DNA from: Bacillus sp. es.036
GTDB taxonomy: Bacteria > Bacillota > Bacilli > Bacillales > Guptibacillaceae
DNA length: 64,000 bases
Assembly (NCBI RefSeq): GCF_002563635.1
Contig: NZ_PDIZ01000001.1
Location: 2,790,001 to 2,854,000 of the forward strand
Direction: 5' to 3'
Part shown: piece after piece, positions 1-64,000 of the stretch
Numbering within the stretch: the stretch's first letter is position 1
How the letters are laid out: every line of letters starts with the position of its first letter
Translations under genes and position numbers: made by a program
Notes under the pieces: generated by a model
The model's database searches: none
What the model saw: only the letters and a program-made list of their open reading frames with translations
Told to the model about the DNA's origin: nothing

Positions 1-74
1 TTTATTCTGTAAATGCTCCGATTTTATGGAGTAAGTTCAGTTCAATTTCCTTCAAATAATCCGAACAACATCGA

Positions 75-275
75 CTAATTATTTGTAGTTTGCTTTTTAA
101 GTCGTATTACTTCGGCAATAATACTCACTATTGCTCCAACTAATAATACCAAGAAAGTCCAAGATGTTATGTTCATCCCATTATCATTAACAGAATGACT
201 ACGATAAAATCCATTAGCTGCTAATAGGATTACAATTAAATTGAAACCTATGTAAAATCTTCCTCCACGCTTAAT
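75..275 (-). CDS. Small two-segment membrane protein, possible ATT start
   Basis: A 66-codon open frame with a hydrophobic stretch (FNLIVILLAANGF) and a second one (WTFLVLLVGAIVSIIAEVI), then a basic tail RLKKQTTNN and a TAG stop. No ATG, GTG or TTG occurs in frame before the hydrophobic part. An AGGAGG box sits 7 nt before an ATT codon at 273-275, so I place the start there; a mutated ATG or a sequencing error is the alternative. It follows another small membrane gene on the same strand and shares a GGR-type N-terminus with it. No function recognised. Confidence 0.4.
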   Translation of the reverse strand: MKRGGRFYIGFNLIVILLAANGFYRSHSVNDNGMNITSWTFLVLLVGAIVSIIAEVIRLKKQTTNN

Positions 276-328
276 TGGAATTCCTCCTTTTCTATTGGAT
301 ATAATTACAATTCGTTTATTGCTCCGAT

Positions 329-520
329 TTAATCAAATAGAAAATTACCCACTAATCCAATTAAAAGCATTAGTATAAAACTCCCAAACAGAAAGTATCC
401 GATTAACTTAATGGGTAAAGGAAGTCTTCCTCCACGTGTTTTTGGAAACCCTTCGATGTTTTGTTTATGTGCTATGGCATCATTGAAAGGCTTATTTTCA
501 TTTCCATTGTTCATAGACAA
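329..520 (-). CDS. Small single-pass membrane protein, unknown function
   Basis: A 63-residue protein with a polar N-terminal half (MNNGNENKPFNDAIAHKQN), a GGRLPLPIK linker and one C-terminal transmembrane segment of about 25 residues. GGAGGT stands 6 nt before TTG at 520 and 12 nt before ATG at 514, so the TTG is preferred. The start overlaps the 3' end of the upstream reading frame (stop at 498-500), which suggests translational coupling with the intron-split gene. I do not recognise the family. Confidence 0.6.
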   Translation of the reverse strand: MSMNNGNENKPFNDAIAHKQNIEGFPKTRGGRLPLPIKLIGYFLFGSFILMLLIGLVGNFLFD

Positions 521-631
521 TTTGGTACCTCCAATATTTCTGGTCTTCTCTAACAAAAAGTCTCCTATTATACTTACGAAGTAGCCCCTGATTTAGTTTC
601 AAATCGTTCATTATCTCGAATTCAAGTCTTC
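498..631 (-). CDS. Exon 2 of a small gene split by a group II intron
   Basis: Joined to 3341-3410, this gives an uninterrupted 67-codon frame starting MEYYVNVGSEDK and ending QIVYEQWK, stop TGA at 498-500. The frame crosses the predicted splice junction inside a glycine codon. The protein is polar, rich in aromatic and basic residues, and unlike anything I recognise. Its end overlaps the start of the next small gene, as expected for a compact operon. The exon border depends on the intron end being at 632, which I chose from the AY-ending rule and from the restored frame. Confidence 0.5.
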
Positions 632-680
632 ATACAGATAGATAAGGGTTTGAAGTTATCGCCCCCTTTTCCCCCTGTTT

Positions 681-714
681 GCACCGTATGGGCAACTTTC
701 ATCGCGTACGGCGC
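681..714 (-). ncRNA. Group II intron domain V
   Basis: Thirty-four nucleotides on the minus strand beginning GCGCCGTACGCGAT, with a GAAA tetraloop and the complementary arm CATACGGTGC. This is the size and shape of the catalytic domain V hairpin. The triad position reads CGC rather than the more common AGC. Confidence 0.8.
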
Positions 715-772
715 GCCAACTAATCCAATTCATTCTTTCGATGTAATGAATAAAGCCGATTTATATTAAATC

Positions 773-2587
773 TTAGATTGCTTGAAGATTGCACTGCCTT
801 CGAAGATCATTTACCTTTTCTTTTTGAGTGTTTTCCAGCTTTAATTCTTTAAGGATCGCTTTAATTTTAAGTGGATCCTTTAAATGTACAAGCCGGTGAA
901 CGGGTTCATATAACACGATCAGGTTAGAGAATCGATCATCTTTTGAAAGATGATAAGGTCTCTTATGATGACAGTGCCAGTCTGATAATCCAAGCTCTGT
1001 TCCCGTTACAGCACACTTACCGTACTGAGCGATGAACTTACTAATGCGATTATCATTGTATTCAATCGTTCGATTTGGTATATAGTTTGACATGACATAG
1101 TTAAGTACATTTTTCTGAATCGCTTTTAGGTTCTGGTGAATTTTCGCCCTACCTTTCGCAGTATAGTTACAGGTTTCTTGCGAAAAACATAAGTTGGTTT
1201 TATGCCGTTGCGCATAAATCGGGACGAATACCATGTCTTGAATCTTATAATATTGGGGTTCATACCCTTTAAAGCGTTTTTGTAGCGTACTTGTCATGTC
1301 TTTAAACTCAGCTTCTTTTCTCACGTCTTTTAATCGGTTGTATAATGTCCTGCGAAGATAGAAGTTCAACTCATGTAAATTATTTGTGATATGAGTGGCG
1401 GCAGCGTAATAATTCTGGATCCCCATGACAACTGTATTGAAATGCCAGACGGTCTCAGCACAAGGCTTTTTATGGATTGCCTTGATGGATTCTTTCATTT
1501 TCCTTTTGGCATTTGCTTTGGCTTTTTTCGACATATTTGAATGAGCCACAAATCCTTTTCTCGTCTTTCCTTTCTTGACAGCTCGAAACGTAAATCCTAG
1601 AAACTCTGAAGAGTTTTTCTTTAGGTTTACTACTTTCGATTTTTCTTCACTTGCCTCAAGATGAAGTCTTGTATGGAGAAAATCCTTTATGGCATAATTC
1701 ATTTTCATTGCTTGTGAGCGTGTACGACATAAGACTTTGAAATCGTCCGCATAACGGACGATGTAACATTCTTTTAAATTTGACCTCTTCAGCGCTTGTA
1801 TTTTACTTCCATTATGTTTGTACTGATGGCTAGTCTCCAGAGTTTCCCATTGGTTACTAATCCACCAATCTAGTTCATTTAACACAATGTTGGATAGAAG
1901 TGGAGAAATGATACCGCCCTGTTGCGTTCCTCTGGTTGGTATGCCTTCTCCTTCAACCTCTGCCTTCAGAAGCTTTGAGATAATAGAAAGCAATGCTTTA
2001 TCCTTTATACCAATAGACCAGATCTGTTTCAGTAATTTGCTGTGATTGACGTTATCGAAGAAGCCTTTAATATCAACGTCAATACAATGATAAAGTCCAC
2101 TCAAATTGATAAGAGACTCGAATCTCGCTTTTGCGTGATGCGTACTTCGATTGGGTCTAAAACCATAGCTGTGTTTGTGGAATTTCGCCTCACAAATCGG
2201 TTCTAGGACTTGTAAAATACATTGTTGAAGAATTCGGTCCCAGATGGTGGGTATCCCCAACGGTCTCGTTTTGCCGTTGGCTTTTGGTATTAGAACACGT
2301 CTAACGACTTCAGGCTGGTAGGATTGAAGCGTGTTTTGAACTTTCTCAATGACTTCTTCTACAGACAGAGATCGAATGTCATCGATGGTTAATTTATTAA
2401 CACCTGCCGTTTTACTTCCCGTATTTCGTTTGATATTTCGATAGGCAAGACGTATATTTTCGTTCGAACAGATAATATTCATTAAGTCATAGAAATTCTG
2501 ACCATTAACACTTTGAGCGTACAGATTATCAAAGCAGTGCTCCATATTGTAATACTCAGAGTGTCTCAGTTTCTTCCGTTTCAACAA
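773..2587 (-). CDS. ltrA: Group II intron reverse transcriptase/maturase with HNH endonuclease
   Basis: A 604-residue intron-encoded protein. An N-terminal RT0-like part leads into the reverse transcriptase fingers and palm, with the catalytic YADD box in VRYADDFKVL and the GTQQGGIISPLLSNI motif. The maturase X domain follows, and an HNH nuclease closes the protein (CAVTGTELG, WHCHHKRPYH, LVHL). The family assists splicing of its own intron and copies it into new DNA sites. Length and motifs are intact, with no frameshift. Retrons and diversity-generating elements are excluded by the maturase and HNH domains and by the flanking intron RNA. Confidence 0.93.
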   Translation of the reverse strand: MLKRKKLRHSEYYNMEHCFDNLYAQSVNGQNFYDLMNIICSNENIRLAYRNIKRNTGSKTAGVNKLTIDDIRSLSVEEVIEKVQNTLQSYQPEVVRRVLIPKANGKTRPLGIPTIWDRILQQCILQVLEPICEAKFHKHSYGFRPNRSTHHAKARFESLINLSGLYHCIDVDIKGFFDNVNHSKLLKQIWSIGIKDKALLSIISKLLKAEVEGEGIPTRGTQQGGIISPLLSNIVLNELDWWISNQWETLETSHQYKHNGSKIQALKRSNLKECYIVRYADDFKVLCRTRSQAMKMNYAIKDFLHTRLHLEASEEKSKVVNLKKNSSEFLGFTFRAVKKGKTRKGFVAHSNMSKKAKANAKRKMKESIKAIHKKPCAETVWHFNTVVMGIQNYYAAATHITNNLHELNFYLRRTLYNRLKDVRKEAEFKDMTSTLQKRFKGYEPQYYKIQDMVFVPIYAQRHKTNLCFSQETCNYTAKGRAKIHQNLKAIQKNVLNYVMSNYIPNRTIEYNDNRISKFIAQYGKCAVTGTELGLSDWHCHHKRPYHLSKDDRFSNLIVLYEPVHRLVHLKDPLKIKAILKELKLENTQKEKVNDLRRQCNLQAI

Positions 2588-3340
2588 GTCGGTGACTCCC
2601 TTAGGAGTTGAACCTCTTTTAGTCTCACGAGAACCTTATTAATCGATAAAGAACTGTCTTACATGGTTGAATGATCTTCATTAGTCTAGTGGCGATCCCT
2701 CCATGTGAATTAGACATTTCATTGGTACTGTGCCACCACTTTCACTGATATTAAGGTAAGTTATACAGTTGTTATTCTCACAATTGTTTTCCTTATCACC
2801 ATTTCATCGGAAGCAAGTCCTCCACGTTATCAGCTTACAACGTTGAATTATATCTATTATAGAAAGAAGTTAGGTGCTTCCTGTAAGCCTGTTAGTCGTT
2901 CATGCGCCTTTAACACACCGTGGACTTTCATATTTACGAGTTTTACTCATCCACTACTAACCTCACTCTTGGTGATATACACATTTCTATGTATTGCAGT
3001 TATAGACCTGTACCTTCAGAAGTTCGTCAGCTTAACCTCTATTCTTATAGGTTATACGCATTCTCACCATGTTCTTTCAACCCAAGCATTATGATTCACA
3101 CCACCCCCGCAGGTAGGTTTTCGTCAGCCGATCCTGTTACGGTGAATTCTCACGCCTTTTCATCGAGCTTATAACACTCTTATCCTTGCTAATTCAAGTG
3201 CTATTCGACTAAGAGAGAGCCCTTCAAGACGTTACGCTATCATTTGACTCTTCGATATAATCCTTCAGTTCTGTAAAGAACTGTCTAACTTTTACCTGAG
3301 TAATGTGACCATTCTCAGTTTAATTAGAAACGTTTCGCAC

Positions 3341-3410
3341 CATAAAACTGCCCTTTAATTGAACAACTACTTCTTTTATCCTCACTACCAACATTAACAT
3401 AATATTCCAT
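3341..3410 (-). CDS. Exon 1 of a small gene split by a group II intron
   Basis: Starts at ATG 3410-3408 and runs 23 codons plus one base to the intron border, encoding MEYYVNVGSEDKRSSCSIKG and three more residues. GGTGAG is about 12 nt upstream, a rather long spacing. Without splicing the frame runs into the intron; with splicing it continues for 44 more codons in exon 2. The function is unknown. Confidence 0.45.
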
Positions 3411-3523
3411 AAAATCACTAAACTCACCAACCTATAAACTGTATTTCCCTATGTATATCAGTTTAAGAAATTCAGAAGTGCCAATACTAAGAGAAAACCC
3501 TTAAACTGGAAAGGAATTCACCC

Positions 3524-3820
3524 ATGACATTTCCTGTTATCCATACAAACTTTTGGGACGCTGTTCTTGCGGTCCCTTTAGTCATGATACTCACACAGTT
3601 AATCAAAATATTCACCCCTATACCTCGGACCTTTGTTCCAACACTAGCGATTATTTTAGGACTTCTCATATCAGTGTTTTATAGTCATCGTCATCACTTT
3701 GTTGCCGGTTTGTTTATGGGGTACTTTTACGGATATGCCGCGATTGGAAACTATGCATCGTTGAAGACATCATTTTTAGCATTACAGAAGAAAAGAAGAA
3801 AAAAGGAACATTTTTCATAA
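3524..3820 (+). CDS. Small holin-like membrane protein, unknown function
   Basis: A 98-residue protein with an amphipathic N-terminus, a hydrophobic segment (WDAVLAVPLVMILTQLI), a short PIPRTFVPT turn, a second hydrophobic segment (LAIILGLLISVF) and a third (FVAGLFMGYFYGYAAIG). It ends in a highly basic tail KKRRKKEH. An AAAGGA box lies 9 nt before the ATG. The arrangement resembles small holin-like proteins but I do not recognise a named family. It stands alone and is followed by a strong bidirectional terminator shared with yeeI. Confidence 0.65.
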   Translation: MTFPVIHTNFWDAVLAVPLVMILTQLIKIFTPIPRTFVPTLAIILGLLISVFYSHRHHFVAGLFMGYFYGYAAIGNYASLKTSFLALQKKRRKKEHFS

Positions 3821-3840
3821 GTGAATTTCGTTTTATTTTA

Positions 3841-3876
3841 AAAAGGGGACTTCCGATATCCGGAAGCCCCCTTTTT
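3841..3876. terminator. Bidirectional terminator
   Basis: Stem AAAAAGGGG-CTTCCG / CGGAAG-CCCCTTTTT with an ATAT loop, between converging genes. Confidence 0.85.
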
Positions 3877-3883
3877 GACTTTT

Positions 3884-4606
3884 TTATTCTTCACCAAGAT
3901 CTACATTATGATAAACCTGCTGTACATCTTCTAACTCTTCAAGTGCATCGATCATTTTCAAGAACTGCTCTTGATCTTCTCCTGAAAGCTCAACGTCATT
4001 TTGTGCAAGCATCGTAAGTTCAGCTACGGTAAACTCAGTAATCCCTGCATTTTTAAATGCTTCCTGTACCGCATGGAACTGATCTGGTTCAGCATAGACA
4101 ATCACGACGTCATCCTCTTCCATAATGTCACGTACATCAAGATCTGCTTCCATTAACAGTTCAAGAACTTCATCTGCTGATTTGCCTTCAATGCCGAATA
4201 CAGCTGTTGCATCAAACATGTAAGCAACAGAACCGTTCACACCCATGTTTCCACCGTTTTTACCAAAAGTAGAGCGGACATCAGAAGCTGTACGGTTTAC
4301 GTTGTTTGTTAATGTATCAACGATCACCATAGATCCGCTTGGACCAAATCCTTCGTATCGAAGCGTATCGTAATTTTCATCTGCTCCGCCCTTCGCTTTT
4401 TCAATCGCACGGTCAATGATTGCTTTTGGTACGTTGTATGTTTTCGCCCGTTCAAGAACTAAGCGCAGCGCCTGGTTCGCTACTGGATCTGGTTCACCTT
4501 GCTTTGCCGCTACATAAATTTCACGACCAAACTTAGCATAAATTCGACTTGTATTCGCATCCTTAGATGCTTTCTTTTCCTTAATATTATTCCATTTACG
4601 GCCCAT
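3884..4606 (-). CDS. yeeI: YebC/TACO1 family protein, YeeI type
   Basis: A 240-residue member of the YebC family, nearly colinear with Bacillus subtilis YeeI: it opens [20 protein letters not shown] and keeps the [19 protein letters not shown] and [10 protein letters not shown] blocks. The family was first described as transcription regulators; recent work on the YebC2 branch, to which YeeI belongs, points to relief of ribosome stalling at proline-rich stretches. It is monocistronic, shares a terminator with the converging small membrane gene, and lies head-to-head with the P1 peptidase gene. Confidence 0.93.
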
Positions 4607-4752
4607 TCAATTTCACTCTTTTCTACTAGTTATCTGTTTACACATTCTCTATACGTCTCGTCAATTATACCATATTTTACAGTTACCATTTGCTTGAGGG
4701 ACTTGGATTCACTAGAAATAATAGTAAACTAGTAAAAAAGAGGAGTGATCAT

Positions 4753-5814
4753 GTGAGTCAGAAAAGGTTGCAAGATTACGGCGTTACTATCGGAGAAATG
4801 GAGCCCGGTGCAAAAAATGCGATTACGGATGTCGAAGGAGTAACCGTCGGACATACTACTCTGAATAACGGTGAAGTTCAAACAGGCGTAACAGCGATCC
4901 TTCCGCATCAAGGGAATCTGTTTCAGCAGAAAGTAATTGCATCGAGCTATATTCTTAACGGGTTTGGTAAAACAATGGGAACCATTCAGCTGGATGAGCT
5001 TGGTACGCTTGAAACACCAATTATTTTAACGAATACGTTAAGTATTGGAACGGCTGCAGATGCGGTGTTTGATTATATGTTAGAACAAAACCATGAAATT
5101 GGCGATACAACTGGAACGGTTAATCCGGTTATTGGCGAATGCAACGACATGTTTTTAAACGATATTCGAGGACGACACGTTCAAAAGCATCATGTTCATG
5201 AAGCGATCGCAAACGCTTCGACTACTTTTGAAGAAGGTTCCGTTGGGGCTGGAAGGGGTATGCTTTGCTATTCATTAAAAGGTGGAATTGGAACGGCTTC
5301 CAGAAAAGTAAAGCTTCAGCATGGGAGCTATACCCTGGGTGTGCTTGTTGTGACGAATTTTGGTATCCTTCGTGACCTTAATGTAAACGGAAAGAAAGTG
5401 GGCAAGACATTAAAAGAAGCCCTTCTTCATTCCTGGGAAGAAAAAGATAAGGGTTCTGTTATGGTGATCGTTGCAACAGATCTTCCCGTTTCAGAACGAC
5501 AGCTTCATCGAATTATTAAACGCGCGTCTACAGGGCTCTCCAGAACGGGATCCATTATCACAACAGGTAGCGGCAAGATTATCATAGGTTTTTCCACCGC
5601 TAACAAAGTCGCCCATCAATATACTCCGCAAACTCAAACACTAGAAACCATCCATGAGGAAGAAATCGATACCGCTTTTCGTGCAGTTGGTGAAGCGACA
5701 GAAGAAGCGGTACTTAATTCTTTAGTAGCCGCTACTCACGTGATCGGCCGTGATGGAAATGAGAGACCGACGTTAATGCATTTACTCCAAAAATTTAGTA
5801 TGAAGCTTAAATGA
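4753..5814 (+). CDS. P1 family (DmpA-type) self-processing aminopeptidase
   Basis: A 353-residue peptidase of the DmpA/BapA family, which hydrolyses N-terminal residues of small peptides after self-cleavage into two chains. The N-terminal half has ITDVEGVTVGHTT and TNTLSIGTAADAV. The processing site is visible as Gly234-Ser235 in KDKGSVMVIVATDLP; Ser235 would become the new N-terminus and nucleophile. GTG at 4753 is chosen because AGGAG lies 7 nt upstream; an ATG at 4690 lacks a ribosome site. The gene is a single unit with its own terminator and no signal peptide. Confidence 0.88.
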   Translation: MSQKRLQDYGVTIGEMEPGAKNAITDVEGVTVGHTTLNNGEVQTGVTAILPHQGNLFQQKVIASSYILNGFGKTMGTIQLDELGTLETPIILTNTLSIGTAADAVFDYMLEQNHEIGDTTGTVNPVIGECNDMFLNDIRGRHVQKHHVHEAIANASTTFEEGSVGAGRGMLCYSLKGGIGTASRKVKLQHGSYTLGVLVVTNFGILRDLNVNGKKVGKTLKEALLHSWEEKDKGSVMVIVATDLPVSERQLHRIIKRASTGLSRTGSIITTGSGKIIIGFSTANKVAHQYTPQTQTLETIHEEEIDTAFRAVGEATEEAVLNSLVAATHVIGRDGNERPTLMHLLQKFSMKLK

Positions 5815-5848
5815 AAAATCCTCCTGTCACGACGACAGGAGGATTTTT
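5815..5848. terminator. Bidirectional terminator
   Basis: Perfect stem AAAAATCCTCCTGTC / GACAGGAGGATTTTT between converging genes. Confidence 0.88.
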
Positions 5849-5854
5849 ATATGA

Positions 5855-6613
5855 TTAGCGATTACGGGCTACATAAGGATAAATTGGATTTTTCAATTGA
5901 AACTCGTATGTGTTGCCATCAACGATGCCAACGACTTTATTGCTATCGTAAAGATCTAGCATGAAGTCTGCCATTTCCTTAGCTGTATGGAACTGCGGAA
6001 CAGTTCCTTCATATTCGAAGTTATCAACGTCCATTGAACGGTTCGCAAATTCGGTTTCTGTTGCTGCAGGTGCCAAAACTTTTGCCTGCATTTTCGCGCC
6101 TTGTCCTTGGAGCTCCTGAGCAAGTCCTTCTGTAAAGGCACTGACAAAGAATTTCGTAGCACAATATGTCACAGCATCTGCAACGATTGTATAGCCTCCG
6201 CCTGAGGAAACGTTAATTAACTGCGTTCCCTCGACATTCGCATAATCGCGAACAAACAAGGATGACAAAATCGTTAAAGCCTCATTGTTCAGACGAAGCA
6301 TCGTTTCAATTTTTGGAAGTTTTTGTTCGCCAACTGGATCAAAATTACCGAATCCAGCATTATTGATAAATGTTTCAATTTCAATATTTTCAAGACTCTC
6401 ATAGAAAGCATAGACGTTTTCGTTAAGTGATAGATCTGCTTCACGAATGATCACATCAAGATCAGAATTAATCTTCTGTACTTCGCTTTTCAGCTCTTCC
6501 AATTTCTGAGTTCGACGTGCAGCGATTACAAGGTTCTTTCCGCGAGCCGCAAATGCGAGTGCTGATTCATACCCAATACCTGAACTTGCTCCTGTAATAA
6601 CCGTGTACTTCAT
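5855..6613 (-). CDS. Short-chain dehydrogenase/reductase
   Basis: A 252-residue classical-type SDR. The NAD(P) glycine motif TGASSGIG is at residues 7-14, followed by a basic AARR cofactor patch that favours NADP. NNAG appears mid-protein and the catalytic YxxxK in YCATKFF. The substrate is unknown. The gene is divergent from a MerR regulator and has a MerR-type promoter with a 19-bp spacer, so it is the probable target of that regulator, perhaps as an aldehyde- or electrophile-responsive enzyme. Confidence 0.88.
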   Translation of the reverse strand: MKYTVITGASSGIGYESALAFAARGKNLVIAARRTQKLEELKSEVQKINSDLDVIIREADLSLNENVYAFYESLENIEIETFINNAGFGNFDPVGEQKLPKIETMLRLNNEALTILSSLFVRDYANVEGTQLINVSSGGGYTIVADAVTYCATKFFVSAFTEGLAQELQGQGAKMQAKVLAPAATETEFANRSMDVDNFEYEGTVPQFHTAKEMADFMLDLYDSNKVVGIVDGNTYEFQLKNPIYPYVARNR

Positions 6614-6649
6614 GTTAATCCCTCCACTTATTCATTATGTTACAATCTT

Positions 6650-6680
6650 ATTGTAGACGTTTGAGTGCACTCTAAGTCAA
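6650..6680 (-). promoter_or_regulatory. MerR-type promoter of the SDR gene
   Basis: On the minus strand a -35 TTGACT (6680-6675) and -10 TACAAT (6655-6650) are separated by 19 bp, the over-long spacing typical of MerR-activated promoters. The spacer carries a dyad centred on GAGTGCACTC. The divergent gene encodes a MerR protein. Confidence 0.75.
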
Positions 6681-6707
6681 ACAAAACGAAAAAGCAAGGG
6701 GGATTGA

Positions 6708-7073
6708 ATGTACTCGATAAGTGAAATAGCCGAAATGGTAGATATAAGTGCCCATACCCTCCGCTATTACGAAAAGGAAGGGATTATTGAACCGATTCGA
6801 AACGATCATGGCGTGAGACAATTTGACGAAAAGCATCTAAAGTGGTTGCAGTTCGTCAAAAAATTAAGAGAAACTCAAATGCCCGTCTCTCAAATCAAAG
6901 CATATACGCATTTATTTCTTGAAGGAGAGCACACCGCGAACGCTCGCCTAAAACTTCTTGAGGATCATCAGCAGTTTATTCGTGATCAAATCGAGACATT
7001 GCTTGCAACGGACGAAATGCTAACGAAGAAAATTTCAACATATAAAGAACAGATGGAGAAATCATTGATGTAA
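6708..7073 (+). CDS. MerR family transcriptional regulator
   Basis: A 121-residue regulator. The winged helix begins MYSISEIAEMVDISAHTLRY and continues to the wing with NDHGVRQFDEKH; a long dimerisation coiled coil follows (RLKLLEDHQQFIRDQIETLL). There is no C-terminal cysteine cluster, so a metal sensor is unlikely; it resembles the AdhR-like group that answers to aldehydes or other electrophiles. It probably activates the divergent SDR gene through the 19-bp-spacer promoter. A terminator hairpin follows at once. Confidence 0.88.
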   Translation: MYSISEIAEMVDISAHTLRYYEKEGIIEPIRNDHGVRQFDEKHLKWLQFVKKLRETQMPVSQIKAYTHLFLEGEHTANARLKLLEDHQQFIRDQIETLLATDEMLTKKISTYKEQMEKSLM

Positions 7074-7078
7074 TAACG

Positions 7079-7111
7079 AAAAGTCCCATTCCTTTATGGA
7101 ACGGGACTTTT
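7079..7111. terminator. Bidirectional terminator
   Basis: Stem AAAAGTCCC-TTCC / GGAA-GGGACTTTT between converging genes. Confidence 0.85.
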
Positions 7112-7122
7112 GTGATTTTGCT

Positions 7123-8226
7123 CTACTTGTCTCTTCCGCTACTCCAGATACGTATCACTTGTTCCGCTGAAAAGGCCAGCTGAGATTTAGTTACGTCTGG
7201 GTTAAGCGCATGTTCTAATGAATGACACCCTTGTTGAATCGAAAGTATTCCCGATAATGTTTCATACAAGTTATCCACCGGTTCAACAACCTGCCCTGCT
7301 AATGCAAAGCATGGAACATGATGTTTTTTCGCAAGTTTTCCAACTCCAGACGGAACTTTCCCATAAGCAGTTTGACGATCCATTTTCCCTTCCCCAGTAA
7401 AAGCGATGTCAGCCACTGCAAGCTTTTCTTCTACTTTTAGCAGTTCAAGCATCCACTCAATTCCAGGGACATAAGTCGCCCCTAGAGAATAGAGTGCTCC
7501 ACCAATCCCTCCTGCCGCTCCAGCTCCTTTTTGAGTCGATAGAGAAAGAAGATTTGCTACACGATGAAGAGCAGCATCATAAGTCGGAATTTCTTCTTTC
7601 TTCATACCTTTTTGCGGTCCAAAAACAGCAGCAGCTCCACGTTCACCTGCATAAGGGTTGTCCACATCCGTCACGATATAAAGATTCGCATTTAGCTTAC
7701 TACTACTTTCACGGATGGATGCGGTGTCTAGTAAAGGATTCTGGTGGAGAGGAAGTTCTTCGCATGAATGATCAAAACACGTATACCCTAGGGCTTGTAA
7801 CATTCCTAGCCCTCCATCGGTGGTCCCCGTCCCTCCCAGGAAGACGTATATGTCTTTGGCGCCTTTTTCTTCAGCATCCTGGATCAGCTCACCAACACCA
7901 TAGCTTGTTAAACGTGAAGGTTCTAAGTTGTCTGATGAAATCAAATGCAGCCCCACCGCTTCAGCCGATTCAATGTACGCGGCTTGCTCTGTTCGATAAT
8001 AACGAGCGCTTCGTTTTTTTCCGTCTAGCTGGTGGATCGGCACTGTTACAAAGTGTCCCGGCAATGTTTGGATCGCTTCCAATGACCCTTCTCCTCCGTC
8101 TGCTACCGGAATAACGTCAACAACACTATCAGGGAATACTCGCTTAATCCCAGACTTAACCGCCTCACCTGCATCCTTCGAGGATAAAGAACCTTTGAAC
8201 GAGTCCATCGCAATTAATACATTCAT
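7123..8226 (-). CDS. Glycerate kinase (GarK/GlxK family)
   Basis: A 367-residue type-2 glycerate kinase. It opens MNVLIAMDSFKGSLSS, with PVADGGEGS, GGTGTTDGGLGMLQALG and TGEGKMDRQTAYGK, all family signatures. It phosphorylates D-glycerate to 2- or 3-phosphoglycerate. It is the last gene after the mannosylglycerate permease and hydrolase, 17 nt behind mngB, so its substrate is most likely the glycerate set free by MngB. This makes the operon self-sufficient for sending both halves of the sugar into glycolysis. Confidence 0.92.
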   Translation of the reverse strand: MNVLIAMDSFKGSLSSKDAGEAVKSGIKRVFPDSVVDVIPVADGGEGSLEAIQTLPGHFVTVPIHQLDGKKRSARYYRTEQAAYIESAEAVGLHLISSDNLEPSRLTSYGVGELIQDAEEKGAKDIYVFLGGTGTTDGGLGMLQALGYTCFDHSCEELPLHQNPLLDTASIRESSSKLNANLYIVTDVDNPYAGERGAAAVFGPQKGMKKEEIPTYDAALHRVANLLSLSTQKGAGAAGGIGGALYSLGATYVPGIEWMLELLKVEEKLAVADIAFTGEGKMDRQTAYGKVPSGVGKLAKKHHVPCFALAGQVVEPVDNLYETLSGILSIQQGCHSLEHALNPDVTKSQLAFSAEQVIRIWSSGRDK

Positions 8227-8243
8227 TTCTCCACCTCCTTTTG

Positions 8244-10859
8244 CTATTGAATTAAGAAGCTTCTCACCTGGCTTGGTGACAGTTCAACAGATGCTTCAAT
8301 TGGAGATGCATTCGTTTTCACTTCATTTAAATTCACTTCATTCACTTTCTGAATAGCTTCATGCTCCAACTGTACCATTTCCTCACGAACTGTTGGATTA
8401 TAATAGCGAATCAATAGTCCTTCATCCAACTCTGCTTTCTTCAATGTACTCATGACCAAATTCGTTTCTTCAAATGAAAATAGAGTAAAGGTAGATGGGA
8501 CCAGGATATGTTCTTGATTTAATTTCATCGCATTATGAGGAATCTTGTTATATGAAATGAAAGGACTAACATACCGTTTTGCAAGCTGAGCTATTTTGGC
8601 CTCATCTCGATTGCCCTTTACATAAGCGAAGCCAAAATCAAATTGGTACTCGCCAATCATTTGTGAATCTGGCGTCGGTAATTTAATTCCAGACGGACGT
8701 CCTGGACGTCGAACAAGCTCTTCCTTACCAAGAACACCAACGCTTCTAAAGAGCGTTACCGCAATTGTATCAAAGCGATCTCCAATAATTTCATATTCTC
8801 TCACACTATTTGTCATGACAACCGCTGACTTTTCTTCATCTTCTAGGCCAACATAACTAAGGAAAGGATAAATTGCATCTGGTCGTTCATCCCAATCTTC
8901 TTTCTCCCAAACACTCATCCCATCATCAATAACCTTGCGTTCAATCGTTCCAAACTGTTGATCTGCAAAGGAAAATGAGCTAGCCATTTGTGTTGGGAGT
9001 AAGACGCGGATGCGGTGATCCTTCACGTTATTGATCACATTACAGGAAACCTCAATCACATTACCTTTTGCTGGAATTGTAAGTTCATAATGAAAATCAA
9101 CCGTCTCAAAACGTTTACCATTCAGCTTCCTCGCTTCAAGATCTTCTGGTAAAGTCCATTGATAAGTGATTGTAGCACGATGAGTCTGTTGGGTTGACTG
9201 TAAGCTGATTTGAGCATCTGTTATTTCATCGACACTAAAGCGTGGTTTTTCTCCCTCTAAAGGCGAGAAATCATATTCATCTCCATCATCACCAACATTC
9301 TCAAGTCCAAGAACACCTTTATGAGTTCGGCCAGTTTCTTTGTCAGTTAGTGATAGTGTACCGTTTTGTTCAAACTGAATGAAGTAAGCAGACGTTTCAA
9401 CAGTACGACGGTCTTCACTTGGAAGAATGGGCTGATGATCGGTCGTTTCCACCACATAATACGTTTGATAACCGATGCCAGAAAGTTGGGTTTTCACTTC
9501 AATTGTAAATTCCACAAATGGATCATAGTTTCCGTAATGCACGATTTGTCGGTCAATTAAACCGGGATCGATAATTTTTGTAGAAAGAATTTCGTATTCG
9601 AGTTCTTTTCCATCGTCGTCTATTAGTTTAAATGAACTAAACTTTGTAGTAACCGTTGTTGTTGTTACTTCTTCTCGCTCCACAGGAAGAAGATTGAAGA
9701 AAACAAGACGATCCTCTTTTCGATCCGTATTGATATGATCTGTGATTTTACGTTTATAGAAATCGATTAAACGATCTGTCCGTTCTTCAGCATTCTGGAA
9801 ACGTGCCATAATCTCCGCATGAACTTTGTCAGAGCAGCAGCAACCGATACTATCATGTGCATGGTTTTTCATCATTTCCTTCCAGATCGGCTCAATTAAA
9901 CCATGATGATATTCAAACCCTAATTTGTAAGCAAGTGAAGCCAGTGGCTCTAGATGATTGGTAAGTTTATTCTCAATTCGTGTATTGGCTGCTTTAATAT
10001 CTGCCCTAGTTGAGTAAATGCTACGATGGACACGCTGGTATTTACCGTGAAGAAACTCACCGTAAATCTCATCAAGACCTTCATTTTTCTCGATTCTCTC
10101 GAGCAAGTCTTCATAACGGCTTAAGAAAAACTCTCTTTCTGGATAAAGCTTTTCAAGTACGGAAATGACTTCATATATATTTTGCTGAATGGGCATCTGG
10201 TCATGTCCATTTGGTAGCAGAACGTCATCGCCAGTAGCACCTCGATCGAGCACCGTAAAGTATTTATCCATTCTCTTCTGCAGTGCTTCCTCTTCTTCTG
10301 GTAGGTACTTTCCAATGGCGTACCCGAGCGGCATGAGTTGAACAAGAACTTTTGAGTCGCCAGGAGCTGTCCAGTAGAATTCAGTTTTATCAGTTCCGTG
10401 ATGTTCAGAAGTTCCTCTCCAGAAAATCGAATATTTAATGTCAAATCCGTTCAGAATTTGTGGCATTTGCGCAGATTGCCCAAACGAATCAGGAAGGTAG
10501 CCAATTTTCATTGGCTCACCAAATTCTGCACTGTCTTTCATACCGTAATATAGATTTCGTACAATGGATTCTCCACCTACGACCATCTCATCTGTTTGCG
10601 TGTACCACGGTCCAATGACCAACTTATCCGCTTGAACAAGTTTCTTCACGCGTTCTCTTTGCTCCGGGTGAATTTCAAAGAAATCTTCTAGAATCGCTGT
10701 TTGTCCATCTAGTACATAATAAGGATAATCAGGATCGTTTTCTAACCTTGTTAAAATCTCTTCCATATTATTCACGAGTAAAATGCGTGATTCTTCTGTT
10801 GAAAAGTACCATTCTCGATCCCAATGCATGTGAGGGACGATGTGGACGTTTTTTGTCAT
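8244..10859 (-). CDS. mngB: Mannosylglycerate hydrolase / GH38 alpha-mannosidase
   Basis: An 871-residue glycoside hydrolase family 38 enzyme. The N-terminal metal-binding motif PHMHWDREW holds the zinc-ligand His and Asp; IGYLPDSFGQSAQMPQIL is the conserved substrate region; KNHAHDSIGCCCSD carries the further His-Asp pair. Beta-sheet domains fill the C-terminal half. The neighbours, a fructose-type PTS permease and a glycerate kinase, indicate the substrate: phosphorylated 2-O-alpha-mannosyl-D-glycerate cleaved to mannose-6-P and glycerate. Another alpha-mannoside is possible, but glycerate kinase would then be hard to explain. Confidence 0.88.
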   Translation of the reverse strand: MTKNVHIVPHMHWDREWYFSTEESRILLVNNMEEILTRLENDPDYPYYVLDGQTAILEDFFEIHPEQRERVKKLVQADKLVIGPWYTQTDEMVVGGESIVRNLYYGMKDSAEFGEPMKIGYLPDSFGQSAQMPQILNGFDIKYSIFWRGTSEHHGTDKTEFYWTAPGDSKVLVQLMPLGYAIGKYLPEEEEALQKRMDKYFTVLDRGATGDDVLLPNGHDQMPIQQNIYEVISVLEKLYPEREFFLSRYEDLLERIEKNEGLDEIYGEFLHGKYQRVHRSIYSTRADIKAANTRIENKLTNHLEPLASLAYKLGFEYHHGLIEPIWKEMMKNHAHDSIGCCCSDKVHAEIMARFQNAEERTDRLIDFYKRKITDHINTDRKEDRLVFFNLLPVEREEVTTTTVTTKFSSFKLIDDDGKELEYEILSTKIIDPGLIDRQIVHYGNYDPFVEFTIEVKTQLSGIGYQTYYVVETTDHQPILPSEDRRTVETSAYFIQFEQNGTLSLTDKETGRTHKGVLGLENVGDDGDEYDFSPLEGEKPRFSVDEITDAQISLQSTQQTHRATITYQWTLPEDLEARKLNGKRFETVDFHYELTIPAKGNVIEVSCNVINNVKDHRIRVLLPTQMASSFSFADQQFGTIERKVIDDGMSVWEKEDWDERPDAIYPFLSYVGLEDEEKSAVVMTNSVREYEIIGDRFDTIAVTLFRSVGVLGKEELVRRPGRPSGIKLPTPDSQMIGEYQFDFGFAYVKGNRDEAKIAQLAKRYVSPFISYNKIPHNAMKLNQEHILVPSTFTLFSFEETNLVMSTLKKAELDEGLLIRYYNPTVREEMVQLEHEAIQKVNEVNLNEVKTNASPIEASVELSPSQVRSFLIQ

Positions 10860-10881
10860 AGCTGCTCACCTCATTCAAAAA

Positions 10882-12825
10882 TTATGCTGCTTGTTGCTTT
10901 AATGCTTTTTCATATCCATATTTTTTGATCTTTTGTTTTCTCGTTAAGATAAGAAGGATCGTTGAAATGGCTGCACCAATCACTGCGGCACCAAACCAAA
11001 TGACTGCATTCATAACCCCGCCCATTCCTCCTTGAAGGAGAGCAAGTGAGAAGATACCTGCGCCAGGTACGTTTAACCCAATATTCGCTACAGAAATAAT
11101 CGCTCCGGTCACTGCTGATCCCGCTACAAGTGAAGGAATAACGCGTAATGGGTCATTAATCATAAACGGAATGGCTCCTTCCGTAATTCCTGCTAAACCA
11201 AGAATCCACGTCTGTTTCCCAACTGCTTTTTCACTTTGACTAAACGATTTATTTGCAATGATGGTAGCTGCTGTAACGGAGAAAGCGGAAACCATTTTTA
11301 CTGAAGCGAAAGTGGCATAAGGAATAAAGTTACCGCTCGCCATGGCTCCGATACAGAATGTGTATGCGGCTTTATTTACTGGACCGCCTAAATCAAAGGA
11401 TACAAATCCTCCAATTAAAGCTCCTAGAATAATTGCATTCGTTCCTGTCATACCATCAAGCCAGTTAAGTAGCGTTTCATTTAGCCACGTAACAGGTTCA
11501 CCAACGACAAATAGCATAATTAGGATGGTAATAAGAGAACCAAGAACCGGATATACCCAAAAGCTTACAAATCCTGCAAAAGTACCACTAGGTTTAATTT
11601 TTTGCTTCATGTATTTCAGGAGATAACCAGCAAGGAAACCACCAAGCATCCCGCCAAGGAATCCACTGCCAATCATATTTGCTGCAACACCAGCTGCAAA
11701 TCCAGGTCCAAGACCAGGTTTATCCGCAATGGAGTATGCCATGTATGCAGCAAGAATTGGAACCATTAGTGTGCTTAATAATAATCCGCCTAACGTTTTA
11801 ACCTGGAATAACCATGATCCTTCTGTTGCTAGCACATCTTCTAATCCGAATCCTTGCGCAATAAGCGTAGCAAAAGCCGAGATCATTCCACCTGCAACAA
11901 TAATCGGAATAATGTACGAGATTCCTGTAAGGATCGAATCTTTTATTTCGGTCTTAAAAGGCTTGTGGTCTTCATCTTCACTCATTTCGTCTAGATGCTC
12001 CATGTTTGAAACGGTAGATTGTTTCTTTTGAAGTACTTTTTCAATTAACCCTTTACCATTTTTCATTGGTGACGCAACATTTGTTTTCACTGTTGGTAAG
12101 TGCTTGAAGCGCTCTTGATCTTTCACTGCTACATCATTCGCGAAAATTACGCCAATTGCTTCACTTAAATCTTTCTTTGAATGACGACCTTCAATACCAT
12201 TCGCACCTTGTTTCTCTACTTTCATTCTTACATTCATTTCTTTTGCAGCCTTCATTAAAGCCTCCGCTGCCATATAAGTATGGGCAATCCCCGCTGGACA
12301 GGCTGTAACACCTAACACAAGCGGCCGAGTTTCCTCACCTGCATCTTCTTTCTCTGCCGGTTTATCTTCAGCGTCACCAAGAGCCTCATATAACTCGCTT
12401 GCTGTTTTCATTTTGACTAATTGATCTTTATAAGTTGAATCAGATAGGCGTGTGACTAACTCTGCTAAGAGAGACACATGTGTTGAGCCTGCTTCCGCTT
12501 CAGGGATAGCCAGTAGAAAAACCAAATCAACCTGATTTGTCGGATCCACACTTTCCCAATCTTCTATTGGCTTTTTAACCGTTGCTACAGCGAAGGCTGC
12601 CTCTTTAACACCTTTTGATTTACCGTGCGGAATTGCAAGTCCACCTTCAAAACCTGTAGGTGAAAGCTTTTCTCGATCTAAGACTGCATTGAAGTATTGA
12701 TCTTTATCTGATAGTTTACCTGCTACTTCTAGCGCTTCCGTTAATGATTCAATCGCTTCACGTTTTGTAGCGTAATGTTGATTAATCTTTATTAAATCGA
12801 GAGAAGTGACATTCTGTAGATTCAT
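10882..12825 (-). CDS. mngA: PTS EIIABC transporter, mannosylglycerate/fructose type
   Basis: A 647-residue fused PTS protein. EIIA is at about 1-150 with the phospho-histidine in GLAIPHGKSKG; EIIB at about 165-265 with the phospho-cysteine in TACPAGIAHTYMAAE; EIIC from about 290 has eight or more membrane segments. It imports and phosphorylates its sugar. The order A-B-C matches MngA of mannosylglycerate use. It starts the operon with mngB and glycerate kinase; a cre-like site stands 18 nt before the start codon, and an RpiR gene lies directly upstream. Confidence 0.88.
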   Translation of the reverse strand: MNLQNVTSLDLIKINQHYATKREAIESLTEALEVAGKLSDKDQYFNAVLDREKLSPTGFEGGLAIPHGKSKGVKEAAFAVATVKKPIEDWESVDPTNQVDLVFLLAIPEAEAGSTHVSLLAELVTRLSDSTYKDQLVKMKTASELYEALGDAEDKPAEKEDAGEETRPLVLGVTACPAGIAHTYMAAEALMKAAKEMNVRMKVEKQGANGIEGRHSKKDLSEAIGVIFANDVAVKDQERFKHLPTVKTNVASPMKNGKGLIEKVLQKKQSTVSNMEHLDEMSEDEDHKPFKTEIKDSILTGISYIIPIIVAGGMISAFATLIAQGFGLEDVLATEGSWLFQVKTLGGLLLSTLMVPILAAYMAYSIADKPGLGPGFAAGVAANMIGSGFLGGMLGGFLAGYLLKYMKQKIKPSGTFAGFVSFWVYPVLGSLITILIMLFVVGEPVTWLNETLLNWLDGMTGTNAIILGALIGGFVSFDLGGPVNKAAYTFCIGAMASGNFIPYATFASVKMVSAFSVTAATIIANKSFSQSEKAVGKQTWILGLAGITEGAIPFMINDPLRVIPSLVAGSAVTGAIISVANIGLNVPGAGIFSLALLQGGMGGVMNAVIWFGAAVIGAAISTILLILTRKQKIKKYGYEKALKQQAA

Positions 12826-12843
12826 TTTTTTACCTCCCCATCA

Positions 12844-12857
12844 AGTAATCGCTTACA
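12844..12857 (-). promoter_or_regulatory. Catabolite-responsive element (CcpA site)
   Basis: TGTAAGCGATTACT fits the consensus TGWAANCGNTNWCA at 13 of 14 positions. It lies just upstream of the PTS gene, so CcpA would block the mannosylglycerate operon when better sugars are present. Confidence 0.65.
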
Positions 12858-12930
12858 ACCTCATCTTAAATGTATTTAAGGCTTGAACGCTCATTTTGTT
12901 AGCGCATTCACAAAAATAATAAAAAATAGA

Positions 12931-12960
12931 TAAGCTCTGTGTATTTATACACAGAGCTTA
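12931..12960 (-). terminator. Terminator of the RpiR gene
   Basis: Stem TAAGCTCTGTGT / ACACAGAGCTTA overlapping the stop codon, followed by T-rich sequence on the minus strand. Confidence 0.8.
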
Positions 12961-13676
12961 CGGTAAGACTCAACTAATAACCGCGCGATCATGGCCATTG
13001 GCACAAAGTTTGTTGTGTTATAGCCATTTGTTTCCTCTTTTGGCGCATAACAATATAACATCAAATCTGCTACCTCACTGAGTCGACTTTCTCCAATATG
13101 ACTCATACCAATAATTTTTGCGCCTTGCTTATGCGCATATTCACCAAGATCAAGGGTCTGCCGCGTTTCTCCAGATTGACTCAGCAAAATGACAACATCT
13201 TTCTTAGTGAAATGCTGCAACGCTGCCATATTCTCATGACGATGTTCAGAAAAAGTAACGTCTTTATGAAAAGGCTTGATGTTCATTACAATTAATTCAC
13301 TTATATATGAATGTGCTCCTGCACCAAACACTAGAAGACGTTGAGATTGATGAATCCACTCACCAGCTAATTGTATCAATCGCTTATCCGTTAGTTCCAT
13401 CGTTCGTTCCAATTCATATTGAAAAGACCTGCTTTTTGTTTCTTTCGTTGCCATTTCATCTTTCAACCTAAGTTTCAATTGCGTAAATCCTTCATACTCC
13501 AATTTCTTCATAAGTCTCATTATAGAATTCGGGACTGTATGAGTTTGCTGTGCAAGGTGTTGCACCGACATATTCACAACATCCGCTTTATTTTGAAGAA
13601 TATATTGAATGATTTGATCTTCGAGATCTGTTAACTGAAATTCAAATTTACGATATCGATCTTCTAAAGATAGCAT
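12945..13676 (-). CDS. RpiR family regulator of the mannosylglycerate operon
   Basis: A 243-residue regulator with an N-terminal RpiR helix-turn-helix (DVVNMSVQHLAQQTHTVPNS) and a C-terminal SIS sugar-phosphate domain (LLVFGAGAHSYISELIVMN, VVILLSQSGETRQTLDLG). The ATG at 13676 has AAGGA 10 nt upstream; an in-frame TTG at 13694 has no ribosome site. SIS domains sense sugar phosphates, so mannosylglycerate-6-P or mannose-6-P is a likely ligand. Enterobacteria use a GntR protein (MngR) for this job, so the regulator has been swapped here. It ends in its own terminator before mngA. Confidence 0.87.
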   Translation of the reverse strand: MLSLEDRYRKFEFQLTDLEDQIIQYILQNKADVVNMSVQHLAQQTHTVPNSIMRLMKKLEYEGFTQLKLRLKDEMATKETKSRSFQYELERTMELTDKRLIQLAGEWIHQSQRLLVFGAGAHSYISELIVMNIKPFHKDVTFSEHRHENMAALQHFTKKDVVILLSQSGETRQTLDLGEYAHKQGAKIIGMSHIGESRLSEVADLMLYCYAPKEETNGYNTTNFVPMAMIARLLVESYRKLCV

Positions 13677-13780
13677 GCTATACCAGTCCTTCAATTAGAT
13701 TCATGGTTCTATTCTACCATCGTTTTGTTTTTGGTTCTAAATCCATAAGAATTTTTTATAGTGGATTTAAACTACGAAGA

Positions 13781-13819
13781 AAGAGATGCGCCCAAATTCC
13801 ATCTTAAGGCACATCTCTT
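13781..13819 (-). terminator. Terminator after proB
   Basis: Stem AAGAGATG-GCC / GGC-CATCTCTT with a roughly 16-nt loop, directly after the proB stop on the minus strand. Confidence 0.65.
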
Positions 13820-13830
13820 CTTTTGATTTC

Positions 13831-14925
13831 TTATGACTTCAACATCTCTGACACCCATTGATCTCGATGAATCACTTCACCTGTGGGACTCTTACTCTCC
13901 TGGTTTTTAATAACGTTCTCCAAGAAAGTAGAAGAATATCTCACCTGTCCTTTACCTAGCTTTCCATTTATTCCAAATACTTCAACTACGTCACCTACAT
14001 CAAAAGAGCCAACCACATGATGAATACCGTTATATAGCAAGCTTCTCCCGTTTAAAACAATCGCCTTTTCCGCCCCTTCATCAATATAAAGCTGACCTGC
14101 TACGTGAGAATGCATCGCAATCCATTGTTTTTTAATCGGAAAAGATGTTGCTTTCTCTCGACTGATATACGTCCCATCTCCAACGCCTGAAAGAATACGA
14201 AGCAACTTTTCACTACCAGTTTCATGACCGATAAAGACGCGAACGCTCAGGTTTAAAGCAGTCTGCGCTGCGATTAACTTTGACTTCATGCCTCCTGTTC
14301 CAGCGCTCGATCCAGCGCCGCCGGCTTGTTCAATCATCTTATCATCAATCTCTGTCAGCGAGTGATATTTGACTGCATCAGGATTTGTGGCCGGATTCGA
14401 ATCATAAATGCCGTTCACATCCGTTAAAATAATGAGCTCATCTACATGAACAAGGCCGCTTACAAGAGCTGAAAGCATGTCGTTATCTCCAAACTTTAAC
14501 TCTTCCGTTGAGACCGTATCATTTTCATTAATAATCGGCATGACACCTCTTGCCAGTAATTCAGACAGCGTATCGAACGCATTTTTGTATCGTTCTTGAT
14601 TTGAAAAATCAGGGCGTGTTAACAGAATTTGAGCGACTGAAATGTTCCGCTGATTGAATTCCTCAATATAAGATTTAATGAGTAAACTTTGTCCAAGAGC
14701 AGCTGCAGCCTGCTTACCTTTTAACGTAACTGGTCTTGAAGGATAGCCTAACTGTTTAAATCCCGCTGCGACTGCGCCTGAGGAAACAAGAACCACCTCA
14801 TGGCCTTCTTGTCGAAGCAACGTAAGTGCATCCACGTGATCCAATAACTTATTTAAATCGATCTCACCGCGCCCATTTGTCAGTGAACTACTCCCAATTT
14901 TGACAACAATCCGCTTCTTCCCCAT
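13831..14925 (-). CDS. proB: Glutamate 5-kinase
   Basis: A 364-residue amino-acid kinase with C-terminal PUA domain. VVKIGSSSLTNGRG binds ATP, PIINENDTVSTEELKFGDND binds glutamate, and AGTGGMKSKLIAA is the phosphate-binding loop; the PUA part begins near residue 275. It makes gamma-glutamyl phosphate, the first step to proline. No proA follows, so the second step is encoded elsewhere; stand-alone kinases of this type are often used for osmotic proline synthesis. No T-box is visible in the 150-nt region upstream. Confidence 0.93.
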   Translation of the reverse strand: MGKKRIVVKIGSSSLTNGRGEIDLNKLLDHVDALTLLRQEGHEVVLVSSGAVAAGFKQLGYPSRPVTLKGKQAAAALGQSLLIKSYIEEFNQRNISVAQILLTRPDFSNQERYKNAFDTLSELLARGVMPIINENDTVSTEELKFGDNDMLSALVSGLVHVDELIILTDVNGIYDSNPATNPDAVKYHSLTEIDDKMIEQAGGAGSSAGTGGMKSKLIAAQTALNLSVRVFIGHETGSEKLLRILSGVGDGTYISREKATSFPIKKQWIAMHSHVAGQLYIDEGAEKAIVLNGRSLLYNGIHHVVGSFDVGDVVEVFGINGKLGKGQVRYSSTFLENVIKNQESKSPTGEVIHRDQWVSEMLKS

Positions 14926-15074
14926 ACTCTCTCTCCTTATATAACCACGTTCATAAACGTTGATGAAATTTCTAAAATTTTAACACAAAAAAAGAAAATT
15001 GTATTGCTTTACGTCACTAAAAACAAAAAGAGTCTCACTATATAGAGATAACGGTGAAAAGAAACCTACAAAAG
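14926..15074. other. Intergenic stretch upstream of proB
   Basis: AT-rich, with no open frame. The AAGGAGAG ribosome site of proB is clear. I see no T-box specifier or antiterminator core and no convincing promoter hexamers. Confidence 0.5.
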
Positions 15075-15116
15075 AAAAGGAACGCTTTGTCACTTACTAA
15101 ACAAAGCGTTCCTTTT
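15075..15116 (-). terminator. Terminator of the two small genes
   Basis: Perfect stem AAAAGGAACGCTTTG / CAAAGCGTTCCTTTT with a 12-nt loop. Confidence 0.85.
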
Positions 15117-15136
15117 CTCAAGCATCGTTAAAAACC

Positions 15137-15310
15137 TCAACAGCGAGAAGGTTCAATCAAAGGTGTGCCTAAAAGCGCCCAAGTGTGGGTAGTATGCTCA
15201 GGTAGATAATCCTGATCAACAGACACCTTTTCTCTAAGACGCTTTTGATCTTCAAAAGAGATCCATTCCTCCAACTTATCAGGGACAGCAGCCCCTATTT
15301 CGGTAGCCAT
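15137..15310 (-). CDS. Overlapping small charged protein, unknown
   Basis: A 57-codon frame beginning MATEIGAAVPDKLEEWISFE, then a Lys/Arg-rich helix and the end LPEHTTHTWALLGTPLIEP, stop TGA. The ATG lies inside the last codons of the Gly/Pro-rich gene in another frame, an overlap of 32 nt. Composition is typical of a real soluble protein, and the strand's terminator comes only after it. No ribosome site stands before the ATG, so translation may depend on coupling, or a frameshift could fuse the two proteins. Unknown family. Confidence 0.45.
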   Translation of the reverse strand: MATEIGAAVPDKLEEWISFEDQKRLREKVSVDQDYLPEHTTHTWALLGTPLIEPSRC

Positions 15311-15596
15311 ATTGTCTCATACATTGATAGACACACGCTTGGTACATCTGATCATTTTGTGCATAACTTTGATAGCAGTTATTCAAACACTGTTGATAAA
15401 GATTGTGCTGGGTTGGCGGCAGTCCACCAGGTCCAAGCCATGGCTGTTGATGTGGATATGGCTGTATCCAACCTCCTCCATTGTATCCTGGTGGAAGACC
15501 TCCAGGGCCTAACCACTGTTGCTGTGGAAAATCCCATCCACCTGGACTCATAGAGCCACCGCCATAAATAATTCGTTGATGATCGTTTGGCAACAT
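15279..15596 (-). CDS. Gly/Pro/Gln-rich protein with Cys-rich tail, coat-like
   Basis: A 105-residue protein. The middle holds repeated PWLGPGGLPP blocks and GGGW/QPYPHQQ segments; the end is rich in Gln, Tyr and Cys (YQQCLNNCYQSYAQ, then CVYQCMRQYGYRNRGCCP). This composition is common in spore coat and surface proteins of Bacillaceae, but I know no exact family. AAAGGAAG precedes ATG at 15596; an earlier in-frame ATG at 15614 has no ribosome site. It precedes the overlapping small gene at 15137. Confidence 0.6.
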   Translation of the reverse strand: MLPNDHQRIIYGGGSMSPGGWDFPQQQWLGPGGLPPGYNGGGWIQPYPHQQPWLGPGGLPPTQHNLYQQCLNNCYQSYAQNDQMYQACVYQCMRQYGYRNRGCCP

Positions 15597-15675
15597 CAAT
15601 CTTCCTTTCTTCATTAGTCACTCGCTTCATAATTAATTTAGTAGGAGGACAGCTTAACCGTGCTTGGATTAAAAT

Positions 15676-15706
15676 AAAAAGGAGGGAACTCGACTCCCTC
15701 CTTTTT
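15676..15706 (-). terminator. Terminator of the nrdAB operon
   Basis: Stem AAAAAGGAGGGA / TCCCTCCTTTTT right after the nrdB stop. Confidence 0.88.
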
Positions 15707-15714
15707 CGCTCTAT

Positions 15715-16752
15715 TTATAAATCATCAAACCCATTATCATCAGACACTTTCGTATATTGGCGTGACTTCTGTTCAAAGAAATCACTTTTACCAGCATTCA
15801 CATCGGCATACGCTTTGATCCACCTCATTGGATTCTCACGATGCCCTTCAAAAGGACGCTCGATTCCAAGCTGGTTCACGCGCGTATTGGCCATGAATTT
15901 AATATAAGCACTTAATTCGTTCATTGTAATACCAGGAAAGCGATCACCGATAATGTACTCTCCCCATTTGATTTCAAGCTCAGCTGCTTCTCGGAAGGTG
16001 TTTGTAATAAAAGCATGGTTCTCTTTGTTATTAAGCTCAGGATGCTCTTTGAAAAGTTCCTTCACGATGTTTACGAATAACGTGACGTGAAGCTGTTCAT
16101 CACGATTAATGTAGTTAATCATCGTTGAAGTCGACACCATTTTTTGATTTCGAGCAAGGTTATAAAAGAAAGCAAAGCCAGCATAGAAGAATAGTCCTTC
16201 AAGGATAATGTCATATACGATCGATTCAAAAAACGTTTGCGGTGATGGATTCTGAACAAATGCTTCATATCCAGATGCAATAAATTGATTACGTTCTAAG
16301 AGCACGTCATCATGCTTCCAATATTCAAAAATTCGATCCTGCTCATGTTTATTGACAATCGAAGAAAGCACATAGCTATAGGACTGATTGTGCACAACTT
16401 CCTGAAAGGAGAGCACTTGCATGAGCGCAGATAGGCTTGAATCTGTTAAATAATCTGCTACTTTGCTCGAATAGTCAGTTTGAATTGAGTCTAGAAAAGC
16501 GAGAAGCCCAATGATTTTCTTAAACGTATCTTGCTCGTCTTTACTTAGTGCTTCCCATTGCTTTACGTCGTTTGACATATTGATCTCAAACGGGGTCCAA
16601 AAGTTTCCTAGCATATTTTTATACATCGGATAGGCCCAGCTAAACCGGACATCATCCCAGTTTAGAACGTTTGAGCTCTTACCGTTAATAATCCCTGTTG
16701 AGCTATTCGGTGCAGACACGTCATAGAGCTTTCTTTTCTGTATCGTTTCCAC
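15715..16752 (-). CDS. nrdB: Ribonucleotide reductase class I, beta subunit
   Basis: A 345-residue R2 protein holding the di-iron centre. Ligands are visible: Asp88 in LLAFLDSIQ, Glu118 and His121 in QEVVHNQSY, a Glu in ILEGLFFYAGFAFF, and Glu-His in RDEQLHVTLF. Tyr125 stands four residues after His121, the place of the radical tyrosine, so this is the tyrosyl-radical type and not the Tyr-to-Phe type. GTG start with AAAGGAGG. It follows nrdA by 14 nt in one operon under cobalamin riboswitch control. Confidence 0.95.
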   Translation of the reverse strand: METIQKRKLYDVSAPNSSTGIINGKSSNVLNWDDVRFSWAYPMYKNMLGNFWTPFEINMSNDVKQWEALSKDEQDTFKKIIGLLAFLDSIQTDYSSKVADYLTDSSLSALMQVLSFQEVVHNQSYSYVLSSIVNKHEQDRIFEYWKHDDVLLERNQFIASGYEAFVQNPSPQTFFESIVYDIILEGLFFYAGFAFFYNLARNQKMVSTSTMINYINRDEQLHVTLFVNIVKELFKEHPELNNKENHAFITNTFREAAELEIKWGEYIIGDRFPGITMNELSAYIKFMANTRVNQLGIERPFEGHRENPMRWIKAYADVNAGKSDFFEQKSRQYTKVSDDNGFDDL

Positions 16753-16766
16753 TTTGATCTCCTCCT

Positions 16767-18998
16767 TTAACTTGCGCAGCTTTCACAGTCATCGATCTCG
16801 ACTGAAGTACTTCTTGTGTAATACGTTGTCTTTAACCCTTTTCTCCACGCCGTCATATGAATGTTGAGCAAGTCCCTTGCTTTCACCGTGCTCTGCACAT
16901 AAATATTAAATGAAATGGACTGATCGACGTGGCGCTGTCTTGCCGCATTCTGTTCAATACTCCACAGCTGATCGATATGATAGGCAGACTTATAATACCA
17001 GGTTGTTTCTGGTGATAGATCAGGTGCCGTTACCGGAATTTTGTAATTCTTTTTTTCCTCTGAATATTCTTTTTGAAAAATTGGATCAATCGAGGCTGTC
17101 GATCCGGCTATTAAACTCGTTGAACTGTTTGGCGCTACAGCTAGTAGATAAGCATTCCTGACACCACTTTTATGAACCTTCCCTTTCAGGGCGCTCCATT
17201 TATCGTTCGTATAACCACGTTGTGTAAAGTACTCCCCATTTTGCCAATCAGAGCCTTCAAAAAGAGAATAACTCCCTTTTTCAACCGCAAGTTCATGACT
17301 CGCCTGTATGGATAAATAATTAATTGTTTCATATAGTTCATCTGCATAGTTTGCTGCTTCATGACTTTCCCAAACGATCCCCTTTTTCGCCAGTAAGTGA
17401 TGCCAACCAAACGTTCCAAGCCCAATGCTTCGGTATTTCTCATTTGTTAACTGCGCTTGAGGTACTTCAATCGTATTAATATCAATGACGTTATCAAGCA
17501 TTCTTACTTGAATCGGGATTAATCGCTCTAGGGCATTGGCTGTAACCGCACGTCCAAGATTTATACTTGATAGATTACAAACGACGTAATCACCAGGCGT
17601 TTTCGTAATGATTATCTTACCGTCTTTCGTAATCTCCTCTTCAACGGTCGTCGCACTCATATTTTGCATAATCTCAGTACAAAGGTTTGAAGCATAGATC
17701 ATCCCAGCATGCTTATTTGGATTTGCACGATTAACCGTGTCACGATAGAACATGTACGGCGTACCTGTTTCCAATTGAGATTTCATGACTCGCTTCATAA
17801 TCTCAATCGCTGGTACCGTTTTTCTGGAAAGCTCAGGATGGTTCACACACTGCGTATATTTCATACGAAACTCTCCTGATCTTTTTTCTTTGTCATAAGC
17901 ATCTTCAAGAGAGAATCCCATCACCTGACGGACTTCATGCGGATCAAACAAATGCCAGTCTGCACGGTCTTCTACAGCTTCCATAAAGACGTCTGGAATA
18001 CACAAACCAGTAAAAAGATCATGCGTCCTCATGCGTTCGTCCCCGTTATTAAGCTTGGCATCAAGAAATTCAAAAACATCTTTGTGCCAGACATCGAGAT
18101 AAACCGCAACAGCGCCCTGGCGTTGACCTAATTGATCCACACTAACGGCTGTATTGTTTAGTTGCTTCATCCAAGGTAAAACTCCTGATGAATTCCCTTT
18201 AAACCCTTTGATATCACTTCCACGCGAACGAATTTTCCCAAGGTATGCGCCAATTCCTCCACCATTTTTCGATACAGTAGCGACGTCCGTATTGCTGTCA
18301 TAAATGCCGCGGAGGCTGTCATCCACTGTATCAATAAAGCACGAGCTAAGCTGTCCATAACTTTTACCGGCATTGGAAAGCGTCGGTGTCGCTACGGTCA
18401 TGTAGAGATTTGATAGTGCCCAATAAGCTTCTTTAATGAATTCCAGTCGCTTTTCTTTCGGTTCATTCATCATCAGTGTCATCGCAATGACAAGAAAGCG
18501 TTCTTGCGGTAATTCAAACACATTTTTTTCATGATCGGTAGCAAGATAGCGGTCTGCAAGTGTGCGAAGGCCAATGTATGTAAAAAGACGATCTCGTGTT
18601 GGAGCGATGAACGTCGCTACCTGATCCACTTCGTTTTTCGAATAAGATTGAAGAAGTGCTTCGTTATAAATCCCTTCCTCCGTTAGTTGTTGTAGAAGCC
18701 GATAAAAGTTTCCTTTCCCGTATACTTCCTTTTCATTTCGGTTACGAAGAGAATTCCGATAAAGCGTACGCAGATGAAAAGCAGCTGCCACATAAGTCCA
18801 ATCAGGTTCCTCTGCCGTAATTCGTTCCAATGCATTTAAGACAAGGATATTGTCAATCTCGTTTTGCGTAGCGTTTTCTGTTAGGCCATCTATTGTTTTC
18901 GTAAGAAAGCTTGCACGACTCAGTAAAGTATACTCATTTAGAATGGCTTTTACTTCCTCCAACATCGTAGTTAACTTCGTATCAACAACTGTGCTCAT
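16767..18998 (-). CDS. nrdA: Ribonucleotide reductase class I, alpha subunit
   Basis: A 743-residue catalytic subunit that reduces ribonucleotides to deoxyribonucleotides. SNAGKSYGQLSSCFIDTVDD supplies one redox cysteine, NLCTEIMQN the thiyl-radical cysteine, and the C-terminus CESCAS the thioredoxin-linked pair. The N-terminus looks like a reduced ATP cone without the usual lysine-rich start, so overall allosteric control may be weak. It heads nrdAB, downstream of a cobalamin riboswitch with terminator; a B12-dependent class II reductase is therefore expected elsewhere. Confidence 0.95.
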   Translation of the reverse strand: MSTVVDTKLTTMLEEVKAILNEYTLLSRASFLTKTIDGLTENATQNEIDNILVLNALERITAEEPDWTYVAAAFHLRTLYRNSLRNRNEKEVYGKGNFYRLLQQLTEEGIYNEALLQSYSKNEVDQVATFIAPTRDRLFTYIGLRTLADRYLATDHEKNVFELPQERFLVIAMTLMMNEPKEKRLEFIKEAYWALSNLYMTVATPTLSNAGKSYGQLSSCFIDTVDDSLRGIYDSNTDVATVSKNGGGIGAYLGKIRSRGSDIKGFKGNSSGVLPWMKQLNNTAVSVDQLGQRQGAVAVYLDVWHKDVFEFLDAKLNNGDERMRTHDLFTGLCIPDVFMEAVEDRADWHLFDPHEVRQVMGFSLEDAYDKEKRSGEFRMKYTQCVNHPELSRKTVPAIEIMKRVMKSQLETGTPYMFYRDTVNRANPNKHAGMIYASNLCTEIMQNMSATTVEEEITKDGKIIITKTPGDYVVCNLSSINLGRAVTANALERLIPIQVRMLDNVIDINTIEVPQAQLTNEKYRSIGLGTFGWHHLLAKKGIVWESHEAANYADELYETINYLSIQASHELAVEKGSYSLFEGSDWQNGEYFTQRGYTNDKWSALKGKVHKSGVRNAYLLAVAPNSSTSLIAGSTASIDPIFQKEYSEEKKNYKIPVTAPDLSPETTWYYKSAYHIDQLWSIEQNAARQRHVDQSISFNIYVQSTVKARDLLNIHMTAWRKGLKTTYYTRSTSVEIDDCESCAS

Positions 18999-19025
18999 TA
19001 ACCTCTCTCCTTTATGAATCCATTA

Positions 19026-19056
19026 TAAAAGGCTCACTCTTAGAAGAGTGAGCCTG
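19026..19056 (-). terminator. Riboswitch-linked terminator before nrdA
   Basis: Stem AGGCTCACTCTT / AAGAGTGAGCCT then TTTTAT on the minus strand, between the cobalamin aptamer and nrdA. It is the likely expression platform. Confidence 0.85.
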
Positions 19057-19061
19057 GAGAA

Positions 19062-19295
19062 AACGACAAGTTAGACGTGCACATCCGTGCACATTTCCGA
19101 TGCCATCTCTCACCCTCAATCCCCGAAGAATAGAAACGTTTTTGAGTACACGGCAGGTCTACTGGCTTGTGCTTCGTCCTCGGCAAACCTTCCCAGATTA
19201 TTCTCCAGTGGTTTCTTGCCTCGTCCACACGACAGTTGCGGGGACAGCTCCGGATTCAGACCGGATTCCCTTTTAAGTCGTTCTACGACACCGCA
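19062..19295 (-). ncRNA. Cobalamin riboswitch
   Basis: The minus strand shows the B12-box core GAGCTGTCCCCGCAACTG, the preceding GGGAATCCGGTCTGAATCC, and the AAGCCAGTAGACCTGCC motif in the expected order, followed by a terminator and nrdA. Adenosylcobalamin binding should switch off class I reductase. Short frames on either strand here are not genes. Confidence 0.93.
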
Positions 19296-19323
19296 TACTC
19301 AACTATTTAATTATTTAAGATTT

Positions 19324-19371
19324 ACCCCATATATAGTATGCAAATCACTTTTATACTACTAAATATTGATA
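19324..19371 (-). promoter_or_regulatory. Tandem NrdR-like boxes in the nrdAB promoter
   Basis: Two cores, CCATATATAG (19327-19336) and CTAAATATTG (19359-19368), each match CWATATATWG at 9 of 10 positions. They lie 32 bp apart centre to centre, three helical turns, the usual NrdR spacing. They sit over the probable promoter upstream of the riboswitch. Confidence 0.6.
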
Positions 19372-19531
19372 ACACCATCTTACATGACCCATCGTTTTTG
19401 CACAAGCTCTATTGTTACATTGACGAGAATTTATTTCAACTTTAAAGACAAACACCTATCACAATCACTTCGTTTAAGCATATATTGTTAACACCTAAAA
19501 AAGTTTCCTTAAGGAAAGAAAGGTGAGTGTG

Positions 19532-19654
19532 ATGAAAAAAACGACATGCTTTAAGAAGCTTGCTGGCTACACACAGCTCTGTCAGAAATTCGGTCTTCTA
19601 AGCGAAGAAGAAAGCAAAGAAATTCTACAAAAATTATATGAACACAAAACTTAA
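19532..19654 (+). CDS. Forty-residue protein, unknown function
   Basis: ATG with a good AAAGGTGAG ribosome site 7 nt upstream; 40 codons beginning MKKTTCFKKLAGYTQLCQKF and ending in an acidic-basic helix (SEEESKEILQKLYEH). Two cysteines lie ten residues apart in a basic N-terminal part. It is translated toward the histidine kinase gene on the other strand and ends 5 nt before that gene's stop. No terminator separates them. No family recognised. Confidence 0.5.
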   Translation: MKKTTCFKKLAGYTQLCQKFGLLSEEESKEILQKLYEHKT

Positions 19655-19659
19655 TACCT

Positions 19660-21000
19660 TCATCCTGGTGGTAAAGGAAGCGTGATGATAACCCTTCCTC
19701 CCTTTTTAAGATTTTCTGCGTAAATTTCACCATGATGCTTTTCTACAATTGTTTTCGTAATTGCCAATCCGATTCCAGAGCCTGACTGATCTCCTGTATA
19801 AAACCGTTCAAAAACACGATCGGGATTTTCTCCAAATCCAGTACCATCATCTTGAATTTCGATCGCAACCTGATTTTCCTCTTTCCGCATACGAATTTCG
19901 ATGAGAGATGAGGCGAATCGTAGGGTATTCCCAATTATATTCAAGAAAGCTTGCTTCATTTTATCTGCGTCTACCTCTACATGAACCGCAAAATCACCAT
20001 CATATTTTAGCTTTAACCCGTTCTGGTAAGCTAATGGTTTTACTGCCGTCACCGCTTCTTTCATAATAAGTTGCATGTCAACTACTTCGTAGGTGAAAGC
20101 CTCTTCTACTGTTTCCAGTCTTGTTAAATAAGAAATATCTTGCACGATTTTCTTGAGTCGCTGCGTTTCATTTACGATTACTTCAAGACTATCCCCCACT
20201 TCTTCTCCGACAATCACGTCGTCTAGAATCCCTTCCGCATTCCCTTGGATTGCCATTAACGGGGTTTTGAGTTCATGAGAGGCATTTTGAAGAAATTCTT
20301 TTTGGTCGAAATCATTCTTTCGTAGCTGATCCGTTAGTTCTTCGAAGGTTTCCGCTAGTTCATTAATTTCATCTTTTGACTTAAGTTTTAGTGGAAGCTG
20401 TGGCTTTCGCATACTAAATCGTCTCATGTGATCTGCCAGGAGACGAATCGGTCCTGTTATGCCTCTTTGCATCCAGGCAGCTAGGAGTACCGCAACCGCC
20501 GCAGAAACGAAGAGGCTGACCGCCTGGGCCTGTTCGATGATTCGATTAAAGCCTTCCAAACTCTCTACCTTTGTAAAAAGGACAAGACGGCCAATTTGCT
20601 CACGAGAGGCATTGATTGGCACTTCCTCTGTAACAAATAGCTTCCCCTTATTTTCTTCATACTCCATTTGAACGTCTTCATCGACATTTGAATAAATCGT
20701 CCTGTCATTCTGGTTATAAATAATGAATTGAGAAGAAATTAAATTCCCCGCCATTTCAATCCTTCTACGATCCAATAAACTATTCGGCGGCTGATTGCCT
20801 TTCCAATTTCGATCTTCAAGCATATGACTAATTTGAAGGCCTTCTTTTTGAAGCTGATCCCTCGCTTCACGAACAAGGTATTCTTGAAAAAGGTAGCGAA
20901 ATGAGACCGTCGTAATAACAAGAATAACCACGATTAAAATCACGTAGCTTAGAAATAATTTCGTGCCGATCTTAAGCTTCTTCATCGATTTTATAACCAT
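19660..21000 (-). CDS. Sensor histidine kinase
   Basis: A 446-residue membrane kinase. The first membrane segment is at about 14-34, an extracellular sensor domain of about 130 residues follows, then a second membrane segment (ERE near AVSLFVSAAVAVLLAAW) and HAMP. The H-box NASHELKTPL is near residue 240; the N-box NIIGNTLRFA and G-boxes DDGTGFG and GSGIGLAI complete the ATP domain. The start overlaps the response regulator stop by 29 nt, so both are translated together. The signal is unknown; the secreted acidic protein encoded upstream on the same strand may be a target or sensor partner. Confidence 0.92.
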   Translation of the reverse strand: MVIKSMKKLKIGTKLFLSYVILIVVILVITTVSFRYLFQEYLVREARDQLQKEGLQISHMLEDRNWKGNQPPNSLLDRRRIEMAGNLISSQFIIYNQNDRTIYSNVDEDVQMEYEENKGKLFVTEEVPINASREQIGRLVLFTKVESLEGFNRIIEQAQAVSLFVSAAVAVLLAAWMQRGITGPIRLLADHMRRFSMRKPQLPLKLKSKDEINELAETFEELTDQLRKNDFDQKEFLQNASHELKTPLMAIQGNAEGILDDVIVGEEVGDSLEVIVNETQRLKKIVQDISYLTRLETVEEAFTYEVVDMQLIMKEAVTAVKPLAYQNGLKLKYDGDFAVHVEVDADKMKQAFLNIIGNTLRFASSLIEIRMRKEENQVAIEIQDDGTGFGENPDRVFERFYTGDQSGSGIGLAITKTIVEKHHGEIYAENLKKGGRVIITLPLPPG

Positions 21001-21652
21001 ACCCCCAGACCGTCACGATTTGATAATCCGCATCTTCCATTTTTTTACGTAGCCGCTTCACTAGATCATCAATCAACCTTCCATCACCTGCATAGTGATA
21101 TCCCCAAATGGTTTCAATTAGTTTTTCTCTTGTGAATGGTTGCCCGTGGTTCTGAATAAGAAAAGCAAGTACATCATATTCTTTTGGTGTTAATGCTAAT
21201 TCCTGATCATCTATTTTTACTTGTCGTTTTTTCTTATTCAAATGGACATTTTTCAAATGAATTTGTATGGAAGATTGCCCCTGTTCTACTCGATCGATCC
21301 GTTTAAATATATTTTTAATCCGTACAACCAGTTCACGCGGACTAAACGGTTTTGTTAAATAATCATCCGCCCCCAGTTCGAGCCCCAGGATCCGATCTAG
21401 TTCTTCATCCCTTGCAGAAACGACGATAACTGGTGTAAAAGACTGCTTCCTTAACCGTCGAAGCAGTTCAAGTCCATCGACATTAGGCATCATAATATCC
21501 AATACGAATAAATCGGGTTCACTCGTTTTAAGAGCACTTAACACTTCAGCTCCATCCTGAAAGGTTGACACCGTAAACCCTTCTTTCTTTAAATACTTTT
21601 CTAAAATATCACGTATGTTTTGTTCATCATCGATCACAAAAACGTGTGGCAT
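20972..21652 (-). CDS. OmpR-family response regulator
   Basis: A 226-residue regulator. The receiver domain has the acidic pair Asp8-Asp9, phospho-acceptor Asp52 in FVLDIMMPNVDG, the Thr/Ser switch in VIVVSARDEE and Lys in DDYLTKPFSPREL. The DNA-binding winged helix has LTPKEYDVLAFLIQN and GRLIDDLVKRLRKKM. It is coupled to the histidine kinase by overlap. Targets cannot be read from the sequence, but the gene for a secreted helical protein lies just upstream. Confidence 0.93.
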   Translation of the reverse strand: MPHVFVIDDEQNIRDILEKYLKKEGFTVSTFQDGAEVLSALKTSEPDLFVLDIMMPNVDGLELLRRLRKQSFTPVIVVSARDEELDRILGLELGADDYLTKPFSPRELVVRIKNIFKRIDRVEQGQSSIQIHLKNVHLNKKKRQVKIDDQELALTPKEYDVLAFLIQNHGQPFTREKLIETIWGYHYAGDGRLIDDLVKRLRKKMEDADYQIVTVWGYGYKIDEEA

Positions 21653-21752
21653 TTCTTCACTCCGTTCTTTCGTCCACCATACTTTCTTCCTATTTTATCC
21701 TACGCTTCTCACACAGTAAATCCATCTATATAGTAGCAACAACGTAAATAAA

Positions 21753-21777
21753 AGAGATAGGGAAGCTCCCTATCTCT
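21753..21777 (-). terminator. Terminator of the secreted-protein gene
   Basis: Stem AGAGATAGGGA / TCCCTATCTCT on the minus strand followed by TTTTATTT. Confidence 0.82.
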
Positions 21778-21785
21778 CATGATGA

Positions 21786-22319
21786 CTAGCTAAGCTTTTC
21801 AATTAGCTGATCAAGCACCTCATTTTTTTGTTTAACCAGTTCGGAAGCCTGTTCTCTGTTTGCTTTCATTTCTTCATGGGCCTCTTCACGTGCAGCTTTC
21901 TCTTCTTCCGTTAACTCCGGACGTTCTCCACTATCTTTCCACTCTTGCATCTTCGCTTCTTTTTCTTCATGGGCAGCTGTGAATTTCTCTTTTAGAGCAT
22001 CCAACTGAGTATTTAGATCGGCAAGCTCTTTTTGAAGCTCATCAACGCCGTCAACGCTTGCATCTTGATCAAGTAAGAGATCAATTAACTGATCTTTCTT
22101 TTCGGCCGTTTCCATTCGCAATTTGCGCTCTTCAGAGTGACCTTTAAAGTGACCTCTTTTTCCATGATGACCATCACGTCCCGCCATTTCCTCCTGCCCC
22201 ATTACTACTGCTTCGTCTATTTCAGTTGATTCGTCATCTGCTGCATAAACATTAGCTCCAGCAATTCCTCCCGCAAGCATAACCGATGCAACTCCAATCA
22301 TCCATTTGTTCAATTTCAT
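21786..22319 (-). CDS. Secreted charged coiled-coil protein
   Basis: A 177-residue protein. The signal peptide ends near AGANVYAADD; a glycine- and histidine-rich patch follows (GRDGHHGKRGHFKGH), then long Glu/Lys-rich helices to the end. The helical, Met- and His-bearing form recalls small stress chaperones such as Spy/CpxP, and the next genes on the strand encode a two-component system, as cpxP stands near cpxRA. This likeness is structural guesswork, not recognised homology. GGGAG precedes ATG at 22319. Its own terminator separates it from the regulator gene. Confidence 0.65.
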   Translation of the reverse strand: MKLNKWMIGVASVMLAGGIAGANVYAADDESTEIDEAVVMGQEEMAGRDGHHGKRGHFKGHSEERKLRMETAEKKDQLIDLLLDQDASVDGVDELQKELADLNTQLDALKEKFTAAHEEKEAKMQEWKDSGERPELTEEEKAAREEAHEEMKANREQASELVKQKNEVLDQLIEKLS

Positions 22320-22416
22320 CAATCTCCCTTCGAAGGTATGTTCTTACACTACCTATTATGGACAACAATCTACGAAGAAATTTGTAAGAATGATGTGAAA
22401 ACGATGTGAGTTTCCG

Positions 22417-23502
22417 CTATCGCTTTGTTAATTGCTGGATCACTTTTTCATCTAAGCTACGTACATGTAAATCTCGCTGTGGAAATGGAATTTCAACATT
22501 GTTTTCTGCGAGAATCCGATTGATGCGGAAATTCAAACTGCTTTTTGTTTCTACTGCTGCTTTGGGGGACGAGATCCAAATAAACAATTGAAAATCTAGC
22601 GATGAATCACCAAACCCAAGAAAATTCACAAAAGGCGGCGGTGTTTCAAGAACATACATCGAGTGTTCCTTTTCTTCTTCAGCTACTTGTAAAAGAAGTG
22701 ATCGAACAAGCTCGACATCCGATCCGTATGCGACACCAATTGGTAAGACAAGTCGCAATCGAGAATCGCCATAGGAATGATTGACAACCTGTTCTTCGAT
22801 GAAGTAGGAATTTGGCATTATAATTCGTTCATTATCTAACGTGCGAATAATGGTTGCACGCATATTGATTTTCTCAATGTCACCAATAATGTCGTTAATA
22901 ATGACACGATCGCCTACTTTAATTGGCCGTTCAAATAAAATGATTAAACCAGAAATAAAGTTATTTGCGATATTTTGCATGCCAAAACCAATTCCTACAC
23001 CTAGAACACCTGCAAATACGGTTAATGCACTAAGATCAATCCCTACTGTCGTTAAACTAATAACGACTGCTACGACCATTAACGTATAGTGAAAAATCCG
23101 ATTAAACGTAAATTGCAATCCTGTATCTAAGCTATACCGATCATAAACAGGGGGCATCAGAAAAGAAGTAGCGATTTTTGAAATTCGATTCGCAAGCGTA
23201 ATAATGAATAAAGCAATTAAAATAAGAAAGAGAGAAATTTCTACCTTTCCAATGGCAAACAAAGGGCTAAACATCCAACTGTTATTGGAATAATAAAGTA
23301 ATACAAATAGTAGAATTGCGTAACCTGTAGTCCAATTGATAAAAGACAAGAAGGCTGGACGAATCCCATTTGGATACTCCTCTTCTGTTTCTCTTTTTGT
23401 AAGCCATAATTTGATTAAAAATCGAATAAGAAAAAGACCTAGTATGACAGAAACGGTTATCATTAAATCAACAACATTCGCATTTTCAAAGATTGAAAGC
23501 AC
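22417..23502 (-). CDS. MscS-family mechanosensitive channel
   Basis: A 361-residue membrane protein with four to five membrane segments. The last one is Gly/Ala-patterned (VFAGVLGVGIGFGMQNIANN), as in the MscS pore helix, and the beta domain follows (FERPIKVGDRVIINDIIGDIE, RTLDNERIIMPNS). It opens under membrane tension to release solutes. GTG at 23502 has AAAGGAG 9 nt upstream; a TTG at 23511 overlaps that ribosome site. Single gene, divergent from the DUF4349 lipoprotein. Confidence 0.9.
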   Translation of the reverse strand: MLSIFENANVVDLMITVSVILGLFLIRFLIKLWLTKRETEEEYPNGIRPAFLSFINWTTGYAILLFVLLYYSNNSWMFSPLFAIGKVEISLFLILIALFIITLANRISKIATSFLMPPVYDRYSLDTGLQFTFNRIFHYTLMVVAVVISLTTVGIDLSALTVFAGVLGVGIGFGMQNIANNFISGLIILFERPIKVGDRVIINDIIGDIEKINMRATIIRTLDNERIIMPNSYFIEEQVVNHSYGDSRLRLVLPIGVAYGSDVELVRSLLLQVAEEEKEHSMYVLETPPPFVNFLGFGDSSLDFQLFIWISSPKAAVETKSSLNFRINRILAENNVEIPFPQRDLHVRSLDEKVIQQLTKR

Positions 23503-23612
23503 AAAAGGCAACTCCTTTTTGAGTCAGTTACCTTTTATCATATCACGGAAACTGTAACCGAGGCAGTTTCGGTCTCGTCTAACATATAAATAACTGAAGT
23601 GGGGGCTCAGCT

Positions 23613-24503
23613 ATGAAAAAATGGCTTTCTCTGATCTTTGCTTCTATCTTTATACTAGCTGGATGCAATTCAAATGAAGGAAGCAACTCTACAGAAAGTA
23701 GTGATCGGGTTACTTCTATTGATCAATCCACTGAACAGAATAAAGGGAGTGATGTAGCAAAAGGAAACAGTTCATCCGCTGAAGCGACATCGGAATTGCC
23801 TGAATTGCAACAGGAACGCAAAGTTATTTTTAATGCTACCCTTTCCTTAAGCGTGGAAGATTTAACACTAGCGATGAATGAAATTAAGGAATCGACTAAA
23901 GTATTTGAAGGTTATGTTGTGGAAGAAAGCACTTTTTCAGAGGACAACGCCTTTATTGGCTCAATGACCATTCGTATTCCTCAATCTCAATTTGACGCTT
24001 ATCTACGCAAGGTAGAAACTCTCGCAAAAGGAGAACGGCAAAAGTCCATTACTAGTAAGGATGTAACAGAAAATTACGTCGATCTTTCTTCACGATTAAA
24101 AGCAAAGGAAGCTGTGCAACAGAGACTTGAATCATTTCTAAACGAAGCAACGAAAACAGACGACCTGTTAGCCATATCAAATGAACTTTCTCGTGTACAG
24201 GAAGAGGTCGAACAGCTGAAAGGGCAAATCAATTATCTCGATAATCAAAGCGACTATTCTACTGTAACAATCTCGCTTGAACAAAAGAAACAACCAGTTC
24301 CATCAATTGGGGGAAGAGATTTCGAAACAATTTCTGAAGCCAAACATCTCTTTATAACCACATCAAACGGACTGCTTGCTTTTTTCTCCAAAACAATCGT
24401 TCTATTCATTGGTCTTTCTCCAATTCTTTTACCACTTCTGATCATCGGTTTATTTTTCTTATACCGCTTTCGAAAAAAGACATCGAAAAAGCCGGCCAAA
24501 TGA
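23613..24503 (+). CDS. DUF4349 lipoprotein
   Basis: A 296-residue lipoprotein. The signal ends in lipobox LAGC (Cys18), then a Ser/Asn/Glu-rich linker to about residue 65. The DUF4349 domain follows (RKVIFNATLSLSVEDLTLAM), with SKDVTENYVDLSSRLKAKEA and a coiled coil. A C-terminal membrane segment and a basic tail RFRKKTSKKPAK complete it. The family's role is not established. It ends in a terminator overlapping its stop. Confidence 0.88.
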   Translation: MKKWLSLIFASIFILAGCNSNEGSNSTESSDRVTSIDQSTEQNKGSDVAKGNSSSAEATSELPELQQERKVIFNATLSLSVEDLTLAMNEIKESTKVFEGYVVEESTFSEDNAFIGSMTIRIPQSQFDAYLRKVETLAKGERQKSITSKDVTENYVDLSSRLKAKEAVQQRLESFLNEATKTDDLLAISNELSRVQEEVEQLKGQINYLDNQSDYSTVTISLEQKKQPVPSIGGRDFETISEAKHLFITTSNGLLAFFSKTIVLFIGLSPILLPLLIIGLFFLYRFRKKTSKKPAK

Positions 24504-24512
24504 CCGGCTTTT
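24486..24512. terminator. Bidirectional terminator
   Basis: Stem AAAAGCCGG / CCGGCTTTT overlapping the DUF4349 stop and serving the converging ABC operon. Confidence 0.8.
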
Positions 24513-24513
24513 A

Positions 24514-25464
24514 CTATGCAGCTACATCTCGTTTTGTGAACAGTAGCCATGATAATAATAAGAAAACAATAAAATAGACAAGTAAGGTCATTAAGGAAAA
24601 GCCAAGCGTCATGCTTTCGATAATGGGAGATCCATCGAAATAAACACTTAAATCCGTATTGGCAAATAAGATATATTTCACCCAATCGTACTGACTTAAA
24701 ATATACGTAAGCTGACTTCCTGTAAACATTAAGAAAATCGCTAGCCCTATCGCAAGGGATGAACTTCTGAAAACACTTGATAGCATGAAAGCAAACGTCA
24801 CCATCATAAGCAAGTTCACACTTGCAAGCGCGTATTCAACGATATAATGAATCGCCATACTCGTTTCTGCCACATTACCACCTGAATAAGTCAGGTATGG
24901 TTGATCGACGGCATTAAAACCAAGGAATAACCCACCTATTATAAAAGAAGAAATGTATAAAATGACGAGAGAAAAAAGGGCAAATAATAGCGTTGCTATG
25001 AATTTAGAAGCTAGAATTTTCGTCCGTGATGCTGGACGAATTAACAAGAGCTTAATCGTTCCCCACGAATATTCACTCGCAATCACGCCCGCCCCGATAA
25101 TGATTGTGAATATGGAGATTAAACTCACCACGCCAGTCGAGCTATCCATAAAACTCCAAATGGAATCACTTTCTAAAGGGGGAATATCATTCTCCAATCG
25201 GTATTCATTAATCGCAATCGAACGTTCCTGACTGTCTTTAAAGGCTTTTGGCATTCCTTCTGAATTATTTAACGTTTCTTCCGCTTGTTGGATCGCATTT
25301 TCAGAATTCGCACGCCAGTTTCCTGTCTCATCACTTGCATTCATATTGGTGAAAATAGCTGCTACAAGAACGGCCGCCACCACAAGTCCGATCATCACCC
25401 ACGTTCCAACTCTTCTATAAATCTTCATGTTTTCATTTTGAATTAAATGTAGCATACTAGACAA
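24514..25464 (-). CDS. yhcI: ABC transporter permease, YhcI type
   Basis: A 316-residue ABC-2 type permease. It has an N-terminal membrane segment after KIYRRVGTWVMIG, an extracellular stretch of about 85 residues, then five membrane segments. It is the last gene of the yhcE-I-like operon and overlaps yhcH. TTG at 25464 is 8 nt after GGAGG; an ATG at 25455 is an alternative. It pairs with the YhcH ATPase. The substrate is not known; similar operons respond to cell-envelope stress. Confidence 0.82.
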   Translation of the reverse strand: MSSMLHLIQNENMKIYRRVGTWVMIGLVVAAVLVAAIFTNMNASDETGNWRANSENAIQQAEETLNNSEGMPKAFKDSQERSIAINEYRLENDIPPLESDSIWSFMDSSTGVVSLISIFTIIIGAGVIASEYSWGTIKLLLIRPASRTKILASKFIATLLFALFSLVILYISSFIIGGLFLGFNAVDQPYLTYSGGNVAETSMAIHYIVEYALASVNLLMMVTFAFMLSSVFRSSSLAIGLAIFLMFTGSQLTYILSQYDWVKYILFANTDLSVYFDGSPIIESMTLGFSLMTLLVYFIVFLLLSWLLFTKRDVAA

Positions 25465-26383
25465 CCTGCTCACCTCCAGTTACTTCAAGGAACACATCTT
25501 CTAACGTTTTCACAGAGGATTGAATACCATAAACGCGGACGCCCTTTTCCACCAGAACGGCTGTTACCTCTGGAATAAGCTCATGCTCGATTTTAATCGT
25601 CAACTTACGATCCGCCTGTTCAATCTCACAATCAGGGAAATTCGCTTTAACAGCATGAACCGCGTGTTCCACTGGATCAACTTCAAATGAAACCATTACT
25701 GCTTGATCATTTTGAACAAAGTCGTTTACCCGCTGCACATCGATCATTTTACCAGCCTGAATAATGCCAATTCGATCACACATGAGCTCGATTTCGGATA
25801 ACAAATGACTTGAAACAACTACGGCGACGTTTTCTTCTCTGGCAAGCGTTCGTAAGTATTGTCTGATTTCTCGAATGCCAGCGGGATCAAGACCGTTTGT
25901 TGGCTCGTCTAGAATGAGTAGCTTAGGTCGATGTAGAAGTGCCTGCGCAAGTCCAAGACGCTGCCTCATTCCGAGAGAATATCCCTTCACTTTTTCGTGA
26001 ATACGTCCTTGTAGTCCGACGAGCTGAATCACTTCTTTAATCCGTTCTTTAGAAACCCCCTTCACCATACGAGCATAATGCACGAGATTTTGATAACCCG
26101 TTAGAAATTTGTACATTTCAGGGTTTTCAACAATCGCCCCTACTTTAACTATCGCATTCTCGTAATCTGTTTTAATACTGCTTCCATCAATGAGAACTTC
26201 GCCTTCTGTCATTCTCATTAGCCCAACCATCATCCGAATCGTTGTTGTTTTTCCTGCTCCATTCGGTCCCAGAAAACCAAACACTTCCCCTGGATAGACA
26301 TCAAATGAAAGCTGATCAATGATTGTTTTCTTTCCAATTACCTTTGTTAAGTCTCGAATTTGAACAACTGGTTTTACAGCCAT
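25457..26383 (-). CDS. yhcH: ABC transporter ATPase, YhcH type
   Basis: A 308-residue ATP-binding protein: Walker A GPNGAGKTTT, signature YSLGMRQRLGLAQALL, Walker B LLILDEPTNGLDPAG, switch histidine in VVSSHLLSEIE. The C-terminal 80 residues form the extra domain seen in BcrA-like ATPases of peptide-antibiotic and ABC-2 exporters. One base separates it from yhcG, and it overlaps yhcI. Confidence 0.88.
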   Translation of the reverse strand: MAVKPVVQIRDLTKVIGKKTIIDQLSFDVYPGEVFGFLGPNGAGKTTTIRMMVGLMRMTEGEVLIDGSSIKTDYENAIVKVGAIVENPEMYKFLTGYQNLVHYARMVKGVSKERIKEVIQLVGLQGRIHEKVKGYSLGMRQRLGLAQALLHRPKLLILDEPTNGLDPAGIREIRQYLRTLAREENVAVVVSSHLLSEIELMCDRIGIIQAGKMIDVQRVNDFVQNDQAVMVSFEVDPVEHAVHAVKANFPDCEIEQADRKLTIKIEHELIPEVTAVLVEKGVRVYGIQSSVKTLEDVFLEVTGGEQVV

Positions 26384-26384
26384 G

Positions 26385-27083
26385 TTACGCCTCCTCTTGG
26401 TAAATCTTCTTCAACCAATCCACTATTCTCATACGATCTCGCTCGCGAATGGTTTCAACATCTTCGAGAGCCAGTACCTTACCATTTCGAATCGCAATAA
26501 CCGTTTCAAGCAAAGGTTCGATTTCTGTTACTTCATGTGTCGTAATGATCACCGTTTGTTTTTCTAAATCAATAAATGAAAGCAAACCTTTCACAATTGA
26601 ATCTCGCACCATCGGATCAAGTCCTGATAATGGCTCATCCATCAAAATAACCGGCACTTCTCTTGCCAGGGTGAGCGCAATCTTTAACCTCCCCCGATTT
26701 CCTTTCGATAAATGCTTTACCTTTTGACTCGAATCTACCTCCATAAAGTCAACAATATCGTTCGCTTTTTCTATATCAAAATCCTGAAATTGTGAAGCAA
26801 AGAAATCGATTGTCTCTTTCACTGAAAAGAATGAATAATACGCATCCAATTCAGAAAGATAAGCCACTTTATTGGCTGTTCGCCTAGAAACCGGTTCTTG
26901 GTCAATCATTACTTTCCCTTCAGAAGGCGCTACAAGACCTGCGATCATTTTCATGAACGTCGATTTCCCGCTACCGTTTGACCCTACAAGACCTATGATC
27001 TTCCCTTCTGGAATCGTGACATTCACTTCTGATAGGGCATGTTTTGTAAGATATCGCTTTGATACATTCTCAAATGTAATCAT
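26385..27083 (-). CDS. yhcG: ABC transporter ATPase, YhcG/YtrB type
   Basis: A 232-residue ATPase: Walker A GSNGSGKSTFM, signature HLSKGNRGRLKIALTLA (an SKGN form rather than SGGQ), Walker B VILMDEPLSGLDPMV, switch histidine in ITTHEVTEIE. The SKGN signature is normal for the YtrB/YhcG group. Its ATG overlaps the yhcF stop, so the two are coupled. It probably works with the YhcE permease. Confidence 0.88.
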   Translation of the reverse strand: MITFENVSKRYLTKHALSEVNVTIPEGKIIGLVGSNGSGKSTFMKMIAGLVAPSEGKVMIDQEPVSRRTANKVAYLSELDAYYSFFSVKETIDFFASQFQDFDIEKANDIVDFMEVDSSQKVKHLSKGNRGRLKIALTLAREVPVILMDEPLSGLDPMVRDSIVKGLLSFIDLEKQTVIITTHEVTEIEPLLETVIAIRNGKVLALEDVETIRERDRMRIVDWLKKIYQEEA

Positions 27084-27460
27084 GATTGATTCTCCTTTTC
27101 GTTCGTAACGTAAGTTCGAATACCTTCAATCATATCTTCTGATGAAAAGCCCATCTGCTTCATATCTTCAATAAAATTCTGGATGTGGTTAATCTTAAGC
27201 TGTTCTCGAAGTTCGACCAGTTTTTCTTTTTGCTCTGTTACAAACGTTCCTTGTCCTCGCTTCGTCTCCACGATTTCCATCCTCTCCAGTTCATTGTAAG
27301 TTCTCGATACTGTATTAGGATTTACTCCTGATTGAATGGCCATTTCCCTCACAGAAGGAAGCTTTTCACCAGTTTTTCGTTCACCTTTAATAATTTCCCA
27401 GCTAATGCGATCCACTAGCTGCAGGTAAATCGGCTTTGAGGGATTAAATTCTTCTCCCAT
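27080..27460 (-). CDS. yhcF: GntR regulator, YtrA/YhcF type
   Basis: A 126-residue protein with only the GntR winged helix (PIYLQLVDRISWEIIKGERK, SVREMAIQSGVNPNTVSRTY) and a short C-terminal dimer helix, as in the YtrA subfamily that represses its own ABC operon. A matching inverted repeat overlaps the -10 of the operon promoter. It stands second in the operon. Confidence 0.9.
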   Translation of the reverse strand: MGEEFNPSKPIYLQLVDRISWEIIKGERKTGEKLPSVREMAIQSGVNPNTVSRTYNELERMEIVETKRGQGTFVTEQKEKLVELREQLKINHIQNFIEDMKQMGFSSEDMIEGIRTYVTNEKENQS

Positions 27461-27463
27461 CCG

Positions 27464-28234
27464 TTACACCTCCACTTTTCGATCAAGTAACCAGCAAGTA
27501 ATCAAGAATATAACGACTAAAGTGATGATATCGAAAACCACGTTACCAACCGGAAATGGAAAGATTGAAACAGTTAAATCAAACTCCTGCTGACTAACTT
27601 CCATATTTAACGGTGAAGGTAGTTGCACATACCCCCACTCCACAAGCACTTCTGAAAGACGGGTTCCACTAAACCACGAACCTAGCCAACTAATGAAAGC
27701 AACAAGTACGAGAACAAGGAGAAGCGCCCATTTGCCAATATAGGTTTTCAATACTTGATAAAACGTCCAATAGAAGATAAGCCAAATTCCCATGTAAATA
27801 GCCCCTGTTACAATGACGGCTAAAAAGTAAAACCCGAACAACCATACGTTGTCAATTGGAAGCTCCAAAGCAGTTGTCTCTAAGTTGTAAGCTAGAAGTG
27901 ATAAGCTACTTACAAGACCAATCGAAATTAGTATTGCTAATAAACCATTCAGGAATTTAGCCCCAAGTAAGCGAGCTCCAGATTGAGGATTGTGGAGCCA
28001 GAGATGCAGGTTTCTTCCTTCTGTGTTAAGACTAATCAATAAGTACAGGGGTAGAAAGAAAACATGTATCGCTGTTAAGACACCACCAATAATGGCGGTT
28101 AAATAAGGGAATTCCCACCTTTCTGATGCTAAGAAGAAACCGATCATTACCAGTAAATCAAATGTTAGGACGCCTAAAAGAAGGGTTCTTGTTACACGAA
28201 ACTCTTTTCGTAACAACCCGCTCCAATTCATCAT
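27464..28234 (-). CDS. yhcE: ABC-2 type permease, YhcE type
   Basis: A 256-residue membrane protein with six predicted segments, first gene of the operon. ATG at 28234 lies 7 nt after GGAG; an upstream ATG at 28249 overlaps that box. Size and order (permease, GntR, ATPase, ATPase, permease) match yhcE-yhcI of B. subtilis. Probable partner of YhcG. Confidence 0.8.
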   Translation of the reverse strand: MMNWSGLLRKEFRVTRTLLLGVLTFDLLVMIGFFLASERWEFPYLTAIIGGVLTAIHVFFLPLYLLISLNTEGRNLHLWLHNPQSGARLLGAKFLNGLLAILISIGLVSSLSLLAYNLETTALELPIDNVWLFGFYFLAVIVTGAIYMGIWLIFYWTFYQVLKTYIGKWALLLVLVLVAFISWLGSWFSGTRLSEVLVEWGYVQLPSPLNMEVSQQEFDLTVSIFPFPVGNVVFDIITLVVIFLITCWLLDRKVEV

Positions 28235-28258
28235 TTCATCACTCCTCATATTGTGTTT

Positions 28259-28300
28259 GTGTATTAGTTACATAGTACACCGATACTTTAGAAAGGTCAA
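28259..28300 (-). promoter_or_regulatory. Promoter and YtrA-type operator of the yhc operon
   Basis: Minus strand -35 TTGACC (28300-28295) and -10 TACTAT (28277-28272), spacing 17. Inverted repeat GTGTA-N12-TACAC (28259-28280) covers the -10, close to the AGTGTA-N13-TACACT operators known for YtrA. Confidence 0.7.
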
Positions 28301-28422
28301 TCTTTTTTAGATAAAATTTTTTCTTAAAAAATGATCTAAATTGACGTTTTTTTCGTTAGCTTTGTAAGACTATTGTCAGTAAATGCTTATATGATAGAAA
28401 TTAACTAAAAGAGGTGAAGAAT

Positions 28423-29403
28423 GTGAGGAAGATCTTGTTGCTTGTCGTTGGCGCAATTATCTGGCTTGTTCTTGCTGGTTATAACAATAATTATGTTGAG
28501 CCTGAAACGGCGAAGGAAATGGCGACGAACACCACAGAAGAAAACCAATCTGAGTTAGAAGTAGAAGAAATTGAAAAACCGGATGTCTTATCGGATGAAT
28601 TTTTACTTCTAGATGATCAGAAGAAAAAAATTGAGAAAGCAAAAGAATCTCAGGACGTTCAAGAAGGAATTGAACCAGTGCAACTTGAAATACCCGCCAT
28701 TGATGTGACAGCCGATATCGAGAATGTAGGCGTTTTAGATAACGGGCAAATGGGTGTACCAGAGGATATCAACAAAGTTGGCTGGTTTGAGCCCGGCTTT
28801 AAGCCAGGTACAAAAGGAAATGCTGTCCTTGCCGGGCACGTCGATAGTAAAACGGGACCAGCGATCTTCTTTTATCTCGAAAAACTTTCAAAAGGAGACG
28901 AAATTATTTTAACTGGTCAAGATGGTGAAACAATGACCTTCGTTGTAACCGGTAAAGAAAGATACCCATATGATGATTCTCCAATTGAGAAGATTTTTGG
29001 ACCAACTGATTCACGTACATTGAATCTCATTACATGTGTTGGCACATTTAATCGGTCGAAAGGGACACATGAAGAAAGACTTGTTGTGTCTACCGAATTA
29101 AAAGAGGACGATGCTGATAAAAAGGAACAAGTAAATCCTGACGAAGTACCTGATGCACCAACAAACCTTAGTGTTAGCGGCAACTTTCTTTCGTGGCACG
29201 CTGTTCGTGATGAAAATGTGGTAGGTTATCGGATTTATAAAGCCGATGCGTACGGAGTATACAAACAAATTGAGAGTGTATCAAATCTTGAACGAAAGAG
29301 CTTTACCGATCCAGATGCCTCAAGCTCTTCCTACTATGTTACAGCGGTTAATATTTTTGGAAATGAATCGGCGCCTTCTAAAAAAATAACTTCAGACGAA
29401 TAA
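28423..29403 (+). CDS. Sortase with C-terminal fibronectin type III domain
   Basis: A 326-residue extracellular membrane-anchored sortase. The N-terminal anchor is at about 2-20, an acidic linker runs to 80, and the sortase barrel covers about 85-230 with His139 (LAGHVDS), Cys205 (LNLITCVG, the TLxTC motif) and Arg219 (ERLVVST). A fibronectin type III fold follows (PDAPTNLSVSGNFLSWHAV, VVGYRIYKADAYG, YYVTAVNIFGNESAPS). GTG at 28423 is 7 nt after AGAGGTG; a GTG at 28414 lies within that box. It is divergent from the yhc operon. No LPxTG-type substrate is in the window. Confidence 0.88.
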   Translation: MRKILLLVVGAIIWLVLAGYNNNYVEPETAKEMATNTTEENQSELEVEEIEKPDVLSDEFLLLDDQKKKIEKAKESQDVQEGIEPVQLEIPAIDVTADIENVGVLDNGQMGVPEDINKVGWFEPGFKPGTKGNAVLAGHVDSKTGPAIFFYLEKLSKGDEIILTGQDGETMTFVVTGKERYPYDDSPIEKIFGPTDSRTLNLITCVGTFNRSKGTHEERLVVSTELKEDDADKKEQVNPDEVPDAPTNLSVSGNFLSWHAVRDENVVGYRIYKADAYGVYKQIESVSNLERKSFTDPDASSSSYYVTAVNIFGNESAPSKKITSDE

Positions 29404-29404
29404 G

Positions 29405-29440
29405 AAAGAGCCCAGCTGAAATTTTCAGCAGGGCTCTTTT
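29405..29440. terminator. Bidirectional terminator
   Basis: Stem AAAGAGCCC-GCTGAA / TTCAGC-GGGCTCTTT between the sortase and a symporter gene. Confidence 0.85.
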
Positions 29441-29454
29441 TTGGCTATCTAGAA

Positions 29455-30864
29455 CTAACTCGCTTTCTTCATTTCAAATTCAACAAGATAACGGTTAAAG
29501 TAGTCGTCTGTTTCACTCTTAATCACTTTATAAAGCAACAATAGCGCAATTAAGTTTGGAATCATCATTAAGGCATTGGCCATATCTGCAAAGGCCCACA
29601 CGGTTGTTAAGTTCGCAACTGTTCCAACAAAGCACGCTAGTATATATACGGCACCATAATAAATCGTTATTTTTGTACCAACAAGGTATTCAAAACATTT
29701 ATACCCATACACGTACCAGCCGATAATGGTCGAGAAACCAAAGAAAATAACAGAGAACGTGACGATATATTCACCAACCATACCGAGACTTGATCCAAAG
29801 GCAGCAGTCGTTAAAGCACCCGCTTCCAGGTTTGGATCATGCACAACTCCTGAAAGCTCTCCTCCTGTTGGATCCCAAAATCCTGTAATGAGGAGCACGA
29901 GCGCCGTCATTGTACAAACAATAATTGTTACAATAAACGTACCCGTCATCGCAACGAGCGCTTGTTTTACAGGGTGATCCGCTTTTGCATTTCCTGCAAT
30001 TAGCGCTGCTGTACCCAGGCCTGCTTCATTAGAAAAAATCCCTTTGGAAACGCCGGATTTCACTGCTTCCATTACAATTACACCAGAAAATCCTCCCACA
30101 GCCGATAGAGGAGAGAAAGCATACGTGAAGATTAACTTCATTGCTGGAATAACCGCGTCGAAGTTTAGGATGATGATAATGACCGCTCCTACTATGTAGA
30201 GTACTGCCATAATTGGAACAAAGAAACCTGCGACAGAACTAATCCGTTTCACACCACCAAAAATAATAAGTGCTGTAAGCGCAGCAAGGATAACCCCCGT
30301 TACCCATCCATCAATGTTAAAACTTTCATCAACAACACTTGCGATCGTATTCGATTGAACGCTATTCCCGATGCCAAGTGAAGCGATAGCACCAAATAAC
30401 GCAAACGAGATCGCGAGCCACTTCCATTTTGGACCGAGTCCCTTTTCAACATAATACATTGGTCCACCTGCATACTCACCATTATCATTTTTCACTCGGT
30501 ATTTCATAGCAAGCAGGGCTTCACCATATTTGGTCGCCATACCGACGAGACCAACGACCCACATCCAGAAGATAGCGCCTGGTCCACCAATCGTAATGGC
30601 CGTCGCAACACCCGCAATGTTTCCATTTCCGATCGTTGCCGCAAGGGCTGTCATCAAAGCTTTATAGTTACTAACATCACCTTCAGCACTGCTGTCCTCT
30701 TCTTTTTCTTTTGAAAATGCCAACTTAAACGCATACCCAAGTTTCCGAAACTGCAGTCCTTTTAAAATTAACGTGAGAAAGACACCTGTTCCAAATAACA
30801 AAATTAGACTTGGTGCTCCCCAAAGAACGCCGTTAATTTTCTGTAGCCATTCTAAGATGTTCAT
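29455..30864 (-). CDS. AgcS family alanine/glycine:cation symporter
   Basis: A 469-residue membrane protein with about 11 segments. Family signatures: TALAATIGNGNIAGVATAI, GGPGAIFWMWVVGLVGMATKYGE and SNEAGLGTAALIAGNAKADHP. It takes up alanine or glycine with sodium. A perfect cre site lies 17 nt before the start, so carbon catabolite control is likely. A paralogue is at 38747. Which amino acid each prefers cannot be told. Confidence 0.93.
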   Translation of the reverse strand: MNILEWLQKINGVLWGAPSLILLFGTGVFLTLILKGLQFRKLGYAFKLAFSKEKEEDSSAEGDVSNYKALMTALAATIGNGNIAGVATAITIGGPGAIFWMWVVGLVGMATKYGEALLAMKYRVKNDNGEYAGGPMYYVEKGLGPKWKWLAISFALFGAIASLGIGNSVQSNTIASVVDESFNIDGWVTGVILAALTALIIFGGVKRISSVAGFFVPIMAVLYIVGAVIIIILNFDAVIPAMKLIFTYAFSPLSAVGGFSGVIVMEAVKSGVSKGIFSNEAGLGTAALIAGNAKADHPVKQALVAMTGTFIVTIIVCTMTALVLLITGFWDPTGGELSGVVHDPNLEAGALTTAAFGSSLGMVGEYIVTFSVIFFGFSTIIGWYVYGYKCFEYLVGTKITIYYGAVYILACFVGTVANLTTVWAFADMANALMMIPNLIALLLLYKVIKSETDDYFNRYLVEFEMKKAS

Positions 30865-30880
30865 TCTCTCTACTCCTTTA

Positions 30881-30894
30881 TGTTAACGCTTTCA
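30881..30894 (-). promoter_or_regulatory. Catabolite-responsive element, perfect match
   Basis: TGAAAGCGTTAACA on the minus strand fits TGWAANCGNTNWCA at all 14 positions, just upstream of the symporter start; a roadblock-type CcpA site. Confidence 0.75.
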
Positions 30895-31030
30895 TGCACT
30901 GACCTATACCACATTATCATTAGTTCGCCTTCATCGCAATTTTTTCGTCGAAAAATGATGAAAAAGTCACTAATTATTTTTCTATAACGATGTAATAAAT
31001 ACAAGGAGTAACATTATCCAACAGAAAAAA

Positions 31031-31054
31031 GAGACTTAACGGATGTTAAGTCTC
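31031..31054 (-). terminator. Terminator of the NAD(P)-binding gene
   Basis: Stem GAGACTTAAC / GTTAAGTCTC followed by TTTTTT on the minus strand. Confidence 0.85.
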
Positions 31055-31068
31055 CCATGGAATAAACT

Positions 31069-31707
31069 CTATAGCTGACCAATCGCATCACTGATGCTAT
31101 GGTCACCGTCTAGAACCTCAAATGAACGATTAAACGTATGCTCATTCTCTAGAACTTCAGCTAGAACAGCCGCTACATCTTCGCGTGGAATTTGACCAGA
31201 TTTATCTTCTAATGTTTCAGAAGCTCTAACCTTTCCTGTACCAGGGTCATTTGAAAGACGGCCCGGGCGAAGGATCGTGTACGTTAAGTTTGTAGCTTTT
31301 AAGTGCTCATCAGCACGTTTTTTCGCATATAAGTAAGGCTTCATTTCATCTGGTCCTTTTTCTGGGTAATCGGACCCAACCGTGCTTAGCATTACAAAGC
31401 GCTTAATGCCCTGTTGCTTCGCTTCATCAACGGCTTTAATTGCACCTTCTTGGTCAATCATGATCGTTTTATCCGCACCAGTGTGTGGGCCTGAACCTGC
31501 AGCGAAGATCACCGCTTCACAGCCATACAACGCTTGTGAGAAATCTTTCTCAAGATCACCGAGTACTGTTTTGCCTCCAGCATCTTCAATCGCCTTGACT
31601 TGGTCTGTATCGCGAATCATACCAACTGGTTCGTGACCGCGTTCAGCTAATTTCGAAATTAAATGTGTTCCTACTTGTCCATTTGCTCCAATAACGAGTA
31701 CTTTCAT
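31069..31707 (-). CDS. NAD(P)-binding atypical SDR (YhfK-like)
   Basis: A 212-residue NmrA-like protein: MKVLVIGANGQVGTHLISKL gives the GxxGxxG motif, AAGSGPHTGADKT and STVGSDYPEKGP follow, and YLYAKKRADEHLK carries a YxxxK-like pair. ATG at 31707 has AAAGGAGG 10 nt upstream; an in-frame ATG at 31815 would overlap the next gene and has no ribosome site. Probably a redox-linked or sensor oxidoreductase; substrate unknown. Confidence 0.87.
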   Translation of the reverse strand: MKVLVIGANGQVGTHLISKLAERGHEPVGMIRDTDQVKAIEDAGGKTVLGDLEKDFSQALYGCEAVIFAAGSGPHTGADKTIMIDQEGAIKAVDEAKQQGIKRFVMLSTVGSDYPEKGPDEMKPYLYAKKRADEHLKATNLTYTILRPGRLSNDPGTGKVRASETLEDKSGQIPREDVAAVLAEVLENEHTFNRSFEVLDGDHSISDAIGQL

Positions 31708-31789
31708 GACAATTCGTCCTCCTTTAAAAACCTTCACACTTGTTATATTCCGCAAATTCATCTTTTTAAACCAACGAATGTGCAAAGTG

Positions 31790-32836
31790 CTAAAAGCAGA
31801 CCTGGTTTCGCCCATTTTTCTTCGCTTTATAAAGACACTTGTCTGCTCGTTCCACTGATGTCATGAGAGGTTTTTGTTGGTCGAGTTCAGCTAGTCCAAT
31901 GGAAACCGAAACATTTTGTATTTCTTCTCCCATTTCAGTAATGAATTGCTGTTTACTCAAACTTCGCTGCAAGGTTTTCATCCGATTGTAAGCCTCGTCC
32001 TTCGTAGCCGCTTCGAGCATAACAATAAATTCCTCTCCTCCGTATCGTCCAACAAGCCAATCATCCTGTTCTGAAAGAAAAGCGGCAAAATCAGCAAGAA
32101 CACGATCGCCATTCAAATGACCGTATGTGTCATTAATTTGTTTGAAAAAATCAAGGTCAAGCATGGCCACCACTTTCAATAAATGACTCTCATGGTCTCT
32201 CGCTTTTTTAAGAAAACTTCTAAGGTTTAAAAGGCCTGTCAAAGAGTCGTGTTCAGCATAAAAACGAAGTTGCTCACTCATCTCAAGATTTTTTGTACTC
32301 ATTTGTATAAAGAAATACATGATTAGCGCAGATAACTGAAAGGAAATAAACCGCATTAAATACGAATAGACGGTAATGTCTTCTGAAATAATATGGCCAA
32401 CGATCGCATCCGAAATAAACCAGATGCCAATAAAATAAAAAAACAGCTTTAAATATGTAAGGTTTTGAACAAGCTTCCTTCGTACTAGCATGGTTACAAA
32501 GGTCGGGATTAACAAGGTGAAAAAGAGTTCGAGGTAAATAAATTCACCTGGAAAAGCAAACCGAGCTAAGATAATGATGATAAGAACGGGAATGCCAAAT
32601 TGGTAGCCATGATACAAAACGAGTATCACCATTGGAATGGTTCGCAAATCGAACAGATAACCGTCTAACGAAACCGGAAGCATATAGAGGCAGATAATAC
32701 CGATTGCCACAATCAGGATATGCGAGACTGCAACAACGTAATTGGGCCACCGTTTTTGAAAGGCGAGATAGTATAAGCTTTGAATGCAAAGATGCATAAA
32801 CAATAAGATTGAGAAATTAGCTAATAAAGATTGCAT
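31790..32836 (-). CDS. Membrane diguanylate cyclase
   Basis: A 348-residue protein with six N-terminal membrane segments of the 5TMR-LYT type (to about residue 190), then a GGDEF domain with intact active site GRYGGEEFIVML and HDSLTGLLNLRSF, LDLDFFKQINDTYGHLNGD. It makes cyclic di-GMP from GTP. The product-binding I-site RxxD is not obvious before GGEEF. The start codon lacks a strong ribosome site. Monocistronic. Confidence 0.9.
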   Translation of the reverse strand: MQSLLANFSILLFMHLCIQSLYYLAFQKRWPNYVVAVSHILIVAIGIICLYMLPVSLDGYLFDLRTIPMVILVLYHGYQFGIPVLIIIILARFAFPGEFIYLELFFTLLIPTFVTMLVRRKLVQNLTYLKLFFYFIGIWFISDAIVGHIISEDITVYSYLMRFISFQLSALIMYFFIQMSTKNLEMSEQLRFYAEHDSLTGLLNLRSFLKKARDHESHLLKVVAMLDLDFFKQINDTYGHLNGDRVLADFAAFLSEQDDWLVGRYGGEEFIVMLEAATKDEAYNRMKTLQRSLSKQQFITEMGEEIQNVSVSIGLAELDQQKPLMTSVERADKCLYKAKKNGRNQVCF

Positions 32837-32962
32837 CGGGCCGTGTCACATCCATAATGATTATTTTTATTGTTTCTTACTTAAAGATTCTACACCTTGA
32901 TTCTACACCTATTTTATCGTTTTTGGAAAATAATAGCATGTCCTTATTCTATCTGTTATGAA

Positions 32963-33001
32963 AAAACCAAGTATCACTCCTTCCGGAGAAATACTTGGTT
33001 T
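32963..33001 (-). terminator. Terminator of the flavin oxidoreductase gene
   Basis: Stem AAACCAAGTAT / ATACTTGGTTT with an internal TCC-TTCC-GGA hairpin, then TTTTTT on the minus strand. Confidence 0.8.
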
Positions 33002-33037
33002 CATAATAAGCAGTCGGGGGATGACCTCTTCACTTAT

Positions 33038-34141
33038 TTAGTATAATTTTTGCAAAGCTTCTTTATCAAATGGTAAAAGGTCATCTGCACGCCCATCGCG
33101 TACTTTGCTTACCCATTCAGGATCCATTAATAAAGAGCGACCAATGGCAACAAGATCAAATTCCTCATTTTCTAGCTTTCCAATCAAGCCATCAAGACTC
33201 GTTGTATTGGCACCTGAGAAGCTTGTAAATTCGCCATCAAGTCCAACAGATCCTACTGAAATAACTGGCTTACCAGTCAGTTTCTTCGTCCAACCTGCTA
33301 AATTCAATTCGGAACCTTCAAATTCAGGCTCCCAAAAACGACGTGTTGAACAGTGGAAAATATCCACTCCAGCTTCAACGAGCGGCGCTAGGAACTGTTC
33401 TAATTCCTCCGGTGTAGTGGCAAGCTTCGCTTTAAAATCGTGCATTTTCCATTGAGAAAAACGGAAAATAATCGGGAAGTCTGGACCAACTTTCCGACGG
33501 CACGCTTCAATGATCTCAACTGCGAACTGTGTTCTCCCTACAAGATCGCCACCGTAGCGGTCAGTGCGCTGATTTGTTTGTTCATAGAAAAACTGGTCAA
33601 TTAAATAACCGTGTGCTCCGTGAAGTTCAATCGCATCAAAACCGAGTCGCTTAGCATCTGCTGCCGCCTGAGCGTAAGCTTCAACGAGCTGTTCAACTTC
33701 TTCTGTAGTTAAAGGCTCGTTTACTTTCTCACCGGATAGTGCTAGACCTGATGGGCCAACTGGTTGTGCTTCTTCGTTTGGCAGTTCACCCATTTTTCGA
33801 GTCATTCCAACGTGCCAAAGCTGAGGGGCAATTTTACCGCCAGCTTTATGCACTTCTTTGACGACATTCTCCCAGCCATTAAGTGCTTCTTCACCATGAA
33901 ATACTGGAATACTTGCACCTGAAACAGAAGAAGGATGGTTAATACCTGTCCCTTCTGTGACGATTAATCCAACACCATTTTCAGCTCTACGGCGATAATA
34001 GGCAGCTACATCTTCACCTGGTACATTTCCTGGTGAAAAACCTCTCGTCATTGGAGCCATAACCGTACGATTTTCTAAAGTTAATTTCTCACTATTGAAC
34101 GTTTTGAATAACGCTTCGGTTGTTTTTGTTGTGTGTGTCAA
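33038..34141 (-). CDS. NADH:flavin oxidoreductase, old yellow enzyme family
   Basis: A 367-residue FMN enzyme: ENRTVMAPMTRGFSPGN at the N-terminus, IAPQLWHVGMTRKMG, ELHGAHGYLIDQFFYEQTNQRTDRYGG with the substrate-binding His and the RYGG motif, and VAIGRSLLMDPEW for phosphate binding. It reduces activated double bonds, usually as a defence against reactive electrophiles. TTG start after GAGGAGG. Monocistronic with its own terminator. Confidence 0.92.
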   Translation of the reverse strand: MTHTTKTTEALFKTFNSEKLTLENRTVMAPMTRGFSPGNVPGEDVAAYYRRRAENGVGLIVTEGTGINHPSSVSGASIPVFHGEEALNGWENVVKEVHKAGGKIAPQLWHVGMTRKMGELPNEEAQPVGPSGLALSGEKVNEPLTTEEVEQLVEAYAQAAADAKRLGFDAIELHGAHGYLIDQFFYEQTNQRTDRYGGDLVGRTQFAVEIIEACRRKVGPDFPIIFRFSQWKMHDFKAKLATTPEELEQFLAPLVEAGVDIFHCSTRRFWEPEFEGSELNLAGWTKKLTGKPVISVGSVGLDGEFTSFSGANTTSLDGLIGKLENEEFDLVAIGRSLLMDPEWVSKVRDGRADDLLPFDKEALQKLY

Positions 34142-34255
34142 TTTGGTTTCCTCCTCTATCCTTCGTGCACTTTATATTATTTCAAAGTCACATTTTAAAT
34201 GAAAGCAATCTGTTTGTGTGATGTGCTCGTGACGTTATTGTTCATGAAAAATGCT

Positions 34256-34330
34256 GTTAATTCCGCGCTACTCACCATAATTACGCGAAAAGTCGATTAT
34301 TTCCGCGATTTTTAAATTAATTCCGCGATC
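34256..34330. repeat. Cluster of TTCCGCG-type short repeats
   Basis: Four copies of a short motif, AATTCCGCG, AATTACGCG, ATTTCCGCG and AATTCCGCG, lie about 17-25 bp apart in AT-rich intergenic sequence between the oxidoreductase start and a terminator. No frame is associated. Copies are too short and unevenly spaced for CRISPR. Confidence 0.55.
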
Positions 34331-34345
34331 TGCCAAATCACAAAA

Positions 34346-34372
34346 AAATCATAGGCAAAGCACCTATGATTT
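34346..34372 (-). terminator. Terminator of the PAP2-like gene
   Basis: Stem AAATCATAGG / CCTATGATTT with a 7-nt loop. Confidence 0.85.
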
Positions 34373-34382
34373 CCTGTCTCAA

Positions 34383-34850
34383 CTACTTATTCTCATATTT
34401 AGCTGAAAGAAAGCCTAAAGTTGCCCCCAATATGGCTCCACCCAGAACCTCAACAGGTTGATGTCCAAGAAGCTCTTTCAACTCTTTTTCTCTTTCCACG
34501 AATTGCATACTGGGGTAATCACCAGAGATTGTCGCCAGGTTATCTTCTAAGTCGTTTACTAGAGCAGCAATTTCTCCAGTATGACGCCTAACTCCCTGAG
34601 CATCATACATCACAATCACCCCGAAAATAGTCGCAAGAGCCGTTTCTGTATGACGAGACCCTTTGTGTGATGCAATGTAAGAAGTAAGGGCTGCAACACC
34701 AGCGGAATGCGAACTCGGCATTCCACCGGTTGTCGCGACCTGTTTCAAATCCCATTCTCCTGATAACTTCTTATGCGTTAGGATCTTCAATCCTTGAGCA
34801 ATCGCAATTGACGAAACCGCCGTTAAAATTCCTCTGTTCATTTTTTGCAT
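34383..34850 (-). CDS. yuiD: Divergent PAP2 family membrane protein (YuiD-like)
   Basis: A 155-residue protein colinear with B. subtilis YuiD: TGGMPSSHSAGVAALTSYIA carries the phosphatase-type SxxxxxHxxxA motif, then MYDAQGVRRHTGEIA and KELLGHQPVEVLGG. Probably a lipid phosphatase-like membrane protein; activity unproven. ATG at 34850 is 9 nt after GGAGG and gives the usual family length; the frame extends to 35003 without support. Confidence 0.85.
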   Translation of the reverse strand: MQKMNRGILTAVSSIAIAQGLKILTHKKLSGEWDLKQVATTGGMPSSHSAGVAALTSYIASHKGSRHTETALATIFGVIVMYDAQGVRRHTGEIAALVNDLEDNLATISGDYPSMQFVEREKELKELLGHQPVEVLGGAILGATLGFLSAKYENK

Positions 34851-34968
34851 CTCTCTCATCCTCCACTTTGCTATCTTTTCTGCCCGAGCAGAATGTTCTA
34901 TTAGACGCATTACCCTTTTCAGAGGAATTCTACGCAGAGAGAGTGCTAATTTAGAAAACAAGTTGCTT

Positions 34969-35343
34969 TTATCTATGCTGATCAACAAGAATAGGATTGC
35001 CATCAGGGTCTTCTATTGTAAAACTCGCTGGCCCTTCACTTGATTCATCCGCTTCAGAAAGGATTTTTACACCGTTTTCTTTTAGCTTATTTTGAAGGAT
35101 TCGGACGTCCGTAAACGACTCAAGGTTTTCAGCGTTCTCATCCCAACCAGGATTAAACGTAAGCATATTTTTCTCAAACATTCCTTGGAAAAGGCCAATA
35201 ACTGTACTTCCATTCTTCATAATCAGCCAATTATGAGAGATATCTCCCCCTAACGATTGGAAACCTAATTTTTCATAAAAATTCTTTGACGCTTCAATAT
35301 CCTTCACACTTAAACTGACAGAAAAAGCCCCTAAATTCATCAT
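34969..35343 (-). CDS. VOC/glyoxalase-fold protein
   Basis: A 124-residue single-domain vicinal-oxygen-chelate protein: SVSLSVKDIEASKNFYEKLG at the start, GLFQGMFEKNMLTFNPGW in the middle and FTIEDPDGNPILVDQH at the end. Metal ligands of glyoxalase I are not all evident. Function could be resistance, dioxygenase-like or unknown. GGAGGAGG precedes the ATG. Confidence 0.85.
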   Translation of the reverse strand: MMNLGAFSVSLSVKDIEASKNFYEKLGFQSLGGDISHNWLIMKNGSTVIGLFQGMFEKNMLTFNPGWDENAENLESFTDVRILQNKLKENGVKILSEADESSEGPASFTIEDPDGNPILVDQHR

Positions 35344-35444
35344 TTCTACCTCCTCCTACTAGTTGCTACAAACGTTCTTCTACATTTCCACGTTTCTTAC
35401 CTTCTTTCAAACATGAAGTAAGATTTCCGCTTGTAGGGTTTTCA

Positions 35445-37367
35445 CTACTCTTCATAATCAATTTTCAAGCCATCCACATGCTTTCGATTCATCAATTTCT
35501 TTTTCTTTCTGTTCTCAACCGATTCAAAAAGGATATCAAAATCATAATTCTCAGGGTAAAGTTCGCTTGCAGGCAGAAGGAGTTTTAATCGCTTCGCATG
35601 AATCGTCTCTTTTTTGCCATTCATCATGACAATCACGTTCCCAAACTCATCAATCGGTTTGTAAACAATTCCTTTTTCCTCCATAGAAGGTATCGCCACG
35701 CTGTCTCCAATGGCAAACTGTTCAAAGTGCTTTTCAACCTGTACTTTTTGCCGTCGCGGTTGATCATCGACCTTTTTACTTTTCAACTGTTGTTCATAGT
35801 GCCAATCGCGCTGATCTCGCTTATCGTAAGTTTGCTTCTCCTGATACGTAATCTCATGTGCCCGTTCAATGATGGCAGGATGCATGCCAAGCCGAAGTGC
35901 AATTGCGAATGCCTGACTTTCACCGGGTATGCCTATGCGAAGCTTAAACGTTGGCCGCAAGGATTCTGGATCAAACTCCATGGATCCATTCTCGAAATCA
36001 GGATGGGCAGATGCAAAATTCTTCATCTCGCTATAATGCGTCGTAGAAAGAATGGTTGCGCCAAGGCGATTTAATTGTTCTAAAATCGATACAGCAATTC
36101 CCATCCCTTCACCAGGGTCTGTGCCTGAACCAAGTTCATCTAGAATGACAAGAGCATCAGGTCCAGCATCTTGTAAAATGGTAATGATATTCGAAATTCG
36201 TGAAGAGAAGGTACTTAACGATTGTTCAATACTCTGTCCATCGCCAATATCAACGAGAATGGCACCAAACATTCCAAACAAAGAAGACTTTTCAGCCGGA
36301 ATGTGTAAGCCACATTGCACCATCATCGCAAGAAGACCGACTGTTTTAATGGCAACGGTTTTCCCTCCTGTATTAGGGCCTGTAATGACTAAACCTTTAT
36401 ACCCTTTCCCAAGTTCAAGAGTTAGAGGAACTGCTTCTTTTGCTAATAAAGGATGACGACCATTGCGTAGTTCAATCATCGGCTCAGGTGATAGCTGAAC
36501 TTGACTGCCATCAATCGCTACACTATATTTAGCTTTGGCAAAAATATAATCATAGTGCGTCATCGTTTCAATGTTAATGGAGATCTCCTGTGCATATCGC
36601 TCCACTTCTCCAGTTAGCCTGCTCAGAATGCGCTGTTCCTCTAGGTATTCATCTGCTTTTAATTCATTTAAATCTACTTGAACTTTCCGAACTTCTTCTG
36701 GCTCAATGTATACGGTCGACCCACTTGACGATTGGTCATGTACCGTTCCTTTGATTTGTTTACGATATTCCTTTTTCACTGCTACAACATAATGACCGTT
36801 ACGATCACTAATAATGGTATCCTGGAGAGCTTTTCGTTTCGATGATGAGCGCAAAATTTGGTTGAGTTTCTCCTTCACCCTTTCTTCATATACAGTTATT
36901 TTCTTTCTTATTCTACCTAACTCTTTACTCGCTAGATCGTCAATTTCTCCATTTCGTATCGCTCGTTTCAACTCTTCTTCTAGATCCGTCAGTTCATAAA
37001 GAGAATGCACATAGCTTGAAATCGTAGGAGCTAACCACTCTTTCCCTGCCATAAACTGCTTCATTTTCCGCCCACTTTCAATCAAATCAAGTACGGTTGT
37101 GAGCTGGTCAGGTCGTAATGCAACTCCCTTGTTTAGTTGCTTCATCACTTGAATAATGCCATGAAGACCATGAAGAGGAACGCTTGAACTCTTTTGGATA
37201 ATGCCTTTTGCCTCGGTTGTTTCATTTAATCTGTTTTGTACCACATGCTTATCATGTGAGGGTTTCATTTTCTGAATCTCACCTTTCGCTTCTTCAGAAA
37301 GCGCATAGTAGGCGATCTCGCTCCGAATTTTATCAAATTCAAGTGTTTTCATCGTTTGTTCGTTCAA
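35445..37367 (-). CDS. MutS2-like ATPase lacking the Smr nuclease domain
   Basis: A 640-residue MutS2 relative. N-terminal clamp and core (MKTLEFDKIRSEIAYYALS), the long coiled lever, then the ATPase: Walker A ITGPNTGGKTVAIKTVG, SSRISNIITIL, Walker B LVILDELGSGTDPGEGMG and the STTHYSEMKNFA switch. Usual MutS2 is about 780 residues and ends in a KOW-Smr nuclease; here a KOW-like part (FAIGDSVAIPSMEEKGIVYK) remains but no Smr, and only 100 nt separate it from the next gene. TTG at 37367 follows AGGAGG by 7 nt. Likely a specialised paralogue acting on recombination or stalled ribosomes. Confidence 0.85.
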   Translation of the reverse strand: MNEQTMKTLEFDKIRSEIAYYALSEEAKGEIQKMKPSHDKHVVQNRLNETTEAKGIIQKSSSVPLHGLHGIIQVMKQLNKGVALRPDQLTTVLDLIESGRKMKQFMAGKEWLAPTISSYVHSLYELTDLEEELKRAIRNGEIDDLASKELGRIRKKITVYEERVKEKLNQILRSSSKRKALQDTIISDRNGHYVVAVKKEYRKQIKGTVHDQSSSGSTVYIEPEEVRKVQVDLNELKADEYLEEQRILSRLTGEVERYAQEISINIETMTHYDYIFAKAKYSVAIDGSQVQLSPEPMIELRNGRHPLLAKEAVPLTLELGKGYKGLVITGPNTGGKTVAIKTVGLLAMMVQCGLHIPAEKSSLFGMFGAILVDIGDGQSIEQSLSTFSSRISNIITILQDAGPDALVILDELGSGTDPGEGMGIAVSILEQLNRLGATILSTTHYSEMKNFASAHPDFENGSMEFDPESLRPTFKLRIGIPGESQAFAIALRLGMHPAIIERAHEITYQEKQTYDKRDQRDWHYEQQLKSKKVDDQPRRQKVQVEKHFEQFAIGDSVAIPSMEEKGIVYKPIDEFGNVIVMMNGKKETIHAKRLKLLLPASELYPENYDFDILFESVENRKKKKLMNRKHVDGLKIDYEE

Positions 37368-37454
37368 TTTTCTTCCTCCTAGATTGTTCTTTATTTCTCC
37401 GATAAAGCATTTGTTCAATTAACATACATACACACCCTTTCTCCTTCAACGAAA

Positions 37455-37496
37455 AAAAGAGCTACAAATGAACACAGGTTCACTCGTAGCTCTTTT
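37455..37496 (-). terminator. Terminator/attenuator before the MutS2-like gene
   Basis: Long stem AAAAGAGCTAC / GTAGCTCTTTT with inner GAAC/GTTC pairing and TTTTTTTCG following on the minus strand. It lies between the sRNA terminator and the MutS2-like start, so read-through could be attenuated here. Confidence 0.75.
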
Positions 37497-37539
37497 ATAA
37501 AAGGGTAGACTTCCCCATTCCCATGCTTAAAAAAGCATA

Positions 37540-37772
37540 TAAAAAGCCGCGCACAGAGGCGCAGCTGGAATGGTCGTCATCATTCATGAGCTTAATCTGT
37601 GTTCTTAACTAAATTGACAGAAGGCATAATTAAATAAGCATAGTATTTATGCGTCTTTAAAAACCATACTGTCTATAAAATTACGTTAGTTAAGAATCAC
37701 CGATAACATAAACTTTTCCCCTTTTTCTTTTCAGGTTACACTTATTATAAGGGAGGGTGTCACTTCTTTCAA
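37540..37772 (-). ncRNA. Candidate structured small RNA with own promoter
   Basis: Minus strand: -35 TTGAAA (37772-37767), 17-bp spacer, -10 TATAAT (37749-37744), so the start is near 37737. The transcript would run about 200 nt to a terminator stem AGC-GCGC / GCGC-GCT followed by TTTTT at 37550-37540. Inside, TTCTTAACTAA (37695-37685) pairs perfectly with TTAGTTAAGAA (37612-37602), and GACAG pairs with CTGTC further in. A 30-codon frame (MNDDDHSSCASVRGF...) spans the terminator but has no ribosome site. It matches no riboswitch I know. 6S-like or regulatory RNA is possible. Confidence 0.5.
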
Positions 37773-37780
37773 GCCCAGAT

Positions 37781-38554
37781 TTAAAAGGCGTGAGAAGTTG
37801 TCCCACCATCAATGATAAGATTCTGCCCTGTTGTATAGCTAGAATAAGGTGAAGCGAGATAAAGAACAGCAGGAATTAGCTCCTCCAATTGACCAATACG
37901 ATGCATCGGATTACTGTTCTTAATTTTATTTAAAAGGATCGGGTTCTCAAGCGCTTTTTCGTTAAATGGTGTTTTTATGAAACCAGGACTAATCGCATTC
38001 ACGGTAATGCCAAGCGGAGATAGCTCTTGTGCTAGCTGTTTCGACAATTGTGCAACTGCCGCTTTGCTTGGGCCATAAGGTGTGGAAAATGGCAGGCCAA
38101 CTTCACTTGCCATCGATGCAATGTTAATAATTCGTGATCCTTGTTGTTCTTTCAAATCAGGGAGAACTGCTCTTGTCATCATATAAACAGATTTCACATT
38201 TGTTTCCATCACGTCATCCCATTCACTAGGTTCCAACTCTTCGATCGATTTACGCACCGTTTTACCTGCATTATTAATAAGAATAGTAATCGAACCAAGC
38301 TTCTCATGGATATCAGTTACGAATTCTTTAATACTCTCTTCCTTTGTAACATCATAAGCAAATGGAAGAACTGTTCCATTTGTTTCTTTGCTTAATTCTT
38401 CTGCCGTTTCTTCAAGTATATTTGAGGTTCGTCCTACTATAGCAACTTTAGCACCAGCTTCAGAGAGAGCACGAGCCATTGCTTTTCCAATCCCTCTTGC
38501 TCCACCCGTAACGACGGCTAGCTTGTTTGATAGATCAAAATACTTCATTTTCAA
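37781..38554 (-). CDS. Short-chain dehydrogenase/reductase
   Basis: A 257-residue classical SDR: TGGARGIG cofactor motif, NNAGKTVRKS, catalytic Ser in NIASMAS and YGPSK, and SPGFIKTPFNEKAL near the end. Closest to gluconate 5-dehydrogenase and 3-oxoacyl reductase types; the substrate cannot be decided. Good AGGAGG before ATG. It has no terminator before the sRNA promoter that overlaps its 3' flank. Confidence 0.87.
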   Translation of the reverse strand: MKMKYFDLSNKLAVVTGGARGIGKAMARALSEAGAKVAIVGRTSNILEETAEELSKETNGTVLPFAYDVTKEESIKEFVTDIHEKLGSITILINNAGKTVRKSIEELEPSEWDDVMETNVKSVYMMTRAVLPDLKEQQGSRIINIASMASEVGLPFSTPYGPSKAAVAQLSKQLAQELSPLGITVNAISPGFIKTPFNEKALENPILLNKIKNSNPMHRIGQLEELIPAVLYLASPYSSYTTGQNLIIDGGTTSHAF

Positions 38555-38746
38555 CCTCCTCCTCTACTTTCTCTACCATACAAAAGAAATTTATTTTCTT
38601 CGACTCAAATGCATTACATCGAACAAGAAAGCGCTTTTTTTCTATCATTCGACAATTTTCAGAAAAAAATTATTTTGTATTATAAAGGTTATTGTGGTAA
38701 TTTGTTAGAATATTTAGTATTAACATACATAAAGGAGGAGTTCTTA

Positions 38747-40099
38747 TTGGAAGCAGCATTAAATAGTATTAGTGGATTCGTGTGGGGGTGGCCCTTGCTC
38801 ATCCTGCTCGTTGGAACGGGTATTTACCTCACGATCCGTCTTGGTTTTCTCCAATTCACCATGCTTCCATATGCGTTGAAGCAAGCCTTCACGAAGAAGC
38901 AAGATAAAACATCTGAAGGGGATATTTCTCATTTCCAGGCTTTAATGACAGCCCTTGCTGCTACAATCGGAACAGGTAATATCGCCGGTGTTGCAACAGC
39001 GGTTTTCGTGGGGGGACCTGGTGCTGTTCTTTGGATGTGGATCAGCGCGCTCTTCGGAATGGCCACAAAATATGCAGAAGCCATTCTCGCAGTTAAATAC
39101 CGCTCTGTGAACGCAAAAGGTGAAATGTCAGGTGGACCGATGTACTACCTTGATAAAGGCCTTAATATGAAATGGCTTGGTATGATCTTTGCATTCTTTG
39201 GTGCTTTTGCTGCATTTGGTATTGGTAATATGGTGCAATCCAACTCAGTTGCTGATGCAGTGGCTACTTTTGGTATTGCACCTTGGATTACCGGTCTTGT
39301 CTTAATGTTTTTCACTGGAATGGTTATTCTTGGTGGAATAAAAAGCATTGGTAAAGTAACAGCTTACTTCGTTCCTGTCATGGCCTTATTTTATGTTATC
39401 GGAGGACTAGTTGTTATTTTCATGAACCTTGAGCTTGTGCCTGCTGCTGTATCGCTTATTTTCTCAGATGCCTTTACAGGTGAAGCTGCTGCTGGTGGTG
39501 CGATTGGTGCCGTTATTCGTTACGGTGTAGCGCGTGGTGTATTCTCGAATGAAGCTGGGCTTGGTTCCGCTCCAATTGCTGCTGCAGCTGCGAAAACCGA
39601 TTATCCAGGTCGTCAGGCTCTTGTATCAATGACCCAGGTTTTCATTGATACGATTGTTGTCTGTTCCATCACTGGAATCGCGCTCGTTATGGGAGACCTT
39701 TACGGAGGCGACTTGAATGGTGCTGCGTTAACAACGGCAACATTTGAAAAGTTCCTTGGCGTTCCTGGTGCACTTATTGTTACGATTGGTCTTATTCTTT
39801 TTGCTTATTCTACTGTTCTTGGCTGGTCGTATTACGGAGAAAAGTGCTTCTCATATCTGTTTGGAGACGCATCGATCAAATATTATCGCTTCGTTTTCGT
39901 ATTAGCCGTTTTTGTAGGAACAACGTTAAAACTAAACGTTGTTTGGTTACTTGCAGATATCTTCAATGGCTTAATGGCACTACCAAACTTAATTGGCCTA
40001 CTCGGTCTATCTGGGGTTGTGGTTGCTGAGACAAAACGTTTCCTTGAGAAAGTAAAGGAAGAAAAACGTGAGGCGCATTCCACAGGCGTTTCAAATTAA
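38747..40099 (+). CDS. AgcS family alanine/glycine:cation symporter
   Basis: A 450-residue symporter with TALAATIGTGNIAGVATAV, GGPGAVLWMWISALFGMATKYAE and SNEAGLGSAPIAAAAAKTDYP. It is a paralogue of the 29455 gene. TTG at 38747 lies 8 nt after AAAGGAGG and gives the normal N-terminus; the frame is open back to 38609 without support. Ends in a very strong terminator. Confidence 0.92.
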   Translation: MEAALNSISGFVWGWPLLILLVGTGIYLTIRLGFLQFTMLPYALKQAFTKKQDKTSEGDISHFQALMTALAATIGTGNIAGVATAVFVGGPGAVLWMWISALFGMATKYAEAILAVKYRSVNAKGEMSGGPMYYLDKGLNMKWLGMIFAFFGAFAAFGIGNMVQSNSVADAVATFGIAPWITGLVLMFFTGMVILGGIKSIGKVTAYFVPVMALFYVIGGLVVIFMNLELVPAAVSLIFSDAFTGEAAAGGAIGAVIRYGVARGVFSNEAGLGSAPIAAAAAKTDYPGRQALVSMTQVFIDTIVVCSITGIALVMGDLYGGDLNGAALTTATFEKFLGVPGALIVTIGLILFAYSTVLGWSYYGEKCFSYLFGDASIKYYRFVFVLAVFVGTTLKLNVVWLLADIFNGLMALPNLIGLLGLSGVVVAETKRFLEKVKEEKREAHSTGVSN

Positions 40100-40133
40100 A
40101 AAGGTGTCGGGGGAAATGCCCCCGACACCTTTT
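40100..40133. terminator. Bidirectional terminator
   Basis: Stem AAAAGGTGTCGGGGG / CCCCCGACACCTTTT between converging genes. Confidence 0.9.
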
Positions 40134-40134
40134 C

Positions 40135-41889
40135 TTATGAGCTTTCTTCCATTTGAAACTGTTGTTGCGCGAGTTCCTTATACAGATTGCTGTTCATAAA
40201 CAATTCTTCATGAGTACCTTGAGCGGATACTTTTCCATTTTCCATTACCAATATTTGATCTGCATGGACAACCGTTGAAAGACGATGAGCAATCACAATT
40301 GTCGTTCGATCTTTCATTAAATTGTTTAAGGCACGTTGCACTTGAACTTCTGACGTACTATCAAGACTAGACGTCGCTTCGTCTAACAAAAGGATAGATG
40401 GATTTCGTACAATTGCTCGAGCAATGGCGATCCGCTGGCGTTGACCACCTGAAAGCTTGATTCCTCTTTCGCCAATTTCAGTATCAAGTCCATTCGGAAG
40501 ATCCTGTATGAAAGGAAGGGCATATGCCTGGCTGGCTGCGACTTCAATATCCTGATCCGAAACCTCTTTCTCCAACCCATATACAATATTTTTTTTAATC
40601 GTTCCGGCTATGAGTGGACTCTCCTGTGAGACATAGCCGATTTGCTTCCGCCAGGACACAAGTGAAAAGCGACTGATCTCATTATCTCCTAGTTTAATTT
40701 CTCCTTCTTGTGGTCGATAAAAGCGTTCAATCAAAGAAAAAGTCGTTGTTTTTCCGCTACCGCTAGGCCCAACAATAGCTGTAACCTTACCTGGTGGCAC
40801 TTCAAAAGATGCTTTTTTCAAGACCATTTCTTTCCCATATGAAAATTCAACATTATTAAATGAAAGGACTTGTGCCGGGTTTTTGACTTCTTCTCCATTT
40901 AGTCGCTCTTCACTCTCATGATCAAGTAAGAATTGGAGACGTTCTGTTGCGCCCATCGCTTTTTGAATGGCTGTTAGAAAACGCGCCATCGAACTAAACG
41001 GAATAATGATTTGAAACAAGTATAAAAGAAAGGCAACGAGTTCTCCTGCCGTTAATTCTCCTGTCGACACACGTACGCCGCCATATCCAACAATAATGAC
41101 GAGCACCCCCATCAACAGTAGTGTCATAAGAGGCATGAGGAGCGCATAAATTTTTGCTTCTTTCATACTATAGCCAAAAACATTTTTTATGCCATTCTTT
41201 CCGTTCTCCTCTTCCACATTTTCTGCCATGGAGAATTTCACGAGCCGAACTTCTGATAACACTTGAGTAATCGTTGCCGTGAATTTGGCCGTTTCTTCCT
41301 GCAAACCTTTTGATACTTTATACATTCTCTTTCCGATAAAACGAATGCCAATCATCATAATTGGAACGACAGCAAGTAAGATCGCCGTTAATTTCCAATC
41401 TAAGTAAAGTAAAATCCCTATCGAACCGACAATGGAGAGCGTGCTCGTTAACAAACTAATCAAATGATTTGATACGAGATCTTTGATAACCCCTGTATCG
41501 TTTACAATCCGACTCGTCGTATCGCCCACACGATTTTGATCAAAGTACTCAACTTGAAGAGAAAGCACTTTCTTCATTAAACGCTCCCTTAAACGAGCCA
41601 CGACTGTTTCACCGATATATAAGAGCAAATACATGGATAAACCCGAAAAAATCGCTTGAACGATAAAAGCAGCAATTAATAACGTAATAACCCCTGATGA
41701 AAGCGTGCTTCCTGAAAGCTGATCCACTAGATTTTTCGTAAAAAATGGAACAATTAATCCAGCGATCGTTCCAATCGTACTCATCGCAATGGCTGCTGCT
41801 ACGAGAGGTTTCGACGGGTTTGTATCTCGGATTAGTTTTGAAAGCCCACGCCAGTTCATCTTTTTATCTTGATCGACTACCTTTGCCAT
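40135..41889 (-). CDS. bmrA: ABC exporter, BmrA multidrug type
   Basis: A 584-residue half-transporter: six membrane helices to about residue 310, then the ATPase with Walker A VGPSGSGKTTTF, signature LSGGQRQRIAIARAI, Walker B LLLDEATSSLD and switch AHRLSTVVHADQI. It works as a homodimer exporting drugs or lipids, with the intracellular coupling motif QVEYFDQNRVGDTTSR. ATG at 41889 follows GGGGG by 6 nt. No regulator adjoins; the assignment to bmrA rests on overall likeness. Confidence 0.82.
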   Translation of the reverse strand: MAKVVDQDKKMNWRGLSKLIRDTNPSKPLVAAAIAMSTIGTIAGLIVPFFTKNLVDQLSGSTLSSGVITLLIAAFIVQAIFSGLSMYLLLYIGETVVARLRERLMKKVLSLQVEYFDQNRVGDTTSRIVNDTGVIKDLVSNHLISLLTSTLSIVGSIGILLYLDWKLTAILLAVVPIMMIGIRFIGKRMYKVSKGLQEETAKFTATITQVLSEVRLVKFSMAENVEEENGKNGIKNVFGYSMKEAKIYALLMPLMTLLLMGVLVIIVGYGGVRVSTGELTAGELVAFLLYLFQIIIPFSSMARFLTAIQKAMGATERLQFLLDHESEERLNGEEVKNPAQVLSFNNVEFSYGKEMVLKKASFEVPPGKVTAIVGPSGSGKTTTFSLIERFYRPQEGEIKLGDNEISRFSLVSWRKQIGYVSQESPLIAGTIKKNIVYGLEKEVSDQDIEVAASQAYALPFIQDLPNGLDTEIGERGIKLSGGQRQRIAIARAIVRNPSILLLDEATSSLDSTSEVQVQRALNNLMKDRTTIVIAHRLSTVVHADQILVMENGKVSAQGTHEELFMNSNLYKELAQQQFQMEESS

Positions 41890-41995
41890 TCTCATCCCCC
41901 TTGTACTCTCTTCTTAGTATACCGTCTTTACAAATAAAATCATGAAGATAAATTCGTTTTAGATGTACCGTCACGCATCTACTATTCCCCAATAG

Positions 41996-42025
41996 AAAAA
42001 GGAAGGGACGCTGCCCTTCCTTTTT
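41996..42025 (-). terminator. Terminator of the nitroreductase gene
   Basis: Stem AAAAAGGAAGGG / CCCTTCCTTTTT. Confidence 0.87.
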
Positions 42026-42038
42026 CATTCATCTTCAA

Positions 42039-42674
42039 TTAGAAACTTTCTTTCACTACCATGCGCTCAATTGGGAAACGTCCTGTTCCATGCGCTTCAG
42101 CAGCGGCTTTCCCAACAGAAATAAGCATCGTCGGAACATACCGTGCAGGGATGTTAAATTCTTCAACAAGTGCAACTGGATTAAATCCGCCCATTGCAAC
42201 TGTGTCATAATCTTTTGCTTTTGCAGCTAGCATCAACTGCATAGCAGCTAGTGAACTATTTTTGATCGCTTCACTTAATGCAAATCCTTCTCGCTCATAT
42301 GCACGGTTTATTTGACCAACTAGCGTTTCCTTCACAGCGTTGTCCATATAACCTAATTCAACAGCCTGGCCATATATTTCTTCTGCATGCAAGTTAGCTT
42401 CAAGGTCACCAAGGATCACAATGGTAGCTGAGCTATCAACAATTTGTTGTTGATTAAAAGCAATCGGTAGAAGCTTTTCTTTCTGTTCGTCACTTTCAAT
42501 AACAAGGAATTTCCAATGTTGTAGATTCCATGAAGACGGTGCTTCAATCGTAGCATTTAGCATTTCATTCATCACATCTTCAGGAATCTTGACACCTTTT
42601 TCAAACTTTCGTACAGAATGACGATCTTTCATTACATCTAAAACACTTTGATTTTCCTGTACACTTACCGACAT
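42039..42674 (-). CDS. Nitroreductase/quinone reductase, YodC type
   Basis: A 211-residue FMN nitroreductase with RHSVRKFEKGVKI (phosphate-binding), APSSWNLQHWKFLVIES and LAAKAKDYDTVAMGGFNP, strongly like B. subtilis YodC. It reduces quinones and nitro compounds with NAD(P)H. The promoter region bears the AACTGTAAA element and 19-bp operator shared by three further genes up to 45.3 kb, so it belongs to a local redox regulon probably governed by the nearby Rrf2 protein. Confidence 0.9.
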   Translation of the reverse strand: MSVSVQENQSVLDVMKDRHSVRKFEKGVKIPEDVMNEMLNATIEAPSSWNLQHWKFLVIESDEQKEKLLPIAFNQQQIVDSSATIVILGDLEANLHAEEIYGQAVELGYMDNAVKETLVGQINRAYEREGFALSEAIKNSSLAAMQLMLAAKAKDYDTVAMGGFNPVALVEEFNIPARYVPTMLISVGKAAAEAHGTGRFPIERMVVKESF

Positions 42675-42739
42675 GTTTGTTTCTCTCCTTTGAACCTATC
42701 AATAATTTTCTCTTTGTCTACTTTCTTCACCATTTATAC

Positions 42740-42758
42740 AGTAACACATTTATTTACA
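42740..42758 (-). promoter_or_regulatory. Shared operator, copy 1 (nitroreductase)
   Basis: AGTAAC-N7-TTTACA, a relaxed form of TGTAAW-N7-WTTACA. On the minus strand AACTGTAAA follows the probable -35 region by 5 nt. Confidence 0.5.
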
Positions 42759-42776
42759 GTTAGAAAACAGAAATTG

Positions 42777-43274
42777 CTAGCAGTTGTGGCAGTATCTACC
42801 CTTCTTGCCATTGTTTTTATTTACCCAGTTTTGAACCCCACTCTTCACATGTTGGATAAACGAAGGTGCTTTTCTTTCTGGAAAATCCAGCGTTAGTTTT
42901 AGCTTAGATAATTCAGCTGTTAACTTGATTGCTAATTCAGGATAAGCTAAATATAGTGCACGGTAAGACGTTTGATCTAATTGAATGAGCTCAACATCAG
43001 TAACCGTTTTGGCATACAAATTTTGATGTACAAAAATCGAGCGGTTTCCGAGAACATCATTTGCCCCAAGAACGGCAAGCGGCTCTTCCATATTATCAGC
43101 ATGATAAATTGCAATGCTTCCACTTCTAATAATGTAGACATCACGATTTGTATGCTCTGGCTTAATCAAAAACCTACTTTTGTTTCGCTTCATTAACTGA
43201 CCCGATCTCTCTAATCGATTCCAATCTTTCATATTAAGCTTACTTTCGTTTTTTGCCACCAGACTTGTACTCAT
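42777..43274 (-). CDS. Cyclic-nucleotide-binding-fold protein without DNA-binding domain
   Basis: A 165-residue protein whose residues about 25-125 form a cNMP/CRP-type beta barrel (NRDVYIIRSGSIAIYHADN, LAVLGANDVLGNRSIF). Unlike CRP or FNR it has no helix-turn-helix; it ends in a basic tail with CHNC. It might sense a ligand or redox state through the two cysteines. It shares the operator motif with its neighbours. Function unknown. Confidence 0.72.
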   Translation of the reverse strand: MSTSLVAKNESKLNMKDWNRLERSGQLMKRNKSRFLIKPEHTNRDVYIIRSGSIAIYHADNMEEPLAVLGANDVLGNRSIFVHQNLYAKTVTDVELIQLDQTSYRALYLAYPELAIKLTAELSKLKLTLDFPERKAPSFIQHVKSGVQNWVNKNNGKKGRYCHNC

Positions 43275-43298
43275 GTCTGCTCACCCCCATTAGGTTAT

Positions 43299-43317
43299 TG
43301 GAATATTTTTTATTACA
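43299..43317 (-). promoter_or_regulatory. Shared operator, copy 2 (cNMP-fold gene)
   Basis: TGGAAT-N7-ATTACA; one mismatch to the perfect copies. On the minus strand it contains AACTGTAAT next to a probable -35. Confidence 0.5.
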
Positions 43318-43344
43318 GTTACAATATAAAACAAAAACAATCGT

Positions 43345-43761
43345 TTATAATTGTTTTTGCTTCAGGCTTTGGATAATATCACGAATCGTATATTGTTTCA
43401 AGAATGCTGTTAAGTGGTTCTCAGCATCTGTAAAAATATCGCCAAGTACATTTGACAAGTTCGCTCCAACAAGACAGTACTCATTCGAATCAGGGCACCT
43501 TGGTTGAAGTGAACCGATAGAAGTGAGGTTATAGATCTTATCAAGCGTTACTTCTTCCACTCGGCAAGATAACGTAAAACCTCCACCAGCACCTTCTTTT
43601 GAAACGATATATCCGTTTTTCTTGAGTAAACTAAGAATTTTCCTCATACGAACGGGATGGACCGAAGCACTTCCGGCAAGATAATCACTTGTTGCCATCT
43701 GCCCTGGCTTAATTGCGAGTAAAGCCAGACTGTGTACGGCGAGAGTAAAATCACTATTCAT
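43345..43761 (-). CDS. Rrf2 family redox regulator (YwnA-like)
   Basis: A 138-residue Rrf2 protein: winged helix with ATSDYLAGSASVHPVRMRKI and wing SKEGAGGGFTLS, then a dimer helix. Cysteines are at 66, 89 and 96; the CPDSNEYC pair recalls the cluster-binding loop of NsrR/IscR but with only two cysteines there, so thiol switching is as likely as an iron-sulfur cluster. Four genes around it share an inverted-repeat operator, making it the natural candidate for their regulator. Its own promoter lacks the motif. Confidence 0.88.
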   Translation of the reverse strand: MNSDFTLAVHSLALLAIKPGQMATSDYLAGSASVHPVRMRKILSLLKKNGYIVSKEGAGGGFTLSCRVEEVTLDKIYNLTSIGSLQPRCPDSNEYCLVGANLSNVLGDIFTDAENHLTAFLKQYTIRDIIQSLKQKQL

Positions 43762-43831
43762 TTGCAGCGCCTCCCAACACTTTCTTCCACTTCCATCCTA
43801 TCGTATTTCATTTATTGCTGGCAAGAAAATT

Positions 43832-44182
43832 TTAACAGGGAACTACTTCCTCCGACTCATTTCGAAGTTCTTTTAGTTGTGTCGAAAGTTCCATAAACCA
43901 TTCCTTGTCTTTCGTGATCAAGGCAACTTCAATAAGATTTAACAAGAAGGATTCATCCTGCTCTAAATCAGGTTCTTCCAGCTGCGAAATACGATTCTGG
44001 AAAGTTTCAATTACTTTTCCAACAGTTTCTGGATTATCACATTCTAGAACAAATACTTTAATCGTTCCAAGATAATTATTAACAGATTCAACGTAGCCAT
44101 GAATGAGTTCATCATGGACTGACTTTCCTTTTACCCAATCACCTTTTTGGTATTGTGTTTGTTGATGTAGTTGATTCATCAT
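43832..44182 (-). CDS. IDEAL-domain small protein
   Basis: A 116-residue protein. An SH3-like beta part comes first (YQKGDWVKGKSVHDELIHGYVES), and the C-terminal ESFLLNLIEVALITKDKEWFMELSTQL fits the IDEAL domain of Bacillaceae (a short helical protein-interaction module). The role is unknown. AAGGAGG before ATG. Its promoter (TTGACA, 17 bp, TAAAAT) contains the perfect copy of the shared operator. Confidence 0.65.
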   Translation of the reverse strand: MMNQLHQQTQYQKGDWVKGKSVHDELIHGYVESVNNYLGTIKVFVLECDNPETVGKVIETFQNRISQLEEPDLEQDESFLLNLIEVALITKDKEWFMELSTQLKELRNESEEVVPC

Positions 44183-44238
44183 TTTATTACCTCCTTATTT
44201 GGAAGACTAGTTTGTGTTCCAACTGAGTCAAGGTATAG

Positions 44239-44257
44239 TGTAATTTTAAATATTACA
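44239..44257 (-). promoter_or_regulatory. Shared operator, copy 3 (IDEAL gene), perfect inverted repeat
   Basis: TGTAAT-N7-ATTACA. It overlaps a good promoter on the minus strand (-35 TTGACA, -10 TAAAAT, spacing 17), with AACTGTAAT 5 nt after the -35. Confidence 0.65.
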
Positions 44258-44267
44258 GTTCGTTTTG

Positions 44268-45275
44268 TCAAGAAGAGACGCTTTCAGTTAATTGAAATGC
44301 TTCTGCAAGTAGTTTATACGACTTCAGTCGGGCTTGAAAATCATGTGTAATGGTATTAATGATCACTTCATCCGTCTGGTATTGATTAGCCAATTCCTCT
44401 ATTTGCTGTTTCACCTGGGTCGGATTACCTACAATCATTCTTTTTCTGTTTTCCCGAATCCGCTCTTTATCAAACACGGTATATGGAAAGCTTCGTGCTT
44501 CATCAGGGGATGGAAATCCGTCTCCTGATTTCCCTTGTTCAATTAATAAAATCGATAAATCCAAACTAGAAGCAAGATATTCTGCTTCTTCTTCTGTTTC
44601 ACCACAAATGACGAAGATCGCAACGTTTGTTTTAGGCTCCTCGTTAAATTCAGATGGTACAAAACGAGAACGGTATTTGTCAACCACGTTCGCCCCACCA
44701 TATCCATTAATGAAATGCGCAAAGGTAAACGCTAGTCCTCGCTGGGCAGCCATCATTCCACTAGCCCCACTTGACCCTAATAACCACATTTCAGGTGTCG
44801 TACTGCCAAGGGGTGTTGCCCGTACGTTCATTCTCTGTGGGTCTTCCCCATTTAGATAGGCGGCTAACTCATTAACCTGCTCTAAATAGTTGTCCATCCC
44901 CATACTGTTTCCCCCAGCCAGGGCTTTTGTAACATTCGGCATACCTCCTGGGGCACGTCCAAGCCCAATGTCAATGCGGTTTGGATTTAAGGTTTCAAGC
45001 ATTCGAAAGTTTTCCGCTACCTTATACGGACTATAATGTGGTAACAATACACCTCCAGAACCGATCCTCATCTGCTCTGTATTCGCTGCCAGGTGAGAAA
45101 TAAGGACTTCAGGACTAGATCCAGCAAGGCTTTTCGTGCTGTGATGTTCAGATACCCAAAAACGGTGATAGCCTAGCTTTTCTGTTTCTTTGGCAAGTGT
45201 CGTTGTTTCTCTAAGTGCTTCAGTAGGCGTATTGCCTCTTGAAACAGGTGATTGATCAAGTACACTCAATTTCAT
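44268..45275 (-). CDS. Luciferase-like (LLM) flavin-dependent oxidoreductase
   Basis: A 335-residue single-component LLM protein of the group opening LSVLDQSPVSRGNTPTEAL, with FWVSEHHSTKSLAGSSPEVLI, LPHYSPYKVAENFRMLETL and DIGLGRAPGG. Likely an FMN-dependent monooxygenase of unknown substrate. AAAGGAG before ATG. A shared operator copy stands directly upstream, tying it to the nitroreductase regulon. Confidence 0.9.
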   Translation of the reverse strand: MKLSVLDQSPVSRGNTPTEALRETTTLAKETEKLGYHRFWVSEHHSTKSLAGSSPEVLISHLAANTEQMRIGSGGVLLPHYSPYKVAENFRMLETLNPNRIDIGLGRAPGGMPNVTKALAGGNSMGMDNYLEQVNELAAYLNGEDPQRMNVRATPLGSTTPEMWLLGSSGASGMMAAQRGLAFTFAHFINGYGGANVVDKYRSRFVPSEFNEEPKTNVAIFVICGETEEEAEYLASSLDLSILLIEQGKSGDGFPSPDEARSFPYTVFDKERIRENRKRMIVGNPTQVKQQIEELANQYQTDEVIINTITHDFQARLKSYKLLAEAFQLTESVSS

Positions 45276-45293
45276 ATTTCGTCACTCCTTTAA

Positions 45294-45312
45294 TGTAAAA
45301 AATATCATTACA
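45294..45312 (-). promoter_or_regulatory. Shared operator, copy 4 (LLM gene)
   Basis: TGTAAA-N7-ATTACA; same 19-bp architecture as copy 3. TTGATA-like -35 lies 5 nt before AACTGTAAT on the minus strand. Confidence 0.6.
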
Positions 45313-45390
45313 GTTAATCTTATCAAAAGAAAAAAGGTAGACCAATTAATTTGCTTGCCCGTTATTAGTTGTTACCCTTTTTGCAAACAA

Positions 45391-45434
45391 AAAAACGGAC
45401 TGTCACGCCCAAATGGTTACGCCAGTCCGTTTTT
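45391..45434 (-). terminator. Terminator of the DeoR gene
   Basis: Stem AAAAACGGACTG / CAGTCCGTTTTT with a long loop. Confidence 0.8.
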
Positions 45435-45472
45435 AACTAAATAAGCTATATTTGAGGTTGTTACAAAAAAAC

Positions 45473-46234
45473 TTACTCTTCTGCAACAACAAGCTTAACT
45501 TGGTGATTGCGAAGCATTGTTTGAATGTTCTCTTCTGGAAGTTCGTCCGTAATAATCAAATCAATGTCTTCCAGCTGTGCAAATGTAAAAAATTCCGAAC
45601 GGTAAAACTTTGAATTATCAGCAAGAGCGATCACATAGTGAGATTGTTGAATCATCTTTCTTTTCACCATGCCGTCTTCTTCATGAGCAATTGTTAATCC
45701 ATTATCTGATATGCCGATGACACCAATAAAAGCAATGTCGGCATTATACGAGCCGACTTTTTCGACGACTGCAGATCCATAAAGAAAACGATGATCCTTC
45801 TCTAGTTTTCCCCCGAGAAGATGAATATCGAGGTACGCTCCATTTGATAATATATCCGCCTGGTGAATAGAGTTTGTGATAACAGTAGCTTGCTTTTCCA
45901 CAAGAAATTCGGCACATGCTTGAACCGTCGTAGATGCATCAAGAATAACAACGTCTCCCGGATTCACATAGTTTGAAGCCATCTTTCCGATTCGCTGTTT
46001 TTCTTCAGAAACCACTTTCAGCCGATCGTGATAAGACTGGATCTCATGACGTAACTCAGGAAGCACAGCGCCACCCCTTGTCCTCGTGACCGCTCCTTCT
46101 TCTTCTAGCTTTACTAAATCACGTCTAGCCGTATCTCTTGATACGAGAAATAGCTCGCAAATACGTTCTACTGAAATCCGTTCATATTGTTTTAAATAAT
46201 CCAGAATCGCTAGCATTCTTTCTTCTTGATACAT
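45473..46234 (-). CDS. DeoR/GlpR family transcriptional regulator
   Basis: A 253-residue regulator: N-terminal helix-turn-helix ERISVERICELFLVSRDTARRDLVKLEEEG, then the sugar-phosphate-sensing domain (DVVILDASTTVQACAEFL, DIAFIGVIGISDNGLTI). ATG at 46234 is 6 nt after GGGGGTG; an upstream ATG at 46258 is not supported. No sugar gene adjoins; purU is divergent. Palindromes in the shared intergenic region suggest self-control. Confidence 0.9.
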   Translation of the reverse strand: MYQEERMLAILDYLKQYERISVERICELFLVSRDTARRDLVKLEEEGAVTRTRGGAVLPELRHEIQSYHDRLKVVSEEKQRIGKMASNYVNPGDVVILDASTTVQACAEFLVEKQATVITNSIHQADILSNGAYLDIHLLGGKLEKDHRFLYGSAVVEKVGSYNADIAFIGVIGISDNGLTIAHEEDGMVKRKMIQQSHYVIALADNSKFYRSEFFTFAQLEDIDLIITDELPEENIQTMLRNHQVKLVVAEE

Positions 46235-46257
46235 CAGTACACCCCCATTTCCATCCA

Positions 46258-46342
46258 CTTACATTGTAAGTTTTTATAAGTTTATTATCAATAGTAAATA
46301 AGTATTATTAATTATATTTACTCATGAATAAGTAAATGTAAG
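46258..46342. promoter_or_regulatory. Palindrome and related repeats between deoR and purU
   Basis: A perfect 13-bp palindrome CTTACA-T-TGTAAG (46258-46270), with a second copy of the arm (AATGTAAGT) in the opposite sense about 75 bp on, in very AT-rich sequence. Candidate DeoR operators. Confidence 0.45.
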
Positions 46343-46451
46343 TAATAAGTTCTTTTCTCCTCTCTTAATCCCAGCTTCGAAATATCCTTTTGCGCTTTAC
46401 ATCGAAATAATGTATTATTTTAAATATTTACAAGATAACTGGAGGCAAATC

Positions 46452-47318
46452 ATGAAGGAAAACTTAGAAAAAGGCATTTTATTAATTTCCTGTCCGGATA
46501 AAGAAGGAATCGTTGCAGCAGTCTCAACGTTTTTATTTTCAAATGGTGCAAATATTATACACTCTGATCAGCATTCCACTGATCCTGTGCTCGGGCACTT
46601 TTTTATGCGGATTGAATTTAGTCACCCTCACTTGAATCATCAGCTATACGAGTTGAAACAATCTTTTGAAGAAACGGCAAAGCCCTTTGAGATGGAATGG
46701 TCCATTACGGCTTCTTCTAAAAAATCACGCCTCGCTATTTTTGCGACAAAAGAAGACCATTGCTTACAAGAATTACTCTGGCGATGGCAATTAGGGGAAT
46801 TGCATGCAGACATTGCTATGGTCATTAGTAATCACCCCAACTTTAAAGAGCTAACTGAGAACGCGGGTATCCCTTTTTATCACGTACCGGTGACAAAAGA
46901 GTCAAAACCAAAGGCAACCGCCGAGCATGTTCGCCTCCTTGACGAGCACGATGTCGATACGGTTATTCTCGCTAGGTATATGCAAATCATTCCTGAAGAG
47001 CTTATTCACCTCTATCACAACGAAATGATTAATATTCATCACTCCTTTCTCCCAGCCTTTATCGGAGGTAATCCATACCAACAGGCGTTTGATCGAGGAG
47101 TCAAACTGATTGGAGCGACGGCGCATTATGTGAATGCTCAGCTAGATGAGGGCCCAATCATTGAACAGGATATCACTCGGATCACTCACCGCTATAATGT
47201 GACTGATTTAAAAAGACATGGAAAGGATATTGAACGCATTGTGCTCTACCGGGCCGTGAAATGGCACCTTGAAAAGCGCGTGATTGTTCACGGAAACAAA
47301 ACAATCGTCTTTCAATAA
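46452..47318 (+). CDS. purU: Formyltetrahydrofolate deformylase
   Basis: A 288-residue enzyme releasing formate from 10-formyl-tetrahydrofolate. An N-terminal ACT domain (LLISCPDKEGIVAAVSTFL) is followed by the formyl-transferase fold with INIHHSFLPAFIGGNPYQQA, TAHYVNAQLDEGPIIEQD holding the catalytic His and Asp. ATG at 46452 follows GGAGG; the frame is open to 46410 but without a ribosome site. Formate feeds purine synthesis and keeps folate pools balanced. Confidence 0.93.
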   Translation: MKENLEKGILLISCPDKEGIVAAVSTFLFSNGANIIHSDQHSTDPVLGHFFMRIEFSHPHLNHQLYELKQSFEETAKPFEMEWSITASSKKSRLAIFATKEDHCLQELLWRWQLGELHADIAMVISNHPNFKELTENAGIPFYHVPVTKESKPKATAEHVRLLDEHDVDTVILARYMQIIPEELIHLYHNEMINIHHSFLPAFIGGNPYQQAFDRGVKLIGATAHYVNAQLDEGPIIEQDITRITHRYNVTDLKRHGKDIERIVLYRAVKWHLEKRVIVHGNKTIVFQ

Positions 47319-47330
47319 GCTTCCAAAAGA

Positions 47331-47354
47331 AAAAGCACCCCATTCGGGTGCTTT
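47331..47354. terminator. Bidirectional terminator
   Basis: Stem AAAGCACCC / GGGTGCTTT after purU. Confidence 0.85.
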
Positions 47355-47361
47355 GCTTATT

Positions 47362-47448
47362 TTAGTAAGCCCATACTGCGCCAACGATAATCAAAAGAAT
47401 GAACAATACAACGATTAGCGCGAAGCCTTGACCATAACCGTAACTCAT
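47362..47448 (-). CDS. YjcZ-type mini-protein (28 residues)
   Basis: MSYGYGQGFALIVVLFILLI followed by IVGAVWAY: a Gly/Tyr-rich head and one membrane helix, as in the YjcZ family of small sporulation proteins. GGGAGGG precedes the ATG. Its hydrophobic core repeats that of the next gene, so the two are duplicates. Confidence 0.8.
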   Translation of the reverse strand: MSYGYGQGFALIVVLFILLIIVGAVWAY

Positions 47449-47486
47449 GCGTATCCCTCCCTTCATGTTAATTTAACAAGAAAGGT

Positions 47487-47669
47487 TTAGTAGCCACATC
47501 CGCCGTAACCGCCGTAGCCACCTTTTCCGTAACCACCACATTGACCGCCGTAATTAGCTCCGCCAACTGCAGCAGCTCCAACGATAATCAAAAGAATGAA
47601 CAATACAACGATTAACGCAAAGCCTTTACCGTAGCCTCCGCCACGTACTTGCTCTTTTCCACCACTCAT
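47487..47669 (-). CDS. YjcZ-type protein with Gly/Tyr/Cys-rich tail
   Basis: A 60-residue YjcZ-like protein. The core GKGFALIVVLFILLIIVGAA matches the neighbouring mini-protein, and a Gly-Tyr-Cys tail (GGYGKGGYGGYGGCGY) follows. Such tails occur in spore-coat-associated peptides. AAAGGGGG stands before ATG. Probably made during sporulation under a mother-cell sigma factor; no clear promoter seen. Confidence 0.8.
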   Translation of the reverse strand: MSGGKEQVRGGGYGKGFALIVVLFILLIIVGAAAVGGANYGGQCGGYGKGGYGGYGGCGY

Positions 47670-47782
47670 TAGAAAACCCCCTTTCCTGGAAGGTTACTAA
47701 CACTATATGTCGCAAAGGAAAGGAAGGATTAGGCTGGTGTCCATAGTTCTGTAGAAATATCATTTCAACTTATCTGTCACGT

Positions 47783-47860
47783 TCAAATAATGCCTGCTAC
47801 AGCTAGTAAAATAATCACAAGAAGAATGAAAAGGATAAGAAACAAAATCAATTCATCCAT
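47783..47860 (-). CDS. Hydrophobic 25-residue peptide
   Basis: MDELILFLILFILLVIILLA then VAGII, with a GGGGGGAT ribosome site 6 nt before the ATG. It is almost wholly a membrane helix and resembles the YjcZ core. It lies upstream of the two YjcZ genes on the same strand; likely another member of the set. Confidence 0.6.
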   Translation of the reverse strand: MDELILFLILFILLVIILLAVAGII

Positions 47861-47943
47861 TGAGATCCCCCCGAAATCGGTCATTTACTATTTTATGTCA
47901 CGCTGGGCACCTAGGTGAATGAAACCTTACTGACGCAAAAAAA

Positions 47944-47969
47944 GAAGCCTCTTCCGAAGAAGAGGCTTC
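47944..47969 (-). terminator. Terminator of the flavodoxin-like gene
   Basis: Stem GAAGCCTCTTC / GAAGAGGCTTC followed by TTTTTTTG on the minus strand. Confidence 0.85.
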
Positions 47970-47977
47970 CTGAATGT

Positions 47978-48595
47978 TTATTCCATTGTATTCCCTTTCG
48001 CAGGAATCGGGTTTTCATTAAAATTACGCGCAAAATGAATTAAATTATAAGCCATTGTTTTGGCATGACCTGTCGAAAAATCATTTTTCTGTCCATTCGC
48101 TTCGATATAGGAATCGCCTGGTCCAGCTTCTCCCACCCAATAGGCATCCACATTTGGTGGTACTGTTATGCCGATGTGAGAAAACCCATATAGGATTGAA
48201 GCGGCAGCGTGTTTAGCACCATCTTCATTACCTGTAATCACAACGCCGCCTACCTTATTATAATAGAGGGACTGGCCTTTCTCGTTTGTTAAGCTACTTC
48301 CTCCGTATAAGCGTTCAATGGCAAGTGTCGCAATGCTACTTTTTTCACCTAGCCAGAGAGGTGTTCCTACTATAAGAATATCAGCAACCTTCACCTTTTC
48401 AAAAATCGCCGGCCACTCATCTCCATGACCTTCATCATCCGAAACTCCGTAAGCGATCTTATAATCAGCTAACCGAATACTTTCAGACTCAATTCCTTCT
48501 TGTTGAAAAATCGCTTCCGCTTCCTTGTAGAGAGCATCCGTATTTGATGCCGTTTCACTTGTTTTAAGGGAACAATTTAAAAATAATGCTTTCAT
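47978..48595 (-). CDS. NAD(P)H-dependent FMN reductase / flavodoxin-like
   Basis: A 205-residue flavodoxin-fold protein: LFLNCSLKTSETASNTD is the phosphate loop, VADILIVGTPLWLGEKSSIA and GGVVITGNEDGAKHAAASI flavin-contact motifs. Probably an NADPH-dependent FMN reductase or quinone reductase. Good ribosome site. Monocistronic. Confidence 0.87.
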   Translation of the reverse strand: MKALFLNCSLKTSETASNTDALYKEAEAIFQQEGIESESIRLADYKIAYGVSDDEGHGDEWPAIFEKVKVADILIVGTPLWLGEKSSIATLAIERLYGGSSLTNEKGQSLYYNKVGGVVITGNEDGAKHAAASILYGFSHIGITVPPNVDAYWVGEAGPGDSYIEANGQKNDFSTGHAKTMAYNLIHFARNFNENPIPAKGNTME

Positions 48596-48676
48596 CTTCT
48601 AACTCCTCTCCAACCTATGGTTATTCCTACCATCTTTTTACCTCTTCTAGAATTATTTAAACAAATCGTTATGCAA

Positions 48677-48707
48677 AAAACACTTGAACGAAACTTCAAG
48701 TGTTTTT
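48677..48707 (-). terminator. Terminator of the EthD-like gene
   Basis: Stem AAAACACTTGAA / TTCAAGTGTTTT. Confidence 0.82.
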
Positions 48708-48714
48708 TTTACTT

Positions 48715-49017
48715 TTATTCTGTTATAAGCAATTGCGGTGGCTCATTTAAAAACTTCATCATGTTTTGGCCATCTTCCGATACTTTTGCCCATGCCGGTG
48801 ACTGCATGGCGTCTTCCAACTGCTCTTTGGATTCAAACGCAATCGTTGCAGTTAAGAAATACTTTTTATCGGTGTTCATTGCAGCTGTAACGTAATTCAC
48901 TTCTGCGTGAGTGACATTAGGAACATCTTTTACTAAAGCCATATGATTCTTTTCATAATAGCTCTTAAATTCTTCTACGTGTTTCGGTTCCTCATAAAGG
49001 ACAACAATTTTAGCCAA
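48715..49017 (-). CDS. EthD-domain small protein
   Basis: A 100-residue dimeric alpha-beta barrel type protein: KIVVLYEEPKHVEEFKSYYEKNHMALVKDVP is the EthD head, then FLTATIAFESKEQLEDAMQSPAW. Related proteins take part in ether breakdown or polyketide handling, but most are of unknown role. TTG start after GGAG. Monocistronic. Confidence 0.83.
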   Translation of the reverse strand: MAKIVVLYEEPKHVEEFKSYYEKNHMALVKDVPNVTHAEVNYVTAAMNTDKKYFLTATIAFESKEQLEDAMQSPAWAKVSEDGQNMMKFLNEPPQLLITE

Positions 49018-49099
49018 GATTCATCGCTCCATTCATTTCATTTCTTATACCATAAGCTAAGTTGAGCTGATTAGAAAGTAATATGCACTTGGTGTTCAC

Positions 49100-49780
49100 T
49101 CATTTCTTTTTACGGCTAGCCGCTACTTTACCAGTAATAATAAATAGAACAATGATGATACTTGTCCAAAGAAAACGGGTTTGATATTCGTCCAAATTAG
49201 CAACGTCATGTCCAACAATCGTGTAAAGGATCGTTCCAGGAATTTGTCCAAGAGCCGTCGCTACAAAAAAAGAGCGAAACGAAATCTGACTAAGCCCTGC
49301 AAGAAAGCTTATAAAATCAAACGAAACAATTGGAATCAATCTTGCGACAAAAATTAAAAAGAAACCGTTTTTTCCGCTGTACCGATTTGCTTGATGTAGG
49401 AGATGATTCTGTTTCGTAACTTTCTCAACAAAGCCAGCACCTAGAAGTCTTGCGAGCCAGAACATCACAATGGCAGCTGCCATTCCTCCTGTCCAGCTGA
49501 TTAAGAACCCAAATGGAATGCCAAATGCAAGCCCATTTGCTGCGGTAATTACGAATGAAGGCAGCGGCGCCAGTATGCCCTGAGCAATCATTAACGCTAT
49601 GCTAATGATCGGTGCCCACACTCCCAAAGAGCGAAAGTAATCAGCTAGGAGAGAAAGTGATTCAAGTGAAAGCATGGAGCGAACTCTCGCCAACCACGGT
49701 GGATTGATTAGAAAGATCATTAAGATTGTAAGTAAAAGGGCTATTCCTATCCATAGGAAAGGATTTACGGACTTTTTCAT
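49100..49780 (-). CDS. TVP38/TMEM64 (DedA-like) membrane protein
   Basis: A 226-residue SNARE-associated-type membrane protein. The core PSFVITAANGLAFGIPFGFLISWTGGM and FVARLIPIVSFDFISFLAGLSQISFRSF carry the family's G-rich and FVARLIP motifs. The family scrambles or moves membrane lipids. Good ribosome site. It is divergent from mpfA. Confidence 0.88.
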   Translation of the reverse strand: MKKSVNPFLWIGIALLLTILMIFLINPPWLARVRSMLSLESLSLLADYFRSLGVWAPIISIALMIAQGILAPLPSFVITAANGLAFGIPFGFLISWTGGMAAAIVMFWLARLLGAGFVEKVTKQNHLLHQANRYSGKNGFFLIFVARLIPIVSFDFISFLAGLSQISFRSFFVATALGQIPGTILYTIVGHDVANLDEYQTRFLWTSIIIVLFIITGKVAASRKKK

Positions 49781-49950
49781 AAATAACTCCTCTTTTGAAA
49801 AAACTATAGCATATATGCTCTTAACAAGAATGTTCCATTGACGAAATCAAGTGACAATCATATCCATTGAGTATGCTGTAAGAAAAATAATAGTTGTTTT
49901 ACGTTCCCCCAAAAAAGGAAAGCATCGATATAATAAGACAACTATTACAT

Positions 49951-49988
49951 AGGAGGTGAACCCTTACAACTCTGTAAGGGCCTTATTG
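49951..49988 (+). promoter_or_regulatory. Shine-Dalgarno separated from start by a perfect hairpin
   Basis: AGGAGGTG (49951-49958) is 27 nt before the TTG start at 49986. Between them lies a perfect 8-bp stem CCCTTACA / TGTAAGGG (49961-49968 and 49973-49980) with loop ACTC. If the hairpin forms, the effective spacing shrinks to 7 nt (AA plus CCTTA), the ideal value. No other start codon with a ribosome site exists. Confidence 0.65.
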
Positions 49989-51272
49989 GAACTAATTAAA
50001 GTAATTGCTGTTCTATTGTTAATCGTCTTAACGGCATTTTTCGTAGCATCTGAATTTGCCATCGTGAAAATTCGAAGGACAAGAATAGATGCGCTCGCAA
50101 GCGAAGGGAATAAAAAGGCAAAATCGGTTCAAAAAGTATTAGGTAACTTGGATGGCTATCTTTCAGCCTGTCAGCTAGGAATCACAATTACTGCACTTGC
50201 TTTAGGTTGGCTCGGAGAAGAAACCGTGGAGCAGCTTTTGCACCCGCTGTTTGAGGTCATCAATTTACCTGACTCCATTGCTACACCAGTTACCATAGCG
50301 CTAGCTTTTGCGATTATTACGTTTCTTCACGTTGTTCTTGGTGAGCTTGCTCCGAAAACTTTTGCCATTCAGAAAGCAGAAAGTGTTAGTTTACTTCTTG
50401 CTGGACCACTTATCTGGTTCTACCGTATCATGTACCCATTTATTTGGGCATTGAATGGCTCAGCTCGTGGTATCGTAAGGTTATTCGGACTTAAATCAGC
50501 GAATGAGCATGAACAAGCCCACTCTGAAGATGAGCTTCGCCTCATTTTATCCGAAAGCTACAAAAGTGGGGAAATTAATAAATCCGAGATGGAATTCGTG
50601 AATAATATCTTTGAATTTGATGAGCGGATGGCTAGAGAAATCATGATCCCAAGAACAGAAATGACATGTCTCTTTTTAGATAATACAACGGAAGAAAACC
50701 TTGAGATCATGAAAAACGGTAAGTATACACGCTATCCTGTTGCAGATGGAGATAAAGATAAAATCATTGGCGTCGTCAACATTAAAGAAATTTTAACACA
50801 GTATAAATGGGGTGAAGAGCTTTTACTGAGAGAATACATTCACCCGATTAATCACGTTATTGAGACAGCTCATATCAAAACACTTTTAGCCAACATGCAA
50901 AAGAGCCATAATCATATTGCCATTGTTGTGGATGAGTACGGAGGTACGGCAGGACTCGTCACTGTTGAGGATATTCTTGAAGAAATCGTTGGTGAGATTC
51001 AAGATGAATTTGATTTTGATGAAAAGCTTCCCATTCGTGAAACAGAAAATGGCCAAACGATCGTTGATGGAAAAGCACTCATTAGTGATATTAACGAATT
51101 GCTTGGCACATCAATTGACCATACAGATGTGGATACAATTGGTGGTTGGATCCTTACGCATGACATTGAACCTAAACAGGGAACCTCGTTTACAGTAGAT
51201 AACTATCAGTTCACAGTTCTAGAAGTAGACGGACATCAAATCAAAGAACTTGAAATAAAGCAAAAATCATAA
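49986..51272 (+). CDS. mpfA: CNNM/CorC-type Mg2+ exporter, MpfA-like
   Basis: A 428-residue membrane protein: DUF21 domain to about 180 (LTAFFVASEFAIVKIRRTRID, YLSACQLGITITALALGWLGEETVE, VLGELAPKTFAIQKAE), paired CBS domains (MIPRTEMTCLFLDN, IVVDEYGGTAGLVTVEDILEEIVGEI), and a CorC_HlyC transporter-associated domain. B. subtilis MpfA exports Mg2+. The TTG at 49986 yields the family's normal start MELIKVIAVLL; an earlier GTG at 49956 lies inside the ribosome site. Translation seems to need the hairpin described separately. Confidence 0.88.
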   Translation: MELIKVIAVLLLIVLTAFFVASEFAIVKIRRTRIDALASEGNKKAKSVQKVLGNLDGYLSACQLGITITALALGWLGEETVEQLLHPLFEVINLPDSIATPVTIALAFAIITFLHVVLGELAPKTFAIQKAESVSLLLAGPLIWFYRIMYPFIWALNGSARGIVRLFGLKSANEHEQAHSEDELRLILSESYKSGEINKSEMEFVNNIFEFDERMAREIMIPRTEMTCLFLDNTTEENLEIMKNGKYTRYPVADGDKDKIIGVVNIKEILTQYKWGEELLLREYIHPINHVIETAHIKTLLANMQKSHNHIAIVVDEYGGTAGLVTVEDILEEIVGEIQDEFDFDEKLPIRETENGQTIVDGKALISDINELLGTSIDHTDVDTIGGWILTHDIEPKQGTSFTVDNYQFTVLEVDGHQIKELEIKQKS

Positions 51273-51276
51273 ATAA

Positions 51277-51317
51277 AAAAAGCTGTCTCGATGTGAACCA
51301 CATCAAGACAGCTTTTT
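51277..51317. terminator. Bidirectional terminator
   Basis: Stem AAAAGCTGTCT / AGACAGCTTTT with inner GATGTG / CATC pairing, between converging genes. Confidence 0.87.
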
Positions 51318-51320
51318 CGC

Positions 51321-52109
51321 TTAAGATAAGAGATCAATCCAAATCTTAATGGACGTTCCAAGAATAAGGGCAGCAAGTACCCACTGAAGAATTTTCGTAT
51401 TGATTTTCTTACCAGCATTGGCACCAAGCGGTGAAGCAATTAAGCTTGCGACAATCATAACTGCGGCAGGGAGTAAAAGAACTTGGCCAGTTGCCAGTTT
51501 ACCAACCGTTGAACCGATTGAGGAAATAAACGTAATCGCAAGAGAAGAAGCAATTGTCATCCGTGTCGGAATTTTTAATACGACGAGCATGATCGGAACG
51601 AGAAGAAATGCTCCGGCCGCGCCAACGATTCCTGCACCAATCCCCACGATAAAGGCAAGAGCAGCTGAAAGAAATTTATTAAATTTCACCTGATCAAGTG
51701 GAATATCATCGATGCCTTTTTTCGGTATAAACATCATAACCGCTGCAATGGCTGCAAGCAGACCATACACGACATTAATTCCTTGCTCTGACATAATGGT
51801 GGACCCATATCCTCCGATGAAACTACCGATCAGAATGCTGACACCCATGTAGAGGATCAGCTGCTTATTCAGATAACCGCCTTTCCGATAAGCCCATACA
51901 CCACCGATGGTTGCAAAGAATACTTGAACCGCACTAATGCCAGAAACTTCATGAGCACTAAAGGCAGCAAAACCGAGTAGTGGTGGGATATAAAGCAGCA
52001 TTGGGTATTTAATGATCGAGCCACCAATCCCAACCATTCCAGAAATAAAAGATCCTATAAATCCAATTGCAAAAATTGTTATAATAAAGCTAAAATCCAT
52101 CTTGTTCAC
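51321..52109 (-). CDS. TSUP family sulfite exporter (TauE/SafE)
   Basis: A 262-residue membrane protein with eight segments and the TSUP repeats [21 protein letters not shown] and [19 protein letters not shown]. TauE-type members export sulfite or sulfonates. It ends the sulfur island and would remove sulfite produced by the persulfide dioxygenase. A hairpin at 52125-52147 separates it from tusA, so its level may be set separately. Confidence 0.88.
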
Positions 52110-52124
52110 CCCTTACATTAAAAA

Positions 52125-52147
52125 GGAGGTACTTATTCAGTACCCCC
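52125..52147 (-). terminator. Hairpin between tusA and the sulfite exporter
   Basis: Stem GGGGTACT / AGTACCTC then CTTTTTA on the minus strand; possible attenuator inside the operon. Confidence 0.55.
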
Positions 52148-52157
52148 TATCATTTTA

Positions 52158-52385
52158 CTAAGCTTTTTTAATCCAGAAATAGAACACGCCGTCTGTTTCT
52201 TCAGACTTCATTAGTTCATGACCGCCTGATTTTGCCCATGCAGCTAGATCACTCTGTGCACCTTTATCCGTTGCTTGCACTTCAAGTACTTCACCTGACT
52301 CCATATCCTTCATTGCTTTTTTTGTTTTAACGATTGGCATTGGGCATGCTAGCCCTTTTGTGTCTAGTGTTTTTTGTGCATCCAT
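52158..52385 (-). CDS. TusA-family sulfur carrier
   Basis: A 75-residue TusA protein with the persulfide-bearing cysteine in LDTKGLACPMPIV (Cys14) and VLEVQATDKGAQSDLAAWAK. It passes sulfane sulfur between enzymes. ATG at 52385 follows AAGGAGG; a longer frame to 52505 overlaps the next gene and is rejected. It stands 16 nt behind the persulfide dioxygenase gene. Confidence 0.92.
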   Translation of the reverse strand: MDAQKTLDTKGLACPMPIVKTKKAMKDMESGEVLEVQATDKGAQSDLAAWAKSGGHELMKSEETDGVFYFWIKKA

Positions 52386-52401
52386 TTGTAATTCCTCCTT
52401 A

Positions 52402-53523
52402 TTAGTTAACCGCACAGCGGTTTGGTCCAATTTCCATTTCTCTTTTTGTTTCTTCATCAGGAGTGATTTTCCCCATGTTTGTTTCACGAATTTCTTGATA
52501 AGCATTTGGCTGTGGTGGAAGATTTTCCGTCACCATTTTTCTAAAATCTTCTTCTTTTTCTACGTTAAGACCATCATTCTTTTGGTAAAGATCTTGCAGC
52601 TTTGCAGAGACGATTCCTTTTTCATCAAGCTCTGCCATTTTTGAAAAGTGAGCTGGAAGAACAACTAATTCTCCGGTCATTTCTTTGTAACGGTTGTAGA
52701 GTGTTGTGCGTAGGTCTTGAACCCAGTCTTCAGCCTTACCAGCTAAATCTGGTCGTCCAATGGACTCTACAAATAGAATGTCACCTGTTAGAAGGTAAGC
52801 ATCATGAATCATAAGTGACGTACTTCCAATTGTGTGTCCTGGAGAGTAGATCGGTTCAATCGTAACCTCTCCAACCGTTACTGTGCTTCCTTCTTTCAAT
52901 GCCGTATAGTCGAACGTTACTTCACCAGCATCCTCTTCAGGAAGATAATACGTTCCATTCACGCTGTCAGCTAACGTCTTACCGCCAGAAATATGATCAG
53001 CATGAAGATGGGTATCAAACGTTGCTTTTATTGTAAGACCTTTGTTTTCCGCAAACGTTGTGTAATTCTCAATCATGCGGTTAGCATCCACTATGGCCGC
53101 TTCTCCATTTGATTCGATCAAATAAGAGAGGCATCCTTTTCCAAGGCGAACAAATTGATAAAGAGCTCCTCCTGGAAGGTCACCAACCTTAACTGGCTCA
53201 AGGTATTCACTCCATGCTTTCATTCCACCTGAAAGATAAGAGACGTTCTCAAGTCCTGCTTCAACGAGTTCTTCACCTACAAAGATCGATGAACCTTCTT
53301 TCGCACATACAACAAGAATTTCTTTATCCCTCGGAAGCTTCGGCAGAATTTCTTCTACCCCGTCAATTAAATCGAAGTAAGGAACATTCATTGACGTAAC
53401 GGATGCACCTTCGATTTTCCAATCACCGTATGCTTCTTCATTTCTTACATCGAGAATAAAAAGTTCATCCTGATTGATCACTTTTGTTGCAACTTCACTT
53501 GCCTGTTTTTGTTTCAAACTCAC
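52402..53523 (-). CDS. Rhodanese-persulfide dioxygenase fusion
   Basis: A 373-residue fusion. The rhodanese domain is at about 5-115 with catalytic Cys73 in VVCAKEGSS. The metallo-beta-lactamase persulfide dioxygenase domain follows, with [22 protein letters not shown] and [17 protein letters not shown] giving the iron ligands. It oxidises glutathione- or bacillithiol-persulfide to sulfite. The order is the reverse of staphylococcal CstB, which has the dioxygenase first. GTG start after GGGGGT, overlapped by a CstR-like operator. Confidence 0.9.
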
Positions 53524-53528
53524 TTCAT

Positions 53529-53544
53529 ATACCCCCGTCCGTAT
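53529..53544 (-). promoter_or_regulatory. CstR-like operator (degenerate) at the dioxygenase gene
   Basis: ATACCCCCGTCCGTAT: outer arms ATAC/GTAT and the C-run match the other sites, the right arm is weak. It covers the ribosome site of the dioxygenase gene. Confidence 0.5.
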
Positions 53545-53600
53545 TAGTTTATCTAAAAAAATTTAGTCATACTGCGGGAAAAATCCCCGCCCTTTATTTT

Positions 53601-54164
53601 CTAAAGATCAGACGTTGTAGGACCATCCCATTCGGACATTCCTGGTACAACATTGATCACATCATAGCCATTCTCAGCTAGCTTTTGCGCAGCAAGATCA
53701 CTTCTTGTACCTGTACGACAAACAACATAGATTTTCTTCTCTTTATCTAACTCTGCCATACGATTTTCTAGCTCACCCAGTGGCAAAGAGATCGCATTTG
53801 GAAGGTGGCTGAACGCATATTCCGCTGGCTCTCTTACATCCACGACCGCCATATCTTCTTCTGCTAGTTTAGCGGTAAGATCTTCATTTGAAATAACATG
53901 TGGATGACTCTTTTCAAGCGTTGTTTCCCCATCTGAAGCCTTACGAAGATAATGTTTTAGTACATCGCCTTCTTCGACAGTTCCAAGATAATGATGCCCA
54001 ACTTTGTCAGCCCACGCTTTAAGGTCAGCTTTAGAGCCTTTGTCTGTAGCCAGAATTTCTAGAACGACTCCAGCTTCAAGATCCTTCATCATTTTCTTCG
54101 TTTTTACAATTGGCATCGGGCAAGCTAGCCCTTTTGCATCAAGTACATGATCAGTTTGTATCAT
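53601..54164 (-). CDS. TusA-rhodanese fusion sulfurtransferase
   Basis: A 187-residue protein. TusA domain first, with LDAKGLACPMPIVKTKKMM (Cys15); rhodanese domain from about residue 90 with VVDVREPAEYAFSHLPNA and the active loop VVCRTGTRSD. Joining carrier and sulfurtransferase suggests direct internal handover of persulfide sulfur. ATG at 54164 follows GGAGGT. It lies between rhodanese and dioxygenase genes. Confidence 0.92.
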   Translation of the reverse strand: MIQTDHVLDAKGLACPMPIVKTKKMMKDLEAGVVLEILATDKGSKADLKAWADKVGHHYLGTVEEGDVLKHYLRKASDGETTLEKSHPHVISNEDLTAKLAEEDMAVVDVREPAEYAFSHLPNAISLPLGELENRMAELDKEKKIYVVCRTGTRSDLAAQKLAENGYDVINVVPGMSEWDGPTTSDL

Positions 54165-54184
54165 AAGTCTACCTCCTGTAGGGT

Positions 54185-54493
54185 TTATTCTGTTTCTCCA
54201 GTCCATTCAAGCATGCCGCCTGTCATATTTAAAACGGAATACCCGTTTGATTTTAAAACCATTGAAGCCATACTACTTCTGCCACCTGATCGGCAGACAA
54301 TGATATGCTCTCTATCCTTATCAAGTTCATTCATTCTGTCCTGTAGCTCATTGACTGGGAGATTATAGGCACCAGGAATTTTACCTTCGGCTACCTCTTC
54401 TGGTCCTCGAACATCGACAATACTAATGGTTTTATTGCTCTTTAACAGTTCATTTACCTCACTTGGTGTTACATCTTTTACATAACCAGACAT
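54185..54493 (-). CDS. Single-domain rhodanese
   Basis: A 102-residue rhodanese: SIVDVRGPEEVAEGKIPGA and active loop IIVCRSGGRSSMAS with the catalytic cysteine. ATG at 54493 follows GAGGAGG. It moves sulfane sulfur between thiols. Twenty nucleotides before the TusA-rhodanese gene. Confidence 0.92.
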   Translation of the reverse strand: MSGYVKDVTPSEVNELLKSNKTISIVDVRGPEEVAEGKIPGAYNLPVNELQDRMNELDKDREHIIVCRSGGRSSMASMVLKSNGYSVLNMTGGMLEWTGETE

Positions 54494-54507
54494 TCTTTTT
54501 CCTCCTC

Positions 54508-54867
54508 TTATTTCCACATATTCATTCCGCCGCGTACATTCGACACAGACGTGAATCCCTGTCTCCTCAATTCACCACAAGCTTTTGAACTTCTCATACC
54601 ACTTTGACAGATCACAACAACTTCTTTATTTGGATCAAGTTCTTTTGCACGTTTGCTTAGTTGATGAAGCGGCATATTTTTAAATTGCTTTACTTTTTGT
54701 CCTTTATATTCATCCGGAGTACGCACATCAATAAATTGGACATTGCGATCATTAAACTTTGCTTTCGCCTGTTCAGAAGTTATCGTGGCTACACCTTTTC
54801 CAGGTCCGAATTTTTTATAAATGAACCATGCAGCTATCACGATGATAGCAATTAGGATGAGTTCCAT
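54508..54867 (-). CDS. Membrane-anchored rhodanese
   Basis: A 119-residue protein with an N-terminal membrane helix (LILIAIIVIAAWFIYKKFG) and a rhodanese domain with active loop VVICQSGMRSSKA. It places a sulfurtransferase at the membrane, possibly near the exporter or quinone-linked sulfide oxidation. Close behind the DsrE gene. Confidence 0.91.
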   Translation of the reverse strand: MELILIAIIVIAAWFIYKKFGPGKGVATITSEQAKAKFNDRNVQFIDVRTPDEYKGQKVKQFKNMPLHQLSKRAKELDPNKEVVVICQSGMRSSKACGELRRQGFTSVSNVRGGMNMWK

Positions 54868-54879
54868 TCTTATCGCTCC

Positions 54880-55359
54880 TTAAATAAAGAGATTGACGTT
54901 ACCATCTTCAGCATCACCAAGGTAAGCGGCCACACCTGCATAGTCGATTTCTTCTAGCAGTTCATCTTTTTGTAGACCAAGTAGATCCATCGTCATCGTA
55001 CAAGCAACAAGCTTCACTTCCTGTTCTTGTGCAAGCTCAATTAGCTGCGGAAGTTCTGTTACATTATGCTTTTTAATCACGTTCTTAATCATTTTTTTAC
55101 CCATTCCACCGTAATTCATTTTGGAAAGGCCCATTTTGTCTGCGCCGCGTGGCATCATTTTCCCAAACATTTTCTCTAGAAAACCTTTATTAACGTCTAC
55201 TTGCTGATCCTTACGAAGAGCGTTCAAGCCCCAAAATGTATGGAAAATCGTTACCTCATGATCATAAGCAGCAGCACCATTTGCGATAATGTAAGCGGCC
55301 ATTGCTTTGTCATAATCTCCACTAAATAACACAATCGTTGTTTTCTTTTGTTCACTCAT
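54880..55359 (-). CDS. DsrE/DsrF-like sulfur-transfer protein
   Basis: A 159-residue DsrE/F/DrsH-like protein: TTIVLFSGDYDKAMAAYIIANGAAAYD and, near the end, EVKLVACTMTMDLLGLQKDELL with the conserved cysteine. Members carry persulfide sulfur. ATG at 55359 follows GAGGAGG; an earlier in-frame start would lie across the operator and is rejected. First gene after cstR, with a CstR operator in between. Confidence 0.88.
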   Translation of the reverse strand: MSEQKKTTIVLFSGDYDKAMAAYIIANGAAAYDHEVTIFHTFWGLNALRKDQQVDVNKGFLEKMFGKMMPRGADKMGLSKMNYGGMGKKMIKNVIKKHNVTELPQLIELAQEQEVKLVACTMTMDLLGLQKDELLEEIDYAGVAAYLGDAEDGNVNLFI

Positions 55360-55375
55360 TTTATATCCTCCTCTT

Positions 55376-55391
55376 ATACACCCTAGGGTAT
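55376..55391 (-). promoter_or_regulatory. CstR operator at the DsrE gene
   Basis: ATACACCCTAGGGTAT, a near-perfect 16-bp palindrome between cstR and the sulfur-transfer operon. Confidence 0.75.
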
Positions 55392-55409
55392 ATAACATGT
55401 TAAAATTTT

Positions 55410-55670
55410 TTATCGACTTCTTACTAAAAGGTTAACAGCTTCTTTGACAACATCATCAGTAGATTCTCCCTGCTCAATCTGTTGGTGAAGACACTGTTCA
55501 AGATTCGAACTTACGATTAATCCAATGGAACGATCAATCCCAGAACGCGTTGCGGAGAGTTGCGTTACAATATCTTCACAGCTCTTCTCTTGCTCCATCA
55601 TCTGGATGACGCCGCGTAATTGACCTTCAATACGCTTCAATCGATTCGTAACGGCTTTATCGTATTTCAT
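55410..55670 (-). CDS. cstR: Persulfide-sensing repressor CstR
   Basis: An 86-residue CsoR-family helical repressor. Cysteines fall at positions 31 and 60, exactly as in staphylococcal CstR, while the position of the copper-ligand histidine is Asn56, so it is the persulfide sensor and not the copper sensor CsoR. Per-sulfide or polysulfide would link Cys31 and Cys60 across subunits and release DNA. Two operators precede it, so it controls itself. Confidence 0.92.
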   Translation of the reverse strand: MKYDKAVTNRLKRIEGQLRGVIQMMEQEKSCEDIVTQLSATRSGIDRSIGLIVSSNLEQCLHQQIEQGESTDDVVKEAVNLLVRSR

Positions 55671-55689
55671 TTGATACCCTCCCCACTAT

Positions 55690-55705
55690 ATACCCCTTAG
55701 GGTAT
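55690..55705 (-). promoter_or_regulatory. CstR operator upstream of cstR, proximal
   Basis: ATACCCCTTAGGGTAT, 20 bp before the cstR start. Confidence 0.75.
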
Positions 55706-55755
55706 AAAATCAAGTAAAAAAATTTATCGGCAAATCAATTACGTTTGTTTTTTAA

Positions 55756-55771
55756 ATACCTATAGGGGTAT
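55756..55771. promoter_or_regulatory. CstR operator upstream of cstR, distal
   Basis: ATACCTATAGGGGTAT, 66 bp from the proximal site centre to centre. Confidence 0.7.
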
Positions 55772-55807
55772 TATAACGTATCTGTATAGAATGTCAACAC
55801 CCTGGAT

Positions 55808-56176
55808 TTAAGAAAGCCAATTGATTTGAATAATAAAATACGTAGCAATTAAAGCAATCATTAACAATACGACTACTAGTAGAAACACGACGATCCATGA
55901 AGAGGAAGGTACCTCGAATTTTAAAATGCGTTTTTTCGTGCGATAGAACTGCACAGCTCCGCCTGCGATCGTCAACAATCCAAAAAATAACGAGGAAAAA
56001 CTAATGAAGACCGCTACCTGGTCATCTGCACGTTCTCCCGCGGCTCTTGTAAAATGTAAGCTTGCTGTTAGAAAACCAATACCAATGATAGCAATCGAAG
56101 TGCGAACCCACGCTAGAAACGTTCGTTCATTTGCTAAAAGCTGCTGCACTCGTCCATCTGCTTTCTTGTTTTCCAA
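55808..56176 (-). CDS. DUF202 (YidH-like) membrane protein
   Basis: A 122-residue DUF202 protein: RTFLAWVRTSIAIIGIGFL, a second segment (FISFSSLFFGLLTIAGGAV) and a third at the C-terminus. The family's function is unknown. TTG start after GAGGTG. A CstR-like operator lies 30 bp upstream, which places this uncharacterised family in the persulfide response here. Confidence 0.88.
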   Translation of the reverse strand: MENKKADGRVQQLLANERTFLAWVRTSIAIIGIGFLTASLHFTRAAGERADDQVAVFISFSSLFFGLLTIAGGAVQFYRTKKRILKFEVPSSSWIVVFLLVVVLLMIALIATYFIIQINWLS

Positions 56177-56205
56177 GTTTCTTCACCTCACATGATTTGA
56201 ATTAT

Positions 56206-56221
56206 ATACCCCATAGCGTAT
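56206..56221 (-). promoter_or_regulatory. CstR operator upstream of the DUF202 gene
   Basis: ATACCCCATAGCGTAT; one base breaks the palindrome. Confidence 0.65.
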
Positions 56222-56270
56222 ATACGCAACTGTTGACTACTGTTATTGTATCCTTCTAAAAACAAAAAAA

Positions 56271-56292
56271 GCAGAATCGCTTACGATTCTGC
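56271..56292 (-). terminator. Terminator of msrAB
   Basis: Stem GCAGAATCG / CGATTCTGC over the stop codon, followed by TTTTTTTG on the minus strand. Confidence 0.85.
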
Positions 56293-57408
56293 CTGTTCAT
56301 CAAAAATGTTTATAAATTCCCCGTATCCTCTCTCTTCCATTTCCTCTTTTGGGATGAAATCAAGAGCAGCGGAGTTCAAGCAATAGCGAAGACCTGTCGG
56401 CTCAGGACCATCTTCAAACACATGGCCAAGATGAGAGTCTGCTCCTTTACTTCTTACTTCCGTTCGAACGGTAAACCAACTTTTATCTTCTTTTTCTACA
56501 ATGTTTTCTGATACTAGCGGCTTAGTGAAACTTGGCCAGCCAGTACCGGATTCATATTTATCGATCGAGCTAAAAAGCGGCTCGCCTGAAACAATATCAA
56601 CATAAATTCCTTGTTTTTTATTATCCCAGTATTCATTATCAAATGCTTTTTCCGTATCATCTTCCTGCGTCACACTGTATTGAATCGGCGTGAGCATTTC
56701 TTTTAATTCTTCATCAGTATACGTAACAGCTGATTTTGTTTCTGGCACGTCTACCTCACGATCATCTCCCCATGCTTTCTCAAGAAACTGATCTCGCCCT
56801 GAATTTTCACGATAAAATTTATAGCGAAATTCATTTTCTTTATAATAATCTTGATGGTAATCCTCCGCTACGTAAAAGGTCGTTGCTTCTTCAATCGGAG
56901 TAACAATCGCTTTATCGAACCGTCCTGAGTCCTCAATCTCCTGTTTCGACTTCACCGCAGCCGATTTTTGCTCTTCGTTATGATAAAAAACACCCGATAA
57001 ATATTGATCACCACGATCGACAAACTGTCCTTCATCATCTGTCGGGTCAATTTGTCGCCAAAATACATCTAAGAGTGTCTCATAGCTAACAATAGAAGGA
57101 TCATAGTACACCTGAACGGCTTCAACATGACCGGTCCCTCCTGAAGATACTTCTTTATAGGAAGGGTTTTCTGTTTCTCCACCAATATAACCAGAGACAG
57201 CTTCTCGAACGCCATCTAGCTTTTCACATGGTGGTTCCATGCACCAAAAACATCCTCCCGCAAAAGTAGCGATCGCTTCATTATCCTGGACAGCCTGTGC
57301 CGGCTCACTCCCATATGAACGTTTAAAGATCACATCATATAATTTCGGCAATGTGAAAACTAAGACAGCCGCTATCCCAACTAACAAAATCCACCTTGTT
57401 GCTTTCAT
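56281..57408 (-). CDS. msrAB: Secreted MsrA-MsrB methionine sulfoxide reductase fusion
   Basis: A 375-residue fusion. N-terminal membrane anchor ([21 protein letters not shown]); MsrA at about 45-210 with catalytic [10 protein letters not shown]; MsrB at about 230-365 with [11 protein letters not shown] and catalytic Cys in [13 protein letters not shown]. It repairs both stereoisomers of oxidised methionine outside the membrane. Good ribosome site. The sulfur island lies on its downstream side; joint control is not shown. Confidence 0.94.
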
Positions 57409-57565
57409 ACGTTATTCCTCCTTTATTTCTAATGGAAGCATAAACCAAAATTCACAGCCTAACACTACATCTATTAATTGACTCTTCACCATCTTCATCG
57501 ATTCACTCTTCTTTAGTTTAACTCATTTAGGATAATTCGTTGAATTTGGATCGGTTTTCACAAAA

Positions 57566-57577
57566 ACACCCGGGTGT
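57566..57577. promoter_or_regulatory. GC-rich 12-bp palindrome between msrAB and hxlR
   Basis: ACACCCGGGTGT, perfect, in otherwise AT-rich sequence. The 57409-57664 gap holds nothing else I can identify. Confidence 0.4.
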
Positions 57578-57664
57578 ATCATCATATTTCTGGTTAAATA
57601 ATGTCAGAGGTGATAGGCTATAAATATAGAAGAAATTATTATTGAATGGTTAGGAGTATATACG

Positions 57665-58033
57665 ATGAAAAAATATAATATCCCTGTCGAAGCTGCCCTC
57701 GAAGTGATTGGAGGAAAGTGGAAGGTCGTCATACTCTGTCACCTAATCGAAGGCACGAAGCGCACGGGTGGACTAAAAAAATTAATGCCTGGCATTACGC
57801 AAAAGATGCTAACACAACAGCTCCGTGAATTAGAAGATGATGGTGTGATTTTAAGAAAGGTGTACAATCAGATTCCACCAAAAGTTGAATATTCACTGAC
57901 TGACTACGGATGGTCTTTAAAAGAAATACTTGATTCACTTTGCTCATGGGGAGAGCAGCACATCGAAAAAACTTATCCTTGCAAAGAAGATGTGCTCTTA
58001 CAACCTGAAGAACGAGATACAATGAAAGCTTAA
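57665..58033 (+). CDS. HxlR/DUF24 family regulator
   Basis: A 122-residue winged-helix protein: PVEAALEVIGGKWKVVILCHLIEG, LMPGITQKMLTQQLRELEDDGVI and EYSLTDYGWSLKEILDSLCSWG. Cysteine 25, in VVILCHL, is not at the N-terminal place (near residue 6) of the quinone sensor YodB, so sensing by that residue is not assured. Target unknown; divergent from msrAB. Terminator follows. Confidence 0.9.
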   Translation: MKKYNIPVEAALEVIGGKWKVVILCHLIEGTKRTGGLKKLMPGITQKMLTQQLRELEDDGVILRKVYNQIPPKVEYSLTDYGWSLKEILDSLCSWGEQHIEKTYPCKEDVLLQPEERDTMKA

Positions 58034-58036
58034 TTC

Positions 58037-58076
58037 AAAAAACGGTCGGCACGTACAAACGTGCCGACCGTTTTTT
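58037..58076. terminator. Bidirectional terminator
   Basis: Stem AAAAAACGGTCGGCACGT / ACGTGCCGACCGTTTTTT. Confidence 0.9.
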
Positions 58077-59052
58077 ATCTTCGAGCTGATGTCAATTTAT
58101 CTGGTGAAGGTAACCATCGATCGAATGCCAGCAGTTTCGAGAAAAACGGCATGGCGAATACTGTAGAAACGAACAGCGTAAAGATCAAGATAAATGGTAT
58201 CCCCCACATAGTCGCAATGACTTCAGATGACTGTTGTTCAAGGAACCATTTAATGACAAATCCATGGAACAAATAAATCGCAAACGTTCTGGATCCTAAT
58301 GGTGTAAAGACAATTGGTCCTTCTGGAATCACCGAAAAGAACAAAAACATAACAATCGCCGTTCCAATATAATAGGTGAGGCGAATCAACAAGTCTGTGC
58401 TTGATTCATACACATACGTACCGTAAAGGAGATCAGCTAGTCCTTCAATTTTGTATAAATAAAACAGTAAAAACAATCCGCCAAGTACCACGGGAGCAAT
58501 CCATTTCATATATGGGAAGCGGATCGGCTTCTTTTTACGCCCCATTACCATGCCAAGTACGAAGAACGGTAAGAAAACGAAGAGTCGGTCAAGTGATAGA
58601 AATCTTTCAACATCAAAGTAACCAACAACGAGGCCAGCCCCGATACTTAAAGGTAGCAAAACACTTGTCTTCATTTTAAGCAATATAGGTGATATCAGCT
58701 TATATGCAGCGATACATAATAAAAACCACATGGCCCATCTTGGGGTTAAAAACTCAATTGCAAATGATTTTTGATACAGGTTTGTGTAATAAATTGAATA
58801 AACGACCTGGAAAATGACATAAGGAAGCAAAAACGTCGTGAACACTTTCCAAAAATATTTTGTGCCAGATGCCTTTCTAGTGAAATAGCCAGCTAAAAAA
58901 ATAAAAGCAGGCATGTGAAAAATAAAGATGACATGATACAAACTGTAAATAAAACGAGAGTCATTAATAAATGGCGTTAGCAGGTGACCACCGACTACTA
59001 ACAATATTAAGATAGCTTTACTATTATCGAAGTATGCAATACGTTCTGACAC
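58075..59052 (-). CDS. Acyltransferase-3 type membrane protein
   Basis: A 325-residue protein with about ten membrane segments. YFDNSKAILILLVVGGHLLTPF holds the histidine typical of acyltransferase-3, and FIFHMPAFIFLAGYFTRKA is the second family motif. Members O-acetylate sugars or cell-wall polymers, similar to fucose-4-O-acetylase-like YkrP. GTG at 59052 is 9 nt after GGAGG; TTG at 59070 lies before it. Confidence 0.85.
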   Translation of the reverse strand: MSERIAYFDNSKAILILLVVGGHLLTPFINDSRFIYSLYHVIFIFHMPAFIFLAGYFTRKASGTKYFWKVFTTFLLPYVIFQVVYSIYYTNLYQKSFAIEFLTPRWAMWFLLCIAAYKLISPILLKMKTSVLLPLSIGAGLVVGYFDVERFLSLDRLFVFLPFFVLGMVMGRKKKPIRFPYMKWIAPVVLGGLFLLFYLYKIEGLADLLYGTYVYESSTDLLIRLTYYIGTAIVMFLFFSVIPEGPIVFTPLGSRTFAIYLFHGFVIKWFLEQQSSEVIATMWGIPFILIFTLFVSTVFAMPFFSKLLAFDRWLPSPDKLTSARR

Positions 59053-59070
59053 GAAAAACAACCTCCTCAA

Positions 59071-59391
59071 AGGATTGAAAGACCATATCGTCCTTCTCTA
59101 TATACCCTCATTTTCATATTTTCATCCTTTATATTGGTTAGTTATTCGCACCTTGACCGCATAATTCTGTCAATCTCACCAAAAGAAAGAATATTCCAAC
59201 ACTATTTTTGGTCATAAACACAACCTTTTTACTACCTAAATCCAGGTCTATTGACTCAAATTAGTATGAAAACGGTTGAATTAATAGAAAAATATATTTT
59301 TTCTGAATAATCCCATTGTTTTTTTGTGCCCAGATGAGTAGAATGAATGTTATATTTTCACACATACAAAAGGAAAAAGGAGGCGGGAGAC
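59071..59391. other. Intergenic region before cstA
   Basis: AT-rich, 320 bp. TGAAAACGGTTGAA at about 59267 resembles a cre site with two mismatches. No frame or terminator seen. Confidence 0.4.
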
Positions 59392-60834
59392 ATGATCACA
59401 TTTGTCGGAGCCATTTGTTTATTGATTGTTGGGTATTACGTTTATTCTAAGGTGGTTGAACGAATTTTCGGCATTGACGATGATCGTGAGACGCCTGCAT
59501 ATACAAAGCAAGATGGCATGGATTATATGCCGATGAGCTGGTGGAAAGGAAGTTTGATTCAACTTTTAAATATCGCTGGTCTTGGTCCAATCTTTGGTGC
59601 AGTGCTTGGAGCACTATACGGGCCTGTTGCTTTCATCTGGATTGTCGTTGGCTCAATCTTCGCAGGAGCTGTTCACGATTATTTCTCAGGTATGATGTCA
59701 CTTAGGCATAATGGGGAACAGTATCCTTCACTAGTAGGACGCTACCTTGGAAAAGGGGCAAAAGGAACGATTAATATTATTTCGATCGTTTTGATGATTC
59801 TTGTTGCTGCTGCTTTTACAGCTGGTCCTGCCCAGCTAATGGCGCAAGTAACGCCACTTAGTTTTACGATGAGCTTGATACTCATTTTTGCTTATTTTGT
59901 ACTGGCAGCCATTTTACCTGTAAATAAAATCATCGGTCGAATTTATCCGATTTTCGGGGTTATTCTTATCGTGATGGCTGTATCTATCGCAATTGGATTA
60001 TTCTTTATGGACAATCCTATTCCAAATTTAACTTTTTCAAACTTGCATCCGGATAATTTGCCGCTATGGCCACTCTTAATGATTACCGTATCGTGCGGAG
60101 CAATCTCAGGATTCCATTCGACTCAAAGTCCAATCATTGCAAGAACAATGAAACGTGAAAGCGATGGAAAGAAAGTCTTTTATGGAGCGATGATTGCAGA
60201 AGGAGTAATTGCTCTTATCTGGGCGGCGGCCGGAATGACTTTCTTTGGAAGTACAGGTGGACTTCAGGGAGCCCTTGCGGCTGGAGGACCGTCCGGAGTC
60301 GTAAACGAAATAAGTTCTTCCTTACTTGGTACATTTGGTGGCGTTCTTGCGATTGTGGGTGTTATTATTCTTCCAATCACAACTGGCGATACGTCCCTTC
60401 GGTCTTCTCGTATGATGCTTGCTGATTTATTTACTAAAAAAGAGACATCAAAAGCTGCTGATGGCAAAGGAAAGACGCTTCTTTTAACAGCAGCTGTTGC
60501 AACACCGACATTTCTATTAACGCAGATTGATTATACGTTTTTATGGCGATACGTTGGTTTTACAAATCAACTCGTGGCTACTGTCATGCTTTGGACAGCA
60601 GCGATGTACCTTGTAAAAAAACAAAAGTTCCATTGGATTTGTAGTTTGCCTGCACTCTTCATGACAATGACGGTATCAACATATCTTTTCCTTGCACCAG
60701 AAGGGTTTCAACTTCCATACAACATCTCAATGGTCTTTGGTGGCATCATTACTTGTTTTACAGCGGGATGGTTTGGTTATCAATTATGGAAAGCCCGCAA
60801 AAGAAAAATGGTTACAATCGAACAAGTGGCATAG
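59392..60834 (+). CDS. cstA: CstA-family peptide/pyruvate transporter
   Basis: A 480-residue member of the CstA carbon starvation family, of the short type. It has more than ten membrane segments, with GLGPIFGAVLGALYGPVAFIWIV and VHDYFSGMMSLRHNGEQYPSL early and ITTGDTSLRSSRMMLADLF later. The family imports peptides or pyruvate when carbon is scarce. ATG at 59392 follows AAAGGAGG; an upstream in-frame ATG at 59347 lacks one. Confidence 0.88.
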   Translation: MITFVGAICLLIVGYYVYSKVVERIFGIDDDRETPAYTKQDGMDYMPMSWWKGSLIQLLNIAGLGPIFGAVLGALYGPVAFIWIVVGSIFAGAVHDYFSGMMSLRHNGEQYPSLVGRYLGKGAKGTINIISIVLMILVAAAFTAGPAQLMAQVTPLSFTMSLILIFAYFVLAAILPVNKIIGRIYPIFGVILIVMAVSIAIGLFFMDNPIPNLTFSNLHPDNLPLWPLLMITVSCGAISGFHSTQSPIIARTMKRESDGKKVFYGAMIAEGVIALIWAAAGMTFFGSTGGLQGALAAGGPSGVVNEISSSLLGTFGGVLAIVGVIILPITTGDTSLRSSRMMLADLFTKKETSKAADGKGKTLLLTAAVATPTFLLTQIDYTFLWRYVGFTNQLVATVMLWTAAMYLVKKQKFHWICSLPALFMTMTVSTYLFLAPEGFQLPYNISMVFGGIITCFTAGWFGYQLWKARKRKMVTIEQVA

Positions 60835-60836
60835 AG

Positions 60837-60882
60837 AAAAGCAGCCTTCCTTTTCAGCTAGAAAAAGGAAGGCTGCTTTTTT
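60837..60882. terminator. Bidirectional terminator overlapping a gene end
   Basis: Stem AAAAGCAGCCTTCCTTTT / AAAAGGAAGGCTGCTTTT; it includes the last codons of the converging nitroreductase. Confidence 0.85.
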
Positions 60883-61454
60883 GGTTGCGTATCGTAAATG
60901 GTAAGTTTGTTCTTAATAGATTTACGTTCTTTCGGATTGGGGATAAACGCTGGCTTCCCAATATGAAGCATCCCAACGATCACGTCACCAGGCTCAAGTC
61001 CCATCGCTTCTCGAAAGATAGGATCGAAAATAAATCCGTTTGTTTTCCATACAACGCCTAATCCTTTCGCCCAGGACAGTAGCTGTATATTTTGAATGAA
61101 TGCACACGTAGCCGCAAAATCTTCATGACGCTCTTTTTCAGTCGTAGCCGCTTTCACCGTCACAAGAAGATGAATCGGTATGTTACGAATGAATTGATTG
61201 ATCTTTTCCTTTTTCTTTTCCGCTTTTTCTTCATCAAATTCTGTGCGGGCAATACTTTCTTGGATATGCTCAATGAGGTGTCCTTTGCCGTCACCCTTAT
61301 ATAACATCACTTCCCACGGTTCTCTTAGTTTATGGTTTGGCGCCCATTTCGCATCTTCCAGAATGTCTACGATTGTATGTAATGGGATATCGTCGGGTTG
61401 AAATTTGCGAATCGTTCTTCTTGAAACAATTGTATGTTGAATCGTATCATTCAT
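60858..61454 (-). CDS. Fur-controlled nitroreductase-family protein
   Basis: A 198-residue FMN nitroreductase fold: IVSRRTIRKFQPDDIPLHTIV, DAKWAPNHKLREPWEVMLY and GLGVVWKTNGFIFDP. The DAKWAPNHKLREPW variant is of the YdjA-like group. A perfect Fur box fills the promoter spacer, so it is made under iron shortage; a ferric-siderophore or haem-linked reductase role is a reasonable guess. Confidence 0.87.
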   Translation of the reverse strand: MNDTIQHTIVSRRTIRKFQPDDIPLHTIVDILEDAKWAPNHKLREPWEVMLYKGDGKGHLIEHIQESIARTEFDEEKAEKKKEKINQFIRNIPIHLLVTVKAATTEKERHEDFAATCAFIQNIQLLSWAKGLGVVWKTNGFIFDPIFREAMGLEPGDVIVGMLHIGKPAFIPNPKERKSIKNKLTIYDTQPKKQPSFF

Positions 61455-61520
61455 TTTTTATAAGCACCCTTTCTTAAGACAAATGGTAGACCCGTGCCTT
61501 TTAAACTCATCATACCTCCA

Positions 61521-61554
61521 TTCTATTGATAATGATTATCAATGTCAAACAAAA
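61521..61554 (-). promoter_or_regulatory. Promoter with Fur box in its spacer
   Basis: Minus strand TTGACA, 17 bp, TAGAAT. The spacer plus neighbours is a perfect 19-bp palindrome ATTGATAATGATTATCAAT (61525-61543), containing the 15-bp 7-1-7 Fur consensus. A 19-codon frame begins ATGAGTTTAAAAGG just after the -10 and ends by ATGA overlap with the nitroreductase start. Confidence 0.85.
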
Positions 61555-61563
61555 AAAGAAAGC

Positions 61564-62559
61564 CTATGAGAGACTTTTCTTTTCTTGATGATAATTTGCA
61601 ACGAGCTGATCCATTACTCTACTCGTTCTAATGGCCGTGTTTCCAGTGCTTGGTGTTTGTCCTATACCGTTTAGCTCATTGACAATAGTCTGAATTAACG
61701 GCTGTTGAACATGTTCAGGATACACCACTTCAATTTCACGTTCACCTGACTCAGTTTTGAGAATGATTGGACGTTCTTGAAGTGTTGAATAAACGATTGA
61801 TCCTTTATCACCAACGATTTCATTTAAATCTTCATTTTTGTAAGATTGAAAACACCACTGCCCTGTGCCGTGTACACCTGATTGAAAAACATAAGTGCCT
61901 GATACGATGTCTTCTGCTTCATAAAGACCGCCTTGATTACTCGCAAAACCATCCGCTTGTTCAATAGGACCAAACAGATAGTCAAGAAAATCAAGCGTAT
62001 GACTGGCCAGGTCGAAAAAGTGACCCCCACCTGAAATTTCCGGTTTCACTCGCCAGGGAAGATCACCTTGTAATTCTTGTTCAGAAGCTTTCTTATGATG
62101 CACGGTCCTTACAAATCGAACATTACCGATCTCCTCATTCTCCAACAACTCTTTTACTTTCAAAAGAGCAGGCATCGCTCGACGATAAAAGGCAACGAAT
62201 AAAGGCACATCGTTGGAACGGCATGTGTCGATCATCTCCTGACATTCTGCTGTGTTTAATGCCATTGGTTTCTCAACATACACCGGCTTCCCAGCTTGGG
62301 CTGCAAGAAGCGTATATTCTTTATGAGTCGACGGTGGTGTCGCGATGTAGACAGCGTCCACTTCGTCATCCTGAATCAATTGTCCCGCATTTGTATACCA
62401 CTTTGGCACTTCGTGTCTCCTAGCATAATCTTGAGCTAGCTCTGAATCACGGCGCATAACCGCCACAAGCTCTGAATACTCTGCTTTTTGGAACCCCGGT
62501 CCGCTTTTCTTTTCAGTAACATTCCCGCAACCAATGATCCCCCAACGAATGGTTTTCAT
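61564..62559 (-). CDS. Gfo/Idh/MocA family oxidoreductase
   Basis: A 331-residue NAD(P)-dependent sugar dehydrogenase type: IRWGIIGCGNVTEKKSGPGF Rossmann motif, VYIATPPSTHKEYTLLAAQAGKPVYVEKPMALN with the catalytic EKP, and GGGHFFDLASHTLDFLDYL. Substrate unknown, perhaps an inositol- or sugar-like alcohol. Its ATG overlaps the ywaC stop by 4 nt, so both are coupled. Confidence 0.9.
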   Translation of the reverse strand: MKTIRWGIIGCGNVTEKKSGPGFQKAEYSELVAVMRRDSELAQDYARRHEVPKWYTNAGQLIQDDEVDAVYIATPPSTHKEYTLLAAQAGKPVYVEKPMALNTAECQEMIDTCRSNDVPLFVAFYRRAMPALLKVKELLENEEIGNVRFVRTVHHKKASEQELQGDLPWRVKPEISGGGHFFDLASHTLDFLDYLFGPIEQADGFASNQGGLYEAEDIVSGTYVFQSGVHGTGQWCFQSYKNEDLNEIVGDKGSIVYSTLQERPIILKTESGEREIEVVYPEHVQQPLIQTIVNELNGIGQTPSTGNTAIRTSRVMDQLVANYHQEKKSLS

Positions 62560-63224
62560 GTAAGCCCCCTAGCTAAAAGTTTTTTCTCCTCAATTTCATG
62601 CTCCTTAAATTCGTTTACTTCATCTTTAATTCGCATCATTTTCGCATCAAGGTAATGAACGATTTCTGCCGCTTCTTTTAATTCATTGCTTAATTTATCC
62701 GGGATCTCCCCTTCAAACTTATAGTAAATCTTGTGCTCTAAACTTGCCCAGAAATCCATGGCGATGGTACGCAATTGAATTTCCACTCTCACAAGTTCTG
62801 GTCCTTTCGATAAGAAAACGGGAATTTCAACGATCAAATGCAAGCTTTTGTATCCATTTGGTTTTGGATTTTTCACGTAATCTTTTACATCAATCAGTCG
62901 GATATCGTCCTGACTTTCAATCATGTCATAAATACGATAAATATCATTAGTAAAAGAACAGGTTACGCGCACGCCTGCAATATCATTAATATGTTGCTTT
63001 ACATTTTCAGTCGTAACTTCTAGTCCTTTACGTTCTAGCTTTGCCATAATGCTTTCTGGTGATTTTATTCGTGATTTCACGTGTTCAATTGGATTATGCT
63101 GATGAACAAATTGAAATTCATCATTTAAAATTGTTAGTTTAGTGTTAATTTCATCGAGCGCAAATTTATAAATGAACAAAAAATTCTTCCATTCTTCTAT
63201 TCGTTCTTGGAATTCCTTCTTCAT
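62556..63224 (-). CDS. ywaC: Small alarmone synthetase YwaC (RelP type)
   Basis: A 222-residue synthetase of (p)ppGpp, without hydrolase or regulatory domains. IAGVRVTCSFTNDIYRIYDMI, KNPKPNGYKSLHLIVEIP and RTIAMDFWASLEHKIYYKF are the RelA/SpoT synthetase motifs, colinear with B. subtilis YwaC. In Bacillus it answers to envelope stress. ATG at 63224 has GGATGA 7 nt upstream; TTG at 63230 is the alternative. It is followed by the Gfo/Idh gene. Confidence 0.92.
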   Translation of the reverse strand: MKKEFQERIEEWKNFLFIYKFALDEINTKLTILNDEFQFVHQHNPIEHVKSRIKSPESIMAKLERKGLEVTTENVKQHINDIAGVRVTCSFTNDIYRIYDMIESQDDIRLIDVKDYVKNPKPNGYKSLHLIVEIPVFLSKGPELVRVEIQLRTIAMDFWASLEHKIYYKFEGEIPDKLSNELKEAAEIVHYLDAKMMRIKDEVNEFKEHEIEEKKLLARGLT

Positions 63225-63348
63225 GTTCAAATCATCCTTTCACCTGTTACCGTACCATACTTTTATGAACGGCGTATGAACGGACTTTGACGAACTCGGA
63301 ACAAATGCCAACGTTGATATGGTAAGATATAATGAAGGGAGGTAAATA

Positions 63349-63552
63349 ATGGATAAACCAAAATTTCATTTTCTAATTATCATAAACCTTTTCATAAGCG
63401 CGCTTGCCATGGCCTTGTATGCATTCACTATGTATCAGGATCAAAAGGTAGGATATTCCTTCACCTTTGTCACCCTTTGCTTTTTTTTCATTGTATTGGC
63501 GATTTATGGCGTGATAAGAAATCAAAAGCTTCGCGCGAACGATAACCATTAA
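63349..63552 (+). CDS. Small two-segment membrane protein, unknown
   Basis: A 67-residue protein with two hydrophobic segments (FLIIINLFISALAMALYAF and FTFVTLCFFFIVLAIYGVI) and a basic C-terminus RNQKLRANDNH. AGGGAGG precedes the ATG. Single gene, terminator after it. I do not recognise the family. Confidence 0.7.
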   Translation: MDKPKFHFLIIINLFISALAMALYAFTMYQDQKVGYSFTFVTLCFFFIVLAIYGVIRNQKLRANDNH

Positions 63553-63569
63553 GGCTTCATTGACAATAA

Positions 63570-63603
63570 AGAACAGAAGCTTTGTAAAAATAAGCTTCTG
63601 TTC
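63570..63603. terminator. Bidirectional terminator
   Basis: Stem AGAACAGAAGCTT / AAGCTTCTGTTCT between converging genes. Confidence 0.85.
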
Positions 63604-63621
63604 TACTTATACTCACCGCTC

Positions 63622-64000
63622 CTAGCCGATAAAGACAAGGCCAAGCGAAATCGCCACACCGCTTACAATCAATACGATGAAGCAATACCCCATAATGTCC
63701 TTTGCCTTTAACCCTGCAATTGCAAGGGCTGGTAAAGCCCAAAACGGTTGGATCATATTTGTCCACGCGTCTCCCCATGCTACAGCCATCGCTGTTTTTG
63801 GAATCGATACCCCTAATTCCTTTGCGGCATCAAGCATGATCGGTGCTTGGACCGCCCATTGCCCTCCACCAGACGGTACAAAGAAATTCACAATGCCCGC
63901 GCTTAAAAACGCAAAGAACGGAAACGTAAATTCATTTGAAATCGAAACAAAGCCCTGTGAAAGCTGAGCAGCTAGTCCAGAAGCCACCATCATTCCCATA
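63622..64000 (-). CDS. atoE: Short-chain fatty acid transporter AtoE, C-terminal part
   Basis: The window cuts this gene; about 126 C-terminal residues are present. FFVPSGGGQWAVQAPIMLDAA, VAWGDAWTNMIQPFWALPAL and a last membrane segment match the AtoE family, which moves short-chain fatty acids such as acetoacetate or butyrate. The start lies beyond position 64000. Confidence 0.87.
   Translation of the reverse strand, partial: MGMMVASGLAAQLSQGFVSISNEFTFPFFAFLSAGIVNFFVPSGGGQWAVQAPIMLDAAKELGVSIPKTAMAVAWGDAWTNMIQPFWALPALAIAGLKAKDIMGYCFIVLIVSGVAISLGLVFIG

Follow-up and report, generated by a model that had tools for sequence, protein, structure and literature searches.

A hairpin between the Shine-Dalgarno sequence and the start codon of mpfA-family genes is conserved in Bacilli and probably forms a split ribosome-binding site

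Introduction

RNA thermometers are hairpins at translation starts that hold the Shine-Dalgarno sequence (SD) or the start codon in a stem melting within the growth range. Split ribosome-binding sites were demonstrated in phage T4 and are conserved among close phages (Nivinskas 1999, Malys and Nivinskas 2009, as related in the review PMC3014915); in that review's account of T4 genes 25 and 38, a hairpin between the SD and the start cuts the spacing from 27 and 22 nt to 11 and 5 nt, respectively. The extended SD motifs described for Staphylococcus aureus pair over a long stretch towards the start codon, and UUG is given there as 9.1% of annotated starts (PMC13009471). Gene finders and expression models assume an SD and a short linear spacer at bacterial starts.

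The MpfA gene family has been linked to Mg2+ tolerance (PMC5122736, PMC6711546). Here we describe an element consisting of an SD, a hairpin and a TTG start codon ahead of an mpfA-family gene in a stretch of DNA of 64 kb (the window), together with the corresponding leaders of relatives. The element offers a handle on the translation control of a presumed magnesium exporter.

Results

The element in the window

A first-pass annotation of the sequence had proposed that a hairpin bridges an SD and a distant TTG start codon of mpfA. The SD, the perfect 8-bp stem with its 4-nt loop (49961-49980) and the TTG were all found where the annotation had placed them, and the features are as follows.

49929 to 49934, + strand: candidate -10 box TATAAT, picked out by eye and putative
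49951 to 49959, + strand: extended SD AGGAGGTGA, from the sequence and from SD pairing across leaders
49951 to 49956, + strand: AGGAGG core of the SD (AGGAGGTG spans 49951-49958)
49957 to 49960, + strand: 5' linker TGAA, from AGGAGG to the stem, its TG shared with the extended SD
49961 to 49968, + strand: hairpin 5' arm CCCTTACA, which pairs with the 3' arm
49969 to 49972, + strand: hairpin loop ACTC
49973 to 49980, + strand: hairpin 3' arm TGTAAGGG, from pairing and from covariation among relatives
49981 to 49985, + strand: 3' linker CCTTA
49986 to 49988, + strand: TTG start codon
49986 to 51272, + strand: mpfA-family gene, with CNNM, CBS and CorC_HlyC domains by Pfam

The spacing from AGGAGGTG to the TTG was confirmed as 27 nt, or 7 nt once the 20-nt hairpin is left out. 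The combination of GGAGG, a stem of at least 7 bp, a start codon and a 50-codon open frame was found at only 1 place on the two strands of the window and 0 times in 60 dinucleotide-shuffled windows. The bare fold of the 40-nt piece was moderately unusual (z -2.0), with 6 of 200 shuffles folding equally well. The hairpin has a predicted energy of -10.1 kcal/mol, with a minimum free energy (MFE) that reaches zero at 96 °C, and the MFE fold adds a weak pairing outside the main stem, absent from the first-pass annotation, between GAGG of the SD and CCUU adjoining the start codon.

A promoter scan of the window leader found no promoter; boxes resembling TATAAT were seen by eye 16-24 nt upstream of the SD in several same-genus leaders. 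There is also an inverted repeat, TAATAGTTGTTTTA/TAAGACAACTATTA, which pairs window positions 49888-49901 with 49934-49947, ends just 5' of the SD and overlaps the candidate -10 box; by eye, it was seen in L001, L003, L004 and L005 only.

The protein encoded from the TTG matched PF01595 (E 3.5e-58), PF00571 (in two stretches) and PF03471, all above cut-off, and thus has the CNNM domain, the CBS pair and the CorC_HlyC domain of the MpfA/CNNM family. Its relatives in the PDB include CorC and CorB-type proteins, and it scored 207 bits against the NCBIfam equivalog PaeA, under the cut-off of 500 for that model. By analogy with work on S. aureus and Bacillus subtilis, the window protein would export Mg2+. 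A second family gene in the same genome (G000:C1:176249-177451, L002) encodes a protein 30% identical to it and, by eye, has no such hairpin in its leader.

Conservation and spacing of the leaders

The element was present in 13 further species of the genus. It was found that the outer 7 bp of the stem were identical in 14/14 same-genus genomes, and that the inner 6 nt occurred as 8 different sequences among these 14. The element itself averaged 0.90 identity within the genus; the corresponding means were 0.80 across the first 90 coding bases past the start and 0.55 across the 100 upstream bases. The same element was also found in Alkalihalobacillus sp. CinArs1 (L172), a named relative, and the window probably comes from that genus.

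When the protein was searched against 150 order genomes, 124 had a match at E 1e-80 or better, among the matches listed. The 160 leaders that were read comprise 14 from the genus, 1 from a second genus in its family (L026) and 145 from elsewhere in the order; they share ancestry, and counts across them are therefore not independent. The comparison of leaders in relatives, which the first-pass annotation had put forward as a check, bore out the proposed layout: SD, hairpin (-7 kcal/mol or better) and start followed one another in that order in 134/160 mpfA-family leaders, and the letters of the stems had diverged. Between lineages the stem letters are almost wholly different, as in the window (CCCTTACA/TGTAAGGG) compared to L026 (CTCTGC/GCAGAG). 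A good SD thus stands too far from the start for initiation, at 27 nt in the window and with at least 20 nt between the two in 141/160 leaders. Distinct long spacers folded better than their own shuffles (p ≤ 0.05) in 115 of 130 cases, with mean energies of -13.0 versus -5.4 kcal/mol.

The spacing was evaluated in the 123 distinct leaders with a hairpin. The unfolded distance after AGGAGG ranged from 25 to 55 nt (sd 5.47) and the hairpin length from 12 to 44 nt, whereas the folded spacing had a median of 11 nt, an interquartile range of 10-11 and an sd of 1.64, with 90% of the leaders within 9-13 nt. The folded spacing was not correlated with hairpin length (r -0.01). In contrast, shuffled spacers that were folded alike gave an sd of 6.1 (5.3 in the lowest of 40 rounds), 32% within 9-13 nt and r -0.72. 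In our view, this constant folded spacing indicates more strongly than any other result that the hairpin probably works in its folded form. In B. subtilis, yields were reported to rise up to a spacing of 7-9 nt and then to stay level as far as 12 nt, the maximum tested in that work (PMC7392706), and therefore folded distances of some 7-11 nt should be usable.

The 5' linker had a median of 4 nt (4-6 nt between the 5th and 95th percentiles) and the 3' linker a median of 6 nt (5-8 nt). The predicted duplex of the distal SD with the anti-SD, whose letters were taken from general knowledge, had a median of -14.5 kcal/mol. The possibility that the 3' linker sequesters the SD was rejected, as pairing with the SD was weaker for the real 3' linkers than for shuffled ones (-2.15 versus -2.93 kcal/mol, Wilcoxon p 5e-8); such pairing seems to be selected against.

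Covariation of the stem

In alignment A4 (11 short-form leaders, one register), 94.3% of cells were paired, compared to 60.7% after shuffling and at most 45.5% after sliding. In alignment A5 (10 long-form leaders) the value was 79.2%, compared to 64.1% and at most 65.0%, respectively. Alignment A7 (62 leaders) gave 93.9% paired versus 63.8% shuffled, and 144 cells with a double change versus 39.9; these leaders were aligned by model R1, so that A7 is fitted to the structure, and were drawn from 67 sources selected for their good scores in an initial search of 100. Of the five measures of pair counts, two were weak: further pair types were not clearly above shuffles in A5 (386/500) or A4 (311/500), nor were pairs with a double change in A7 (240/500). 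The aligned letters nevertheless indicate that the stems have diverged with strong covariation. Together with the constant folded spacing, this supports the proposal that the hairpin bridges the SD and the TTG, and that structure brings the spacing into a usable range.

The start codon

The start codon was TTG in 132 of the 160 leaders, ATG in 24 and GTG in 4. The TTG that the first-pass annotation had taken as the start of mpfA is therefore a conserved start, in agreement with RefSeq, in which three plasmid copies from Priestia start at the TTG 3' of the hairpin. A GTG at 49956, which overlaps the SD, shares the frame of the TTG and gives an open frame in the window (438-aa ORF). It was rejected as the true start because such a GTG is in frame and open in just 24/123 hairpin leaders and so is not a conserved start.

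Among distinct leaders, the two-by-two counts of TTG against hairpin were 113 and 7, and 10 and 16 (Fisher p 9e-10, descent ignored). A link between the two traits was not established on the protein tree (177 proteins, 160 with both traits), which gave 6 supported independent pairs with a median sign-test p of 0.25, on average 3.4 of them in the same direction and 0.1 in the opposite one. The rule used to class leaders on this tree seeks the hairpin first, which favours the hairpin class and leaves 17/177 unresolved; it was adopted because an earlier automatic rule had, in several leaders, mistaken the AAGG of the 3' arm for a canonical SD. On the tree, at least 9 changes of the hairpin state are required. 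Family members with ordinary sites exist, such as L027 and L028, which have an ATG 5 nt after GGGAGG.

Specificity and range of the element

On the genome of the window, model R1 gave one strong match, which was this element (55.1 bits); the runner-up, at 22.4 bits, resembles a terminator hairpin when judged by eye. Covariance model R2 found 74 places at E 0.1 in the 150 order genomes, 71 of them before mpfA-family genes: 58 lay directly before mpfA genes already listed, and the other 16 consisted of 13 before mpfA-family genes and 3 that were not. With model R3, a match was found at E 0.01 in 141 of 398 genomes of the class; strict filters in such large searches drop weak matches, so that a genome without a match does not necessarily lack the element. 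Among the R3 matches listed, 25/25 high-scoring places were before mpfA-family genes, with L322 assigned by an N-terminal match only and L328 by its second alignment, as were 19/20 lower-scoring places among those listed.

Searching 249 genomes of the phylum gave 12 with a match, and the 7 outside the class were not before mpfA. At 80 named loci, 35 had a match, 34 of them in the leader of the gene by which the locus was fetched; these matches include Staphylococcus, Planococcus, Lysinibacillus, Paenibacillus, Shouchella and Carnobacterium, and 0/14 loci outside Bacilli were matched. L203, L209, L212, L224 and L226 have a second match located downstream of the fetched gene or farther away, which suggests tandem mpfA-type genes there, each with its own element. 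The SD-hairpin-start layout was also seen before mpfA-type genes on plasmids of Priestia and Sporosarcina (L344, L345, L346 and L349) and in 5/6 plasmid records altogether, the copy without it being L348 of Pontibacillus.

Hairpins between an SD and a start were also encountered before other genes. In one family outside the class, yidC has SD, hairpin and TTG in L335 (G616) and L337 (G578); the L337 protein is named YidC by NCBIfam TIGR03592, and that of L335 was recognised by eye. L351 (G201) has an SD, a 9-bp GC-rich stem and the TTG of a gene that by eye is transaldolase-like, a candidate split site before an unrelated gene. In L336 (G746) and L338 (G644), both with weak scores, a hairpin lies between the SD and the ATG of frames that by eye resemble a peptidase and a glycogen phosphorylase, respectively.

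Rfam gave 3 matches in the window, none at the element, and 0 in the loci of 33 relatives. The window matches lie on the minus strand at 19135-19310 (cobalamin riboswitch), 3073-3268 and 632-716, a list that includes two group II intron pieces. The best weak match on the window leader had E 0.22, and no Rfam family, the M-box included, reached its gathering score. No title or abstract describing this element was found in a literature search that covered mostly papers outside subscription. The principle is already known from T4; the new part is a class-wide chromosomal family with UUG.

Discussion

The leaders of mpfA-family genes share a conserved architecture with covarying stems and a constant folded spacing. 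We consider it probable, at roughly 0.78, that this is a conserved split ribosome-binding site of Bacilli in which the folded hairpin is the initiation-competent state; the folded state would, judging from the compared leaders, be needed for translation. In the mechanism that we propose, the 16S rRNA of the 30S subunit would pair with AGGAGGTGA as a long SD, the hairpin would remain folded and be extruded, shortening the path between the SD and the TTG, and the TTG would thereby reach the P site. Two features count against this split site, namely the partial pairing in silico of the SD and the start codon (with 40 nt of context, median probability of being unpaired 0.34 and 0.43, respectively) and the occurrence of SD-like letters close to the start. 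A hairpin of this kind may be tolerated in Bacilli because these bacteria have no E. coli-like ribosome-bound S1, the absence of which has been discussed for S. aureus (PMC13009471).

The conservation raises the question of why the hairpin is not simply deleted. In our opinion the likeliest reason for keeping it is that it holds the output of the exporter, which would be harmful in excess, at a modest or controlled level. A tentative extension of the split-site model is that the folded hairpin is needed and that a factor in trans sets the output, be it a DEAD-box helicase, an RNA-binding protein that reads shape, or Mg2+-dependent behaviour of the 30S subunit at UUG. This would fit the retention of the hairpin even though its loss by a short deletion would give a canonical site. 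In S. aureus, mpfA mRNA was reported to be up in a cshB helicase deletion, an effect that the authors of that study called possibly indirect (PMC5122736). Initiation strength also appears to matter in that species, as changing the GUG start of the paralogue mpfB to AUG relieved the Mg2+ sensitivity of an mpfA deletion, the start codon limiting mpfB output (PMC6711546). However, the stem has no conserved sequence for a protein to read, one paralogue in Staphylococcus (L246) is preceded by an ordinary site, and the S. aureus hairpin may belong to either mpfA or mpfB. Therefore, the CshB link may not concern the hairpin and is a lead only. Put more broadly, and as something we hold possible but would not bet on, SD, hairpin and UUG may together act as a gate, conserved in Bacilli, that controls Mg2+ export at the level of translation. 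Initiation would take place on the folded RNA only, and a helicase or Mg2+-dependent behaviour of the 30S subunit would set the output by acting on the fold or on initiation at UUG; split sites would then be an overlooked recurrent mode of starting translation in Bacillota, used also singly before yidC and other genes.

It is unlikely that the true SD is instead the AAGG of the 3' arm, hidden by a repressing hairpin, with the distal AGGAGGTG serving as a standby site or hairpin opener. A proximal SD is possible in many leaders because 91/123 carry an SD-like tetramer within the last 20 nt, the median proximal duplex being -6.0 kcal/mol; the window itself has AAGGG 5 nt upstream of the TTG. However, 32/123 leaders have no such tetramer, the distal duplex is the stronger in 123/123, and L075, L084, L087 and L169 have, by eye, a purine-rich 5' arm and a pyrimidine-rich 3' arm. 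Such a hidden SD also does not predict the constant folded spacing.

The first-pass annotation had further read the hairpin as a built-in switch, its stem melting at low Mg2+ or high temperature so that translation of mpfA stops. In its favour, the element is almost specific to a gene family tied to Mg2+ tolerance (PMC5122736, PMC6711546). This part of the annotation was not supported, and we consider such a switch improbable, since in 123/123 hairpins the MFE is predicted to stay below zero until 71 °C or higher (median 87 °C), the energies referring to 1 M NaCl and the melting argument being quantitative only to a few kcal/mol. Mg2+ may nevertheless act by another route. Between relatives the hairpin energy at 37 °C ranges from -5.8 to -19.8 kcal/mol, unlike a tuned sensor. 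That the hairpin, an inverted repeat lying 3' of a likely promoter, is a DNA palindrome (operator) or a transcription terminator is the least credible reading of all, as no T run or terminator-like site was found at the element, and the stem letters vary freely at a fixed position between SD and start, whereas an operator would keep its sequence.

The split site that we favour can be set beside the known systems. Like an RNA thermometer, the hairpin is located at a translation start; unlike one, it stands between the SD and the start in a stem that leaves the SD outside, it is expected to be ON when folded, and its predicted melting lies at 71 °C or above. With the M-box riboswitch of B. subtilis mgtE (PMC8844918, PMC6711546) it has in common a leader RNA ahead of an Mg2+ transport gene, but the window has no M-box match, the hairpin between SD and start is simple, and the gene is of the exporter type. 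The extended SDs of S. aureus are likewise long and UUG is common there; the main text of that paper (PMC13009471), however, mentions a hairpin or stem-loop 0 times.

The closest likeness is to T4 genes 25 and 38 (PMC3014915), where, as in the window, a hairpin makes an overlong distance between SD and start usable. Unlike these phage genes, the mpfA gene is chromosomal, its start is mostly UUG and its SD is long, and the layout spans an order and beyond with stems that have freely diverged. Retention of a structured spacer together with a weak start codon throughout a class-wide gene family would point to long-lasting selection on folded spacers in chromosomes, beyond T4.
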